Shown here piece by piece: positions 1-64,000 of a stretch of DNA of 64,000 nt. The position numbers and the translations under genes are program-made. Within the stretch, counting starts at the first letter, position 1. Every line of letters starts with the position of its first letter. The notes beneath the pieces were generated by a model. It searched no databases. It was not told where the DNA came from and was given only the letters and a program-made list of their open reading frames with translations. The stretch is from Beverwykella pulmonaria (lineage: Eukaryota > Ascomycota > Dothideomycetes > Pleosporales > Melanommataceae), in the NCBI GenBank assembly GCA_001599595.1, contig BCHH01000003.1, forward strand, positions 875,403-939,402, read 5' to 3'.

Positions 1-539
1 GGAGAACTGATGCGAAGGTTTGATCCTTGCGAAACGACTGCTCCACTCTGTTTGCTGGCGATTTTCGCCTATCACAGCCATGCTTGCAGAAACACCACAA
101 CCCGCCAAGGCGCTTTTGGGCAGGTCTAATATATCCCAGGACGATCGACGGGCCTTGATGCACCACACAGATTGTGAATAGCCGTCGCAGTACACGAATA
201 CCATACGCTCTACACCCCTTATCATCTGCCTGGTAGTGGCGATTACATTTCAAGACCTTCCATTCCCCAGCAACATGACCGGTCTCTACTCGAGCCACCA
301 ATGAAGTTTTGCGATCCCCAGGTTTCCTCCGCCTCGTCCGCCTCGTCGGAATTGTGCCGCAGAAACGATCCACCATTTGTAGAACTGATCATTTGGAAAC
401 TCCTAGGTTTATGCCTCTGTGCTTTGCCAACTGCCCAAATTGGATTTACTCCATAGCACGTTTATTTAGCACATAATTGACCCTGGCTGTCGGAAGACGC
501 CCGATGTACATTATTCTTGAGAGATAGAGCCTCCAGCAA
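1..539. other. Intergenic left flank, no gene seen
   Basis: No open frame with an ATG, splice pattern or recognisable domain was seen here. The last part is presumably the upstream region of the deuterolysin gene that starts at 674. Confidence 0.4.
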
Positions 540-552
540 GTATAAAGGTCTG
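540..552 (+). promoter_or_regulatory. TATA-like box of the deuterolysin gene
   Basis: A TATAAAG motif lies about 130 bp upstream of the ATG at 674, a usual distance for a fungal TATA box followed by a short 5' leader. Assignment rests only on motif and spacing. Confidence 0.4.
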
Positions 553-673
553 TTGATATCGCAACAGATGCAAATCATCATCTACTGACCGCCAGCTCTT
601 CTACGTTGACTCAGAGAGCCCAGAAGATCTCACCCTCTCACTTGAATCTCCTGACCTTCGCAACATATTCGCC

Positions 674-2063
674 ATGAAGGGTTTCGCTCTGCTATCTCTC
701 GCTGCTCTAGTCTCATACGCCAGCGCGACTGCCATCAATGTCAACAAGCGCGCCACCCCGTTAAGCGTTGCGCTCACTGCTTCGGGTAACTCTGAAGTCA
801 AGGTCGCTGTCACGAACAATGGCGAGACTGCTCTCAACCTGCTGAGCAAGGGAACCTTCTTGGATGAGGCCAACCCGGTGGAGAAAGTACAGATGTTCAC
901 AGGCAGTAAGTTCATGCATCTCCCTCACGTAACGCCTAAAGGCCCGGTAAAAAGCACGTGTGGCGGTGCAGCAACCCCCATGCTGCATTCGTAGCCAAGC
1001 TTGTTTACAGGGCTAGATGCATGATGACATGCCTTGCGGCCGCACCCTACTCTCTCCAGCATTTGCGCTCATTGAACGCCCTATACGATTTTGCCATCTC
1101 AATGTTTGATGCTTGCAATCTAACAAGCTCTTCAGATTCCAAGGTTGCTTTCGAGGGTATTAAGATCCGAATTTTGACTTCTGGTCTGAGCGCGGATGAC
1201 TTTGTCGCTTTGGGAGCTGGTGAGACCAAGGAAATCACAGTTGAGACTGCTGCTCTGCACGCCCTTAACGAGGGCGGTGACTTCGATGTCTTCGCTAAGG
1301 GCGTGATCCCGTTCGCTGCAGAGGGATCCACTGAGCTCTCTGGTAGCATCCCCTACGAGTCGAACAAGCTTTCGATGTCGATTGACGGGGCTATCGCTGC
1401 TACCGTTGAAAAGGCCCTAACCAAGCGTACCGTTGTTGGAACCAGTTGCACTGGTTCCAAGCTGACTGCTGTTCGCACTGCGCTCTCCAACTGCGCTAAA
1501 TTGGCCACTTCAGCAGCTTCTGCTGCCTCTGCCGGCACTAAGCTTACTACTTACTTCAAGTCGACGGCTTCCTCTACCAAGAGCACTGTATCTGCCCGCC
1601 TGACAGCTGTGGCTTCTGACTGCGGAGGCTCTGGCAGCAAGACTTCGACCAACTGCAACGACCCCTACTCCGTAAGTGCCCCAATTATCTACCTTGAGTT
1701 ATCCGCAGCATTTCTAACAGTCAAACTCAGGGGTGCTCCTCCAACGTTCTCGCCTACACCGTTCCAACCGCCAACTTCATCACATACTGCCCCCTCTTCT
1801 TCAGCGCGCTACCCGCCCTCACATCATCTTGCCACGCTCAAGATCAGGCCACTACTGTTCTTCATGAGGAGACCCACGCACCTGCTGTCTACAGCCCGGG
1901 GACTGACGACCTGGGCTACGGATACGCTGCTGCGACCGCCCTTTCCGCAAACCAGGCTCTTAACAACGCTGACTCTTACGCCCTCTACGCTAACGGTATG
2001 TATTCCCACTCTCTGTTCTGATCAAATCACTAATTCCAGATAGCAATTTACGCCAACTGCTAG
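674..2063 (+). CDS. Deuterolysin (M35) secreted neutral zinc metalloprotease
   Basis: A secreted zinc endopeptidase that digests extracellular protein. Exons read 674-905, 1136-1671, 1731-1995 and 2044-2063. Residues 1-19 or so are a signal peptide ([20 protein letters not shown]). A propeptide follows and ends near a dibasic TKR site, before the mature start [12 protein letters not shown]. The catalytic zinc motif HEETH lies in exon 3, followed by GTDDLGYGY, which supplies the third (aspartate) ligand typical of M35 aspzincins. Mature cysteines are conserved, including the final one (ANAIYANC). The last intron has two AG acceptors 4 nt apart (2039 and 2043). Only the second gives the family-type C-terminus. 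Length is normal for the family, so it is probably active. Confidence 0.92.
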
Positions 2064-2350
2064 ATACTGGTTTGAGTTCAGGATGATTGGAATGAGATTG
2101 GGAATGACGGTTTGAATTACGATTGGCCTGAAGTAAAGGAGCGACAGATTGCTTATACGTATAGCATAGGAATTAACTAACCCTTGACCATCAACTGATG
2201 AATGTGGGCCATGGTCGTTGAAACTGTCTTCCTTCCCAATGCCTAATTTTGTCTTAGCGCTGAATCATAGTCTCAAACTCGTGTATTTGTATTCGGGTCT
2301 AAATTTCTATCCCTCACGAGAAACCGTATTGTCCTGATAATGGAGAGCAT
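2064..2350. other. Intergenic, 3' region of deuterolysin gene
   Basis: AT-rich sequence between the protease stop codon and the repeat that begins at 2351. Nothing else was recognised. Confidence 0.4.
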
Positions 2351-2676
2351 TGTCGTGATAGGACGAAGTTTTATAGAGAGATAGATGTTGATTGTATTGA
2401 TTCTACAGACGAGCTACCGAGCAAATATCTATGGTCTTACCAAGTACGCTAAGCGCCTGCCAAGTTAGCGAGCCTGTAAGCAGGAGGTGTCGAGGAAAGA
2501 GTATCATGATGTGTATTCGGTGTGAAGTATTTACAGCTGATATATATGTGACGGACTAATTAGTCTGTGGCACATCCACGTGACGGTATGGTGTCCTGGG
2601 CTTACAGTACAAAAGCAAATATAGAGTCACATGAGCAAACATAGAGGTAGCTCATCATGTGACCCACGGGCCGACA
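2351..2676. repeat. Solo-LTR-like repeat, long diverged copy
   Basis: Begins TGTCGTGAT and ends GGGCCGACA, with terminal TG...CA and short inverted ends (TGTCG/CGACA). Its two ends match the roughly 190-bp repeats at 23965, 25375 and 30711. The shared blocks include the ACCGAGCAAATATCTATGG region and the GTCACATGAGCAAACAT block near the far end. This copy has about 135 extra bases in the middle (around 2476-2612). No matching 5-bp target duplication was found in the flanks (AGCAT versus AATGG). It lies in the same orientation as the copy at 23965. Confidence 0.65.
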
Positions 2677-3187
2677 AATGGGTGTGCGTTGCGTTGCATT
2701 TTCCCTGTTGGTTAAAGGCGAATCACAAGGCGCGGATGCGGTTGGGGCTAGGGCCGTTTGTTGTTGGGCTTTATTGTAAGACCTTCAACACCGAATTTAC
2801 TGCGTGCGCACCCACGGGCTCAGCGTCGCCGTATATCTACGCGCTTTTTGCGAACAGGATGAAGCCGATTCGTCATATTTTGTCTTTGAAGTGTGTGCTA
2901 AGGTTTCGAATCAGAAAGTCGGCTTTCTAGGGGGGCGTAGAGTACAGCAGGATCAAACGGACCTGCATACGCCCCTGCTTTGTCTATTTTCAGGCGTGCC
3001 AGCAATTTAATATATATTTGATTACCGATTCCCATTTCTTGAGATGTGCATTAAAAGTATTACTTTTGTTCGTTTCCTGCAGTTGGTCATTCGTTCCTTC
3101 TTTCTTAATCGCGACTTGGATTCAAAATTGTCAATTCCTGGCCGCAATATTCCACACGTCAAAACTCTATCCACGCTCATTCTAACC
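2677..3187. other. Intergenic, no gene seen
   Basis: Open frames here have no supporting motif. The right part is the upstream region of the gene at 3188. A frame continuous with that gene extends upstream from 3044 but would precede a clear signal peptide, so it was not used. Confidence 0.4.
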
Positions 3188-3968
3188 ATGCTTCCTCTCC
3201 CCCTTATACTCCTCCTCACACCACTAATCTACGCCTCATCTTCAACGCCCACAGTGACCCGCACCCAGATCGTCACACACCTCATACCGCCCTACTCCGG
3301 ACCCGCGAAATATTACGCCTCCATATTTACCCGGCCAGGAGGCGACTACACTTCATACGCCATAACATGCATCCCGGCCTCCACGATCACCGATCGCGAA
3401 TCCGACCCGTGCCAAACCGTGGCCTTCGGCACGAAAAGCCAAACCTTCGCTCAAGGGCAGAGTATCTGGGACGTCAGCCGGGCGACACACGCGGTCGGGT
3501 GGTTTTCCAGCACACAATGTGGTATCATGGAGATGCCAACGCAGACTACGAGTATCGATACTTATTATGAGAAACATAGTATTGATTGCAACGGGTTAGG
3601 GGACATAGTTACGAAGCCAGGAATGAGTATTTGGAGTCCGGATATGACATTTGGCATGCGGAGGCAGGACGTTACGATTACCGCGGGTTGGGAGTGGCTG
3701 GAGCCGCCGAAGAAAGCAATTACTACGGCATCTAGCACGCGTAAGTTGAAGTTCGTTTCTGTTGTGGATTGATGGTGCTGATTATTTTTTTTTTTGAATA
3801 GCGATAATGACGGATATTGGAGCGACGCCGACGACGGCTGGGCCAGTTGTTACGGTTACATTGAAGAAAGTTGGAAACGGCGCGGCTTTGAGGATTAATG
3901 TTAGCCAAAAAGGCATATACGTTGCGGCGGCTCTTAGTGCTTTTGGCGCGCTTGCCACCATGTGGTAG
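3188..3968 (+). CDS. Hypothetical secreted, possibly GPI-anchored surface protein
   Basis: Exons 3188-3740 and 3802-3968 join in phase to give about 239 aa. The ATG at 3188 is chosen because it opens a strong signal peptide (MLPLPLILLLTPLIYASSS). The body has few cysteines (around AITC, DPC, TQC, DC) and no domain I recognise. The C-terminus after a Thr/Ala-rich stretch is hydrophobic (VAAALSAFGALATMW), as in GPI-anchored or tail-anchored wall proteins. Upstream in-frame codons from 3044 exist but would bury the signal peptide. Function unknown; similar architectures are common among fungal cell-surface hypotheticals. Confidence 0.75.
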
Positions 3969-4929
3969 GGGGCTTGTTTGCAGATTACAATAGTGATGAT
4001 ACCCAGTAATCTAATTTAGTGCCTTCATAGATCGTACATTGTGTCACTATCTTTTCATGCCGAATAATTTGCACTGAGTTGGATTTTTTTTCCGCGACAT
4101 AACCAAGAACGCATGAGTATCCAAGGCCATGAACACAACTGGAAATCCATCCCTTGAAGTGTTGATCTGTTATTCACTATACCATTTTCAACTTCCACCA
4201 ACTCTCAAGCTATCAAAGTTCTTGATATTCAAATCTTTTGTTCCCAACCCGGCTTGTAACCTGCCCACGTTTGATGGTAGTTCACCATCATATTCTGAAA
4301 TGACATTCCTTACCATCTACCATGATTCCAGGAACTTAGTCAGTAAATTATGCTTTAATAGACGTTCTCAAATTTGCGAAAAGCGCACTTTTACACAACG
4401 AAACTTACCATTTTCACTCAAACTTTAGCGCATCTACGGGAAGAGGCTAAGATGACCTGAAGTGCACGGCATAATGAAAAGTACTTCTAGCAAGACTATA
4501 GTACTTGCATTACCTCAGACTTGTAAGCTGTGAACTTCATTGGTTAACACGAATACTCCCGATGTGACTGAGTGAAATTGAACTAAAGAGCTCTTCGAGT
4601 TCTGTGAATTAGTTCTAGTGTTTCTGCCTTTATAGCCAACAGGAGCAACTACCGTAGTCTAAAATTCGTGTCAGCAAAGAACAGATACCAATCAAGCTAG
4701 GAATACATTACATGCAATCGTCATCGCCTATATATTTGTCCACATCGCGGACACACGAAATGCGGGACATGTGAAATTGAAATCATTGCAAGTCGTTTGA
4801 GAAAGCAGCAAATGCGGAGTTTGTGACCAGAATATCAAGGAATTGATTTGAAGATATTAAGCTGTAAATATTATTGGTCGGCTCAAGCTATTTCACTATG
4901 GGACGAAATGTGGGCAGTGACCGAGATAT
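3969..4929. other. AT-rich intergenic stretch
   Basis: A 99-codon frame at 4129-4428 starts with ATG but shows no signal peptide, domain or splice context. I do not call it a gene. The region is AT-rich and looks like decayed sequence. Confidence 0.4.
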
Positions 4930-5441
4930 GACTTGTCATGCTGCATCTGCTTGCGCAATACGGTGCTCTTGACTGCAATCAGAAGCGGGGACGCGGCATG
5001 TTTGGCCATTGGTTTCCTTGTTTTTAGTGGAGTTAACGTTGTGAGAATTGGTTCGGACGGCCGTATTGCACCTCACGTTGCTGCAGAAATGGCCTCAAAC
5101 GTTGAGCCTTTGATACATTTGTACGAGAAATACAAAATCAGCGAGGTACGCAAACAAGATCAATGGGGATGGACATCACTTCATTACGCATTCACATCTC
5201 AGTCAAGGATAACGGCAAGATCAAGTTTCTATTAGGGAAGGGCGCAGACCCTTTGATTATGGAGAGAAGGTTGCATACAGAAAGGTTCCATACAAGCCAT
5301 TTGTTGAGTGAGGGAGTCACCTCTCTCAGTTATGTAGTTGTTTTCCAACCGGCTGTGTTAAGGCATTTTGTGGCAAACTTTAGGCGAGGAGAAAAGTTCT
5401 ATGATGCCCAGGAAAATAGTGTGTGGGCCGCATATCTTTGA
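4930..5441 (+). pseudogene. Ankyrin-repeat gene relic
   Basis: Two overlapping plus frames carry the two halves of an ankyrin unit. QDQWGWTSLHYAF lies near 5155-5195 in one frame and KIKFLLGKGADPLI near 5215-5260 in another. The pattern (G-W-T-x-L-H-x-A ... LL-x-x-G-A-D-P) is the ankyrin consensus, but a frame change separates the halves and no start or stop fits a full protein. It is therefore a degraded fragment of an ankyrin protein. Confidence 0.55.
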
Positions 5442-5627
5442 GATTTTCAAGGGATCAAAAGAGCAACAACGAGGTTTATCTAGTCTAGAGTGGTATTTGT
5501 ACCACTTTTATTGGTAGGCAAGCGGTTTATTTTGATGCTCCTTGGGTACAATTTCTTCAATCATGCTTCCACTCGAAGACAATGTACAGAGCCGGCCCAC
5601 ATATCACCATCTCAACACCCCATCCCC

Positions 5628-6155
5628 TCAGCTACTTCCTTTTCCTGCGTCCAAGTTAGCACACCAATAATCCGCCTTACAATTCCCCCTCAAATCATCA
5701 TCCTTATATCTCAACTCGGTAGTTCCATCCCTGAAACATATATACTCCGCCGCATCCAGCTTAGCACTGCCTGCAATTGATCCTCTCTCCAATGTCTGCG
5801 CTCCAGCCGCAATCTCCGCAGTAAAGATCTTACTCTTCCAAGCCGTCACGCTCCATTTGACGCCCTCCCAGGCCGACGCGGGTTTGCTGACGACGACGTT
5901 CTGGTCGGGCTTGGGCGCTTTGCCGTTCTCAGTCGTGGTGTTGGTGAGGGGCTCTTTGAAATATGCGAGCGCGGTGAAAGGGATAGGATTCGGGTCGGGC
6001 GTTTCGTCGTCTTTGACGCGAGGCGTGCAGGTCACGAGATATATGTTTTTTCCTGAGGCGGCGGCGGAGATGCTGAGGGGGGTGTCGAGGGGGAAGGCGG
6101 AGGTGAGAGAGGGGAGGACGAGAAGGGCGAGCCCAGTCAGAGTTTTGAGCAGCAT
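5628..6155 (-). CDS. Small secreted four-cysteine protein, unknown family
   Basis: Single exon, 175 aa from the ATG at 6155. An upstream in-frame start at 6368 is rejected because it would place 71 residues in front of a clean signal peptide (MLLKTLTGLALLVLPSLTSA). The mature protein has four cysteines (VTC, YIC, GNC, YWC), enough for two disulfides, and one likely N-glycosylation site (NTT). No domain recognised. The size and make-up are those of small secreted proteins of ascomycetes, a class that includes effectors, but nothing here proves such a role. Confidence 0.75.
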   Translation of the reverse strand: MLLKTLTGLALLVLPSLTSAFPLDTPLSISAAASGKNIYLVTCTPRVKDDETPDPNPIPFTALAYFKEPLTNTTTENGKAPKPDQNVVVSKPASAWEGVKWSVTAWKSKIFTAEIAAGAQTLERGSIAGSAKLDAAEYICFRDGTTELRYKDDDLRGNCKADYWCANLDAGKGSS

Positions 6156-6823
6156 GGTTGACAAGTTCCAAAGACAATGCCTAAGAGACAAAGATGGGAG
6201 TGAATGAACGACTATGATGGAATTGATGAAATGGATGTGCCAAAGATCAGCGAAATACTTGCCCTTAATACTCTCCCTAATCCAAATAATCCAGGACCGG
6301 GTAACGCTGAATCGGGACTTCCTTCCTACCCGGATGGCGAGATTTCTATTTCCCAAACCATCCATCAATTATGAAAATGGCAATATACTCCAATAAGAAA
6401 ACTCAGTCGGCATGCTGCGACCTTGTGCGACACGGAGATGCACTGAAATGCCTTGCTAATCACCATATATTAACCACCCCGCTATCCACGTGTGGCGAGC
6501 CCCAAACATAGAAGTCTGGGCAGGCCCTTTCATAACATATAATCTGAATATCATGACACCGCTTCTGTCATGCTAGCTATGAGTGAGGAATACGAAGAGA
6601 AAATATTGGGAGTCGGAGTGCCGGTAAGCCACAATATGCGAAACTGAAATCCTGTAAAAGAATGTGTGTGTAGATCCGTTCTGCCGAGCGCGATCTGCCG
6701 GCAGGGCTGAAGCTTGTTCATCGCTTGGATCGACCTGGTGCCTGAATATCGCTCTCGAGCCGATGCTCGATCGGCTTGCATTATCCTACATTCGAATTTT
6801 GGATAGTTATGACGACTTGACGT
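6156..6823. other. Intergenic, no gene seen
   Basis: Lies upstream of the small secreted protein and downstream of the P450. A 76-codon minus frame at 6551-6781 has no supporting features. Confidence 0.4.
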
Positions 6824-8613
6824 TTAATTCTTGACCTCCCGTTTCCGGATCCTCATTCGCACTTGACCCAATGGCTTGACTGTCCCATACGCCAATTCTC
6901 TCACCGGCGGTATCACTCGCTCCACATCCTCTGGATCAGAAAGTTCGACCTCGTATTCGCACAGCAAGACAGCAAGTGTTGCAGCCTGCACCGCTCGTGC
7001 AAGATAGCGTCCTGGACAAAGATGTTGACCACCCCCAAACGCAGTATGTAAAGCGCCTACACCTTCCATACTGAACCTGCCGGTGCCGATTTTTTCTGGC
7101 GCGGTTGATTTATTGGCCGCTGCAGGCTTGTCCGGAATCAAGAACCGCTCGGCCCAGAAATCTTCCAGTGGCCGTTCAACTGTCTGCGGTCTTGCCTTCG
7201 CCCATAGCTCTGTGTTGAGCCCGAGGTCGTGCGTGAGGATCATTACCGACATGCCCTTTGGGATTAGCCAGTTGTCGTCGAGCTTGAAGTTGTGCACTTC
7301 GTTTGTGCGGATGGTGCCGCTTGCCATTCGCAGGCGACCAATTTCGGCATGCATGGATTGGATGATGGGGAGGGCTGTGATGGATGCGAGGTCGAAAGTG
7401 TTGGTGCTGGGGTTACAGAACTTGGATAGCTCTTTGGTGAGGTGCTTGGTGAGCAACGGGTTGCGGAGGGTCTCGACGATGTACCAGAAGGTTGAGGGCA
7501 TAGTATTAGAGTTTGATCTGAGCTCATTGATGTCAGTATTGATCCCAGCAACTAGACTGCGAATGGCTCAGCGTATGAAGACAACTACGTACCCTTGCAT
7601 GATGGCCAAAGCCTCAGCAGCCCTAGCCTGGAGATCCATCGGAATTTTCGCAAGGATCTGATCCCTCTCCTGGAAAAACTTACTCCCCATCTTCTCATCC
7701 CAAATTGGATCTTCTTCCCCAATCTTCGCAAAATCCTCACCCTTATGTGCCGTCTCCAACCAACCCTTAAGATTCTCATGCAGCCTATCCCGAGCAGTGT
7801 ACGCGGCAGGCATCATAAACCGCGGGAATCCACGAGTGAACATCTCGATATTACTATCGAACTCCCAGAAATCGCGTACCAGTTTCGGATACTGCTTCAA
7901 GATAGCAGCGCCGAACATGGTTTCCATGGTCGCCTTCGTGATCTCGTTCTGGAAGAATCCCCAGAGGTCCTCGATCTCAGTCCAGCTCTTGGTTTGGAAC
8001 ATCTTGGTACCCAGATTCCGGCGGAGAGTGGATACATAGACATCGGCTATTGGGTTCAAAGGTGTGCCTATGAGGTACAGGCGAGGCAGAGTCAGATGAG
8101 CGCGTTCTAATTCTTCGGCCCCTTCACCAATACCCCTGTAGAGCTGCAGAGTTTCTTTAGGCGAACCCATGACTTTGTCGTAGATCTGAACGTGTAGCGA
8201 GCGCGGGTTCATTTGTTTTACCGATTGGAAAATCTTCTTGATGTGGTTTGTGTCGCGTAGGATGAGTAATGAGAGAGGTCCAGCTTTGACAACGAAGGGA
8301 GCATAGTCGCCATATTCTTTTCTGGTCTTTCATCAGCTTCATTCTGGAGCTAGATGATGAGATTTGCGTACATAAGATTCCCAAAGTAAGCAGGGGGTCC
8401 AAACGCGAGACTAACACCATGAAAGATCCCAGGGACCCAATACGGGATCGTCGGAGGCGTTTTTAGGCCGGCCTTGCTGCGTGCTGTTCGGTGAAATAGG
8501 AATGTAGTGAGTTGGTAGGTCAAAATGGGGAAAAAGATGAGGAGGACTGTGGAAATAAGGAAGATCCAGTTCTGCTGGTAGAACCGATGTTCGAGCACCG
8601 AGCCAAGCAACAT
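6824..8613 (-). CDS. Cytochrome P450 monooxygenase, CYP7/CYP8-like fungal type
   Basis: Haem-thiolate monooxygenase anchored in the ER membrane. Exons (minus) 8613-8372, 8321-7593 and 7517-6824 give 554 aa; both introns keep the frame. An N-terminal membrane anchor spans about residues 15-40 (FLISTVLLIFFPILTYQLTTF). The haem-binding loop FGGGQHLCPGR is intact, with the proximal cysteine. The K-helix ExxR is present as EIGR. The I-helix reads SNTMPSTFW instead of the usual AG-x-D/E-T. This type of replacement is familiar in CYP7/CYP8-like enzymes, some of which are isomerases or use unusual oxygen chemistry. No polyketide or peptide synthetase or other pathway gene is adjacent, so the substrate is unknown. 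Confidence 0.88.
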
Positions 8614-9058
8614 ACTGAAAAGAAATAAGCGCTATAACGATTAGAAGTTCATAAACTAGTATATCCGGAGATGCAACCAGTTGTGTATGGTCGTGGTTGA
8701 GATGAAAGGTTGTTTTGAAGATTCAGTCATCAGCCGCTAATTAACCTTTGTGGCACAATGAAGGCTTCGTTGCTATGATTGACATATTTAATGACGTCCA
8801 TTATCGCCATTGATCTTGTGGTTCAAGAGTAAGTCTGATTCCACTCTTGCATTGCTCCACCGAATAGAAAGAGATCTACGCACTGCTTTTCTTCTCTCGA
8901 TCACGTGCTCCCGCATCCCATTAACCCGCGACGCGACGCGTCTACCCATCAAATCTCCTCCCACCACCAATCTCTCACCAACATCACAACTCAAAATCGA
9001 AAAGTCGACCGCAAACCTCTAATCTCACACACAACTTTCGAGCCACAAAAAACTCACA
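8614..9058. promoter_or_regulatory. Shared divergent upstream region, P450 and RFA3
   Basis: About 445 bp separate the P450 start (minus) and the RFA3 start (plus), so it probably carries both promoters. No specific element could be assigned. Confidence 0.35.
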
Positions 9059-9622
9059 ATGGACCACCCCCAAACCCCACGCATACTTGCCCCGCACCTG
9101 CAAGCCTTCCAACACAAGCTTGTCCGCATGCTTGGCAAAGTCGTCCAACTGCGCGGCGACACAGCTGTCATCGACGCTGGGGGCAATGTCGATGTTATAC
9201 TAAACAGGGTGCGATCACTTTTGCCTTACTTTTTGTCCTCCAATCTCTCTCTCTTGTTGAATTCTTAGAATGGAAACGAAGAGAAGATATGAGTATGGAA
9301 TTGGTGCTGATAGTGATGTAGGACTGCCACCTCACTGTCGGCCACGCTGTAGAAATCATTGGCAAAGTCGACGGAAACTTACACATCAAAGTGCAAGCCG
9401 CGACCGATTTCGGAACTGGAGTCGGTAATATATCCCCCATTTTCGTCAACTTCCCTTCCTCTCTTTTAATATTCCACATCAAAATTCTTATCGCTTTCGC
9501 CTCTACGATTCTTTCACGTAACATGAGAGGGAAAAGTGCTAACAGCATCAGATTTCCAAGCCGCAAACGCCGTTGTCGAAGCTACGCACAGACACAAGGA
9601 GATCTTCTACGACGGAGACTGA
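9059..9622 (+). CDS. RFA3: Replication factor A subunit 3 (RPA14)
   Basis: Smallest subunit of the heterotrimeric nuclear single-strand DNA-binding complex RPA, used in replication and repair. Exons 9059-9208, 9322-9424 and 9552-9622 give 107 aa, the normal size. It is a single OB-fold. Strands include VRMLGKVVQLRGDTAVIDAG, then LTVGHAVEIIGKV and NLHIKVQAATDFG, followed by a C-terminal helix (AANAVVEATHRHKEIFYD) that forms the trimer interface in the family. The order of the motif GNVDVILNR and the next strand matches fungal Rfa3/Ssb3. All splice junctions keep the frame. Confidence 0.88.
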
Positions 9623-9968
9623 GCTCTTGATCTTTGCAGAGAGTGCGCGAAAGGAGCATGGAGGGCTAGCTGTACAGAAAAGGCATGAATGAGGATCTTG
9701 CAATGAACAGGAATGAATAAACCAATCAATCGATATATATTATTACGAACGTGCCGCTAATCTACAGCATGCAAATATCAGATCTAGAAGGTATCGCCAA
9801 CCCTTAATCTTGCGCTCATTGAGGTGATTCCAAGATGTTCCATCACATAACCTTCGCATTGCGCCCGTATGTCGCGGCTGTACACCATCCCTAACCGAGC
9901 AAGCTCTAAAACGCCCTCAAAATGCCCCCTGATATCCGTGTGCACGAAAAGGACCGAAGCAGAGTCGA
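9623..9968. other. Convergent intergenic region
   Basis: Lies between the RFA3 stop and the stop of the hydrolase-like gene on the other strand. A minus frame at 9784-9972 continues just past that stop codon but has no features of its own. Confidence 0.35.
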
Positions 9969-12900
9969 TCAAAGCATGCTCCGCACCATCTCAAGCCGAA
10001 ACTTCACATCCTTCAAGCCCTTACTCGTGGGCTTCCAATCTTCATACATGCTCAATAGCCCCTCGACCTCCTGCCCAAGCTCCCTCTTGACAAAGTTCTC
10101 CTCCAAGAGCCCCCTCATCGCCCACGGCAGGAAGTACGGGTTGTTCCCGGCACCTGCCACCTCGTAATCCTTAACGCGCAATGCGTACTTATCATCGTCG
10201 TCTACTTTGGCCTCGGGTACAGGGATATTGATACCTTTGAACGATACGGACGTGCCAGGGCGCTTCTGTGATTGTTGAGATTGAATAGGAAGGGAGGTGG
10301 TTTCAAGGGCGTGCTGGACAGCAAGTTCATAGACGCGTGGGTCCTCGTAGACGCGGGAATGGCCTTCTCCTGCATACAGAGAGCCGGCGAGGGCCGGTGA
10401 GAGCTCGCGCACGAGGCCGTGGTCTGGGAGCCCTAGGTTGCGAAGTTTGAGCGCAAAGCCGACAAGATGCGTGAGGAAGTCGGGCGCATGGATGCGGCCG
10501 TCTACGAAGACGGCGCGGTAGATATAGGGATGGGATACTGTTGAGAACGTGGAAGACTGGATATAGGTTAGTAGGAGTCAGGACGATATGAGGACTGCAA
10601 TGCCCCATCTGGCAAATACAACAGGATTTTTTCTGGACAAGCTCAATCGTGTCGACTGGTTGCCGGAATTGCCTACATCGATATTCCTTACTAGATGGAA
10701 GCCGCTCAAGCTAGCTTCTTCATAGTTGGGAATATCGCGAGCAATTCCAGTAAAAAGCCAAGAGGATTAGTCCGACTTTGCAAACCCCTACTGTATGTAC
10801 CAAGGGTGGATTTGCTGTGGTAGAGTGGTCATACTAAACTTACCTCGAGTGACACAAGCTGGTCATCAATACTGCCAACGTAGAATATCCTTACGCCATT
10901 TCGCAGCGCCTCATCGAGCCCAGCGAGATACATCTGACTGACAAGGCTCTTCGGACTCCCAAATTCGAACAGCTCTGCAGCCGTTTGTCCGAGATATCTC
11001 GTGTTGTAATCTCGAAATGGGCCCATGTTTATACCAGCCATTGCGCAAACACCAATTCGTGCAGCATTTACGCAGCCGAACTGGATCAACTTGGCAACGA
11101 GCATGATTGCCACTGGCACGCCCTGGGAGTGGCAAGCGACGAGAATGAAGTCGGCTTCCTTGATGTGTTCAATCCAATTGAGTAGGAGCTTCCACAACGT
11201 GTTCACGCGTTCGGCGATGAACCCCTCTCCTTCGAGCGCGATTTGCTCGATGTCTGGTGTGTAGCCTCGCGCCTCGGTCCAGTCTTTGATTGCGGCGGCG
11301 GCCGCGTTGGCAAACCGTATGGAAGTCCCCTGAGGCTGTCCAAGTACTTTCTGGAGTATAGGCGCCGGGAAATAGCCATGCACCCCGATGGCGACGGCCT
11401 TCTTGATTCGAGGCGGGGAGGGATTGATATGGAGATGGGGCATTGGGGGTTCGTTACCAAGAAAGTACTGGCGAATCTGTTGCCAGTATGACGGCTTCTG
11501 AACCAGACGATATGTGTTCTTGAATTCGGGTAAGATAAGATTGGGTGGCACCTGCTTGATCTTCGCCAGTTGCCTTGGCCCGGGTTTGGATGGCACGGTA
11601 GTAGCCGTCTCTGGGCGGATTGGAGAGGGCGCAGGCGGCGTTTTGGCGGGTGTGGCGATTGTCATGGAGCTCGCAGGAAGGGTTGGGGGTTCCGTAGGCT
11701 CTGCCTTCGCTTTCGGCCGTCCGCGAAGGGACCGAAAGGACCTCTTGGCAAGCGGTTCCTCCGCAGGTGGTCTTGGAGTTTCATTTGAAGTATACTTTGA
11801 TTGCTCTTCCTGCTCATTGAACTGCGCCGCTTCTGGATTGCTCTGTGAAGGCGTGTCGAAGACTGCAACCTCGCCTACTTTCTTGATGGAACTACGACGA
11901 TCTTCAGCCAACTTGCCTTCTCCCTTCGGCTTGTTGTCCTTGAACCAGAATGCCCAGCCGGAGGGTTTGGCAGACGCGTTCGAAGTTGTCTCCGCGTTTT
12001 CAGCCAGAGGGGGCTCTGTAGCCAGGTCTGGCTGCGTCGGTATAGATTCCGGTATAGGCTCCACTGGAGCCTCTGGCGGCTGGCGGGTATCCTCTACCTT
12101 GGGAGGTTCTGGATTGGTTTGTGCATTTTGGGCGCTGCTCCACAGCCAGAACCACGAACCACCCGATATGTTCCTGCTCTCATTGGGCGGCGGCGCGTCC
12201 TTGATCTCGGTATCCGGTCCAGCGCTGTTCCCGGACGGCGCGTCCTCCATTTCGGTATCTTGGGCTGGTGTTGGTATGCTTCCCAGCTCCTTCGATTTCG
12301 CATTCGCTTCTTCGGAAGGTGTGGGCCTTGGTAGAGGAGTTTTCTGCGCGTCGTCTGGGACATTTTTAGGAGCATAGCCATCTGGTCGCGACCACCATCC
12401 CCGCCAACCAAAGGTGCTCGCAGGCTCGCCGGTTTTGGGGGGGTCGGGTGGTAACGGCGGCTCGTCGACGGTCGGTGGAGGTGGGTCTGTCGACTCCTTC
12501 GAAGCTTCCTGTGCCTCGCCTACGGAGCCGTCCGAGGACACGTTCAACTTGGTCATGGCGGCGGGAATGGCGCTGCCTTTGCTGGACTTCCGTTTTGTGA
12601 GGAACTTCTTGGGGGACTCGTCCTGCGGTTTCTGCGCCTCGTGCAGCTCTGATGTCGCACCTCCGGCCACGCCGATGCTCTCTTTGGCTGTTCTGACGAT
12701 AGCAGGCGCCTTGGATCGCCAGCTGCCACCTCCGCCCAACCACTTCCGGCTCGCCTTCTTGTTTAGCGTTTGTGTGCCTGAGGCTGAGGCTATGTCGTTC
12801 GATGCGGAGGCGGGCTCATCTACCGGCTTCTTGAAAGCCGCATTCTGCGGTATTCCACCCTCGTTCAGCGTGCTCGGCGGTGGGTAGGAAGAGCTGGCTT

Positions 12901-12985
12901 CTGCAGGCGGTGCCGGCACGGGCTCGGGTCTGCCTTCGTCGGCTGGCGCCTGGTGATTGGGTTTCGGCTTCTTGCGTGGGCTCAT
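9969..12985 (-). CDS. Large alpha/beta-hydrolase (lipase-like) protein with disordered N-terminus
   Basis: Exons (minus) 12985-10844 and 10556-9969 give 909 aa. The longer frame from 13063 starts at GTG, so the ATG at 12985 (MSPRKKPKPN) is used. The first ~430 residues are Pro/Ser/Glu-rich, low complexity and lysine-rich near the start, with three similar W-containing segments (KWLGGGGSWRSK, STFGWRGWWSRPDGY, GWAFWFKDNKPKGEG). The C-terminal half has KKAVAIGVHGYFPAP, typical of the first strand and oxyanion region of an alpha/beta hydrolase. It also has ILVACHSQGVPVAIML, a nucleophile elbow with Ser in C-H-S-Q-G, and later NPYFLPWAMRGLLEE. Substrate unknown. It is head to head with SPB1. Confidence 0.8.
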
Positions 12986-13364
12986 CTCATTCCAACGTGA
13001 AGACGGAGGTGCTCGAGCAGCCTGAAGGGGCGCCGATGTGTCTGTGGGTGAGTGTGCGCGCACAAAAGAGCGTGGGTGGTGGTGTTGACGGACAGCGCAC
13101 CTTCACTCCTGTCACAGGCCAGGCGTAGTGGCTGTTGTCGGCCATGGGATGACGCAGTTGCCCTGCCCTTGTTGCTAGCGCGTCTTCTACGCTCCAAAAT
13201 CGGCTAGCTCAACGCCGAGGGGCTGAATGCACGAGCCAGCCACACCTGAGCCACAGCGCTTTCTGCCGCGGCCCACCGCCCTGGCGAGGTCCAAAAAATT
13301 CCTCTGGTGAACGGCAGCACTTCCCCGCCAGTGCCTGCCCTACCAACCCACCAACGTCGCAGCC
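12986..13364. promoter_or_regulatory. Bidirectional upstream region of the hydrolase-like gene and SPB1
   Basis: A GC-rich 379-bp gap separates two divergent ATGs (12985 minus, 13365 plus). It must hold both promoters. No TATA box is evident. Confidence 0.4.
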
Positions 13365-16001
13365 ATGGCCATCCAGAAGAAGGTGCGAGTACTCGATTGT
13401 ATGTCCGTGTGAATGCTGATCGGATTCTAGCACGGCAAAGGCCGTCTCGACAAATGGTACAAGCTCGCGAAAGAGAAGGGCTACCGTGCCCGCTCCGCCT
13501 TCAAGCTGATCCAGCTGAACAAGAAGTACGGCTTCTTGGAGAAGAGCAAGGTGCTCATTGACCTCTGCGCCGCCCCAGGCGTACGCACCTCCCCCTCCCC
13601 ACACGAGCAGACCTCGCCCTAATTCATACAGGGATGGTGTCAAGTCGCTGCCGAGGTGATGCCCATGGGCGCGCTCATCGTCGGCGTCGATCTGAACCCC
13701 ATAAAACCCATTCCGCGATGTATCACCTTCCAGAGTGACATCACCTCCGACAAGTGCCGCGCCACCCTCCGCCAGCATCTCAAGACATGGAAGGCGGATT
13801 GCGTCTTGCACGACGGAGCCCCCAACGTGGGCACGGCATGGGTGCAGGACGCCTTCTCGCAGGCAGAGCTGGTGCTGCAGTCCATGAAGCTCGCCACGGA
13901 ATTCCTTGTCGAGGGCGGCACATTCGTCACCAAGATCTTCCGATCCAAAGACTACAATTCGCTCCTCTGGGTTTTCAAGCAGCTGTTCACCAAAGTCGAG
14001 GCTACCAAGCCGCCGTCGTCCCGCAACATCTCTGCCGAAATTTTTGTCGTGTGCCGTGGCTACAAGGCACCGAAGCATTTGGACCCCAAGTTTCTCGACC
14101 CTCGCTCGGTATTCGCCGAACTCGCCGATCCCGCGCCAAACAATGAAGCCAAGGTGTTCAAGCCAGAGATCAAGAAGAGAAAGCGTGAGGGCTACGAAGA
14201 GGGAGACTACACCCAGTTCAAGGAGGCCCCGGTCAGCGAGTTCATCCAGAACTCCGATCCCATTGCGATCCTAGGAAGCCTCAACAAGCTGAGCTTTGAC
14301 CAAGCCCCGAATGGCGACATCGCCATTGCCACCATCAACAAAATGCCCGAGACCACGGACGAGATTCGGAAGTGTTGCGCTGATTTGAAAGTCTTGGGAC
14401 GAGCCGACTTCAAGCGGCTGCTGCGATGGCGGTTGAAGGTGCGGGAGATATTTGGTTTCTCAACCAAGAAAAAGGACGCAGAGGTAGCCGCAGCTGCGGC
14501 TAAAGCGGCTGAAGGAGAGGAAGTGGCGCACATCGAGTCCATGGATGAGGAGATGAAGATCCAGGAGGAGATGGAGCGGCTGAAGGACCAAGACTCCAAG
14601 AAAAAGAAAAAAGCAAAGCGGAATGAGAATGAGAAAAAACAGAAGGAGATCATCCGCATGCAGATGAACATGACGACACCCATGGAAATCGGGATGGAGC
14701 AAGCGGGGCCGTATGGAGAAGACTCCATGTTCGCGCTGAAAGCCGTCGACAAGGCCGGCGCTCTTGCACAGGTTGCCAAGGGAAAAATGGCGACCCTTGT
14801 CCAACAAGAAAAGGCACACGAATCTAGCGACGAAGAGATGGAGTCCGACGACGAAGAGGACCAGCTCGAGCGGGAGTTGGATTTCGCGTACAGCACTTAC
14901 GTGGAAGCGAGATCGGCCAAGGACGCAAAGTACAAGGCCAAACGCGCCCGGAAAGAGGACGAAGATGGCGAGTGGAATGGTTTCTCCGACACAGAAAAGG
15001 CGGAGAGTAGTGACGAGGAACTTGTGGAAGATCATGATAGCGACATAAGTGACGATGAAGAGGGTCCGGACAAGCTGATCACCGATTTGGATCATAACCA
15101 GGGGACACGTAATGGATTGACAAAGCGAGCAACGAGATTTTTCGAACAGGATATCTTCAAGGGCATCGACGGACTGGAAGGTCTCGAAGAGGACGACGAC
15201 GACAGTGGCATCGACGTTGAGGAAGCTGCGAACGAGAATATCGTGAAGTTACCAGAGCGACACAACCCCGAGCCTCCCATGCCCGCGAAGAAAGCAAAGG
15301 TACCTGCTCTCGTGCCAGATGATTCCGAAGATGCGTCATCGGGAGAGGAGGACAATGACGAAATCGAGGAGGTGAAGCGCGATGAGTCTACCTGGGAGCA
15401 AGACGACATACCCATGAAGAACGGCCGCCCGGATATCGACATCATCACCGCAGAAGCCATGACACTAGCTCACGAGCTCGCAACGGGCAAGAAGTCAAAG
15501 CACGATATGATGGACGACAGCTTCAACCGATACTCCCTTCGGGACGTCGACGGCCTCCCCGATTGGTTCCTCGATGACGAAAACAAGCACTCCAAAATGC
15601 AACGGCCCGTCACCGCTGCCGCCGCTGCTGCCATCAAGGAGAAGACCCGCGCTTTCAACGCGCGTCCCATCAAGAAGGTCCGCGAAGCTAAGGCCCGTAA
15701 GAAGTTCAAGGCCGCGCAGCGGCTTGAGAAGCTCAAAAAGAAGAGCGCTTTGCTCGCTGATGACGAGGGTCTGACAGAGAAGGAGAAGGCGCAGAGCATT
15801 AACCGATTGATGAGCAGGGCTATGAAAAAGAAGCCCAAGTCGAAGGTTTCTGTGGTCGTCGCTAGGGGCGGAAACAACGGAATCAAGGGCAGACCGAAGG
15901 GCACGAAGGGTAAATATAAGATGGTGGATGCGAGGCTGAAAAAGGACGTTAGGGCTGAGAAGAGGCTGGCGAAGAAAGCTAAGGGGAGTGGCAGGAGGTG
16001 A
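13365..16001 (+). CDS. SPB1: AdoMet-dependent rRNA 2'-O-methyltransferase SPB1
   Basis: Nucleolar methyltransferase that modifies the A-loop of 25S rRNA and is needed for 60S subunit assembly. Exons 13365-13382, 13431-13580 and 13632-16001 give 845 aa, close to yeast Spb1 (841). The RrmJ/FtsJ domain starts at [20 protein letters not shown]. It has the SAM-binding [17 protein letters not shown], the catalytic Asp in [10 protein letters not shown], the Lys in [11 protein letters not shown], and the Glu in [13 protein letters not shown]. These complete the K-D-K-E tetrad. A DUF3381-like middle region, long acidic/coiled stretches and the C-terminal Spb1 domain follow ([16 protein letters not shown] and the basic end [19 protein letters not shown]). 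The tiny first exon (six codons) is followed by a 48-bp intron. Confidence 0.95.
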
Positions 16002-16107
16002 TGGGCATTAGCTAGACCCAATTTAACTTTGTATTATGCTTTCGTGGCTAGCGTTCCCATCTCCCATCGGCTCTCTACGTTATTATCGCGGATATATCTC
16101 ATCCCTT

Positions 16108-17730
16108 TCATCCCCTCAAATCCTGCACTGGCAAGTCCTTGATCAGCATAGGGAGCACCGTATCCGTAAATGCCCACACATTACTCGAGTAATCCGCGCT
16201 CCACAAACTCCCCGTATACCACGTCGACCTGTGCCCTTGCAACGCATTCAACTTCTGCACAAACCCACCCTCCAACTCCTGCTTCGATTGTCGCCACAAA
16301 ATCGAGTTGTGGTCCGTGAAAGCGCGGAATTCCAGGACGCAGTCTCCCGTATAATTCACCGTTCCAGCGGATACGAGTTTCTGCACGTTCTCGGAAATGG
16401 TGTGTTGAGCTTCAGAGGTGGTGATGGAGTAGTTTGTGCCGAAGAGGACGCGGAAGAGCTGGAGGGTTGGCGGACCGGTCGAGTCGAAGCGTAGCGTGTA
16501 GGGATAGTTCCGGAGAGCTAGGTGGTTTTCTGGTATTGCGGCTGGGGAGAGGTAGCCGATACTATAGTTTTCAGGTATACAGGGGATGTGCATTACGCCG
16601 ATGAAGGACCATGTCGGCGTCCAGGTACGGAAGACTTCCTTCTCCTTCTCATCGACGTCGAAGTTCGTAAGACTGGGCGATAGAGAAGGGGGGGGAGTGA
16701 AGAGCAGGCGTTTTGCTTTGACCAGGTACTTGCCATCCGGGCTGTTAACCACGAGTTTTACTCCATTGTCGCTTCTCTCAGCTTCAATAACGGAGCTTGA
16801 TAACAGGACGTCTTTCTTGAGCACTTCATACGCGCGTTGGTAGAGTAGGCTGTTACTCCCCATAGGAACAAACAAGCCATCGGCATTTGGCTGCGTCTAA
16901 GATTGGTCGTGCCGGGTCAGCGTGGTTTCGTAAATATTATTGGAAGAGAGAAAGATGGAAGAATGGTATATGTGAGTGAGTGTCTTTTTTGCGCTTTGTG
17001 CAAAATATGCGAGACACCAGTTCTGACGATGCGACAAGATACCATTACTCACACTCCTTGCAATTGGCCCACCGAAAGCTTGCATAACGTATAGTGTCAG
17101 TACGTTCTCTACCCCGCCTAATCCTACGTTCGACACCCCCATTATTATTGGCGCTGCGGCTTCGAGACCATGCTGGCGGGCAAAGTCTCCGAATGGGACT
17201 AAGAGATCAGAAGGGATGGACGATGGGGAGGGGAAGCTCCAGTATCCAGGTGTCATGAACGACTCGTACTTTTCGACTAGAGACAGCCATCTTTGCAAGG
17301 CCTCCGTAGTGGCGCTGGAGGTAGGTGGCGTGTACCCAGTTAAGGTCTTCCCGGTCTCGATATCGACATTCACAGTCGTCAGTCTCCGTGGAGTGCTCAC
17401 AGTGATTCCAACGCCTAAACGAGCGAAAAAGGATTCTGCGCTCCCGTACCTGATGTAGGATTGCACGCCGTACTCAATCGTGGTGTTTATGCCGGGAAGT
17501 GTGTAGGTATCCACGTGCCCACCTAGATGGTCTTTTTGTTCAATGACGAGGATGGAGGTATTTAGGTCTTCGCGGAGGCGAATGGCAGCGTAGGTTCCAG
17601 ATGCGCCGCCGCCGATAATGGCGACGTTCTTTGTGAGGATACGGGAGGGCAAGAAATGGTGTTCATTGATCAGTGCATAGGTTGAAATGGTATGGAGAGT
17701 GAAGATGATGGGAATAGTACTTTGAAACAT
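16108..17730 (-). CDS. Secreted FAD-dependent oxidoreductase, beta-cyclopiazonate dehydrogenase-like
   Basis: Exons (minus) 17730-17053 and 16896-16108 give 488 aa. The frame extends upstream to 17757 only through a TTG codon, so ATG 17730 is used. It starts with a signal peptide-like segment (MFQSTIPIIFTLHTISTYA). The Rossmann dinucleotide motif is NVAIIGGGASGTYAAIRL, followed by the acidic end of strand 2 (LVIEQKDHLGGH), a hallmark of flavin amine oxidase/phytoene-desaturase-like enzymes. Residues around IEYGVQSYIRYG, and the C-terminal NVWAFTDTVLP, fit the same family. Related fungal proteins are often annotated as beta-cyclopiazonate dehydrogenase. No cyclopiazonic acid genes are nearby, so the substrate is unknown. 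The intron at 16897-17052 uses a GTGAGT donor. Confidence 0.82.
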
Positions 17731-19019
17731 GATGTTTTCTCTATGGTTCCGTTCCAAAAACCTACTGATCTAGCTAGGACAGCATTCTCGTTTTATGCTT
17801 GTCTCTTGAAGCCTCCTCCTCACTCAAGCCTGCAAAGTTCAGCCTAATGGTCTATGGGCTGCAGGTCGACACGAATATAAAAGCGCCCATGTAGTGCCTT
17901 GACAGTAGCGTTTACACAAATCTCTCCATTGTACCATTGGTTTTTTTATTGAAGCAAGGGAGCTGACGGGTAATTGCCTAATGCAGGGACAAGAATTGCG
18001 GTCAGCCATTTATACACACACCGATGTGTCTGTGTTCGCCCATTAGAGTTCTCAGTAGCGGTACTTAGCGTCTGACATGCATACAAGGCTAGTGGTCAAC
18101 CAATATAATTGGTTGAGGAGGAGTTGTAGATACGAATAGATCGGTGATTTACGAGGTGCGAGGGTTCGTGGGTCTAGAATGTAGCCCATAGGGTGGGTTA
18201 TCGTATATGCTAAAGCAGATTTAATTAAAATGGTTATCAACAAGGCTGCATTTTTCAAGGCAATCGTACCAAAGTCTTGAAAGCGCACTCAAATGCTCAC
18301 GCCGAAGCGACTCTCTATTGTCATTTTTAAGTGATTTTTGAGAATGCTGCATGGCGCCTTTGGGGCTGTACAGCGGGATTTCGTAGGTTCAGGGTATTTT
18401 TTTACTTCTTAGTTGAATTTTCCATCATTTCAACTAATCAACAGCGGCGAATCAAATTCATTTGAAGATAGGGACGTTGTGTTGGCTTTCTCATTTATGT
18501 CGGATCAGATACTGCAAAAGTATGTAGCTATAACATGGGACTAGCTAACGATGCTGCGAGTCCATGAGGCTCGAAGAATACTTTCCAAAAGCAAGGAGTT
18601 TTATGTAAAATCCCATAGATGTATGGATTTGGATGAGGAGAGTGAAATATGGGGGTGGGGTGAATGGTCGTGCAACGAGTAGAGTTGGTGATATAAAGCC
18701 ACCTACATTACCTGGGCTCTGCGCAACCTCCAACAACTTCTTATCCTGAACAACTCTTGTCAAGCCACGAAACTGTATCAGCCTGCAGGGTTAAGCACAC
18801 GAGTCGATACGAAAACTGCGGCTTCCCATCCCCCTAATGCGAACACGCCGACCCTTCGTTCAAGGAGACAGACGGCTCTCTCACGTACTAAAATACCCAC
18901 TATTGTCTCTTCAAGTAGTCAGGATTCTCCAAAAAGATGATTATAAATGACTTACGCGGTGAGCTTCTTGCGGGGATTGTCGTAATATTTCTGACTGCTG
19001 TTTCTATGCCAATCACCTC
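17731..19019. other. AT-rich gene-poor stretch
   Basis: Start of the repeat-rich island. Open frames at 18052-18288 (only a GTG start) and 18545-18763 show no domain or splice context. Nothing is assigned. Confidence 0.4.
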
Positions 19020-20275
19020 ATATGAAGACTCCTCGCGATTGGGAGAATGACTTCCGGAAGTGCTCTTTGTGGTCTCCATGTCTCGTCTCGAAGTGGATGT
19101 CACTCATCGCCGAGTCAGACCTCTATTCTGCAATGATAGTCAGGAGCCCTGGTAGAAAACTACATGCTCAACTCTCGCTTCTCATGATGACACTGCTCAG
19201 AGAGCCACACCTTGCAGAGAGTATCCAATACGTGGGACACATCGTCAAGTGCAATAGTGTGGCAGAGCTGATTGATTCTAGCCAACCTCGATCAGTCTTC
19301 CGCGGGTACAAGTAGTTTAGAGGACCCGAATGGGATCAGCAGTGCGAGTAATTGACCAAGAAGGCAGAAGAGTTTTGGGCCAACAATGTGCTTGAAGGAT
19401 GAACCGCCGGAATCAGTCTGCTTCCCGAGAAGTTGCTGTTGGAATTGATCATTGCAATAGCTTCAAATGTCAACTACATAGCACTTAAAACTATCGAGGA
19501 AGTTTGGGCATCTTTCTTCATCTTCCTTAGACTTGAAGTCCATGACGGGTTTTCTATTTCATCGTCCAAGTTTCATGGTCTACCCAAGATAGAGAAACTT
19601 CGTATACCGACCAGGATCTTGCTAAAGAACAACATGAATTCCAAATGGAACGCCTACACTACGAAGTATCTGTAGCGATTTAAAGCTTATGAACAAATTC
19701 ATCTTCAGGGTGACAAAGGAGGTTCATCTCTAGGGATATTTAGAAATTTGTCAATACTTCATATTGGCCATACCCATACCGAAGTTACGCCCGAGAAGGT
19801 GGCTGACGTAGTGAGGTGATACAAGGCTGTCACAGAGTTCTCTTTCGCCTGGAACCGGTACCACATATACGATTCGCCTATTTCCTATCCTTGTACGAAG
19901 CCTTGCTGTTACGCAAGTACGGCTTGGAATATGAGGATATATCTTTGAGACGTGACCTTCAGATTGAGATTGTCTTCGATCCCACAATGGGTTCTGTCGT
20001 CGGCTTCGAAAGACTGAAGACGATTATCATAGCTGACAACATCTTGTTAGGTACACCGATCGATCTAGATCCGTGAGATGACTGGACCAATGGGAAACTT
20101 GAGTTCCGAATGAGTGACCGTCTACCTCATTCTACTAGAAACTTTCATCCGTGGAGCGAAGAACATGTATATCTGCGATGAGACTATTTTTCTTTCGGAT
20201 CTTGCAAACGACCTTCCCCGGCTACCTCTGTTAAAAGGATGTGAGTGTGGTTGGCGAGAGAGTTGACATGTTTCT
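19020..20275 (+). pseudogene. Relic of an F-box/leucine-rich-like fungal protein gene
   Basis: Successive plus frames contain pieces typical of fungal F-box-associated leucine-rich hypotheticals. The pieces are LSLLMMTLLREPHLAESIQY near 19170, LLLELIIAIASNVNYIALK near 19433, FHGLPKIEKLRIPTRILL near 19570, and FERLKTIIIADNILLGTPID near 20005. A final piece with DLANDLPRLPLLKG is near 20200. They are in the right order but in different frames with stops between them, so the gene is broken. No F-box itself is visible at the start. The family call is from pattern memory and moderate. Confidence 0.5.
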
Positions 20276-21334
20276 AGAACTCCCAACCCGCCTTCTAAAA
20301 CATGGGCATTGCTTCTCTTTCCGCTTCAAGATAGATAGAACCAATCCGCCACTGAAAGCGAGCTGGCAAGGCGAGTAGCCGCCAATCAACTGTCCCAGTT
20401 TCGAAAGAATAAGCATTTTAAGTTAGGTGGAATATCGTGGGCATTATGACTAGCATGCAAGATGGTATCTTTGCTACAATTGTAGTATTTGCGAAAATTT
20501 TCTGCACGCTTGCTCATACGTAAAGGTTTTGAAGCCAGAGGTGTTTTTCAGGCTTTCAAAGTGGTTGTGGAATATATCCTGCTATATATTTCGCTTTCCA
20601 TCTTCATCCAATTCATACCGAGGCCGAAAGTAAGCTTCATTTTCCTCTTCCCTGCAGTTACAACGGTCGACCGCGTCTTGCCCTAACGACTAAGAAGCTC
20701 TTCTGAGATGAGCACCACAATAAGTAATATATAGTCACATCGTCCAACGGAAATCACTTAAGTCCCTATTGTTTGTGAGGGTCTGTGATTGTATTCGCTT
20801 GTACCTCGATACCCCATGATCTTCCCTCTTGTTATTCTTCAATTACTTTGTGATCGAGAGCTTCAAATAGGCGAAATGAAATGGAATTTATAGTCAGAGT
20901 TTCCAAAAAAGTGAATATCTGGGTCATTGAACTAGCTACTCAACTGAAGATTTTTCTTGATCTGGCAGTCAACTCTGTCGCAATTAGAAGAGGCAGTCAA
21001 TCATCTGATGGGTAAAAGTGTGTATAAGGAGTGTGAAAGCCGTGAAGAGCTGACTGCTCGCACGACGACTATATATACCCATGAAGAGGAGCTAGCTAGA
21101 ATAGGACATATGGTAGAACACGTGCGACGCGTGACAAACTCTAGAGTAATCTTCCCACCAAGTAGCTTTGGCACGAAGTCGACATGATCAGAGCAACCCC
21201 TCAAGCCCACGATGTACTTGCCAGACGGCCATGTTTTTCTGTCAGCAAGAATGACTAGAACATGGCTCTGGGACGTGCTCTAGATTGAGATAAGATTCCC
21301 TTTTGGGTTGTGCATCACTACCTCATACATTATC
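20276..21334. other. AT-rich stretch without a supported gene
   Basis: ORFs at 20489-20686 and 20957-21187 have no recognisable domain, signal peptide or intron pattern. They look like chance or decayed frames. Confidence 0.35.
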
Positions 21335-22183
21335 CTATCTGCATACATAACATTTCTGGAAAACGTCATTGAAACTGCATCTCTCGGCAGTATCGATTAA
21401 AACAACCCTGCTGCAAGAGCAAATAATCTTGCGGACATGGAACATGCCCTGGCGGTGGTATGCTAAGGCGACATCCACGGTGAAGACCGGAAAATCCTTC
21501 ATGATGACCTCAAAGTCCTTCGATCTTATGAAATCTCGATGGTGTTCGAGAAAGACAGAAGCGATGGTTATCCCCATCCGAGTTTCCGCAAGAGCGGATG
21601 ATCCATAATAGGCACGAATGACGGCCTGCAGGATATCGAATGTTTCGCTGTTTGGGGTAGACTTCAAAGTTTCGAGAACGTCCTCGGCCGCAGGTGCGTA
21701 GAGTTGTGTGATATCATACTTGTCGGCGATGGCGTAAATATCCATAGGAATAAGTACCCTCTTCAGCTTGTCCTCCTGTGACATAGTCTTGATCGCGTCC
21801 TTGTCATACTCCATGCTGTACATGAATTTGAGGGCAAATTCGACATTTTCAGGATTGTCGTCGTGGATCTCCATAGTAGGCTCCAAAGCTTCCTATGTGA
21901 TTTTAGTGAGACTAGTTTACTGGATTAACTTCAGAGCACTCGAACCTTGAAGTTGCCGGTGAATGCTCTCATGAAGAACTCAGATTCCCTGCAAAGGATC
22001 GCTTTGTGGGCATAGTACTCGTTTGTCTTGCCATTGCAGATTTGCTTGATCGTGATATCAGAGAGGACGGGGTTATTGAAGAGCCTAGAAGTAAAAGCGT
22101 GGTCAGTATGTAATATTGATCCGGAAATGTGTAGTGTAGGGCGGTAAAACTCACGTTGCAAACGGCTTTGCCTTCTCCGCCAT
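21335..22183 (-). CDS. BTB/POZ domain protein
   Basis: Exons (minus) 22183-22155, 22084-21946 and 21892-21335 give 241 aa, with both introns (70 and 53 bp) in frame. The N-terminal half is a BTB/POZ fold: LFNNPVLSDITIKQI, then YYAHKAILCRESEFFMRAF and later FALKFMYSMEYD. These match the conserved D-hydrophobic-H-K and L-x-x-x-S-x-x-F-x-x-x-F motifs. The C-terminal half contains MDIYAIADKYDITQL, the helix after the BTB core. No MATH, BACK or Kelch domain is evident. Such small BTB proteins are abundant in ascomycetes and may bind Cullin-3 or other partners, but no role can be fixed. Lies in the repeat-rich island, yet the frame is intact. Confidence 0.78.
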
Positions 22184-22534
22184 CGTGTGAATAGTTCGAA
22201 CGAGGCTCCGAGTGTGAGTGGGTTGGAAAGACGATGAGGCTAAGGGAGTGACTGCAGAGGTCACCTTGCAAAGTAAGAGCAGTCCGGCGTTTGTTCGTCT
22301 AACTATGTTTCGGCTAGCGCAAATTTCAAAGTAAAGGCGAATGAGTCAAGGCGGTATACTAATCTTATTCCTTGTTCTTCCTCCTGCAAGCTCGCACTAA
22401 ATCAGGGACAAAGAAGATTCTAGAATTTTCTACGTCGACCATGGATGCTAAGCACTTGAGCTGTACTTGAACTTCCAGCCCGCAAGAATTCAGTCTCGCT
22501 GAAGCTTGTAGAAATCTCGAAGAGAGCTGGAGAA

Positions 22535-22735
22535 TTACCCCAATGTTGCTTTGCTCCGTCGATTTTGGAGAACCAAATTCAGACTCATAATCGGATATTT
22601 CTTGGCTAATTTCTCGAATTTCTTGTCAAATAAGGTGTCACGAGATTCCTCGATGAGCAGTGCCGCTATATTGCGCGTCAGCAAACAATCCATTTTGACA
22701 CATCGACTATAATGAACTTCTACATCTGAAGGCAT
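22535..22735 (-). pseudogene. C-terminal relic of a second BTB-type gene
   Basis: The minus frame contains MDCLLTRNIAALLIEESRDT and FEKLAKKYPIMSLNLVLQNR. This resembles the tail of the adjacent BTB protein class (residues after the BTB fold ending in a helix with D/N-L-V). No BTB core is found upstream, so this appears to be a fragment of a duplicated neighbour. Confidence 0.35.
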
Positions 22736-22803
22736 GCAATGGTGAAATACTGGCTTAAATCGTTTAAGTTTGGAAATCTCTGAGCAGCGCAGATAAGTAA
22801 GGC

Positions 22804-22970
22804 GTCACCTCGATGTTCGCTCATGTGACTCGCTTCCATATTTGTTATCACTACCTTGGCAGGCTCCTACCGTGCTTGGTAAGATCATAGATATTTCTTC
22901 GGTAGCTCCTCCGTAGAATCAATACAACAACGATCATCACTCTCTCTATCTACTCCGTCACATCTCGACA
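22804..22970. repeat. Truncated copy of the ~190-bp solo LTR
   Basis: Matches the copy at 30711-30899 from GTCACCTCGATGTT to the terminal CTCGACA. It shares the CTACCTTGGCAGGCTCCT block and the ATATTTCTTCGGTAGCTCCT block. About the first 25 bases of the TG end are missing, so no target duplication can be scored. Same orientation as the copies at 25375 and 30711. Confidence 0.7.
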
Positions 22971-23964
22971 ACATACAATAAGCAGATCTTCGCAACAAGC
23001 TGCACTATATTTTCATGCCTTGAAGTTCTCACTAAAGACGTTTATAAACCACTTTGAGTGCAATCACAGTACTCTTTGGTGACATCATTATGGATTTAGC
23101 GAATCATGACGTCTGATAGGAATGAATTATTGAAAATACTACGATCGATTAGCTTGCAGGGAGTCCTGGTCCGAGTTAGAGGAGACCTACTCCGCCTCTG
23201 AAGGCACATAAGAGCCGGTCATGATACCTTGTTGCTGGAGATAAGCTATCGAGAGGTGGAAGGAAGAGAAAGTGGGAGGGGCTAGAACAAGACCGAAGCG
23301 AGGCGCCAGGCAAGTGGTGACAGAGGGAAAGCAAAAACAAAAGTAAATTCTTTTACTCAGTCTTAAGTTATTCACATGTAATCGGAAGGCGCAACTACCC
23401 TTGGAAGCTGATCATCGGTCACGTTCAGCAGGCAGCAGTCTGCTCAGTGTGACGTCATTTGTTTTTCCGTACTCCTTAGAAATTCTCACTTTGCCAAGAG
23501 CTGCCTGTGATGCTGGTCTGTTGCCTGTCGTTCTTGTTACCGGGCGGTTGATAATGAGCTTATTCAGCTCACTCTGGTCTCCCAGGAGGGTTTCCACTGC
23601 CGTTTCGATGGCGAGAACTCCTAGGTTCGATGACTGCGACCAAGTTCTTCCGAGCGTACGCTATAATGGTATCATGTCGCATTATAAGATACAGCAACAA
23701 TTTTGCAATGTCACACTGCACTACGGCACATAAAACCGTAAAGTAAATAGGATCCAATAGTATTAAGCATTGCTGCATTTTATAATACTGGGAGCGATTA
23801 GATCGGTCGTGCGGCTCAAGACACATTGTAATATTAACCTTGATCAGATATAGGCATGCTTGAATATTTGGGTTGCCGAGTCGTGTGTTGACACATAGAG
23901 TTGAGTCGTAGTAGGCTGATTACATGACATGATGTTGACATTGAGGGTTTCCAAAGTCACTTAC
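22971..23964. other. Repeat-island sequence, no gene
   Basis: Lies between two LTR copies. ORFs at 23187-23375, 23401-23733 and 23569-23826 overlap each other on both strands and show no domains. Confidence 0.35.
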
Positions 23965-24155
23965 TGTTGAGATGTGACGAAGTAGATAGAGAGAGTGATG
24001 ATAGTTGATATTGATTCTACGGAGGAGCTACCGAAGAGATATCTATAGTCTTACCAGGCACGCTAGGAGCTTGCCAAGATAGTGAATCGCAAACATAGAG
24101 GTGAGTCACATGAGCAAACGTCAAGGTAGCTCATCATGTGACCCACAGGCTGGCA
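23965..24155. repeat. Solo LTR with 5-bp target site duplication
   Basis: A 191-bp element starting TGTTGAGATGTGAC and ending AGGCTGGCA. It is flanked on both sides by CTTAC (23960-23964 and 24156-24160), an exact 5-bp duplication. Internal blocks match the copies at 2351 and, in reverse, 22804, 25375 and 30711. It contains the same short motif twice, GAGTCACATGAGCAAAC and its neighbour GCAAACATAGAGG. The TG...CA ends and 5-bp duplication are the signature of LTR retrotransposon integration followed by LTR-LTR recombination. Confidence 0.82.
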
Positions 24156-25374
24156 CTTACTATACTGACTAATAACTCGCGATCCCAACACTCTAGGTGC
24201 AAGATTTCAACTGCATTGAGAAGCGGTCTTTTACTTCTTCTGTGATGGGCTAGGTCCAATGCACATGCCTAAGTGTGGGCTGGAAAGCAGTGTGGTACCG
24301 CTTCCTGCATAAATACCGACTACGCAAACTGAATCGCGTTGATTCGACTTGTGGATACCTTTTGAGATAGTGGTTTAGAGCATGTAGTCGTGCCTACGAT
24401 TCATTAGGATCTAAACCCTTACATCTCCCACGATCTGCAACACTGCTATGCCAAAACTGAGCCCTCTCTAGTAATGACAAGCTATGTACGAGAGATATGT
24501 GGTTAATTATAACTACTAGACTAATAGGTATATTCTTCTGTAACACCAAGAGAAACTCCCCACAGGCACTGAGATCTCTCAACGTAATCGTGGCTCATTA
24601 GTTGTATATTATTAGACTCTAACTTGCCATCGCAATCATCAGTCGTTCAACTGTGTATTTGATGCGCCGTCTTGACCGTCCATGTCTTTCCCCATTCGAG
24701 CAAAAATATTTCGTGTCTGGTACTTTATCTCTGCTTTTTACGTCTGCCCTGCTTTCCCTATTAAATACGTCGCGCATGCCCAAATTTGTATAATGAGCGC
24801 CTACCTACTTCCCTTCTTGTCCATTTGTACTACAGCTCAGCAGTGCCAGATTTGACATCGGCAGTTGAAGTACTGAACATACTAACCTTGTAAGCGCATG
24901 TGATGTCGCTGGGGCCGCAATTATGTCTTTGCTCATCGCTCTACGGCCTCCTTGAACAATTTCCACCCCCTCTCTTCTTACAAAGACCGGCGATATAATA
25001 TGTTCATCCCCCCATGTACTCCAATTTAATCAAAGGTAGTAACGGGCGTTGCGACAGATAGTTTTTAAGCCGAGGATACAAATACTAATCACATGGTTAT
25101 ACATTACATACATCATACACATGGTCATACCCCTTCATCACAATCTGCCCTCACAGTAAAGAAATTGGAATAGTTAACTTACTTTCCATAGACTAAATCC
25201 TCACCTTGGAGCCAGTTGATAGGGGAACTGACTTGCTGAATGTACGAGGGGTCGCTAAATGTGCTACAGATTACTGCAGATGCAAGGTCACAATGCACTA
25301 ATAACAAGGGTTATTAGTGGGCCTGGCACAATGGCCTGTCAAGAGACCGGGCGGGCTTCAGTTAAAATGAATTG
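24156..25374. other. Repeat-island sequence, no gene
   Basis: AT-rich, without a supported open frame, between two solo LTRs. Confidence 0.35.
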
Positions 25375-25566
25375 TGCCGGCCTGTGGGTCACATGATGAG
25401 TTGCCTCTGTGTTTGCTCATGTGACTCACCTCTATGTTTGCGTTCACTATCTTGGCGGGCTCCCAGCGTGCTTGATAAGGCTGTTGATATTTCTTCGGCA
25501 GCTCCTCCTCTGTAGAACCAATACACCGATCATCACTCCTTGAATCTACTTCGTCACATCGCGACA
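25375..25566. repeat. Solo LTR with 5-bp target site duplication
   Basis: A 192-bp element starting TGCCGGCCTGTGGGTCAC and ending ATCGCGACA. It is flanked exactly by AATTG (25370-25374 and 25567-25571). It lies in opposite orientation to the copy at 23965 and aligns along its length with the copy at 30711. Confidence 0.82.
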
Positions 25567-26842
25567 AATTGCTATCACTACAACATCGGTTTTGGAAAAA
25601 GTTCAAGCATCTCAACAACACCAAGGAAACCAAGAGCATCAATGCTACTGTCTTCTCCCAGGTTGTCCAAGAGGATGCCAATAAAACTGAGAACGAGGAC
25701 CATGGAGCTACTGGACCTTTGATCCATATCGCTTCCCTGCGTTTCAAAATTCGAGCCGTCACACCAAAAGTGTTGAAATATCCGGTCTTCCCTTCTCAAT
25801 TCAGTAGCCTTGTTGTAGCAAGAACAGTCTATAGTGTGACTTGCACTTCCCTACGGAAATTGAGGAGCGAATTCGAAAGCTATTGGTTGAATTTTAAGCC
25901 CGACACAGAAACTAGGGTCGAGCTTCTTTGGGTTTTGACTGAGACGGGCATCTATATTCGACAAGATCCAGAGACATCGTAGTCGAACCATATTATTGCT
26001 CATTTTCTACTGCTAAGACGGAGGGAGGATGAATTTGCCGAACGGTTGGGTATGGCTAAGGTAGGCATCGATGCTGATGATACCTAAGACGAAACTAAGG
26101 GCAGCCAACGCTTGTGTGAGAGGAGAATGCTTGGGATGAGCATGGTTGGTATGATTGAGGATTTGCTAAGCAAATAGATACAGCCCCCTCCACTGACGGC
26201 GCTACTCATTCATTCATGGGAGGGGGCTGTAAGCTTGGATCGATAGCCATGGGGTGACATGCACTCAACAGAGTTCCTTCAAACGACTTGAGTCATGTTT
26301 GGTGGCTTTGGGCTATAACTTCGTCGTGGCGCAAAAATCGTTGGGGGATGGGCAGCCGGTCATCGCACACCATCAGTACCAACAATCATGGTGTGATACT
26401 GTAGGATCGACCCCTCTGCCCTCTAATTGAGCCCGCGACACGGGTTGCCACAAAGTACGAGTATGAAGAGTTGGTACGGAGGTGTCCATAAAAGTAAGGG
26501 CTGAGCCCATGCATCTGGCCTTTGCTCAAGCATGAATAACCTGTGCGTATCTACTCTACTCATGGGCCCTGGGTGCATGCTACGAGGCGCTGCTGAGAAT
26601 CGGAGCCCGAGCCTCTCGCACGTGCCGGATCTTGGCGTGTACGGGCTTGGCCCTTTCGTTGTGCAGGCAATTCTATAGGCGAATGCGGAATTCGGCACGC
26701 ATACGACATTTTTATCTGATCGGATAATTAACCAAAAATTTCGCTAACTCGGGGTCAGACCTTGCTACAGCTTATTTCGACGTCATGCGAATAAGCACGC
26801 GACCAACTTCTCGAGCTGGATACAGGGGCTATGAATCGTATT
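25567..26842. other. Intergenic, no supported gene
   Basis: A 137-codon plus frame (25569-25982) has only a TTG start and no methionine. A 91-codon minus frame at 26423-26698 shows no domain. The stretch includes the inverted repeat at 26179-26231, annotated separately. Confidence 0.35.
26179..26231. repeat. Short perfect inverted repeat (hairpin), C/G-rich arms
   Basis: Arms of 13 bp (TACAGCCCCCTCC and GGAGGGGGCTGTA) are separated by a 27-base spacer. On the DNA level they form a perfect stem. No adjacent gene makes use of it obvious. It may be a terminator-like hairpin or the relic of a small inverted-repeat element. Confidence 0.6.
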
Positions 26843-27841
26843 CTACCCTACACTCCTCATCCATGAACTCTCCAAAATCTCTCTCATGGTCATTCTCTTT
26901 CCGGGATCTATCTCCAGCATCCCACCAATCACCATCTGCGCTTTTCTTGGTATCTGGCAGAGCAGTCTATCATCCTCCTCCGTTTCCATGCAAGAACGCT
27001 TATCCTCACGTTCCTTCACAAAAGTTTGAAACGCATTATCATCCATCAGTGCCCCAAGCCTGGGCTCCGGTTCCCATGGATATGTGCCGAGCCGCAACCG
27101 AACAAAGACCACGCCTAGCGCCCAAACATCAGCGGCCTCCAAATCGTAAAACCGCTCTTCGTGGGCCTCGGGTGCCATGATAATTGGCGTGCCCACCCAA
27201 TTCTCGAAACTCAGGATCCCATTTTCAGAAAGTAGGTCCCGAGACGGTGACGCGCTGCCGAAGTCTATGATTTTCACCACGCCGTCGCGCGCCACCATGA
27301 TGTTCTCGACCTTAAGGTCGCGGTGCGCGAGACCGGACGAATGTATGTAGGCTACCGCCTCCACGACTTGCTTAAAGACGCACGTCATCGCGTCGAAAGA
27401 CCAAGGGCGTGAGACCCAGGCGTCGTAGTCAAGAAGGCCTAACAGCGGGAAGGGTATATATTCCATTTCGATTTCGAAAACGGTTCCCTCTTCATCATCG
27501 TTTTCTTTGTTTCCGGTTATTTCTCTGACGGTGTGCGATGTTGCGATGTTGCGATGCGAGAGCGAGTGTCCGATCCAGTATTCGTGGTGAATTTCTGAGG
27601 CGGAGGTTTTGGAGGTGGAGAAGCGTTTTATAGCTACCGACAAGGAGTGTTGATAGACAGCACCGGCGCTACCTTCACCTAGGAGCGGACTCTGCTGTGC
27701 TTCCTGTACCAGTTCGGGGTAAAAATCGTAGAGGTCTACGTAGCCTGGGCTGCATTGCCAGTCATGCTGCAAAGATTTTGTTTTGCTAGAAAAGAAAAAG
27801 AAGAGGATGGACGTAAAGAAGAGAGGATTCGATGAGTGCAT
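26843..27841 (-). CDS. Serine/threonine protein kinase, Hal4-like, with hydrophobic N-terminus
   Basis: Intronless, 332 aa from the ATG at 27841; the longer frame from 27874 starts at TTG. All kinase landmarks are present. These are the glycine loop LLGEGSAGAVY, the VAIK lysine, the catalytic HRDLKVENIM, the DFG triad in IIDFGSASPS, and APE in GTPIIMAPEAHEE. DVWALGVVFVRL is also there. HRDLK and GTP indicate Ser/Thr specificity, and the sequence resembles fungal Hal4/Sat4-type kinases. Residues 5-20 (NPLFFTSILFFFFSS) are strongly hydrophobic. They could be a signal anchor, which is unusual for this family, or an overcalled start, although no better ATG precedes the glycine loop. It is the nearest intact gene upstream of the repeat-peptide precursor at 29130. 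Confidence 0.85.
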   Translation of the reverse strand: MHSSNPLFFTSILFFFFSSKTKSLQHDWQCSPGYVDLYDFYPELVQEAQQSPLLGEGSAGAVYQHSLSVAIKRFSTSKTSASEIHHEYWIGHSLSHRNIATSHTVREITGNKENDDEEGTVFEIEMEYIPFPLLGLLDYDAWVSRPWSFDAMTCVFKQVVEAVAYIHSSGLAHRDLKVENIMVARDGVVKIIDFGSASPSRDLLSENGILSFENWVGTPIIMAPEAHEERFYDLEAADVWALGVVFVRLRLGTYPWEPEPRLGALMDDNAFQTFVKEREDKRSCMETEEDDRLLCQIPRKAQMVIGGMLEIDPGKRMTMREILESSWMRSVG

Positions 27842-29008
27842 GGTGGGGTGAGCATTGAAGCATGGTCCTCGCAAATTCGTGAAATGTGTCTTAGTGATGC
27901 AGTTCTTTCATAGATTTCGATCATGAATGATGGATCGGGGGATTGAATGCATGTAGTGCCCAGTCAACAGCTGCTATCATCTTTCACAAGACACAGATTC
28001 TAGCTCCGCGGTTCATTTGCATTTCGCCTTCATAAGCATAATTCCCAACTCCTTGGCTAGTTTGTAATTACCGAGACTTACTACGTGTCCTAGCTCCCTC
28101 GTATAGTAGCCTACCGAGTGGGCCCCTATCGACATTAGTGGAGCAGTAATGCAGAGTCCAACCATCTCAGGGGGATTGTTACTTGAACAAACTATAGTGT
28201 TATTCTTATGCTGTACCTCGGGATCTTTGGCTGAGATACTCTAATTATCAGCATGCTACGAATTATATATTGTGTCTGATAGATTGTAGATGCGTCGTTG
28301 ATATAAAGTTGTAGCACAAGAGTCCCGAATGCATACAAGATGTAGGTCAAACTGCATGTTTTAGAATCTTTGTCTAAGCCGTTGGACATTGTAACCCGAA
28401 AATCTCAGCATTGAGGCAAAAGCATTATCTTTCTCTTGAAGGAGCTAGGGTTTTACGGGGGTGTTTGAAGCTTATGTCGAATGCTTAAGCATGCACGAAC
28501 CTACGGCTGCTCTTTGTCAGTTTATCTCACTGGTTTGTATGACATGGGGGCCACAGCGAATATCGACAGAAATACAGGTCGGAGTTTCGAAGGGTAATAC
28601 GAACAGATCTGAGAGAAAGATAGGACATGTATTGAAATGAAATTCGCTTCTATGTGCCCAATTCACAAATCGACTGACTTCGTGATTCGCACTTGTCTGT
28701 ACATATTGTATTTAGACGAAATAGCTGTTGTGTCAGAGACACTATCTCGCAGTCAAGTTAAGTCAGGTCTGAGATTCCGTAAATAGGCCCCAAGACCGTG
28801 GAGGCTGGCGCCAGGGGTATAATCATGCAGTACATGCTTCTTTCAAACAAGGACTGTAGCCAATGCCTTGAGTGCTTGTGCTCTGCATTGAAGGTTAGCA
28901 GTGCATGCCCCACGTAGGGAAATGAACCCAACAGGCCGGGTAATTACTGCATGTGGTATAAGGTACGGCAAACTCTTATTAGAGGTTGGTGTGAATCTAT
29001 AAGCTTAG
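27842..29008. other. Intergenic, upstream of kinase and of the peptide precursor
   Basis: About 1.2 kb with no supported open frame. The right end is probably the promoter region of the precursor gene. Confidence 0.4.
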
Positions 29009-29015
29009 TATAAAG
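29009..29015 (+). promoter_or_regulatory. TATA-like box of the Kex2-repeat precursor gene
   Basis: TATAAAG lies 121 bp upstream of the ATG at 29130, followed by a pyrimidine-rich leader (CTCTTCCTACCCCC). Motif and spacing fit a strongly expressed fungal gene with a short 5' leader. Confidence 0.45.
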
Positions 29016-29129
29016 ACCTTAGAGTGTGTCTCTTCCTACCCCCATCACGAACCGGACAATTTCCTACCAATACTCGAACTAAACAACTCCATTCGAAAAG
29101 TGCATTCTCTTCAACTTATTACCATCACC

Positions 29130-29615
29130 ATGAAGTTCTCCACACTTCTTTCCATTCCACTCCTCGCCAGCGCCGTCTCGGCTGCCGTGCTGCCCGCCGC
29201 CCCCGTGGCGGCTGATATCGTCGTCCGTGAGGCTTTAGCCAGCCCTCCGCATAAGACTGTCAAGCGTGAGGCGTTCGCCAGTCCTCCACACAAGACCGTT
29301 AAGCGCGCCGCGTGGAAACGAAGCCCTCCCCACAAGACCGTCAAGCGCGAGGCCAGCCCGCCTCACAAGACTGTCAAGCGCGAAGCAAGCCCGCCTCATA
29401 AGACCGTCAAGCGTGAGGCCGTCGCCAGCCCACCTCACAAGACTGTCAAGCGTGAGGCCAGCCCACCTCACAAGACTGTCAAGCGTGAGGCTAGCCCACC
29501 TCACAAGACTGTCAAGCGCGAGGCCAGCCCGCCTCACAAGACCGTCAAGCGTGAGGCTGTCGCTAGCCCACCACACAAAACCGTTAAGCGCAGCCCGCCT
29601 CATAAGACTATCTAA
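29130..29615 (+). CDS. Kex2-processed multicopy peptide precursor (KEP/RiPP-like), eleven SPPHKTV/I repeats
   Basis: Single exon, 161 aa. The ATG at 29130 (CACCATGAAG, good context) opens a signal peptide MKFSTLLSIPLLASAVSA, then a short pro-region ending DIVVR. Ten copies of SPPHKTV, each followed by KR, and a final SPPHKTI at the C-terminus make eleven. KR is the Kex2 site, and the final copy needs no cleavage. Most units begin with EA, EAVA, EALA or EAFA right after KR. These are X-Ala dipeptides of the kind removed by Ste13-type aminopeptidase in alpha-factor maturation. One spacer, AAW, interrupts copies 2 and 3. Predicted product: a secreted heptapeptide made in multiple copies. It lacks the Tyr typical of dikaritin cores and the Trp/Cys pattern of alpha pheromones. 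Function unknown. Confidence 0.93.
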   Translation: MKFSTLLSIPLLASAVSAAVLPAAPVAADIVVREALASPPHKTVKREAFASPPHKTVKRAAWKRSPPHKTVKREASPPHKTVKREASPPHKTVKREAVASPPHKTVKREASPPHKTVKREASPPHKTVKREASPPHKTVKREAVASPPHKTVKRSPPHKTI

Positions 29616-29893
29616 ATAGTCTCCCACAAACGAAAGCGAATAGATCACCAAGTGGCTGGGTGGCTGGCAAGTAGACTGAGAGTATTTGGGATCAGAGACG
29701 GATGCTGGAGTGAGCTAGGAATATGCGACTCCTGTGATCACTGAAACAGGACCGTGTACCATGGTGGTAGAAAGGAGTGAATTGTTGAATATAGGGTATT
29801 AAAACACAGTTTTAGTTCTGTTTTAAATGGATGTAGTGTTTTGGAACCGATTTTGTCTTCTCTGTGTAGTATATTTAATAAGTTCAACTTTTC
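29616..29893. other. 3' region of the peptide-precursor gene
   Basis: Presumed 3' untranslated and downstream sequence. A plus frame from 29827 runs into the palindrome and is not supported as a gene. Confidence 0.35.
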
Positions 29894-29978
29894 TACGCGG
29901 GTGTTTTGATGTCGTGTTGCTAGCGAGTCATAGGCCGGATGGGACTCGCTGGCAACACAACATTAAAACACCTGCGTA
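29894..29978. repeat. 36-bp imperfect palindrome (long inverted repeat)
   Basis: Arm 29894-29929 pairs with arm 29943-29978 around a 13-base centre. The arms differ at four positions, all transitions (for example GATGTC versus the complement of the other arm's AATGTT-type sequence). Arm ends read TACGCGGGTG and CACCTGCGTA. It is about 280 bp past the stop of the peptide-precursor gene. It could be a foldback/MITE remnant or a strong RNA hairpin. Confidence 0.7.
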
Positions 29979-30710
29979 TAAAAGCCACCGACCCAGAGCG
30001 AAGCCACAAGGACAAAGCAAAAGCAGGGCTAGCCGAGATGCAGGAGTGGAATAAGCACAGGCAGAGCACCGACGGCAACCACGGAGTAACCTTAATCCAA
30101 CCAACCGAACAAAACAACTAACTAGAACATGGCTAGACCTAGAATAGGCAAAACGGTGGCGAAAACACGAAGAGAAACAACATGGCGCGAAGCATGGGCG
30201 AATAACCCTCACCCGCTATACGGTGAAAGCCCAGTCAACAGTACTATTCCTTATGCGCACTGAAACAATAGGACTGAATAGATGGCTAACTATCCGACAC
30301 GTCCCTAGCGCTACAAAGGAATGCACATGTAGGTAGCAAAAGAACTAGAAAATGAGACAGTCGACAAATACCGGCAAGCAGACAGATTATCGATGTAAGA
30401 GCGAAAGAGCAACAACGACGAAGCGACTACCTAAATCCTACCCTAGTCCCTAGACTCTCCCCTTCTTCCTCCTCTATCACCTAAATTATCTTCGATTCCT
30501 CTTTCTTCTTGATTTCCCTTATATGCAGGGGCAAGTGCGACCGGACCGTCGGTCGATTATTAAGGAAAATAGCTCTATACGCTCAAGAGCGTACGAAAAG
30601 GATATAAAGCATACGAAAGGTTTTACTCGTAGATAGATTTCTCCTTAGGCAATAGTATGCATGGCTCCAGCTAGGGCGAGTACCAGACGTTAAATAGATT
30701 AAATAATAAT
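29979..30710. other. Repeat-island sequence, no supported gene
   Basis: A short ATG frame at about 30129-30263 (begins MARPRIGKTVAKTRREATW) looks faintly like the region before RNase H in fungal LINEs, but it is too short to call. Confidence 0.3.
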
Positions 30711-30899
30711 TGTCGGCCGGTGGGTCACATGATTAGTCACCTCGATGTTTGCTCATGTACCTCACTTCCATATTTGTTATCACTACCTTGGCAGGCTCCT
30801 GCCGTGCTTGGTAAGACTATAGATATTTCTTCGGTAGCTCCTCCGTAGAATCAATACAACAATCATCACTCTCTCAATCCACTTTGTCACATCACGACA
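30711..30899. repeat. Solo LTR with 5-bp target site duplication
   Basis: A 189-bp element starting TGTCGGCCGGTGGGTC and ending ATCACGACA, flanked exactly by ATAAT (30706-30710 and 30900-30904). The terminal TGTCG and CGACA are inverted. It is the best-preserved reference copy for the family in this window and aligns with 25375-25566 end to end. Confidence 0.85.
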
Positions 30900-32762
30900 A
30901 TAATAATATTAAGTTCAACTTGATATTACGTATGGCGATGTAGGGTTAGTCCCTGGCCACCGAGGTACTGCCGCGAAGGGACCTGGCTGTTGTTCTCTCC
31001 CTTACCCTGCGAGGTAAGTGAGAATGTTTTACAGAAAGATATTTGCTGTTCGGAGTCTAAGTAGACAGTCTTCTCGTCTTCAATCAATGGGTACTTAGGG
31101 ATCATGCCCCGGGGCATATTGGGAAGCTTTTCCTAGATCAGCTGACAGAGATCCTGGGGCGCTAATATACCGTATGATATCACAACGTTGCGTACTCATC
31201 TTGGTGCGCTGGTAGAACTGGTTAACTAGGAAGTCTCCGGCTTGTTTCCTAAGCTTGCGCACAACCCCTGAGGTCTGGCTTCTACACCTGGCGCATAGTT
31301 TGGATACGCAACGCGCCTCAATTTTTGATTCGGAGAATCTTATTTGCTAGCCCATTACTCCCTGAGGTAAGTCTAAGCATTAAAACAGAGTTCCGAGGCC
31401 TAGAAAGCAGCTAGCATTGCACTTACGAATACGTTTTCTGGCGAGAAAAGTTTCGTTTACCCACAAAATTTAAGATCTCTTCCAGCAGAAGTAGGGTTAT
31501 ATTAGGATGAAGACCGAAGTCTTCATTTAGAGGTTATGTTTTCTAAAGTTAAAGATGTCATTGCTAAGAAAGTGTGACATTGCAAACATCAATTGAAGCT
31601 ACTGAACTGAGTATGTAGTTATGCGCTCCACGTATCCCTAGATTCTCCCCGCACGCATTAGCTAATTTAGTTAAGAGATGTTCCTGACAGGCGTTTCGAC
31701 TATTGATGAGAAAAAATCTCCTTACAGAACTAAAGACAGTCATCATGTCACTCGTCTCGTTTACCATCGGAAGACGTGTCGCAACGCGCAATACTCAATT
31801 ATTGGAGGAACATAAACTCCCACGCCATTTCTGTCGTGGAATAATATTCCCTTTAGTAGCGGCCTGCCGTAATAAATGCTATAAAACATAAAGAGCTAGT
31901 TATTAAATATTAATCTGTAAGGGTTTTCTGATGGGGGAAATGATCATTTAGCGACTACGTTGTTCTAAGAGGGATCAAGCCAGAGCAGCTTATAAGCCGT
32001 TTGACCTTGATCAGCTAGCTACATTTAGGACAAGCCTAAACTGTTACATAATCTCTACAGAAGAATCAACAAAGCCACAATATTAATTAATAGCTTGACA
32101 TCTAGATTTAGGGAATAAATTAGCATAAAAAACAGAGCACTAGGGTGATAGGCCTAAGAGAGACTTCTAACTACGCTCTAGCGCCCCAGTCATGTGAATT
32201 CACTCCCTATTTCCGTCGATTTGATGTCCATTGCAACAAACAAAATTCGCTTCGCGCTGGATGGAACACGCCTTAACGCCACATCTTTAAATTCTTAAAT
32301 TCAGGATTTGCTAATGATTTTGATTCCTGTTAACTAGATTTTGTACTGCGCTGGGTTGTGTGTGGTCTGATGTCCTACGCCTATCAACTTCCTTTCCCTC
32401 CTACACCCTCCACGGTTTGGTGACGCATTTATAAGTATTGTTATTTTACGAAGCCGGGTGCTAGCTATCAACGGAAGTCTCTATAGGGAACCGAAAAAAC
32501 AAGACATCACTATGACGGTGCGTGTCAAATAACTCATGGAGGTTCTGTGGCGTGAAAGAAAACAATAAAACCAGCAAGCCAGTCGGTAGGTGTGATAGCT
32601 TCCCATCACTTTGACAAGGTACTTTGAGCAAAGGTGAAATTGAAAGGTTCTTTAGATTATATACATATTCAGAAAATAAAGCCGCTATATATACAGGCAT
32701 TTCGGCATTGTAATCACTACAGTAAGAAGGTACCAAGGGGTGTTCAACTAGCTTTACGCAAA
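30900..32762. other. Long AT-rich stretch without a supported gene
   Basis: About 1.9 kb. ORFs at 30926-31117, 31564-31791 and 31703-31891 overlap and carry no domain I recognise. Probably decayed mobile-element sequence. Confidence 0.35.
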
Positions 32763-33578
32763 CTAAGTGCAAGCAAGACTGAGAAGAGAGAAAATTCCAC
32801 CAGCGACTCCGTTGACAGCTCCTAGAATCATGTATTAGCATGTGCCACCACTGAGTGCCAGTCGAGAACTTACCCGCAACCGCGCCCAGGCCCGTCATCA
32901 TATCCGCGCAGGCAGTGCTCTCCACAGGATCCATGGTCACATCCACACCAATGAAAGGTGGAGCAGCGTTCGCCTCATTAGGGTCCTGGTAGTTGATGCC
33001 CCAGAACGCCGGCACTTCGCACTGGTAGGCAACTGTTTTTACCGCTAAATGAAGAGTTAGCGCGATGTATTCGAGCCGCTTAATGCAAATCCATAGACTT
33101 ACGTGAGCAGCCTTTGTCGCCACCTTGGCAGAGTTGGGTGTTGGTAGAGTCGCCGCACTTCGCTCCTGCCACAACAGCGGCCTTGAGAGTGTCTATGAGG
33201 CCGTTGTGGATCCAGGTTGGGTATGCGCCGCTGGGCCCCATTTTCACCGTGATAGGCCCCATGTCACCGTTAGGACCCGACGCTTGCCACCAACCGTCTA
33301 ATGTTATCTCGTTTGTTTCGCATTGTCCGGTTGTGTGGCAGGCATCTCCCAGCTTGGCAAACATGTCGTCAATTTTGACATCTCCAAGCTTTACTGTCTC
33401 CTTGGAGACTAGGCCTTCTGTTAGCAAGTTGATAATGTCGAATGGAGGGTTGAAGCTTACAAGTGAGTTTGATGTTCCCATTGGGGTCCCAAGTTGTCTC
33501 GTCGCGTTTAGTTAAGTTCGGTAAAGCGCACACTGATGAAACCGTGATAGCTGCAAGGGCCAGATATTGAGAACGCAT
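32763..33578 (-). CDS. Secreted cysteine-containing protein of unknown family
   Basis: Exons (minus) 33578-33461, 33414-33103, 33044-32874 and 32821-32763 join in frame to 219 aa. Intron 1 needs an AAG acceptor at 33415-33417, because the CAG three bases earlier creates a stop. A signal peptide (MRSQYLALAAITVSSVCA) is followed by LPNLTKR, a possible Kex2 site. The mature protein has nine cysteines in a spaced pattern (LTC, GDAC, GQC, AKC, QLC, KGC, YQC, TAC, LAC). It also has an aromatic segment ITLDGWWQASG and ends in a mildly hydrophobic helix (AVNGVAGGIFSLLSLACT). No domain recognised. The setting in a repeat-rich island fits a lineage-specific secreted protein, possibly effector-like; that is inference. 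Confidence 0.78.
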
Positions 33579-34170
33579 TTTTACGATTTGTATAAATGAT
33601 AATTCGCGGGTAGGAAAGATGGTTGGTTGCTTTTAAGCTGCAATGAAGAAGGACTTAGAGAGATGCTGGAGGCAATGAGAAGGGAGCGAGATCATCTTTA
33701 TATGCTTGCGTAGATATCATTTTATCACGATCGCCCCATCGACAATTTAGCTTTAAATCCTTTATGGCTATGTTCCTGTTTCATCGCTAGATTGACGGTT
33801 CACTCTTAAATCCTTTGAGGCTGTGTAAAATAACCCGCTGCGGACTAATTGGCTGTGCGCACGCATGGGCTCGAGAAATCAAAGGACTTTACCTATGGTG
33901 GGAAGATGCGGGATGGCGCTTGGACATATATATCCTTGCCTAGGGCTGACAAGTAACACGAGGCGGGCACTGTAAGTTTCATAATGTTTGTACACCAACA
34001 TGAATAAGGTTGTTTTATTGTTGAGATCTTAAGATAGAAGCTAAGCGGGGAGACTGCTGAAGTAGTTGTGGGCGAAGGTTCCTCTATGAAAGAGCTGTGA
34101 GTTTGTATAATTGTTTGATAATCAAAGAAACAAGGTCCTCGACGGCGTAGCGCTAAAATAAATGCAGGCC
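33579..34170. other. Upstream region of the secreted-protein gene
   Basis: No gene seen. A near repeat of TTAAATCCTTTATGGCTATG and TTAAATCCTTTGAGGCTGTG occurs near 33751 and 33808. Confidence 0.35.
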
Positions 34171-34177
34171 AAGCTTA

Positions 34178-34480
34178 GAACTCGACATCCTTTGTCGAAC
34201 AGCCTCTCCAGACTCTTCCAAGGTGTGCATTGAAGTGAAGTGCCGCTCCGAGGCCAACCCCGAATCCATAAGGTAGCCCTAGATCGTTGCCTGATGCGCC
34301 AGGAAATCCTCCCATATGAAAGGAGCTTTTCGGGTCGAAGTTTGTTATTCGAATTCGCAGGGTCGCCTCGATCTGGACGGTGACGCCTGAGTGAAGGTGG
34401 TTGTGATAGGCGTCGAGGAACTCGGAGAGAGTCGTCTTTCGGGTTCTCTCTTTGGCACCTTCGCGCCTGCGTTATTCTTC
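34178..34480 (-). pseudogene. Open coding-like relic, family not identified
   Basis: A minus frame with no ATG at its head runs about 100 codons to a stop at 34178-34180. It contains RKTTLSEFLDAYHNHLHSG and VTVQIEATLRIRITNFD. Composition is protein-like, and the segment resembles C-terminal parts of some large fungal hypotheticals, but I cannot name the family. With no start or upstream exon visible, it is treated as a fragment. Confidence 0.3.
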
Positions 34481-34639
34481 CTTCTGCGCACTCTCTACGG
34501 CCTCTCGTCTGCGGTTCTCTTACTCCCAGCTTCTTCGCGCCTGCGTTGTTCTTGTTTCTGGGAGTTCTCTGAAGCCTATGTTACCATTTCTCAACTAACA
34601 TTCTCCTTAGATAGCTCATATTTGGAGACCAATAGGAGA

Positions 34640-34907
34640 GTCATCCCACTACAAACCCCTTTCCTTCCTGCTTCATCCAGTTGGCCTTACTCTCTTAGCG
34701 GAACTGCAAGGTTGTTCATTACCGTGATTGTGTACGCATGGTCGTCTCCGAAGATCCCCTCACCTTCTCCAGCACTTCCCTTAGCATCATGCCTACCTCA
34801 TCCAGCTGGCCTTGAATTCTCAGCGTAACTGCAAGATCGTTTATCGCAGAGATAGTGGAAAGATGTTGATCGTCGAGGATCTGCCTCTTCTTCTCTAGCA
34901 CTTCCAT
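34640..34907 (-). pseudogene. TPR (kinesin-light-chain-type) repeat relic
   Basis: Two tandem 42-residue TPR units are readable. The first (34907 downward) has EVLEKKRQILDDQHLSTISA and NDLAVTLRIQGQLDEV. The second, in another frame, has FGDDHAYTITVMNNLAVPL, then a stop codon where the usual residue before GQLDEA should be. The pattern is that of NB-ARC/TPR proteins common in ascomycetes. A frameshift and a stop make it a fragment. It abuts the RNase H end of the LINE relic at about 34907. Confidence 0.65.
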
Positions 34908-36570
34908 CCGGCGGCCTCTTTGTCAGCTTTGTTCGCGGCGTCATTCCCTGGTATTCCTACATGGACCTGTATCCATCGGATTTCAATTGACCGTCTTATG
35001 TCCTGGAGGTCTTGAATTTGTTGCGCGATCTCCTTTAGGATGTAGGCTCCTGATCTTTCTTCCGGTTCGGCCAGCGACCCGATCGCGGCCTGGTTGTCTG
35101 TATAAATGGCCACGTTTCGTCGGTTCCAATTTCGGTTTGCATATTCTTGCATTCTCTGTAGGGCTGGGCTTATTCCACGGAGCTCGATTGTGTACGCCGT
35201 TGAGTCTTACAGTCCCCATGCTTGCGCTTCGAGTCTGTTGTGTCAGCGGGCAAACTGCTGCCGCGCCGGTCTGGCCATCGATCCCGCTGCCGTCCGTTTA
35301 GATATTAATGCTCTATCCTGTTATTTCTCTTTTTCATGTCAGCGTTTCGCCTTTTCTGCATTTCAATCTATATATGTGTGTGTCTGGACCTCGCCACCAG
35401 GGCGGTGTTACAAACGGCGAGATGGAGTTCTACACCCTGATACCCCGGCCCTGTATGTCTCGTATTTTGTCATATATCTTTTATAGGGGTTGTTCGTTCT
35501 TCTTTATGTCTGTGGCCATTGTTGCGTGTAACCTGAGGCCCATGGCGTCCAGGATTTCTCTACATGAGCAGAGTTATATGTCGGTCTCCGCATTTTGCTT
35601 CCATAGCTGTTGCTCGATAGGGATGAGGTATGCTTCGATGTCGAGTGCGGCCCTCGATATGGCCTTGAATGCTCCGCAAGTGGTTACTGCCGCTCTAGCT
35701 TAGATTCCTTGCAGGGTGCCGAGCATCTTCGTGTATAATTGTCCCTTCATTCAGGCGGTTGACCAGATCGAGCTCGCATACAACATGTGAGGTGGCGCGG
35801 TCCCTGTGTAAATTTTCCTCATTTCTATAAGACTGACTCCCTATGTCGAGCTCCCCAACTGCTGAGTGCGTTTCCTATCTTTGTTGCCTTTCCTCTAATC
35901 TCCTCTATGCGAGTCTTCCCCTATAGTTTCGTGTCCATGGAAATCCCGAGGTACTTTCATGCGGCCTTGTGTTTCACCTCGCCCCACGTTGTTTGGACCG
36001 GTCTACTTGTGTCGATTCGTGTATGAGTTCTTTTGAAGTGAGTTAGCCATAATTTTTCAGAGGCGAAGACGGAGGCGCGGGTCGTGGCCCAGCGTTGGGC
36101 TGTCTCGAGGGCTTTCTCTGGCTTGTCGTATGTCTTCTCGGTCGTTTCTCCCCAGGCGAGGATGGCCACGTCATCGATGTATCCAATCGATTTGACTCCT
36201 TCCTCCCGGTTGCATTCGTCTATTAGGTCGGCGTTGTAGAAGAGATAGAGGTCAGGAGACGGCGGGGACCCCTGGGGGATTCCCGTATGTATTGCATATT
36301 TCTTAGATTAGAATCCGTCAACCACGATATGTGTGTGCCTGTTGCTTAGGAAGCTTGTGGTCCATCTGGCGGTTTTCTCATCTACCTCCATTTCCCGTAT
36401 GTTGTGAAGGAGCCGCGAATGGGAGACGTTGTCGAAGACTCCGGAGACATCGAGCAGCAGGAGGCTTGCCACTTGGCCTTTCTTTCTGTTCCATGCTTCA
36501 TGTCTCTTCCCTACAATGATGTGTAGTGCATGTTCGGTGGATCGCATCTTCCTTCCTCCTATATTGCAGT
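34895..36570 (-). mobile_element. 5'-truncated, degenerate LINE (non-LTR retrotransposon) relic
   Basis: Read on the minus strand, this begins near 36560 inside the reverse transcriptase: STEHALHIIVGKRHEAW, then VASLLLLDVSGVFDNVSHSR. One in-frame stop (about 36308) is followed by TGIPQGSPPSPDLYLFYNAD and the catalytic box GYIDDVAILAW (around 36165). The middle is scrambled. The far end carries an RNase H domain with VAIYTDNQAAIGSL and IRWIQVHVGIPGNDAANKAD, including the D-x-N-Q and H-x-G-x-x-G-N-x-x-A-D motifs. Order RT then RNase H and the motif style fit the Tad1/I-like clade of fungal LINEs. Not autonomous. Confidence 0.8.
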
Positions 36571-37140
36571 GGAGTAAAGGGGTGTGTGATAGAAATATAT
36601 CACACGGGGGTAGGAGGGCGACTCGCAGCCATGCGATGTCCGAAGCAGCAATGCACTGAAGGACGGAGAAGAATCAGGATGGAGGTTTGGCAGTAGACTG
36701 TTTGCAATTTCGTTGTATCTAGCTACCAAACCAAATGAAAGATGAAGCAGTGATGAACAACAGATGAAGCATTCGTGATCTCGTTGGGGGTCGGTGCGAT
36801 CGTTTTGCGATGGGTGTCGATTCCGAAAGATACGATCGGTTGTTCAATCAATGTCTGTGTGGGTGTCGTGTTCGGGTTCCCATATATATACCGCGTTGAG
36901 TGATGACGAAGCAAGCAGCTGACAAAGAGACCAAGACCTGTTCCCTGCACCATGCATCCAAGCCTTCCACCTATGCCAGAGGTATATTCGCGCAAAGTAG
37001 CACTTTGCTACGGCGCAATATGTGAATCAGGGCAGGAGTAAGTCCTGTGGCATACATGGGCGTTTGCATTCAGGACTAATATCTAACAAAGTCTTAATAT
37101 CAACAACGACAAGGAAGCGTCAGTCGAGAAGCCATTCTTG
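36571..37140. other. Upstream region of the DUF6536-like gene
   Basis: A possible extra 5' exon starting at an ATG near 36953 (MHPSLPPMPE) was considered, but its splice phase does not match the next exon. No other gene is supported. Confidence 0.35.
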
Positions 37141-39428
37141 ATGAGGAAGCCAGTAGGCGCTATTGACAGCGAAGAAAAATCAGCATCGAAGTTTTCCAAC
37201 TTCTGCGGGCCCGTAAAACGCTTTGTGAGCCCTTTCAGACGTCTATGGGACAGAATTCTTCCACGCGCCAAATGGCGGAGGATGCTGATACTGTGGACTC
37301 TACTTGAGTTATTGTTCCTAACGCCCCACATCGTCGCAAGCATCATGATGAAAGAAGGGGATTTCGGCCTTGTTCGTCTTCGAACAATCCCCTGCAAAGA
37401 CAAGAACGTCTGGGAAGTTTTTGTAATTGCTCTACCAATCAATATTGTGGCTTCATTGATCATCGCTGCGTCCAACAATGCGAGACAGATTTTGCTTGCG
37501 CCATCGAGGCATAATATTGATAAGACTCATAAGACTGATAGAGATTCGTGGGATATTGGAGTGCCGTCTCTGAGGAATTTTGGGAAAGTGTCTTGGGCCA
37601 AGAAGGTGTTTTGGGTCCTACTAGGCGTTTCGTCTCTGCCGTTACATCTGCTGTATGTCATGATGTCCAGTATCGCTCTACATGAGCCGCTTCTTGATCC
37701 TTGGTCCTAGAAAGGGCTAATGCACCGTTTAGGTACAACTCGCTGTTCGTGATTATGCCTTCAACGTACGACGCATACCAGGTTATCATATCCGAGCCAG
37801 CGTTCAACGCTGGCCAACCGGTCCACTTAGATGCCCTCAAGACCCCTGACGTACTAAAAACGAACAACATAACCTTCGACAAGGGACCAAGCTACAACAG
37901 CTATATGAATTCTTGGCCTGCACTAGATGAACTAGAGGTGGCCATCTCAGACATCCAAACCAAGGGCATGGATGCCCAAAAGTGGCAGAAGTTGTCTCAA
38001 GGCGAATGCACCAAAGTATATGCCTCAAAGTTTTACCAGAAGTATGCCAGTGTGGTAATGGTCACAAGCTGGAACAGCTCAAATTCAACCAACAACTCAG
38101 CGATATTCGCTGCACCACTCTCGGGTGCAAGCTACGGATACCAAGCCTTAATAGACTACTGCCCACCTGAGTTCTTAGCAACACACCAAGAGAATTGGAC
38201 CACTCCAGCGTCATACTCCTTCTCCAAGAAGCTGAGTCAGCTGTGCCAATCATACCAAAGAAGTTTAGGAGAGTACGTTTACCACGATCCGCATGATTCT
38301 GGTATTATGATAGAATACTGTATGAGTCAGATTGCTAAAGAAGAATGCGCAATCTTGACAAGTCTCCTATTTTGGCAGATTATATCCGGAATCCTAATAG
38401 CCCAAGCACTTGGCATGATTGCCACATTGCTTTTGTCAACTCGGACGCCTCTGTTAGTAGTCGGCGATGCAATTAGCTCTTTCCTCAAGCGACCGGACGC
38501 TATGAATCTTCAACCGGATTACGGACCCGTATCACATAATTTTAGCTTCATAATATTCTTCTCTGTTCCCATATACCTATGATTTCTGGCCGCTTTGGTG
38601 ATTGGCACACAGGGTGACTTAAAACCAGGCTTGACTACACCAGACATCCAGTAAGCTCTCTTCCCTTTGCTATCTTCAAGCAAGCCTGACGCGGAAGCAA
38701 GCAACCGCCTCTGGCTCCTCAGACTCGTCTTCTGGACAAACGCAATCCAAATACTCACAGTCATCCGCCAATATTTTGAGAACTGCGTCATTTCCGAAGG
38801 CCAGGCCATCTACGAACTACACTCCTTCACTCGCAAACGACGGGGGCTACGCGTTACGCAGCCCGTCGGTGGCGCCTAACGCTCCTCATACCTCCTCTCT
38901 ATGCCGATTGGGAAAGCCGTCCAGCACATCGCCGCAAGCGCCTTCCTCCACTGGTGGCTAGCCATCTTCCTATCACTCACAAATGTCTTCGTCTACCGCC
39001 TCGGTGACTCAAAACCTTATGTCCAAGCCGCCGACCGCTCGGCAGCCGCGCTGGGAAACTTCATTCCTGTTATGCTGGCGCTGTACAAGTCTGGGGGTGA
39101 GGCCGCTAATGGGCCTGGAGGTGAAATGTTTATCCTTGTGCTTATATTACCGTTTTTGATATTGAGTCTTCCGCTTGTAGTGCATTGGCTTATGATTGCT
39201 ATGGTTTATGGGTATAAGTCAAAGGAGGCAAGTGATAAAGAGCAGCTCTGTGCAATAGATTCGAGGACGATTAGTCGTGCGTGTCACCCACTGGAGGAGG
39301 AGGGCGATATTTCTGAGAAGAGGGTTATGTTTGGGCTCCTAGAATTTGGTCCCTATGTTGATGCTATAAAGTCGTTTACTAGCCAGGCAGTGGTGAATGA
39401 TGAGGATGACGAGGAGGAAGAGGAATAG
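37141..39428 (+). pseudogene. DUF6536-type multispanning membrane protein, disrupted by a stop codon
   Basis: Best exon chain: 37141-37652, 37733-38528, 38613-38650, 38702 onward. It carries family features in order. These are a first membrane segment (MLILWTLLELLFLTPHIVA), RTIPCKDKNVWEVFV, the segment NNARQILLAPSRHN with DIGVPSLRNF, and LLGVSSLPLHLLYNSLF. WQKLSQGECTKVYASKF and the late block RKRRGLRVTQPVGGA followed by RSSYLLSMP come next, then more membrane segments and SRACHPLEEE. In homologues I know, the late block reads G-A-Q-R-S. Here the Gln codon is TAA (38877-38879), a CAA to TAA change. The intron at 38651-38701 has a weak AAG acceptor. Function of the family is unknown. It is either a recent pseudogene or a truncated protein. 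Confidence 0.62.
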
Positions 39429-39805
39429 GAGGAGGGGGAGGGCTCGAGGATTCCGGAGAGGATTATTACGCAGGGCCATAAGCTTATCCTTCCTTTCATG
39501 GGGTATAGATCCATACGCCAGCACTTACCAAACAGAGACAACCACTTTAGGACTTGACCTTAACGGCAAACTTGAGTGGAACGATTGAGCGTCATTGTTG
39601 GTAGATACGAATCGATTACAAATAGCATCAAAGCTTGTGATGTTTTTCCTCAAGAATAACTTGTCGGCTGCAACAGTATCCAACTTAAGCTGTGGCGACT
39701 GTGTCGTGATACCTGCTGTTGTCGATTCAAACGTATGCTACAGCGTTCCAGCATACCGCGACATATCAGTGTTCAGAGGCGGGGGGACATAGTTAGTGCA
39801 GCTCT
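39429..39805. other. Intergenic, no gene seen
   Basis: ORFs here (39397-39588 and 39595-39792) are unsupported. Confidence 0.35.
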
Positions 39806-40304
39806 TCAAAGTTGAGGGAGAGAGCAGGTAGGTTCAGACGTACTTGTACCATCCATGTCAAACTCGATCACAGGGTTCTTGCATTCTAGATCGTAGCATG
39901 TTTTGTTAAAACATACCACACCACCTGTAGAATATGAGAAGATAACCTTCAGCCCACTGAAGTGCTGCCAGCCGACGGGATCTCCATCGCTCTGCATAAA
40001 CTCGCACCTCGCGCCCTTTCCGACCTGTAAGTTAACAATGAATCCCTGGCTGAAACCATAAATTTACGTTCGTGTAAGAGGGTTAAGATACGCGCCTACT
40101 GTTGCGTAATAGCCTCGTGAGATCGCCTTGGTCATGGGGAAGATCTGCGGCGAGATAGAGATCTGAGAGAATCTGATCTTGGCGGTTATTTCAGCAACTT
40201 ACCGTACGTGGTCCGTAAATGTATACGAGTGTAGCAGTGTGATGACCAGAACCGTACGTCCTTATCTCATAGCGACTGGGCTCCTGCTCTTGCACCCTCA
40301 ACAT
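39806..40304 (-). CDS. Small hypothetical gene, three-exon model
   Basis: Exons (minus) 40304-40203, 40162-40100 and 40024-39806 keep one frame for 127 aa. Sequence reads MLRVQEQEPSRYEIRTYG, then TATLVYIYGPRTISISPQIF. A cysteine-bearing C-terminal part follows (GKGARCEF, GGVVCFNKTCYDLEC). Intron 1 is only 40 bp, shorter than the others in this window. No signal peptide is visible, although an upstream exon could supply one. The model is supported only by phase continuity and plausible splice sites. I do not recognise the family. Confidence 0.4.
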
Positions 40305-40583
40305 CTAATTCACAGTTTGCCAAGTTCTTTCTCCGATCTTACCCTTCTCGAGAAATTTCGTAAGTTAAAGTGTACTCACCAAGTGGCTGCAAAACGCAGG
40401 TAGCTTCCCCACCAATCTATTTTTTCAACTCAAATGTACTTCGACTAGGTTTGCGAGGTTTCCCTTATCCTCTGCAGAATCATGCAGCGTTACGCACTCA
40501 TCAACCTCAAGCAAATCATCGAATAGCGTCTCCAGTATTCTAATATTCAAATCAAATAACTTCCGTCTCGCCTGGTATCTAAA

Positions 40584-41480
40584 TCATAAAATATCTGCAA
40601 ACCCTCGCTCCACCTCTTCAGGTGGAGTCAGCAAACCCCCCACAACTTTTCTCGACATCTTCTCACTCCCTCTCTCCACCAAAAACATTACTAAAATTTC
40701 CGCTGCAGCTTCAGCATCATCATCTTTATCACAAGCTTCCAACCTCTCCCTCAGTACCTCCGGATCCCACGCCACGCCAAAAACCTTTAGCGTCTCTGTG
40801 TTCACAAACTTATCGAACTCGAAGTGCCCCTGAAGGGTAAGTACGCGTCCTGGCTGATAAACCCCCTGCACATGACAGTGCTGGGTACTCCCCAATACTA
40901 TCCAGGAATGAGGCAGTGCGTTTTCTGGAGGCAATTTGACGTGGTCGGCGTGTACGAACTGCAGCCGCATCGTCTCCGGCAATTTTCTCGACCCTCCACT
41001 CACCAGCCCCTCCATAGGTCCTCTAAACACCTCTCGAAACTCGTCGGTGAGCCTAATCTCCTTGACTCCCAACTCCCACCCCTTCGGATCCTTCTCTACG
41101 ACGACCCCCTGTCCCCTCAGCAAACTCTGACATATCAACTGATGCCCAAAACAGCTCCCAAAAATCTTCACATGCGGATGATTGATATACAGATCCAGCA
41201 CGTAGTCGTCGAGTCTATGTATCCAATCCACATCATCGTATGCCGAGTTCGCAGAGCCGGTGATGAGGATGAGATCGACTTCAGAGAGTGAGGCTGGGTA
41301 TTCAAATTTTCGTACATCGTAGTCTGTGGATTGGATCTTGACGGGTATAAGTGTGGATATACGGTTCGAGGCCGCGGTTATAAGAGAGTGGAATATGTTG
41401 CCGTATGTGCCCCGCTTTGAGAGGACGTTGGGGACAGGGATGTCGGTATTGAGCATTGCTATTCGGATTATGTGTGCCAT
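40584..41480 (-). CDS. Class I glutamine amidotransferase-like protein
   Basis: Single exon, 298 aa from the ATG at 41480 (MAHIIRIAMLNTDIPVPNV). The longer frame from 41537 starts at TTG. The fold is a class I GATase. The oxyanion strand LILITGSANSAYDD is followed by the nucleophile elbow KIFGSCFGHQLICQSL with the catalytic Cys. The His/Glu pair is in LQGHFEFDKF. The layout resembles stand-alone GMP-synthase-like amidotransferases, which cleave gamma-glutamyl amides such as glutamine or glutathione conjugates. No partner synthetase domain is fused. It lies next to the GH20 gene on the same strand with 433 bp between, with no sign of joint function. Confidence 0.86.
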   Translation of the reverse strand: MAHIIRIAMLNTDIPVPNVLSKRGTYGNIFHSLITAASNRISTLIPVKIQSTDYDVRKFEYPASLSEVDLILITGSANSAYDDVDWIHRLDDYVLDLYINHPHVKIFGSCFGHQLICQSLLRGQGVVVEKDPKGWELGVKEIRLTDEFREVFRGPMEGLVSGGSRKLPETMRLQFVHADHVKLPPENALPHSWIVLGSTQHCHVQGVYQPGRVLTLQGHFEFDKFVNTETLKVFGVAWDPEVLRERLEACDKDDDAEAAAEILVMFLVERGSEKMSRKVVGGLLTPPEEVERGFADIL

Positions 41481-41913
41481 TGTGAATATCCACTGAAAAG
41501 TAAGGTGTACAAATGTATCAGAGGGAGTAGAGATCAATATACATGCAACCCAATTACAAATCTGCTTCTAGTACGTGCTGGCACTGCAATCGCAATCCTG
41601 GTGCCGTATTCGGACCCTGCACGTGACGATCCCGATATGGAAATACTATCCTGCATCTTCCTCGCATTGCACCCCAGTCGCGCGCCACACATCTCCGCAG
41701 GCCTATCCAAGCTCGCTAGTGGGCGTACATCTGCGACATCGGAGGATATTGTCCTCTCATTCTACATTCAAATCCCGATTGATTAAGACCACCCACCGAC
41801 GTCAGCTACACGATGTAATTCTTCCCAACCGTAACTTCAATCAGGGGAAATATCATGTCTTCATTCATTACTCATCTCTTTTACTCAGCTACAATACTCG
41901 CGATCCAATAATC
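41481..41913. other. Intergenic between GATase-like and GH20 genes
   Basis: Both flanking genes are on the minus strand, so this holds the GATase-like promoter and the GH20 3' region. No element could be assigned. Confidence 0.35.
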
Positions 41914-44178
41914 TTACAAACCCAGCGATATCACCACACCTGCAACCACCATCCAACTCCACCCCTTTATCCCGTCAACCCTCCCCGCCCCATTGGAAGG
42001 CAACGTTACCGTCTCATTTCCACCTCCACCACTCCTTCCAATCCCCGCCTCCAATATCAAATCATCCACACCACCCCCAACACCATCCAACGGCGCAACC
42101 ATGGCCATTTGACTCCAACTAAATAGTGTGTTCCTGCCCCCAAACACAAAGACCTCAAACCTTCCCTTAAACTCGTCGTTCACCCACACCCGACTCCCAT
42201 TCCTAACGTCCGTCTCAATGCGGATTTGGGCGGGGAAAGTTATAGGCACGGGAGTGTGCGTGGAACTCGTCACGTTCCACCAGATGCGGCCCGGATGTCC
42301 GGGGTCGTGGCCGTCAGATTCAGAGGTCGAGCGAAGTGGGTAGGGGAAGCCGTCGTTGGTGGTGAAAACGAGAGTGGTTGTATTTGTGGTATTCGAAGAG
42401 ACGGTTTCTACGGAGAGTGACGTATCTGGGCCAGTAAGGGTAAATGCGGAGGAAACGTTGAGGGTTAGGGTATATGGCGGGCCGTAAGATCCCTTTCCGA
42501 GTGTCGCATTCGCTAGGTCGGAGGATTCACGAGACCATGATATGAGGGGTGAGGCCTGAGATGGGGATTCAGGGTTGGTGAGCCGGCGATCGAGATTCTG
42601 ACCTGGTGCTTTGGCCGTGAGGAGGGCGAGACTAGAAGGTAGGGTAGATAGTGTGAGGTTGAGCCCTCGTGCACCGCTCCAAGCTCGCGCTGCCACCACA
42701 GGGATTCCGTCTCGCATTGCGTAATATGCCTCCAGTTGCGTAGTTGCATCGGGGCCGCTATCACTCCAAGCAGCAAGAATTGCGCCCTTGTTTGTACTCG
42801 CACCTGGTTCGAGCTGCTCCGTCACATTTACCGGGTTCACTAGAGCTGGATTCCACTGCCAGCCTGGCACGTTTGCGAAGTTCAGCTGACGCGTGTTGTT
42901 GAAGAACTGAGCATATGGTGCTGGGTTGATCGGCATGTGATCGTTCTTGAGACTCATGTATGCCCACCAGTCCTCGGAATTAATTTGATCGTAGCCCTCT
43001 TTTTGAAGCAGCAAAGGATCGGATTGTCCATATTGCCAATGCTGAATGATGATGTCCTTGGAGATGGTCAAATTCTCAGACGGCTCATGCGTTCCCCAAA
43101 TTCTGATCCTCTTCCCAGATGTCGAGTTCACAAAATCAGACATTTCATTCACGAACGAAATGTAAACGTCAGCGAGCGTGGAATCGTACTCATCAGCGCC
43201 AATATGAACTTCTTTAGTCTGAAACCAGGGCAAGAACTCGGACCAGATGGCTTTCACAGTAGGGATCGAGTCCGGGTGAGTCAGATTCAGCAGATCTTTC
43301 TTCGCCAGCGCGAGCTCGGGCTTCCATTTCGTGATTGACAGGCAATGTCCCGGGGCTTCGATTTCCGGTATCACGGTGATACCTCTTTGTGCACAGTGTT
43401 GCTGGAAGTCCTCAAAGTCTTGTCGTGAAAGTGTTTCGTTCTTGCGTATAACGATGCCCTGCAGGTCAGGATTCTCAGGGTAGAGCGAGAAATGAGAGAA
43501 TACTTTGTACCACGTCTCATTGTGACCACGATTGAGTGGGTAATTGTCGCTGGAATGGTAGTGGAACTCGGACATCTTGAAAAAAGACGCGTAGGTACAG
43601 AAATCTTTGAGGAAAGATGGTGAGTACCACTTTCGGCCGGCATCCAACATGTAGCCTCGCGTCGCATATGCCGGCGCATCAGTGGTGCGACCCGAAGGTA
43701 GTGTTGTTCCATTCGCGACTAAAAGTTCTTGGAGAAGCGTTCGAGTCCCCCAAAACATGCCTCGCGATCCGGTTCCGCCGATGTAGATGTTCTCTCCTGT
43801 GACCTCCAGCTCATACCCTTCTTCTGTCGCAACCCCATTCTCATATGTCAAAGTGCTAGCATCTCCTCTGAACTTTCCAAGAAATACACCTGACGTAGGG
43901 AATTCATCGACTTTCTCAAGCGTCCAATTGGCACCGAAGAGTTGTGAGATGTCTTGGCGGAAGGTTTCTGCGAACTCGTATGCAGTGGGTGGTATGAGCG
44001 TCAGACCTTCCGTATCGACGTGGTCCACGAATGAGTTCAAGATGTAAATCGTCTTCGACGTCTCCGCAATCGAGAAAGTTGTCGCGGAAGTATTGCTGGC
44101 CGTCCATTGAACAGGCGGAAGAGACTGGAGAGCAGCGGCTACGCCAACGAACACAAACAAAATCCGAAATATCATCAT
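41914..44178 (-). CDS. Beta-N-acetylhexosaminidase, glycoside hydrolase family 20
   Basis: Removes terminal N-acetylglucosamine/galactosamine from chitin oligomers or glycans outside the cell. Single exon, 754 aa. Signal peptide MMIFRILFVFVGVAAALQSL. The N-terminal GH20b-like domain ends around GMFWGTRTLLQELL. The catalytic barrel has ATRGYMLDAGRKWYSPSFLK, EFHYHSSDNYPL, VIPEIEAPGHC, and the paired acidic residues in EVHIGADEYDS, where D-E are the assisting and catalytic residues. A tryptophan-rich pocket (PGWQWNP) follows. A C-terminal extension of about 200 residues ends in a hydrophobic tail (WSWMVVAGVVISLGL), suggesting GPI or membrane anchoring. Many N-glycosylation sequons are present. 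Confidence 0.93.
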   Translation of the reverse strand: MMIFRILFVFVGVAAALQSLPPVQWTASNTSATTFSIAETSKTIYILNSFVDHVDTEGLTLIPPTAYEFAETFRQDISQLFGANWTLEKVDEFPTSGVFLGKFRGDASTLTYENGVATEEGYELEVTGENIYIGGTGSRGMFWGTRTLLQELLVANGTTLPSGRTTDAPAYATRGYMLDAGRKWYSPSFLKDFCTYASFFKMSEFHYHSSDNYPLNRGHNETWYKVFSHFSLYPENPDLQGIVIRKNETLSRQDFEDFQQHCAQRGITVIPEIEAPGHCLSITKWKPELALAKKDLLNLTHPDSIPTVKAIWSEFLPWFQTKEVHIGADEYDSTLADVYISFVNEMSDFVNSTSGKRIRIWGTHEPSENLTISKDIIIQHWQYGQSDPLLLQKEGYDQINSEDWWAYMSLKNDHMPINPAPYAQFFNNTRQLNFANVPGWQWNPALVNPVNVTEQLEPGASTNKGAILAAWSDSGPDATTQLEAYYAMRDGIPVVAARAWSGARGLNLTLSTLPSSLALLTAKAPGQNLDRRLTNPESPSQASPLISWSRESSDLANATLGKGSYGPPYTLTLNVSSAFTLTGPDTSLSVETVSSNTTNTTTLVFTTNDGFPYPLRSTSESDGHDPGHPGRIWWNVTSSTHTPVPITFPAQIRIETDVRNGSRVWVNDEFKGRFEVFVFGGRNTLFSWSQMAMVAPLDGVGGGVDDLILEAGIGRSGGGGNETVTLPSNGAGRVDGIKGWSWMVVAGVVISLGL

Positions 44179-44947
44179 AACGAAATTTCAGAGAGCGATT
44201 CGAGCTACCCTGAAGCTGCTGACAGGCGACGTCCAAGTATTTGTATCTGGATGCAGGTACGCGGCAGAGATTCAACCGGTTACTGGGTTTTGCCAGCAAA
44301 CTCGACCGGGATACCAGCCATCGTTAATTATTATTTGTCGCTGTTCCCCGCATCTTACTCACTTGTCAATGTAACCCTTGCAGGAGAGCCAAGATCATGG
44401 ACGTGACAGTAAGATAGCTAATAGAGTCGTGGAGGAACTTAGAGATGGCTGGGAGTTACATCGCGGCGATCAGAACTCGCGATAGCGGTCTTTGTAACGA
44501 TACGGCTTCCCGACTCCGGCATACTCAATATAGTTTTCCGCATTACCTGTCAATATGGCGATAGCCCACAACTTGAGATGGAGATGAAGCTGTGTGTGAG
44601 GAGGAGCTGAGATGTGTTGCGGAAGAGCAGCTTGGCGTTCGACTTTTAGTTCACAGTTTAGGAAGGCGCTGGGCTAGGTTGGCTGGATCGAGAAGGACCA
44701 TCAAAAATCAATGCATCATAGAGTCAGCATGACATGTCAGCATATCGTGCGTATTCCTATGTTCAGGATACTGATAGGATGAAGGTTGTGATTGCTGTTT
44801 ACCATTGCTACTAAAGCGAAATGCTAGCAACTAAGCCAACTAGAATCCGTACGCACAAGAAGTATTTTAGCAGAGAACATATAATCACAAAAGTTGCAGA
44901 GGAGAATCGTCAAGCCGCTCACATGGTCAAAAACATTTGTGCATCTC
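44179..44947. other. Intergenic, no gene seen
   Basis: About 770 bp between the GH20 start and the stop codon of the oxygenase gene on the same strand. Promoter sequence of GH20 is expected here. No element assigned. Confidence 0.35.
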
Positions 44948-46031
44948 TCAATACGTTGCTGTCAACCTCCTAACCAGATACTCCCCGCTCTTGATCCCCT
45001 CATACTTTTTCCCCGTCTCCTCATACGTCCCCGGGATTGCCTCAATCATCCTCTCAAAGTTTGGATTGCAGAAGTACGCTATTGAGTACCTTGGAGGATA
45101 CGTATCTGCATCAGCATCTTCTAAATTCGGCGGTGGCTGAATTACGCGGTGTTTCGTCGACTTGATCGTATCGTTCGACCACCGCGCCAGCAAGTCTCCA
45201 GCGTTGATGACTATGGTATCCGGGATGGGGGTGGCGTCGACCCAAGTGCCTTTGGGTGAGCGTACTTGGAGGCCCCCGCGAGAGTCTTGGAAAAGCAGGG
45301 TCAACGAACCATAGTCACTATGCTCGCCGGCGCGGACCTGCACCTGGCCATCATCCCTCTTGAAGACCGATTTAGGGACCTCAGGGTAGTGCAACAATCT
45401 CAGCGTGTTGTCTCCCCCATCTGTGAACCCATCAAACCAGCTCTCCTCGATACCCATGCCTTGCGCAATCGCCCGCATAAGCTGAACATGTAGCGCTTTA
45501 CATGTATCATGGAAGTTAATCATGACCTCCTTGAACACCTTTGCCTCCTCGTCGCCTTCAGTCGGTGGCCACATGTTGGGCATGCCTGGCTCTCCTTCCC
45601 GGCCGATCTCAATGGACTCCTTCAAATCAGGTACTTGCTCCCGCAGCGCTGCTACATCTTCTACATTTTCCATGTCCGTGACCTTCTCCCGACCCTGCGC
45701 TGTGTATCCACGATTCGCCTCTGGGGAGTACCACGCCAGCGCATCTTTCTGCTCCTTGGGGCGGGCGAAGAATTTTGCTGAGTGCGCGAAGACGGTAGCG
45801 AGTGTCGCGGGGGGTATTCCGTGGTTCTTGAGGTAAATGAAGCCTGCGTTCTGGAAGCCATTGAGAACCGCTTTTGCGGTGGATTTCTGCGCCGATGCGT
45901 CACCGGAGAGGAAGGCAGAGAAGTCTATGAGCTAGGGCTGTGAGCGCGAGGCTTGCGATAGGTAGATGGATGCGTACGGGAATGACCAGGTCGTCCTTCG
46001 CCACGGCGGAATCTACTATAATCCCTGCCAT
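44948..46031 (-). CDS. 2-oxoglutarate/Fe(II) dioxygenase, isopenicillin N synthase-like
   Basis: Exons (minus) 46031-45978 and 45931-44948 give 345 aa. The N-terminal DIOX_N part reads VIPLIDFSAFLSGD and FQNAGFIYLKNHGIP. The C-terminal jelly roll has the iron triad H-x-D...H: AGEHSDYGSLTLLFQD and STKHRVIQPP. The co-substrate arginine is in PPRYSIAYF (R-x-S). All catalytic residues are in place. Such enzymes hydroxylate, desaturate or cyclise small molecules. No biosynthetic backbone gene is near, so the substrate stays open. Cytosolic, no targeting signal seen. Confidence 0.9.
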
Positions 46032-47794
46032 TGTGAGTAAGGCACCGGTCTGTTAGTGGGCGATATGCTCCTTTTGAAAGGGACAAGCTCTAGGTTTTTA
46101 TACGTAGAGCAATGTCGATGTAGACTGTTACAGCGATATGCTCAGGTGAGAAGCGCACGTTTGGCGGCGACCTCCGTGAAGGTATGAACAGTCGACCTCG
46201 GGGAAGACTTGGGCGAAGGCTAAGCCCAATGTGGCATGTTGATACGCATGCCGATAAGGCTGTGGACTCAACACCAAGACTCGGACCTGTCTCGGACTCA
46301 TCGGACTCTTTACTTGAGACAGCCTCCATCCCTTTGGCAGAGTACACGAATCTAGTATTCAAACTCGGTGGATGCTGAAGCTGGGGATTGCAGCCCCTAA
46401 GAGCCTTCAGGCACCTCAACGTGGGCCCCTCGGCGGGAACATGAATCCTCTTCCTTCTCCCACAACAATATCTCTTCATCCTCCGCCCCAGTCTTGACAA
46501 TCTCCTCTGTGGTAGCAAGTCTGTCGACGCGGAGCTCATCCTTGGTGACAGGAGGATTCGTCTCCAACCTATCCCATTTCAGATATTGAAAACGGGTCTC
46601 GTCAAACAAAAAGAAAGCCTGATCGAGTACTTTACGTCTTCAAGTACTGTTTCATTTGAGGGCCAGTACTTAGCGCAATCATCCCGTTGGTACTTCAAAG
46701 TAGTAGCACGGAATAAGCCGCACCACCTTGTGCACCAGGGGTTATTTTCAAGGAGCTTTTAGTGTATCTAAAGTGTGCTGCTGTTGACAAGGAGCAGTTT
46801 TCAGAACCTCCCGCTCCCTTGCAACTTGTCGCTACTACAACTCCTGGGCACATAGATTTTCGACCTAGCGGTTAACTCTGGGCTGCAGTGCCGGGAAGAA
46901 GCCGCCGTCGTCCATGGACACTATCGTCCGATAGAGGTAGCGCCCATGAAGATATACCATGTGGTCCTCAACAACGGCACGAGTGATTGCTGGGTGCTGG
47001 ACGGAGAGAGGGCGGCTGTTCATCTAATTCTAGATGGTGCTGGTGCAGACAGGAGGCGCCTGGGAGGAGGCGGGCCTAGGATAGGAATAGGGAAGAGGTC
47101 GAAGAAGTTCATTACGATGGGTGAGGAGGAGAGGACTCAAAACAGGAGTGGGTTGGGGTAAGATAGAGATGGGGAGAAGAAATTACTATCAGCAGTGAAG
47201 GTTTGCTGGTTGGTTGTTGCTGTGCAGTCGCTGCTGGTTACCAGTCGTTAATATCTTCTCTCAGTTTGAAGTTGACATTAAAACAAAGCACTGCACTGCG
47301 TCGTACACTTTGAATATTGAATTGTGTGCGCTCAACAACAATGAGCTAACACGGTCTCAAAATTCACATCGCGCTCTTTGACAATACATCGACACAAATT
47401 GCTTAAACTGCTGTCGAGAGCTGTCATCTCAACACCGTCGGACATGCCACCGCTTGAACACAGACAGTAGCCTCGACTATAAAAAAGCCTCAACACACAG
47501 ACCCACGCCAGCTTTGAATGGAGGAAGAAAAGCACAGCGATAAATACATCTCACTCCTGTTTCTACTTGAGCGATTTTTGGGCATGAGGGGGACGAGATA
47601 TGACGAGATGGAATGGAACTATTTCGCTGAGGGGATTTATTCTACAGAAATTGGACAAGGACGAACACTCACCGTGAACCTAGACGAGGCATCATGGCTC
47701 CAGCACGCCATTTCCTCCCACACTGTGGTCGACCTTGCCTTCTTCCTTCTCGAATACTTAAGCGAGCCATCCGCGATGTCGCATGACTATTGTA
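46032..47794. other. Long intergenic region, no supported gene
   Basis: About 1.8 kb. The 149-codon minus frame at 46090-46539 and shorter frames at 46397-46609 and 46946-47161 lack domains and splice context. Nothing else recognised. Confidence 0.35.
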
Positions 47795-48643
47795 CTACGC
47801 CAACCTCCTATGCAGCGGCCAAACCCCCATGTGCCTCCAGAAGCCCCTCGAGTCGAGCTTCCGTCCCAAAACTCCCATCTCCCTCGGCAGCGCCTTCACG
47901 CCCTCCTCATCCATGAGCTCGGCGACCCACTTCGCAAACAGCAATCTCTGCTCCACCTGCTTTTCATTCTCCTTCTCATCTTCTGCCATCGCGCTAAAGC
48001 TCATGATGAGATCATACCAGTCATACACCCTCATATCCGCAATGGCCCATCTCTTCCCCGGCGTAAAATTTCTATGCGTAGCCACAATAGCCCTCGCTAC
48101 GTCCTCCCCGTGCACGAAATGCACCGCCTTCCTCTTTCGCACATCCTCTTTATTCTTCGCTAATCTTGGAATCCAGCTCCTAGGTTTTCGCTCGCCACCG
48201 TACAGACCAGAGAGATTCAGCACACAGCCATCAACACACTCGCGCAGCTCATCCTCCGCAATGGCACGCGGATCAGACGAATCATACGCAGAGTCCTCGG
48301 TGCTCCAGTCATCGCACTGGTTGAAGATTCCCGTCGAGCCGAGTTGTATCCACTTGTTTTCTTCTCCATGGACAGAGCGGTACAGAGATGTGATGTGTTT
48401 CGACTGGCCGTGTCCCGTGAGCGGGAACGTAATAAGCACTGTACTCGCAGTGGGGAGTCGCTTGTACGGCTCTTCATCTTTAGATTCAGAATCGAATGTA
48501 AACGGAATGGTGCCGTTTCTTCCCGTTGTTGTCGTCTCCGCATGCGAGATCTTCTCGACATCCAGTTGCGGGATGAGGAATATGGATGTCCATCCAGCGC
48601 CCAGGATTAGAAGGTCCACTTCGTGCGGCTTTTGGCGCAGCAT
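47795..48643 (-). CDS. NAD(P)-binding Rossmann-fold protein, atypical SDR/epimerase-like
   Basis: Single exon, 282 aa. The N-terminal dinucleotide loop reads DLLILGAGWTSIFLIPQL (G-x-G-x-x-S), as in YeeZ-like atypical short-chain dehydrogenases. Later landmarks are VLITFPLTGHGQ, WIQLGSTGIFN (strand 5 with Ser-Thr), LNLSGLYGGERKPRSW and VHFVHGEDVARAIVA. These match extended/atypical SDR proteins of the epimerase superfamily. The Y-x-x-x-K catalytic pair is not clearly present, so catalysis is uncertain. The opposite strand is also open over nearly the same span, but this frame has the coherent fold. Confidence 0.78.
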   Translation of the reverse strand: MLRQKPHEVDLLILGAGWTSIFLIPQLDVEKISHAETTTTGRNGTIPFTFDSESKDEEPYKRLPTASTVLITFPLTGHGQSKHITSLYRSVHGEENKWIQLGSTGIFNQCDDWSTEDSAYDSSDPRAIAEDELRECVDGCVLNLSGLYGGERKPRSWIPRLAKNKEDVRKRKAVHFVHGEDVARAIVATHRNFTPGKRWAIADMRVYDWYDLIMSFSAMAEDEKENEKQVEQRLLFAKWVAELMDEEGVKALPREMGVLGRKLDSRGFWRHMGVWPLHRRLA

Positions 48644-49398
48644 CTTGAGGATGATTGTTGGTCTTTTGAATGTATATATATATTAGCCCTAGTGATGTAG
48701 TAGGGTGACATTTTCTTATGTTGACAATGGAGGACGAGTTCAAATGGATTAAGGTTTCCCATTGTGCGGTCATGACATGCAGTGGAACTGTGGACAGCCG
48801 TGGCACTAGTCTATACATGGTTAGCGGTATAAATGTTCCAAGATTCGTTGCCACAAAGCACTCAGAGCTATTCAACAATATTGATAGTTGCACTCACTAC
48901 TCCGGTAGACATTGTTAGAATTCTCCATTGCCCCAAAGAAAATCTAAACGCGAGGGGGTATCAGAACAAGCTCGTAGTTGATGAAAAACCTGCCACTGAT
49001 TTCAGTTTTCACCATAACCATGGAGGTCAAAGCTTCTCAATAAGCAAGTACAAGGGAACAGACTTACTTCTTTCTATTATGAAGTAAGTATGAATCCGTG
49101 TTCGGCACTATGCTGGTACTTTCACATTTACTTGGAGTGTGCGCCTGGTGAGGAGGCAAGGACGCGGGAGGAATTCTCGATGACTAATATTGAGTGGATA
49201 AAAGACGAGAAAACATGAGACACAAAAGTCCATACTTCTCCTTAACCATAAATCATTCATGGACGAGCAGTTCTCAATACGGACTCATCTACTTATAAAC
49301 CGTGTAAATACTGTCTATTCGAGCTCAAAGCGGTATCCGCGACAGAAGACCACCAACGCCTTCAATGCTAGAATAACTTTCATAACTTCATGGGCTAG
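48644..49398. other. Intergenic, no gene seen
   Basis: A TATATATATATT run lies near 48671, about 30 bp upstream of the Rossmann-protein ATG (minus strand). The rest shows no supported gene. Confidence 0.35.
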
Positions 49399-50860
49399 CT
49401 ACTGCGCAGCGCACTGTGGACCGCCCTCCTCTTCGTCTTCCCATTCAGCACCAGCGCGCGGATCACCGCTTCCCGCGCCGAAATCTTCCATGTCAGCATC
49501 GGACTCGAAATCTACCTCTTCGACCTCCTCTGGTGGTGTTTCGGGTTTCGCTGGCGGCGGGAGAGCGTCTCGGAGTTTCTTCAGAGCTTCGTCATTCTTG
49601 AGCCAACCGTCTTCGGGGAAGTCGATGTCGACGACGAGGTACAAGTCTCCCTTGGCATCGCTCTTCTTCTTTGGCATACCTTCTCCGGGAACCTTTAGTA
49701 CTTGGCCTGGTCGCAGGACCTTGCCATTTGGTTGTTTGACGTGTAGTTGAATGCCTCGACCATCGAGATGTGTCAGCACGACTCGGTTAAACCCTGTGAG
49801 TGCCTCTACCAGGCTGATCTTCAGCTCGGCTCTCAGATCGTCACCAGCACGCTCGAAGACCTCGTGCTCTGCCTCGTCGAGTGAGAAGATGATGTCTCCG
49901 GGTTCTTGATCGGGTAGTTGATCGGCTTCGCCAGCAAGGACAATCCGGTCGCCTTGCCGTGCACCACGCGGAATGTAGAGTTCTAGGACGTTCTTGGCTT
50001 CAGTGACCTTCTTTCCCTTGCACTTTTTGCATCGCTCTTTGTCTTTGAAGAGTTGACCTGACCCGGAGCAAGTGCTGCACGCAACAGTCTCTTGCGTAAC
50101 CAGGCCGGGTCCGACCTGACGTAGGACTTGTTTGGCACCTAGATCATGTCAGGAGCGAACTTGGAGAAAGTGGACAAGGATAATCGTACCTCGTCCGCCA
50201 CAGACGCTGCAAGCATGCGGCTTCGCGTTCTGCTTTCCGCCCGAGCCTTTGCACGTGGAGCAAACGACATTCTTCGTATTCGAGAACTTTGTTGTTTTGC
50301 CCTTGTACAGCTCCTCCAGAGTGACTTCGTATTCTTGCTCCACACTCCGTCCCTTCCGCGGAACATTCCTGCCCCCAGGTCCTCCGGGCATCCCGCCCAT
50401 ACCGCCCATACCAGGCATCCCACCAAAGTTCATGCCGCCGCCGAACATCTGCGCAAAGATGTCGTCGATGTCGGGTTCGCCACCCATTCCACCGCCCCTG
50501 CTGGGATCAAACGCAGCCATGCCGTGTGTATCGTAGAGGTGTCGCTTCTCCTCATCGTACAGGATTTCGTAGGCTTGCTTCGCGGCTTTGAACCGGACTT
50601 CGGCTTCTTCGCGGTCACCGTGTGCGACTTTGTCGGGGTGATGTGCCAGTGCGGCCTATTTGCAGTCTATCAGTAAGACACTCTCGTGTGATTGGAGCAC
50701 ACCGAGGCGTGAGGTAAAGGCAAACGAACCTTGTGATAGGCTTTCTTGATCTCGGTTTTGCTGGCACCGGTGGTGATGCCCAGAACCTCTGTATATGTGA
50801 GCTTGGATACTGCAAATGGAATGGCAGTAGCGTACCGTATAGATCAATTTCGACGTCCAT
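49399..50860 (-). CDS. Type I DnaJ (Hsp40) co-chaperone with CaaX box, Ydj1/Xdj1-like
   Basis: Stimulates Hsp70 ATPase and delivers unfolded clients. Exons (minus) 50860-50836, 50788-50730, 50655-50190 and 50138-49399 give 429 aa. The J domain (residues 5-70) has KKAYHKAALAHHPDKV with the HPD motif. A Gly/Met-rich linker follows (FGGGMNFGGMPGMGGMGG). Four zinc-binding repeats come next: CSTCKGSG, CSVCGGRG, CSTCSGSG and CKKCKGKK. The substrate-binding domain includes LYIPRGARQGDRIVL and QVLKVPGEGMP. The last four residues are CAAQ, a CaaX prenylation signal as in Ydj1. That places it at the cytosolic face of membranes. Sequence details suggest Xdj1-type rather than the main Mas5/Ydj1, but this is uncertain. 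Confidence 0.92.
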
Positions 50861-51718
50861 ATCGTGTACTGCAAGAAAATATTAACCATGATTTCATCAA
50901 ATGGCGGATGGCGGGGCTTAGCTCACATTTGGACTTTTGGGGGGTGCGTTAAGAAGGAAGCAAAAGAGGCGGCTCTCAGTCGGATAATATATACACGAAA
51001 AGGGAAATGCTAGTGGGGAAGCCTTGTGTTGAAAATCCATGAGGCAACGAACCTCAACGAGATCTCGGAAGGGAGGGGGAAAGATCTTCCGAAGGCGGTA
51101 AGAGCTTTCTGTCATGGACGTGGCTGATGGCTGTGGCTGTTGCCAAGCTAGCACGTGCAGCACTATTCCCCGGCGCTTACACAGCCTTGGCAAGCCGACT
51201 ATCGTAAATCGCGAAAGAGCTTCCAATTTCCGAAGTTCGCTGTGAAGTGTCTTTTGGCAGACGTTGATTTACGATTTGGTAAAAGGGTAAGACGGCAACA
51301 TTCCAAGTCTTACAGCCAAATGTTCTATCCATCTACCTCTTCTGAGATTCGCGCTGGTTGGCAAAGGTGAGAAACTCGAGAAATAATGAATGGATGCACG
51401 GTCCTCCTTAGGTCAGCCTATCGCGCGAGAGACTACCTCAGATCAACCTCAGCCCTAGTGGATAATTCCCATCCAAGGAACTCGGCCTATGAAAAGCTGC
51501 GCCAAGATGTGAATTGCATGCGTTGTAGCCCGGAAAGGGCCCCTCCTGTCGCAACCCCATGCTTCCAACGAACTCCCCTAGGAGCACAGCCGTCAGCCCC
51601 CATGAGCGCTGAAGGTAAAAGACGAAGTCACTCCCTCGTGCTTCCACCGCAGTATTTTCCTACGCCCCCCAACTTCTTATCCCTATATCTGAACCTCCAG
51701 CTTCGAAAGCCGGACTTC
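50861..51718. other. Divergent upstream region of DnaJ and Mid2-like genes
   Basis: About 860 bp between ATG 50860 (minus) and ATG 51719 (plus). A plus frame from 51386 is continuous with the next gene but precedes its signal peptide, so it is taken as leader. Confidence 0.35.
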
Positions 51719-52642
51719 ATGATGGTGCTACGAAGATCCTCTTGCTTTGTGCTTGTCTGTTCGTGGATTGCCCTAACCATTCCCACCGTCCTGGGCCAAA
51801 CATGTTATAAACCGGATGGGTCGCCTGCGAACGACACGGAGATGATGCCTTGTCCGCAGGCTGGACTAGAGTCGATATGTTGCGCACTCAATCGAACGGT
51901 TCCTGTTGGTGGTGATACCGCCGCGGGCAACGCAAAAGATGAGTGCATGCCCAACGGTCTTTGCTCGAGCCGATATATTAGCCAGGGATACGAACGACAA
52001 TCATATTGGAGGAACTACTGTACCGAAAAGGATTGGACTTCTGGAAAATGTCTGAACGTCTGTTCGCAAAATGTATGTTGAATTGTCATTGTGATTTCAA
52101 TCGAATGGATGGAATACTGACTGTATGTACAGAGACTTGGAGGGAGTGAATCGAGTAATGTTCCTCTGACCCCCTGCGACGGAACGGGCAATTCCACGAA
52201 ATGGTGTTGCGGAGTCGGATGTTCCTGTGCCGATGAAGCCAACGTCGTCAGCCTACCTGCCATCCTAGGCGAACCTTTAGCCACAGCATCGTCATCGATA
52301 CCGCCCACGAGTACTGCTACGCCGTTGTCATCATCGTCACCAGTCGCTTCATCCAATACTGCAACTCAGGACTCGAATCAAAACACCAAGAATGGCGGAC
52401 TCTCCAGCGGCGCTAAGGCAGGCATAGGTGTTGCCGTGGCTATCGCAGTACTGTCTCTTCTTGGACTGGGCTTGTTTGCCTGGAAAGCATTACAGTGGAA
52501 AAAGAAAGCAGCCACTGCTGAGAAGAGCAACGGTTCCACATACAAGTACGCTCACAATGCGCCTACGGTGTATTATGAGCTACCGCCTGCGCCACCTGCC
52601 GAATTGTTGTCGGCGAAGTATGCTCGTCCAGAGATGTCTTAA
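51719..52642 (+). CDS. Mid2/wall-sensor-like single-pass surface protein
   Basis: Exons 51719-52072 and 52133-52642 give 287 aa. ATG 51719 is chosen because it begins a signal peptide (MMVLRRSSCFVLVCSWIA...LG). The extracellular part starts QTCYKPDGSPANDTEMMPC and is cysteine-rich (ICC, ECMPNGLC, NYC, CSQN, WCCGVGCSC). A Ser/Thr-rich stalk follows (SSSIPPTSTATPLSSSSPV), then a single membrane helix (AGIGVAVAIAVLSLLGLGLF) and a basic cytosolic tail with tyrosines. The plan is that of Mid2/Wsc-type sensors, and many Pezizomycotina carry such proteins. Sensor function is inference. Confidence 0.82.
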
Positions 52643-53145
52643 TGTGTAGAAAAATGCGAAATGTACGCTAGACTTGTACACTAGACTGGAGAAGATTTAC
52701 TACTTGGGTAAAACCACTGGGAATGGAAGGCAATAGAGATGATAGTGAAGACGAAGATACAACCAACATGAGAGATATAATACGCAGAGGAAAATATCCC
52801 GCCATATACACACCGCCTAATTTGAGATACTCTCTACATTCAAGTTTTATCCTGTTGCTTTCGCGTGAGATACGGTCGCTAAAAGTGAATACAATCCGGT
52901 AGAAACAGGAGATCTCTCCGTCCTCTCGCGCGAGCAATGCCCATGGAGTAGAGTCCTGGTAATCTTAACTTTGTTTGCTGTCGTCGCAGCATGATACACT
53001 TGTATGTCAATGAGGGGTCGGTTTCACAGGTCTGGATCGGAATAACCAGATCCGATATGCGAAGCCCAAAGGCGGTGAAGGTCGGCAGATGTAACTTTTT
53101 GGTAATCGAGACCCATGCCTTTGAGTACTTCTATCGAACTTACAA
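52643..53145. other. Intergenic, no gene seen
   Basis: The 3' region of the surface-protein gene and upstream region of the tRNA synthetase. No supported frame. Confidence 0.35.
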
Positions 53146-54768
53146 ATGTCGTTTCCGCTCCTTCGTAGACCTCAATTGGCTTCGTACACCTGCAGATCAT
53201 GTCGCCTCCGCCTCTCTAGAGTGTCCAAGCGCCCGAACTCCACCACACCATTTGACTCCAAGAAACCCAAAACAGCTCTCTCCACACCAGCACGAACACG
53301 TTTTGCGCCCTCACCCACTGGCTACCTCCATCTCGGCTCCCTACGAACCGCACTCTTCAACTACCTTATTGCGAAACACACAGGCGGCCAATTTCTCCTC
53401 CGAATAGAAGATACAGACCAGAAACGCACAATTCCAGACGCCGAAGAGCGACTTTTCCGAGACCTGAGATGGGCTGGTTTGCAATGGGACGAAGGGCCAG
53501 AAGTCGGGGGGCCGTACGGGCCCTATAAGCAGTCCGAAAGAAGCCAACTGTACCAAAAACATGCGCAAAAATTACTAGAGAATGGGCATGCATACCGCTG
53601 TTTCTGCTCCGCAGAGCGCCTACGCACGCTCGCCGAATCTCGACATCGAATGGGTCTAGCAACCGACTACGACCGCACATGCGCCAGCATCCCTCAAGTA
53701 GAATCCGATGAGCGCGCCCATAACCACGAGAGGTATGTCGTTCGACTCCGGATGCCAGACGCAACTCCCCAGTACAACGACCTCATTTACGGGACCTTCA
53801 AGCCTCTCCGACAGCGTCGTGGCGAGCAATCCTTCGAGGACCCCATACTCTTGAAATCCGACGGCCTGCCGACATACCACCTTGCGAATGTCGTAGACGA
53901 CCACCATATGGCCATCACACATGTGATTCGAGGCTCCGAGTGGATGCCCTCGACGCCCAAGCACATCGCCATGTACAACGCGTTTGGCTGGACTCCGCCG
54001 CAGTTCGCGCACGTAGGTCTGCTGGTCGACGAGCAGGGGAACAAGCTCAGCAAGCGCAATTTCGACACGGATATCTCCGCCTTTGGCGAAATGGAGATCT
54101 TCCCGGAGACCCTGACAAACTTCGCTGCGTTGTTGGGATGGTCTCATCACCAGAAGTCAGATGTCATGGACTTGGCCACATTGGTAAAAAACTTCTCGAT
54201 GAAGTTCACGAGGGGAAATACTACTGTTACGTTTGGAAAGCTGCACTTCCTGCAGCGTAAACACGCTGCATTGCGTGCGGCAGCAGGCGGCGAGGGCCTG
54301 CAAGAAATGGTACAAAATGTCGCCAAACTGCTCGAAGACCCATCAGGCCCTTACCAAGAATGGCGACAGCTCGTCCGCTCCCCCTTACTCTCCGTTTACA
54401 TCGAAAAAATTATACGATCAGACGCGGAAAATTACACCAACGCGAATGAATTTGTCTACCGCAATTCCTTCATGTTCACTCCTCTGCGTCATCCCGCATC
54501 CTTCACCTCCGCCGAAGACGTGCCCACGCGAGCGAAGAGCTTGGCGGATGTGGGTGAGGAGGAGTGGAATAAGGAGCGGTTGATGCAAAAGGTTCATGAC
54601 ATCATTGATGCGAGGCCGGAGGGAAAGAATGGGGCGAAGGACGTGTACCGTTACCTGAGAAAGGCATTGACGGATCGAGAAGAGGGTATGCGGATTTATG
54701 ATGTTATGTTGATTTTAGGGAGAAAGGAGTGCTTGAGACGGCTTGGGGTGGACGGTGCAGAGGCTTAA
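53146..54768 (+). CDS. MSE1: Mitochondrial glutamyl-tRNA synthetase
   Basis: Charges mitochondrial tRNA-Glu (and in many fungi tRNA-Gln, later amidated). Single exon, 540 aa. The N-terminus (MSFPLLRRPQLASYTCRSCR) is Arg-rich and fits a mitochondrial presequence. The class I catalytic core has RFAPSPTGYLHLGSLRTALF (HIGH-type motif as H-L-G), LLRIEDTDQKR and DGLPTYHLANVVDDH. The KMSKS-type loop is in EQGNKLSKRNFD. A C-terminal anticodon-binding region follows, with GEEEWNKERLMQKVHDIID. Size and motifs are those of bacterial-type GluRS as found in yeast MSE1. Confidence 0.95.
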   Translation: MSFPLLRRPQLASYTCRSCRLRLSRVSKRPNSTTPFDSKKPKTALSTPARTRFAPSPTGYLHLGSLRTALFNYLIAKHTGGQFLLRIEDTDQKRTIPDAEERLFRDLRWAGLQWDEGPEVGGPYGPYKQSERSQLYQKHAQKLLENGHAYRCFCSAERLRTLAESRHRMGLATDYDRTCASIPQVESDERAHNHERYVVRLRMPDATPQYNDLIYGTFKPLRQRRGEQSFEDPILLKSDGLPTYHLANVVDDHHMAITHVIRGSEWMPSTPKHIAMYNAFGWTPPQFAHVGLLVDEQGNKLSKRNFDTDISAFGEMEIFPETLTNFAALLGWSHHQKSDVMDLATLVKNFSMKFTRGNTTVTFGKLHFLQRKHAALRAAAGGEGLQEMVQNVAKLLEDPSGPYQEWRQLVRSPLLSVYIEKIIRSDAENYTNANEFVYRNSFMFTPLRHPASFTSAEDVPTRAKSLADVGEEEWNKERLMQKVHDIIDARPEGKNGAKDVYRYLRKALTDREEGMRIYDVMLILGRKECLRRLGVDGAEA

Positions 54769-55005
54769 TACCTGGATATTGTGTATACTATTGGTATGTA
54801 TGATAGCTGTATGATGAGTGGACCAAATACTGTACACCATATAGTTGGACTACCTGAATTTTGCTCCACCCACCTATGTCTATACGATATGCTACAATAA
54901 TGACCTCTGGCTGGAAAGCTTCTGCTTAATACTCTGTAGGCAGTGCGGTTTTCCACGCTATCAATACGCCCAAGATATACCACAAAACGTTCCCTTCCAC
55001 GATGT

Positions 55006-55863
55006 TCAACCCCCAGCCACTGCCACATCTTTCTCCTCCTCCTCCTTCCTCTCGCTCCTCCCCTGCTCGCCCTTCCTCCTCCCCTTCCTCGCGTCCTCCT
55101 TCTTCTCCTCTGCCCCCTCGAGTCTCCTACCCTGGAAAAACATCGTTAGCACACCCCCCATCGTCCCCTCGGGCGCTTTAATCTGCCCGGCGCCCTTACA
55201 CTCCCCCACAGCCTCGCTCACCCTCTCCATCAGCATCTCACACTCCTCCCTCGTTGCCACTCTCCCCTTCTTCTTCGCCCCAAACATAATCTCCACCTTC
55301 CTGCCCTCTTGCAAAAACTCCTTCATCTTGCCCAATCTGTGTTTCAAATCGCCCGCCGCAATCGCCCAATTCAGTTCTAGATTTTTGACCGTTGGCCCCG
55401 CACCCAGTCCCTTCGCCTGCCGCCTCTCCATGTCCAATTTCTTGGTGTGCTGGGCCCGGAGGTCGATTTTCGAAATCACTTTGCACGTAGGCAGGTCTGA
55501 GGGATCGAGCGAGGGGGTGCCATACTCGTCGGTTTTGCCGTCGGTGAGTTGCACGAGGTGGTGGGTCGTGCGATTGAAGGAGGACTGTGCGGTGGTAAGA
55601 GGGACATTGGCGTGGTAGACGCCAGAGGCGTCTACGTAGTTTATGCGCGGGGATTGGATGGCGGAATCGTAGGTAAAGTGGTCGCTGAGGGCGTGCCGGA
55701 CGGCGGGCTTTTTGTAAGATTTTGAGCGGGTAGAAGTGAAGGGGAGGAGAGTCGGATGTTGGAGAGTAGACGGTTGAGCAGCGCGGATTGAGGTGGTGAG
55801 TGTTGGAGCAACGAAGATGCGATATAGTGCCCGCGCGGTGCTGGGGATGTGTATGGGTGGCAT
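55006..55863 (-). CDS. Mitochondrial translation initiation factor IF-3
   Basis: Keeps mitoribosomal subunits apart and checks initiator tRNA. Single exon, 285 aa, ATG at 55863. The N-terminal segment is a mitochondrial presequence rich in Arg/Ser/Thr. The IF3 N domain has IQSPRINYVDASGVYHANVP, the family's R-I-x-x-V pattern. A linker (RRQAKGLGAGPTVKNLELNW) leads to the C domain with DLKHRLGKMKEFLQEGRKVE, close to bacterial IF3. A Lys/Glu-rich tail follows. In yeast the equivalent protein is Aim23, which is highly diverged. It converges with the tRNA synthetase gene, 237 bp apart. Confidence 0.86.
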   Translation of the reverse strand: MPPIHIPSTARALYRIFVAPTLTTSIRAAQPSTLQHPTLLPFTSTRSKSYKKPAVRHALSDHFTYDSAIQSPRINYVDASGVYHANVPLTTAQSSFNRTTHHLVQLTDGKTDEYGTPSLDPSDLPTCKVISKIDLRAQHTKKLDMERRQAKGLGAGPTVKNLELNWAIAAGDLKHRLGKMKEFLQEGRKVEIMFGAKKKGRVATREECEMLMERVSEAVGECKGAGQIKAPEGTMGGVLTMFFQGRRLEGAEEKKEDARKGRRKGEQGRSERKEEEEKDVAVAGG

Positions 55864-56149
55864 TGCTGAGATTCAACCGAACGGCTGACTCAAGGGTGTC
55901 AAATTGAATACGTTTGGCTTCGCTACGTCAGTTTTTAGTGATGGTGTGTACTCGTCGTAGACAGCTCCAGCGTAGATGTCTTGAAGCTTTTCGGCGCACG
56001 GGCCTCCGTAACCTCCACGCCCACCCCGCGGCGAACCTCCTTCACTGTCCTCCTGCTGCCTTACCCTTCGTCACACGCCCCACCATGATACCCAGAACCA
56101 ACCCTCTTACTATCACATTGCCACCTGGAAACCGAAAGAATCTCCCGCC
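55864..56149. promoter_or_regulatory. Divergent upstream region, mtIF3 and ATG16
   Basis: A 286-bp gap between two divergent ATGs, presumably containing both promoters. No clear TATA box. Confidence 0.35.
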
Positions 56150-56894
56150 ATGAGCAATCCTCTCGCTGAGTATTTGGCTGCGCTCGAGGTGCGCGACAAG
56201 AGGGAGAAGAGGCACGAGGCGTATATCAGCGCTTGTCAGTATTCCGCTTCGTTTACATGCTCACTTCGGTCGCTCCTTAGAGATATGTTTGGGTCGTATG
56301 GTTGGTTAGAGCTAATGATTTATAGATACCAAGCTCGCCGACCGCACAGCAGCACTCTCACTACAGCCTACACCGTCCTCAGACGTTCCCACATCCTCAC
56401 CAAGCCTCTCAACAAAGTCCATCCGCCCAGGAACTCCCAGTACGAGGCCTAAAATTACCTCATCCCCGGGGCCCGCCGCCGAAAACTCTCCTTCCGCCGT
56501 AGCCCAAATGCGCGCAGACCTCGCCTCGACACAAAAAACTCGCTCCGAACTCGAAACCCGTATCACGTCCACGACCGCCGAACTCATCTCTCTGCAAACC
56601 ACCTCTTCCGAGCAAAAGAAGCGCATCGCCGCGCTGGAGAAAGCAAAGGAGCAGCTTGAGAGGAGAGTGAAGGACAGAGCAGAAGAGCTGAAAGGGAAAG
56701 GGCGGCTGGTCGAGGAGGTGCAGGATGAGATGGTGAGCTTGAATTTGCAGTTGCATATGGCGGAACAGGATAGAGAGAAGTTGAAGAGGGAGAACGAGGA
56801 GTTGACCAAGAGATGGTTGGATAAGATGGAGAGGGAGGCCGATGCGGAGAATGCGAAGATGGGGTGGAAGGATGGAGGTAGGAAGAAGGGATGA
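56150..56894 (+). CDS. ATG16: Autophagy protein Atg16, short fungal form
   Basis: Part of the Atg12-Atg5-Atg16 complex that directs Atg8 lipidation at the phagophore. Exons 56150-56234 and 56326-56894 give 217 aa. The N-terminal Atg5-binding helix reads LAEYLAALEVRDKREKRHEA, then YTKLADRTAALS. A Ser/Pro-rich linker follows. The C-terminal half is a long coiled coil that includes DEMVSLNLQLHMAEQDREKL and the highly conserved end ENEELTKRWLDKMEREADAE. No WD40 domain is present, as expected for fungi. Intron 91 bp, phase 1. Confidence 0.92.
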
Positions 56895-57194
56895 GAAAGA
56901 GGACGTGAAGGAGGGATAGACTAAAATTGGTGGGATGGGAGAGGACCCAAGGAACAATCAGAAGTCTAGTAAGAGTAGAAGCGTCTTCGAGCATCACTTA
57001 GTTCTTCAAGGTCATGCATACATTTCACACATCACACAGAGGTGCATCTGAAGGTCTACTCAAGAAGCATATGTTTGACAGCTCTCCAGCATCTGTAGTC
57101 ATTTGGAGATAGAAGCCGGTCATGTAACCTAATCACACGTGTATATTCTCCACCAACGGACATGGTACGATGGTCTCAGTACCCCGCTCTCTTC

Positions 57195-57603
57195 TCAGAC
57201 ATCTATGTCCTTGTCAGCATCCTTCTCTCTCTGTCTCTCTTCAGATTAGCCAATCTATGTTAGACTTACGGTCGCCGCAATAGCTACTGTTGCCGATCTT
57301 CGCCCTTGTGCATCCAGCTGCATCACACGTATCTGCTCCGCAAACATCGGTTATCCATATATACCGCAGCCTCCCAATGCGTGTGTTACAACTTACGAGT
57401 CACGCAGTGGTAAGCACTGCTAACAGTGCTACCAGGCGCTGAGTTGTAGCAAGTGAAGAGGTGGCAAGTACCCGCATCTGGGATGAGGTTGCTTAGAGTG
57501 GGTTCGATGAGGATGGATGCGTGTGGATTTACGTACGGGCAAAGCAGCGGTTTTGTCCCACTGGTACCTGGGTGCTGCACCCGTCTTTATTGCACAACGG
57601 CAT
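57195..57603 (-). CDS. Tiny protein of three C-x4-C-x10/14-C-x2-H modules
   Basis: Exons (minus) 57603-57537, 57477-57397, 57332-57270 and 57202-57195 give 72 aa. Module 1 is CNKDGC, ten residues, CFAH. Module 2 is CHLFTC, fourteen residues, CVTH. Module 3 is CDAAGC, ten residues, CGDH. Each module fills one exon, and every intron splits the module's final His codon (C then AT), so all three introns are phase 1. The last exon adds only Val. No signal peptide. The C3H spacing suggests three metal-binding or disulfide knuckles, which differ from the classical CCCH finger. I do not know the family well enough to name it. Confidence 0.8.
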
Positions 57604-59674
57604 TTTGTCCAGTTAGAAGGGATATACGAAGTGGAAAGAAATAAAGGATACGGAGAGGTATGTTTGGTGTGAGGGAAGTAAGGGTGGCTTTTATATGCTG
57701 CTTACGCCAACGCATCCACCAAGCTACATCTAACAACCAAGTGAGACAGCCAACATGGTAATGGAAGTGTATGACGTGGGGCAAGGCTGAATTCCGGCCT
57801 TGTCGAAGGTCGGCTACATCAAGCCAATCGAGATAGGGAAACAGCTATGCCTAAACTTTGCAAGGAGGTATGCCGAACGATTGTAGTCTGTCATATGCTA
57901 GACATGGTGTTACGCATCTACTGTTGACTCTGAGACTCTGACACCTTGCACTCCTCCGCCCTGAACTCCTCTAGCTGTACCAATTTGTCCTTATTTGAAC
58001 AATCCGGCTGCCCATACGCATCCCGAGCGGAAAAGAAGTGTGGGCGTAAAGCTCATAAACCAGGCAGAACCATGACTACGCAAGTGTGTTTCAAGTTCTT
58101 GTAAGCCTAATTAGGCACGTATGCGGTGTTGCTATTGACTCTCATTTTCTCTCATAATTTAGCCATAGGCCAAAGTGTGTTAGACCAAGTTTAGTCAGTG
58201 TGTAATTGCAGAATAGTACTCTTAATTTTGGGTTCTGGAAATTTCTTCCAAATGTTGCTGTTGATAAATCTCAGGCATTCTATACAGTATATGACTTGTC
58301 TGTTTTTTTGTATCAGAATCAACATGAACATGTTCATGCTCAACGAACGCGTAATATGATTCACCGCTTTATCTCGCGCTTCCATTTTCGAGAGTTAGTC
58401 TGCCGGAGATCCGCAGAAATACTGTTTGAAGTCTCGGGCATTGTAGAAGGGAAAGCCTTTGCTACTAGTGTGTTGTCCAACTTCCCAGGTGATATGGGAT
58501 TGGCGCTTGACTACCGGCCTCCGAAATATAGGCCGAAAATCCTCAAGTGTCCGTCGAAGAGCACTAGTTATACCAGAAGCCTGGAAGATACTACCGAAGA
58601 TGAGTTCGAGTTTACAATATTCACTTTAGTAAACTACGTTATTCTTTTCTTTTTTTAACGCCTAGTATTAGCAGGTTCTACCTGCCAATTTTGTTCTCTC
58701 TGAATCCGTTGTTTACGGAGTGTGCCCTCAACTTTCACTGTCTCGCTCGGGGCAAGGAACTGGATTAGGAGATGCCGGACATATTGGCATACTAACATGA
58801 TGTTGCCAGAAATCCTGAGACGCAGATAATCTTAGATTTCCTCTTTCAACGTCGGAACTGACTTAACCTTTCGGAAGAAGAAGTTGGCGACCTCAATAGC
58901 AGTGTTCCCAATATATTCGGTCCGCGCGAAGAATGGAGCTGTGGAATGGAATTTGCAGGTTTCACAAGTCCAGTAGCAATTGCAGAAATCAGGATAATCC
59001 GGGTACAGGTCCTGTGGAGAGTTCTCTTAACACATTTCCTCGGCTTTCTCTACAGTTGTGTCGTCCCATAGGTATAAAACTCAAGCCCTCTAATACCCTT
59101 CAATTGCACGGTCCCAGAAGTAATCGCAAAACGGATTTGGCAGCGGCTCCTGGATCCGCTCTTAGTTAAACGAATTGCCACCTCACTACTATTCTAACTT
59201 TACAACCATCAGTTCTCGATTGGCGGCCGTACCTGTAAACCCTCGTGGATTCATGTAGTTGGCTTTGACTTTTCGCTTCGTTTTGATTCTATGCAATGAT
59301 GTATAGAGGAGTATTGAGTGTTATTATGTAAGAATGGGAGTTGAGTTGTTAAAAGGGTTACGTGAAGATTATGACGCGAGGTCGCGCACCTCCCGCGGAA
59401 TCACGTGGTCCGCCATTACACACTTCGCTGTGGTCTACTTCCGACGCCTGTGTTTGTGGATGGAATAGGCAGGTTTGTGTGAGGAAAGTTGAGAGTGAAT
59501 CGACTGTAGTTAAAACAGACCCTAGAAGCTATACCTGTTTCCACTGCTGCTGGTGCCTGCATGTCTTGGCATACAGAGCTCCCCGCCATAACCACCTTGA
59601 AGCTCCAGCCTTACTCCTCACAAACACATAACCACCAAAGCCCACTCTCAACAGTGTTCCCACTCTTTACAACC
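57604..59674. other. Long intergenic region, no supported gene
   Basis: About 2 kb. The 150-codon plus frame (58206-58658) starts at TTG and has no recognisable domain. Shorter frames at 58933-59169 and 59362-59631 are unsupported. The right end is the upstream region of CSN5. Confidence 0.4.
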
Positions 59675-60807
59675 ATGGGGACAGCTCTAAAAACGTGGGG
59701 TGAGTTCCTCCTCCTCAGTCCTCATCATCCTCATTTACAATAGTCTCTGAAAAACCCCACTAACATCTCCCAGAGCTCGAGAACTCTATCTCGCTCGTCG
59801 ACCCCACCCGCGACGCGCTCTACACCTATTCCAAGACTTCTCAAAAGACTATCGACGATGCGCGCCCATGGCGCACCGACCCGCACTACTTCACCTCCGT
59901 CCGCATTTCCGCCGTTGCCCTGCTAAAAATGGTCATGCACGCACGATCGGGGGGTTCAATCGAAGTCATGGGCCTGATGCTCGGCAAGATCGAAGCCAAC
60001 ACCTTCGTAGTCACAGATTCGTTAAGGCTGCCTGTAGAGGGCACAGAGACCCGCGTCAACGCGCAGGACGAGGCGAACGAGTACATGGTTGCGTTTCTGG
60101 AGCGCGCTAGAGAGCAGGGACAGATGGAGAATGCCGTCGGCTGGTACCATTCGCACCCTGGGTACGGCTGCTGGCTCTCTGGCATCGACGTCAGTACGCA
60201 GAAGACGCAACAGCAATTCCAAGACCCTTTCGTCGCCGTAGTCATCGATCCGGACCGCACGGTGTCTGCAGGCAAAGTCGAGATCGGGGCTTTCCGCACG
60301 TTCCCCGAGTCCTACGTCGCGGAGAAAGAGAAGGCCGCGAAGGCTGGCGGTGCAGCGGCGGGCGTGGGCGAAGACGGCTTCCAGACCATACCCCTGGGAA
60401 AAATCGAGGACTTCGGCGCTCACGCAAATCACTACTATGCCATCGACGTCTCGCACTACAAGTCCAGTCTCGACACCAAACTCCTCGAGGCGCTCTGGAA
60501 CAAGTACTGGGTGGGCACGCTCTCCGCATCCCCGCTGATTTCCAACCGCGACTACGGAACGAAGCAGATCTCGGATTTGGCGCGCAAGATGCAGCAGGAA
60601 AACACCAATATCAAGCGCTTCAAGGGCGGTTCGTTTCACGGTGCAGGGGCAGATACGAAGGGGCAGTTGGGCAAGCTGGGTGCTGCAGGGAGCAAGATCT
60701 CGAGAGAGGAGGAGATGGGTTTGCTGGCGGCGAAGGTCAAAGAGAAGGTGTTCAACTTAAGTGGGGAGGGGGAGACGGGTGAGCAGGAGGTCGAGATGAA
60801 GACCTGA
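59675..60807 (+). CDS. CSN5: COP9 signalosome subunit 5 (JAMM deneddylase)
   Basis: Catalytic subunit that removes NEDD8 from cullins. Exons 59675-59699 and 59774-60807 give 352 aa. The N-terminus has [19 protein letters not shown], then [20 protein letters not shown]. The catalytic Glu is in [11 protein letters not shown], and the JAMM motif is [16 protein letters not shown] (H-x-H-x7-S-x2-D). [20 protein letters not shown] and [13 protein letters not shown] follow as in all Csn5 proteins. [14 protein letters not shown] distinguishes it from the proteasome subunit Rpn11. Tiny first exon with 74-bp intron. Confidence 0.95.
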
Positions 60808-61043
60808 ACGGTTCCTGGCATGATGTGAATCGACTTCAAGGCATGGCCTGGCGTTTCCGGCGCGAGGGAGGGAATGAGGTTAGACGGTGACATGATAGGC
60901 GCACCGACGCCGGGAAACACTGCTCATCGGACATCTTGTAATATGACTAGAAAAGTCCCCATAGACTACGATCCAATACGAAGACCATGAGCCCTGCTAT
61001 TTCAATGCTCTGTACAATTACTAATACATATAACGACGTAACC
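60808..61043. other. Convergent intergenic region, CSN5 and uL4m
   Basis: A 236-bp gap between two stop codons on opposite strands. No feature assigned. Confidence 0.35.
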
Positions 61044-62708
61044 TCATTTCTTCTCAATACCACTTGGTACTTTCTCTTCCTTCTTCTCTTTCAGCTTCTC
61101 TTCGACTTGATCCGCCCCGTTTTCGGCTTTAACTTCTTCCCCCTTCACATCCATCTCTCCCTCCTTCTCCTTCCCACCCACTGCTCTCTGTTCATCCTTG
61201 TCCTTCATTTCGGCTTCCGAGAGCTCTTTCTCAAACTCTTCTTCATGGAACACTTGATCTAAATCCTCTTCGGCCTCCCCTCTGAGCTCATCAGCCTTAG
61301 AAAACCACTCTTCTGCTTGTTTCTCCGCCTCCTCCGCTTGCGCGTACCTCCCCTGTGCTGTGAGATCATTCGCCACTTGCACACACTCATTGCCTCTCAG
61401 CATGTAAAGATCCGTCTCGGCGGCCTCAACATCAACACGCATGTCGCCCGCCATCTTCCACAACGTATCCGCCTGCTCAGTCTTCCCTCGTAGTCGCAGA
61501 ACTTGGACGCGCATCTCTGTTGCCTCGGTTTTGAGCAAGATGCGCTGATAGTGCGTCTGCACTTCGCCGATTTCTGTGAGGCCGGCGAATGTTCGGGGTG
61601 AGGCGGCAAGAAGGTCCTTGGAAACTGCGCTGAGCTCAAGCGAGGAGATGGTGAGTTCGTTTTTCTGGGGGTGGTCCGGGGGTAGATTGGCGGCTTCTTG
61701 CCATCGCTGTGAAGCGAGGGCCTCGTATGCATCGATGCGGGCTTCATCGCGCTCGGCAGCGGGGACAGACATCAGGGCACGGAATTCGGGCCAGCCGGAT
61801 ACGGCTTCGAGAGAGGTCGGGGTCGAGGTCCTGACCATGCCTTTGTACCAGGGGAGCGAGGTGTGTGTTAGGTCTTCTTGGTGGTAGAGAAGGATGTTCT
61901 TCAGGGCGTCGCGCTCGATGACGATGCGGGATAGTTCGAGGAGGTCTTTCACGTCGACTTCATCCCATGTGAGGGACTGCCGGCTGCGACCCATGGCGTC
62001 GAGGGCTTGTTCTAGCAGTGGGCGTTGCTCGAGTGTGATGAGGAGACTCCGACCTGATGATCCGCCCCATGGATGTGAATCGAAAATGTCTTTTAGCAAT
62101 CTTGGTGATGGACTCTCGATTTCGATCGCATTGTCCACAATTACTAGCTCCCCCTTCCGGTAGCGGTAGGACAGCGCCGTCCGCCACGCTAGATCGTACA
62201 CCTTCTTCTGCAGTCCTGTTGAGAAGTCGCGGGGCTTCGGCCCGAATGCTACTCCTCCACCCCTCAACATTGGTGAGTTCTTGTCGCCCAATCGTGCTTT
62301 TCCAGAGCCCTTCTGGGGCCTGATTTTTCTCGCAGAGCCACGCACTTCGTATCGGGTCTTTGTAGATGCCGTGCCGAGACGAGTCATATCTCCCTCGTAG
62401 ACAACGGCACGGTGCAGAATGTCGCGCCGGGTAGGAAGATAGAGGTGGTTTGCCGGATACCTCTCGAAGCGGAGGGGCTCGAGGGAGGGGAAGTGGTGGA
62501 TTGTCGCGAGGACGGTTTGCTGTTCGGGGGGCTTGATGGGGTTGAAGGGCGCGCTGGCAGATGTCTTGATTGTGGACAGGGGAGCGGAGGCACGAGAGCA
62601 GGTAGATGTTGATATGGGTCGCGTGAGGGAGTTTGTGATACATTTCTGTGTAGATTGTTAGAAAGTGGCAGGAGGAGTGGGAGGAGGGTTAACGGACAGG
62701 TACTGCAT
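61044..62708 (-). CDS. Mitochondrial large-subunit ribosomal protein uL4m with long C-terminal extension
   Basis: Exons (minus) 62708-62694 and 62645-61044 give 538 aa; a five-codon first exon (MQYLS) is followed by a 48-bp intron. The presequence is Ser/Thr/Arg-rich. The uL4 core has RDILHRAVVYEGDMTRLGTA, the basic rRNA-binding loop ARKIRPQKGSGKARLGDKNS, MLRGGGVAFGPKPRDFS and WDEVDVKDLLELSRIVIE. This corresponds to yeast YmL6. The core ends about residue 260; the last ~270 residues are extra. These include helical, alanine/glutamate-rich segments (QGRYAQAEEAEKQAEEWFSK) and a Lys/Glu tail. It may be a fungal extension or a fused helical-repeat unit. Head to head with mL38, 212 bp apart. Confidence 0.88.
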
Positions 62709-62920
62709 CTTGCCGTGTCGAAAATCTGCTCAATTGCAATGTGAAACCCCGCGCTGGGGCTGATAGCTGTTTGGAAGCCATGCCGGATGGTTGTGGCTCT
62801 GCAGATGTTGATCGCGGAGCTGGCGCGGAGGTGAGGTCGCGCGGAGAAAAATTATGGCTTGGCGGTGGAGGGTGGTTCGCGAAACTCCACTAAACGTCTC
62901 AATTCCACTCACCACTCGTC
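62709..62920. promoter_or_regulatory. Bidirectional promoter region of two mitoribosomal genes
   Basis: Only 212 bp separate the divergent ATGs of uL4m (62708, minus) and mL38 (62921, plus), so one promoter region probably serves both. No named element could be assigned. Confidence 0.5.
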
Positions 62921-64000
62921 ATGGCATCGGTCAAGCCGTCTTTACGGCAATTCAATGCGTGCCTGAGGTGTGTGCGCCGGGCTGGAAATGCCAATGGCCC
63001 ACTCAGTCGCTCACCTCTTCGCCACTTTTCGACTTCATTGAGCGCCCGTGATGAGCTGCCAGTACAACCTACAACACCAGCTACTGCTGCAACACCACCT
63101 CCGCCACCGTCTCTGCCCCCTTCAGCAAAAGCTAGATCCCCAGCGGAAGCCCAGGCGCAAGCTAAGTCGCCCTTGGAGGGTGACGTTATGAAGAAATGGG
63201 GCCCCCTCGATCCCAACCTCGTCGAGAGCAAGCGCGACGAACGCCGTCTCGTACGCCGAGAAGGAATCCAGCCTGTTGGTTCTCGCCGTCGTCGCGCTGT
63301 ACTCCGCCGCTCCGCAATGCGCAACACCCCGGAGATCCCCTTTGAGCAGCTCCCTTATCAATGCTTCCAGGAAGCGAGGAAGGTCCTGGCAGAGGACCGT
63401 CAGGAGAAGATCAAGGCGATTGAGACACAGACACTCAGGCTGAAGAACTTGATGGCGCAGGATCCGGCCGTGAGTGGGGGTGTGGAGGCAAAGGAGGCGA
63501 GGATCAGGAGCATGAGGAATCATTTGAACGACTTGGTGATCTTGGCGGATATCAATGACCCCATTGTGAAAAAGAACTTCGAGGATGGGACAGGTAAGTC
63601 TCGGTTGACGGAAGATGCGGCAGCGCTGAGGCTGATGAATGTGCAGGCGACATGAACAAGCCCATCTACCGCTACCTGGCCGATCAGAAATGGAGAAAGT
63701 ACAAGCGCCTTATTCTGGAGCAACGTATCCAACAAATGAACATCGTCCCAGATCTGCTTCCCGCCCTCGACTTGAAGGTAGACATCGATCTGGCATTCGG
63801 TCGCAAGAAGATCGCTCCAGGAGAGTTTGTGGACTCGCACGTGAGCGAATCCTTGCCTCGTCTCACAGTGCAAACCTTCGAGCAAGGCCAAAAGCTCGTT
63901 ACCATTGTCGTTGTGGACCCCGACGTTCCCGTGCCCACGCAAAACACTTTCACCTACCGCTGCCACTTCATCGCCACCAACATCCCCATCTCGCCCACGG
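62921..64000 (+). CDS. MRPL35: Mitochondrial large-subunit ribosomal protein mL38 (PEBP fold), partial
   Basis: Exons 62921-63593 and 63647 to the window edge; the 3' end lies outside. N-terminal presequence (MASVKPSLRQFNACLRCVRR), a Pro/Ala-rich linker, then a helical region with EIPFEQLPYQCFQEARKVLA. After the intron comes YRYLADQKWRKYKRLILEQR, then the phosphatidylethanolamine-binding-protein fold (VTIVVVDPDVPVPTQNTFTY), with the D-P-D-x-P motif. This arrangement is that of yeast Mrpl35/mL38. The conserved P-D-V-P suggests the ligand site is intact, although ligand binding is not known to matter for the ribosome. Confidence 0.88.

Follow-up and report, generated by a model that had tools for sequence, protein, structure and literature searches.

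The closest described systems are the Kex2-processed repeat proteins (KEPs) surveyed by Le Marquer et al. (2019, PMC6339444), who required at least three similar fragments between KR, RR or KK sites, making up at least 15% of the protein. That survey gives SPPHKT as one of four new conserved KEP cores of the Pezizomycotina, counting a core only if four or more species, not all of one genus, had it, and it describes repeat number as generally varying among species. Among 5.39 million open full-text papers, only PMC6339444 names SPPHKT, three further papers with closely similar strings being unrelated by title, and no functional study of the core was evident from titles and abstract openings; subscription papers and preprints fall outside the scope of both statements. 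The strings PPHK, SPPH and PHKT are absent from the main text of Umemura 2020 (PMC7329392), and at a guess the types G-7 or G-9 of that survey could include this core. Few KEP peptides have a known function (PMC9769878). Linear, minimally modified KEP peptides have been detected in agaricomycetes, and the authors of that study suggest a role for KEPs in interactions with the biotic environment (PMC9769878).

An SPPHKT precursor gene was found in a 64,000-nucleotide stretch of Beverwykella pulmonaria DNA, the whole of which is referred to here as the window. Its features, with those of the 5' flank, are as follows.

29009 to 29014, + strand: TATAAA box, 121 bases 5' of the precursor ATG (motif scan, consensus match only)
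29130 to 29615, + strand: KEP precursor ORF, ATG at 29130 and TAA ending at 29615, 161 amino acids followed by the stop, taken to be one exon
29130 to 29183, + strand: signal-peptide-like segment, residues 1 to 18, hydrophobic by hydropathy, ending VSA before A19, conserved in the relative P0001
29184 to 29228, + strand: short pro-segment AVLPAAPVAADIVVR, ending V-R ahead of unit 1
29241 to 29261, + strand: core unit 1, SPPHKTV, spacer EALA, after VVR
29280 to 29300, + strand: core unit 2, SPPHKTV, spacer EAFA
29307 to 29321, + strand: AAWKR piece, 5' of unit 3
29322 to 29342, + strand: core unit 3, SPPHKTV, without spacer
29355 to 29375, + strand: core unit 4, SPPHKTV, spacer EA
29388 to 29408, + strand: core unit 5, SPPHKTV, spacer EA
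29427 to 29447, + strand: core unit 6, SPPHKTV, spacer EAVA
29460 to 29480, + strand: core unit 7, SPPHKTV, spacer EA
29493 to 29513, + strand: core unit 8, SPPHKTV, spacer EA
29526 to 29546, + strand: core unit 9, SPPHKTV, spacer EA
29565 to 29585, + strand: core unit 10, SPPHKTV, spacer EAVA
29592 to 29612, + strand: core unit 11, SPPHKTI, without spacer, C-terminal, no KR after it

The 161-amino-acid frame contains no in-frame stop and no intron donor (three donor forms scanned), and its ATG lies in the context CACCATG. Leader cleavage is presumably at VSA/A19, where we place it by the -3,-1 rule. Eleven cores make up 47.8% of the protein and there are 11 KR sites (own count), so that the precursor falls within the repeat part of the KEP definition, and it carries the repeated core that marks the SPPHKT family. 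It is like the SPPHKT KEPs of PMC6339444 in core, in repeats between Kex2 sites and in predicted secretion, and no difference is seen at the level of the survey's description. The peptide had been called undescribed in the original prediction made from this DNA, which does not hold for the core, since PMC6339444 had already named it, without giving it a function.

The rest of the predicted architecture was largely borne out. ORF reading and hydropathy agree with a signal-peptide-like start followed by eleven seven-residue units, and the only peptide change among them is the expected one, the first ten cores having a final V where the eleventh has I. Separation by KR holds for units 2 to 11, each of which follows KR either directly (units 3 and 11) or via EA, EAFA or EAVA, but not for unit 1, which follows VVR without a dibasic site. 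Likewise, the EA or EAVA said to precede the units is present at most of them, but EALA and EAFA also occur, units 3 and 11 have no spacer, and the AAWKR piece is an addition. EA occurs five times, EAVA twice and EALA and EAFA once each. Measured from the nearest basic residue, spacers are thus 0, 2 or 4 residues long only, and all 13 spacer dipeptides are X-Ala; unlike the cores, the second pair varies (LA, FA, VA, VA). Of the 11 units, 2 lack a spacer. This combination of cores, KR sites and X-A spacers supports the proposed Kex2-type repeat precursor.

The gene is single-copy by the genome searches made here. A degenerate SPPHKT DNA pattern, with Ser taken as AGY only, matched 11 times in the 45.6-Mb assembly, always within the precursor ORF, while its reversed control gave 0 matches, and a protein search (E up to 1) found no second SPPHKT locus in the assembly. 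The eleven-fold array exceeds chance. Scanned for Kex2-repeat frames, the window yielded the precursor gene and, besides it, one weak row with three shared four-letter words in the antisense frame of that gene. A Pfam match of the precursor to nuclear transition protein 1 scored below the cut-off, with no stretch passing alone, and the single match in a PDB search (E = 1.5) was taken as chance.

Among 5.8 billion proteins, a search limited to those sharing exact words with the query gave one relative, P0001 (E = 1.1e-22; 135 amino acids); an alignment search gave six proteins at E values up to 10. It has a JGI source and a 948-base contig and is therefore probably metagenomic. Its leader from the second Met, MKLTTLLSIPLLATAISAAIIPAAPVEADLAVR, is similar to the precursor leader, and AIIPAAPVEADLAVR is the counterpart of the pro-segment. 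It also has the V-R site before unit 1, the KR-EA frame and the cores in common with the precursor, with five units, four SPPHKTI and a last SPLHKTV. A search for proteins with SPPHKT-like cores between KR sites had been proposed as a check, and P0001 provides one of similar architecture. Since P0001 also has V-R rather than K-R before unit 1, the V-R site is probably cut. The last unit deviates in both genes, a final I after a V-rich array in the precursor and a final V after an I-rich array in P0001. Homogenization within each array, weaker at the array end, would explain this, as far as two genes can suggest. P0002 (201 amino acids; E = 1.4e-7) carries SPPNKTAPF repeats, preceded by KR-EA or KR-EV, and its leader differs; it was excluded as unproven, and its likeness to the precursor may reflect convergence or a distant relation. 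P0003 to P0006 (E = 3.6 to 9.9) were taken as chance matches.

Codon use among the copies varies freely, as had been claimed: CCG/CCA/CCT at Pro2, four codons at Pro3, CAC/CAT for His, ACT/ACC for Thr and CGT/CGC for Arg at the KR site. Pairwise comparison of the eleven cores gave 165 synonymous differences against 10 nonsynonymous ones, and the resulting pN of 0.011 against a pS of 0.60 answers the suggested dN/dS-type check among repeats in favor of strong selection on the peptide core. Furthermore, the minimum of 11 changes among the cores, counted from the variable columns of the eleven-unit alignment, includes 1 nonsynonymous change, where chance predicts 76% to be nonsynonymous (P = 4.8e-6; weighting transitions 4:1 gives 2.9e-5). 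Purifying selection on the SPPHKT core is thus supported, as a measure of constraint and not of the age of the core, because units within one gene can exchange sequence.

The precursor would very likely be cut into eleven near-identical seven-residue peptides. The chain would enter the secretory pathway, where kexin would cut after each KR and some activity would cut after V-R ahead of unit 1, whose lack of a dibasic site counts against the kexin route. A Kex1-type carboxypeptidase would then take off the trailing KR, and a Ste13-type dipeptidyl peptidase would strip EA, EALA, EAFA or EAVA two residues per step. The 13 of 13 X-Ala dipeptides are what Ste13-type trimming expects. Candidates for these enzymes are present in the genome. 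There is one kexin P-domain match, in an 800-amino-acid frame with a C-terminal hydrophobic stretch, and there are 27 exon matches to S10 carboxypeptidases, none of them assigned specifically to Kex1. Two DPPIV_N matches were found, one with a signal-like start and one with a hydrophobic, membrane-anchor-like segment after a hydrophilic N-terminus, the layout of Ste13.

The Ser-Pro at the predicted mature N-terminus is also a suitable target for a dipeptidyl peptidase. The DppIV of Aspergillus oryzae is reportedly unable to hydrolyze the Pro-Pro bond of Xaa-Pro-Pro (PMC8399179), and on that account trimming should halt at Ser-Pro-Pro, Xaa-Pro-Pro being no substrate. Ser-Pro-Pro thus appears to be an inherent stop by which spacers of 0, 2 or 4 residues would give one product, provided that the Ste13-type enzyme of this fungus behaves in the same way, as we infer by analogy. 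The last unit of P0001, SPLHKTV, is without this Pro-Pro lock and counts against the stop. Up to eleven SPPHKTV/I copies would leave the cell unmodified, with a computed [M+H]+ of 765.4254 for SPPHKTV and 779.4410 for SPPHKTI; the untrimmed forms EASPPHKTV and EAVASPPHKTV would be at 965.5051 and 1135.6106. The idea of a Pro-Pro stop makes a simple prediction for other Kex2/Ste13 precursors.

Ascomycete alpha-pheromone precursors of the Ste13-type have the same plan, with a signal-like start, KR sites, X-A spacers and repeated short cores. A separate gene in this genome probably fills that role. It encodes a 150-amino-acid secreted-looking precursor on contig C4 at about 2.507 Mb (L020:1306-1758), with five HC[R/K]YPGQPC cores, basic sites and X-A/X-P spacers. 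The protein search that found it, with pheromone repeats as queries, gave four tandem weak matches (E = 1.04 to 9.56); since these E values alone are weak (best 1.04), the identification follows from the tandem five-core frame. Its five cores are separated by four spacers, the last one following VER, and each of the 20 dipeptides in them is X-A or X-P; the stretch before the first core (into the signal region, 8/11) was left out of this count. A W-C...GQ-CW pheromone DNA pattern had 0 matches in the genome, and a Pleosporales PYG pheromone pattern had 0 forward matches and 1 in the reversed control. The HC[R/K]YPGQPC core strings are absent from the open literature searched, and two-cysteine cores are known among ascomycete pheromones (PMC6339444). 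A match to the STE2 alpha-pheromone receptor (E = 5.2e-77) lies at 1.523 Mb on C3, about 620 kb from the KEP gene. One processing route thus appears to be used for two multicopy peptides. The probable alpha-pheromone gene on another contig, the uniform X-Ala spacers and the proposed Ser-Pro-Pro stop are new here.

In the neighborhood of the KEP gene, 18 of 72 stop-to-stop ORFs of at least 150 amino acids (many overlapping) were scanned with Pfam, and 7 of the 18 had a domain over the cut-off, at the following window positions.

0.9 to 2.0 kb: M35 protease (Pfam)
6.8 to 7.6 kb: P450 (Pfam)
13623 to 16001: Spb1 rRNA methyltransferase (Pfam)
16.9 to 17.8 kb: NAD/FAD-binding enzyme (Pfam)
26.8 to 27.9 kb: protein kinase (Pfam)
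40.6 to 41.6 kb: glutamine amidotransferase (Pfam)
45.0 to 45.9 kb: 2OG-Fe(II) oxygenase (Pfam)

It is highly improbable that the KEP gene itself encodes this fungus's sexual alpha-pheromone, despite the shared route, the X-A spacers and the multicopy design. The C4 gene with its five HC[R/K]YPGQPC cores is distinct, BLASTP between the two precursors gave E = 1.7 with only short matches around KREA, and SPPHKTV is not a pheromone-type core, having neither the two cysteines nor the GQ motif of ascomycete alpha-pheromones; the absence of pheromone hallmarks had been correctly anticipated. A RiPP precursor with a cyclized or otherwise modified core, dikaritin-like or of a new class, is improbable. 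Dikaritin/ustiloxin-type precursors do share the plan of a signal-like start and Kex2-separated repeats, and the P450, the FAD/NAD-binding enzyme and the 2OG-Fe(II) oxygenase are about 11 to 22 kb off within the window. However, the nearest gene with a recognized domain is the protein kinase, the core has no Tyr, as previously remarked, and the X-A spacers suit trimming of a linear peptide. Genome-wide, UstYa (PF11807) has 58 exon matches, of which 56 exceed the cut-off; on C3, which carries the KEP gene at 904.5 kb, the closest ones found are at about 348 kb and 4.25 Mb. The genome profile matches thus place no UstYa (DUF3328) within 500 kb of the KEP gene on C3, in line with the claim that UstY is not nearby, and no tyrosinase was seen among the 18 neighboring ORFs scanned of 72 listed. 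For comparison, a DUF3328 gene is near 22% of KEP genes, at a mean of 3.09 genes away, in the 2020 survey, where pheromone KEPs are nearly never near one (PMC7329392). The 58 UstYa exon matches elsewhere mean that a modifying enzyme may act from an unlinked locus.

A secreted peptide made by the same processing could instead be host-directed or virulence-related, with a plant or animal host as its target. The KEP gene does lie in a repeat-rich, ORF-poor, mostly lower-GC stretch (GC of its own kilobase, 0.52), but many effectors typically evolve fast, unlike this strongly constrained core, and we consider this role unlikely. An antimicrobial or predator-directed activity would fit a small His/Lys peptide made in many copies; at seven residues, the peptide lacks amphipathic length and has no Cys, which makes such an activity quite improbable. 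A non-mating extracellular signal ranks ahead of the host-directed role as the most likely function, and the conserved SPPHKTV/I would then act outside the cell. Taken by itself, the signaling role is plausible but falls short of probable. A signal requires a receptor, and we know of none for SPPHKTV. Furthermore, kep knock-outs of Coprinopsis cinerea had no detectable phenotype (PMC9769878), which also counts against a signal. The processing route is well supported by the anatomy of the precursor, and the role of the peptide is a proposal. With modest confidence, we consider it probable that this KEP yields a short, linear, unmodified secreted peptide by the alpha-factor route, most likely a non-mating extracellular signal. 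A more far-reaching version, and a doubtful one, is that SPPHKT is a second, non-mating peptide hormone of the Pezizomycotina, alpha-factor-like, autocrine or paracrine and with its own receptor, in which Ser-Pro-Pro was selected as the trimming stop; if so, one mature form would arise from spacers of any length. A many-copy core kept across genera has a function worth finding, and its separation from the probable mating pheromone, together with an exact predicted mature form and its masses, opens it to direct tests.

The UstYa matches are partly bunched, for example at 2.944 to 2.949 Mb on C4 and 3.681 to 3.684 Mb on C2, so the fungus may hold several dikaritin-type clusters.

Around the KEP gene there are few long ORFs and GC is mostly lower, and the repeat-rich setting described earlier was confirmed. 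A dispersed repeat at about 29929 to 30338 gives 32 genomic match rows, including the window itself, the others being 69 to 98% identical, and 77-nt repeat arms at 24.0 and 30.8 kb flank the gene on both sides. Judging from short reverse matches at about 29889 to 29929, a small inverted-repeat element may end there. A family of 38- to 77-nt inverted repeat arms occupies window positions 22807 to 25566 and 30703 to 30903, on both sides of the gene. Farther along the window, the best PDB match of positions 59764 to 60807 is COP9 signalosome subunit 5.
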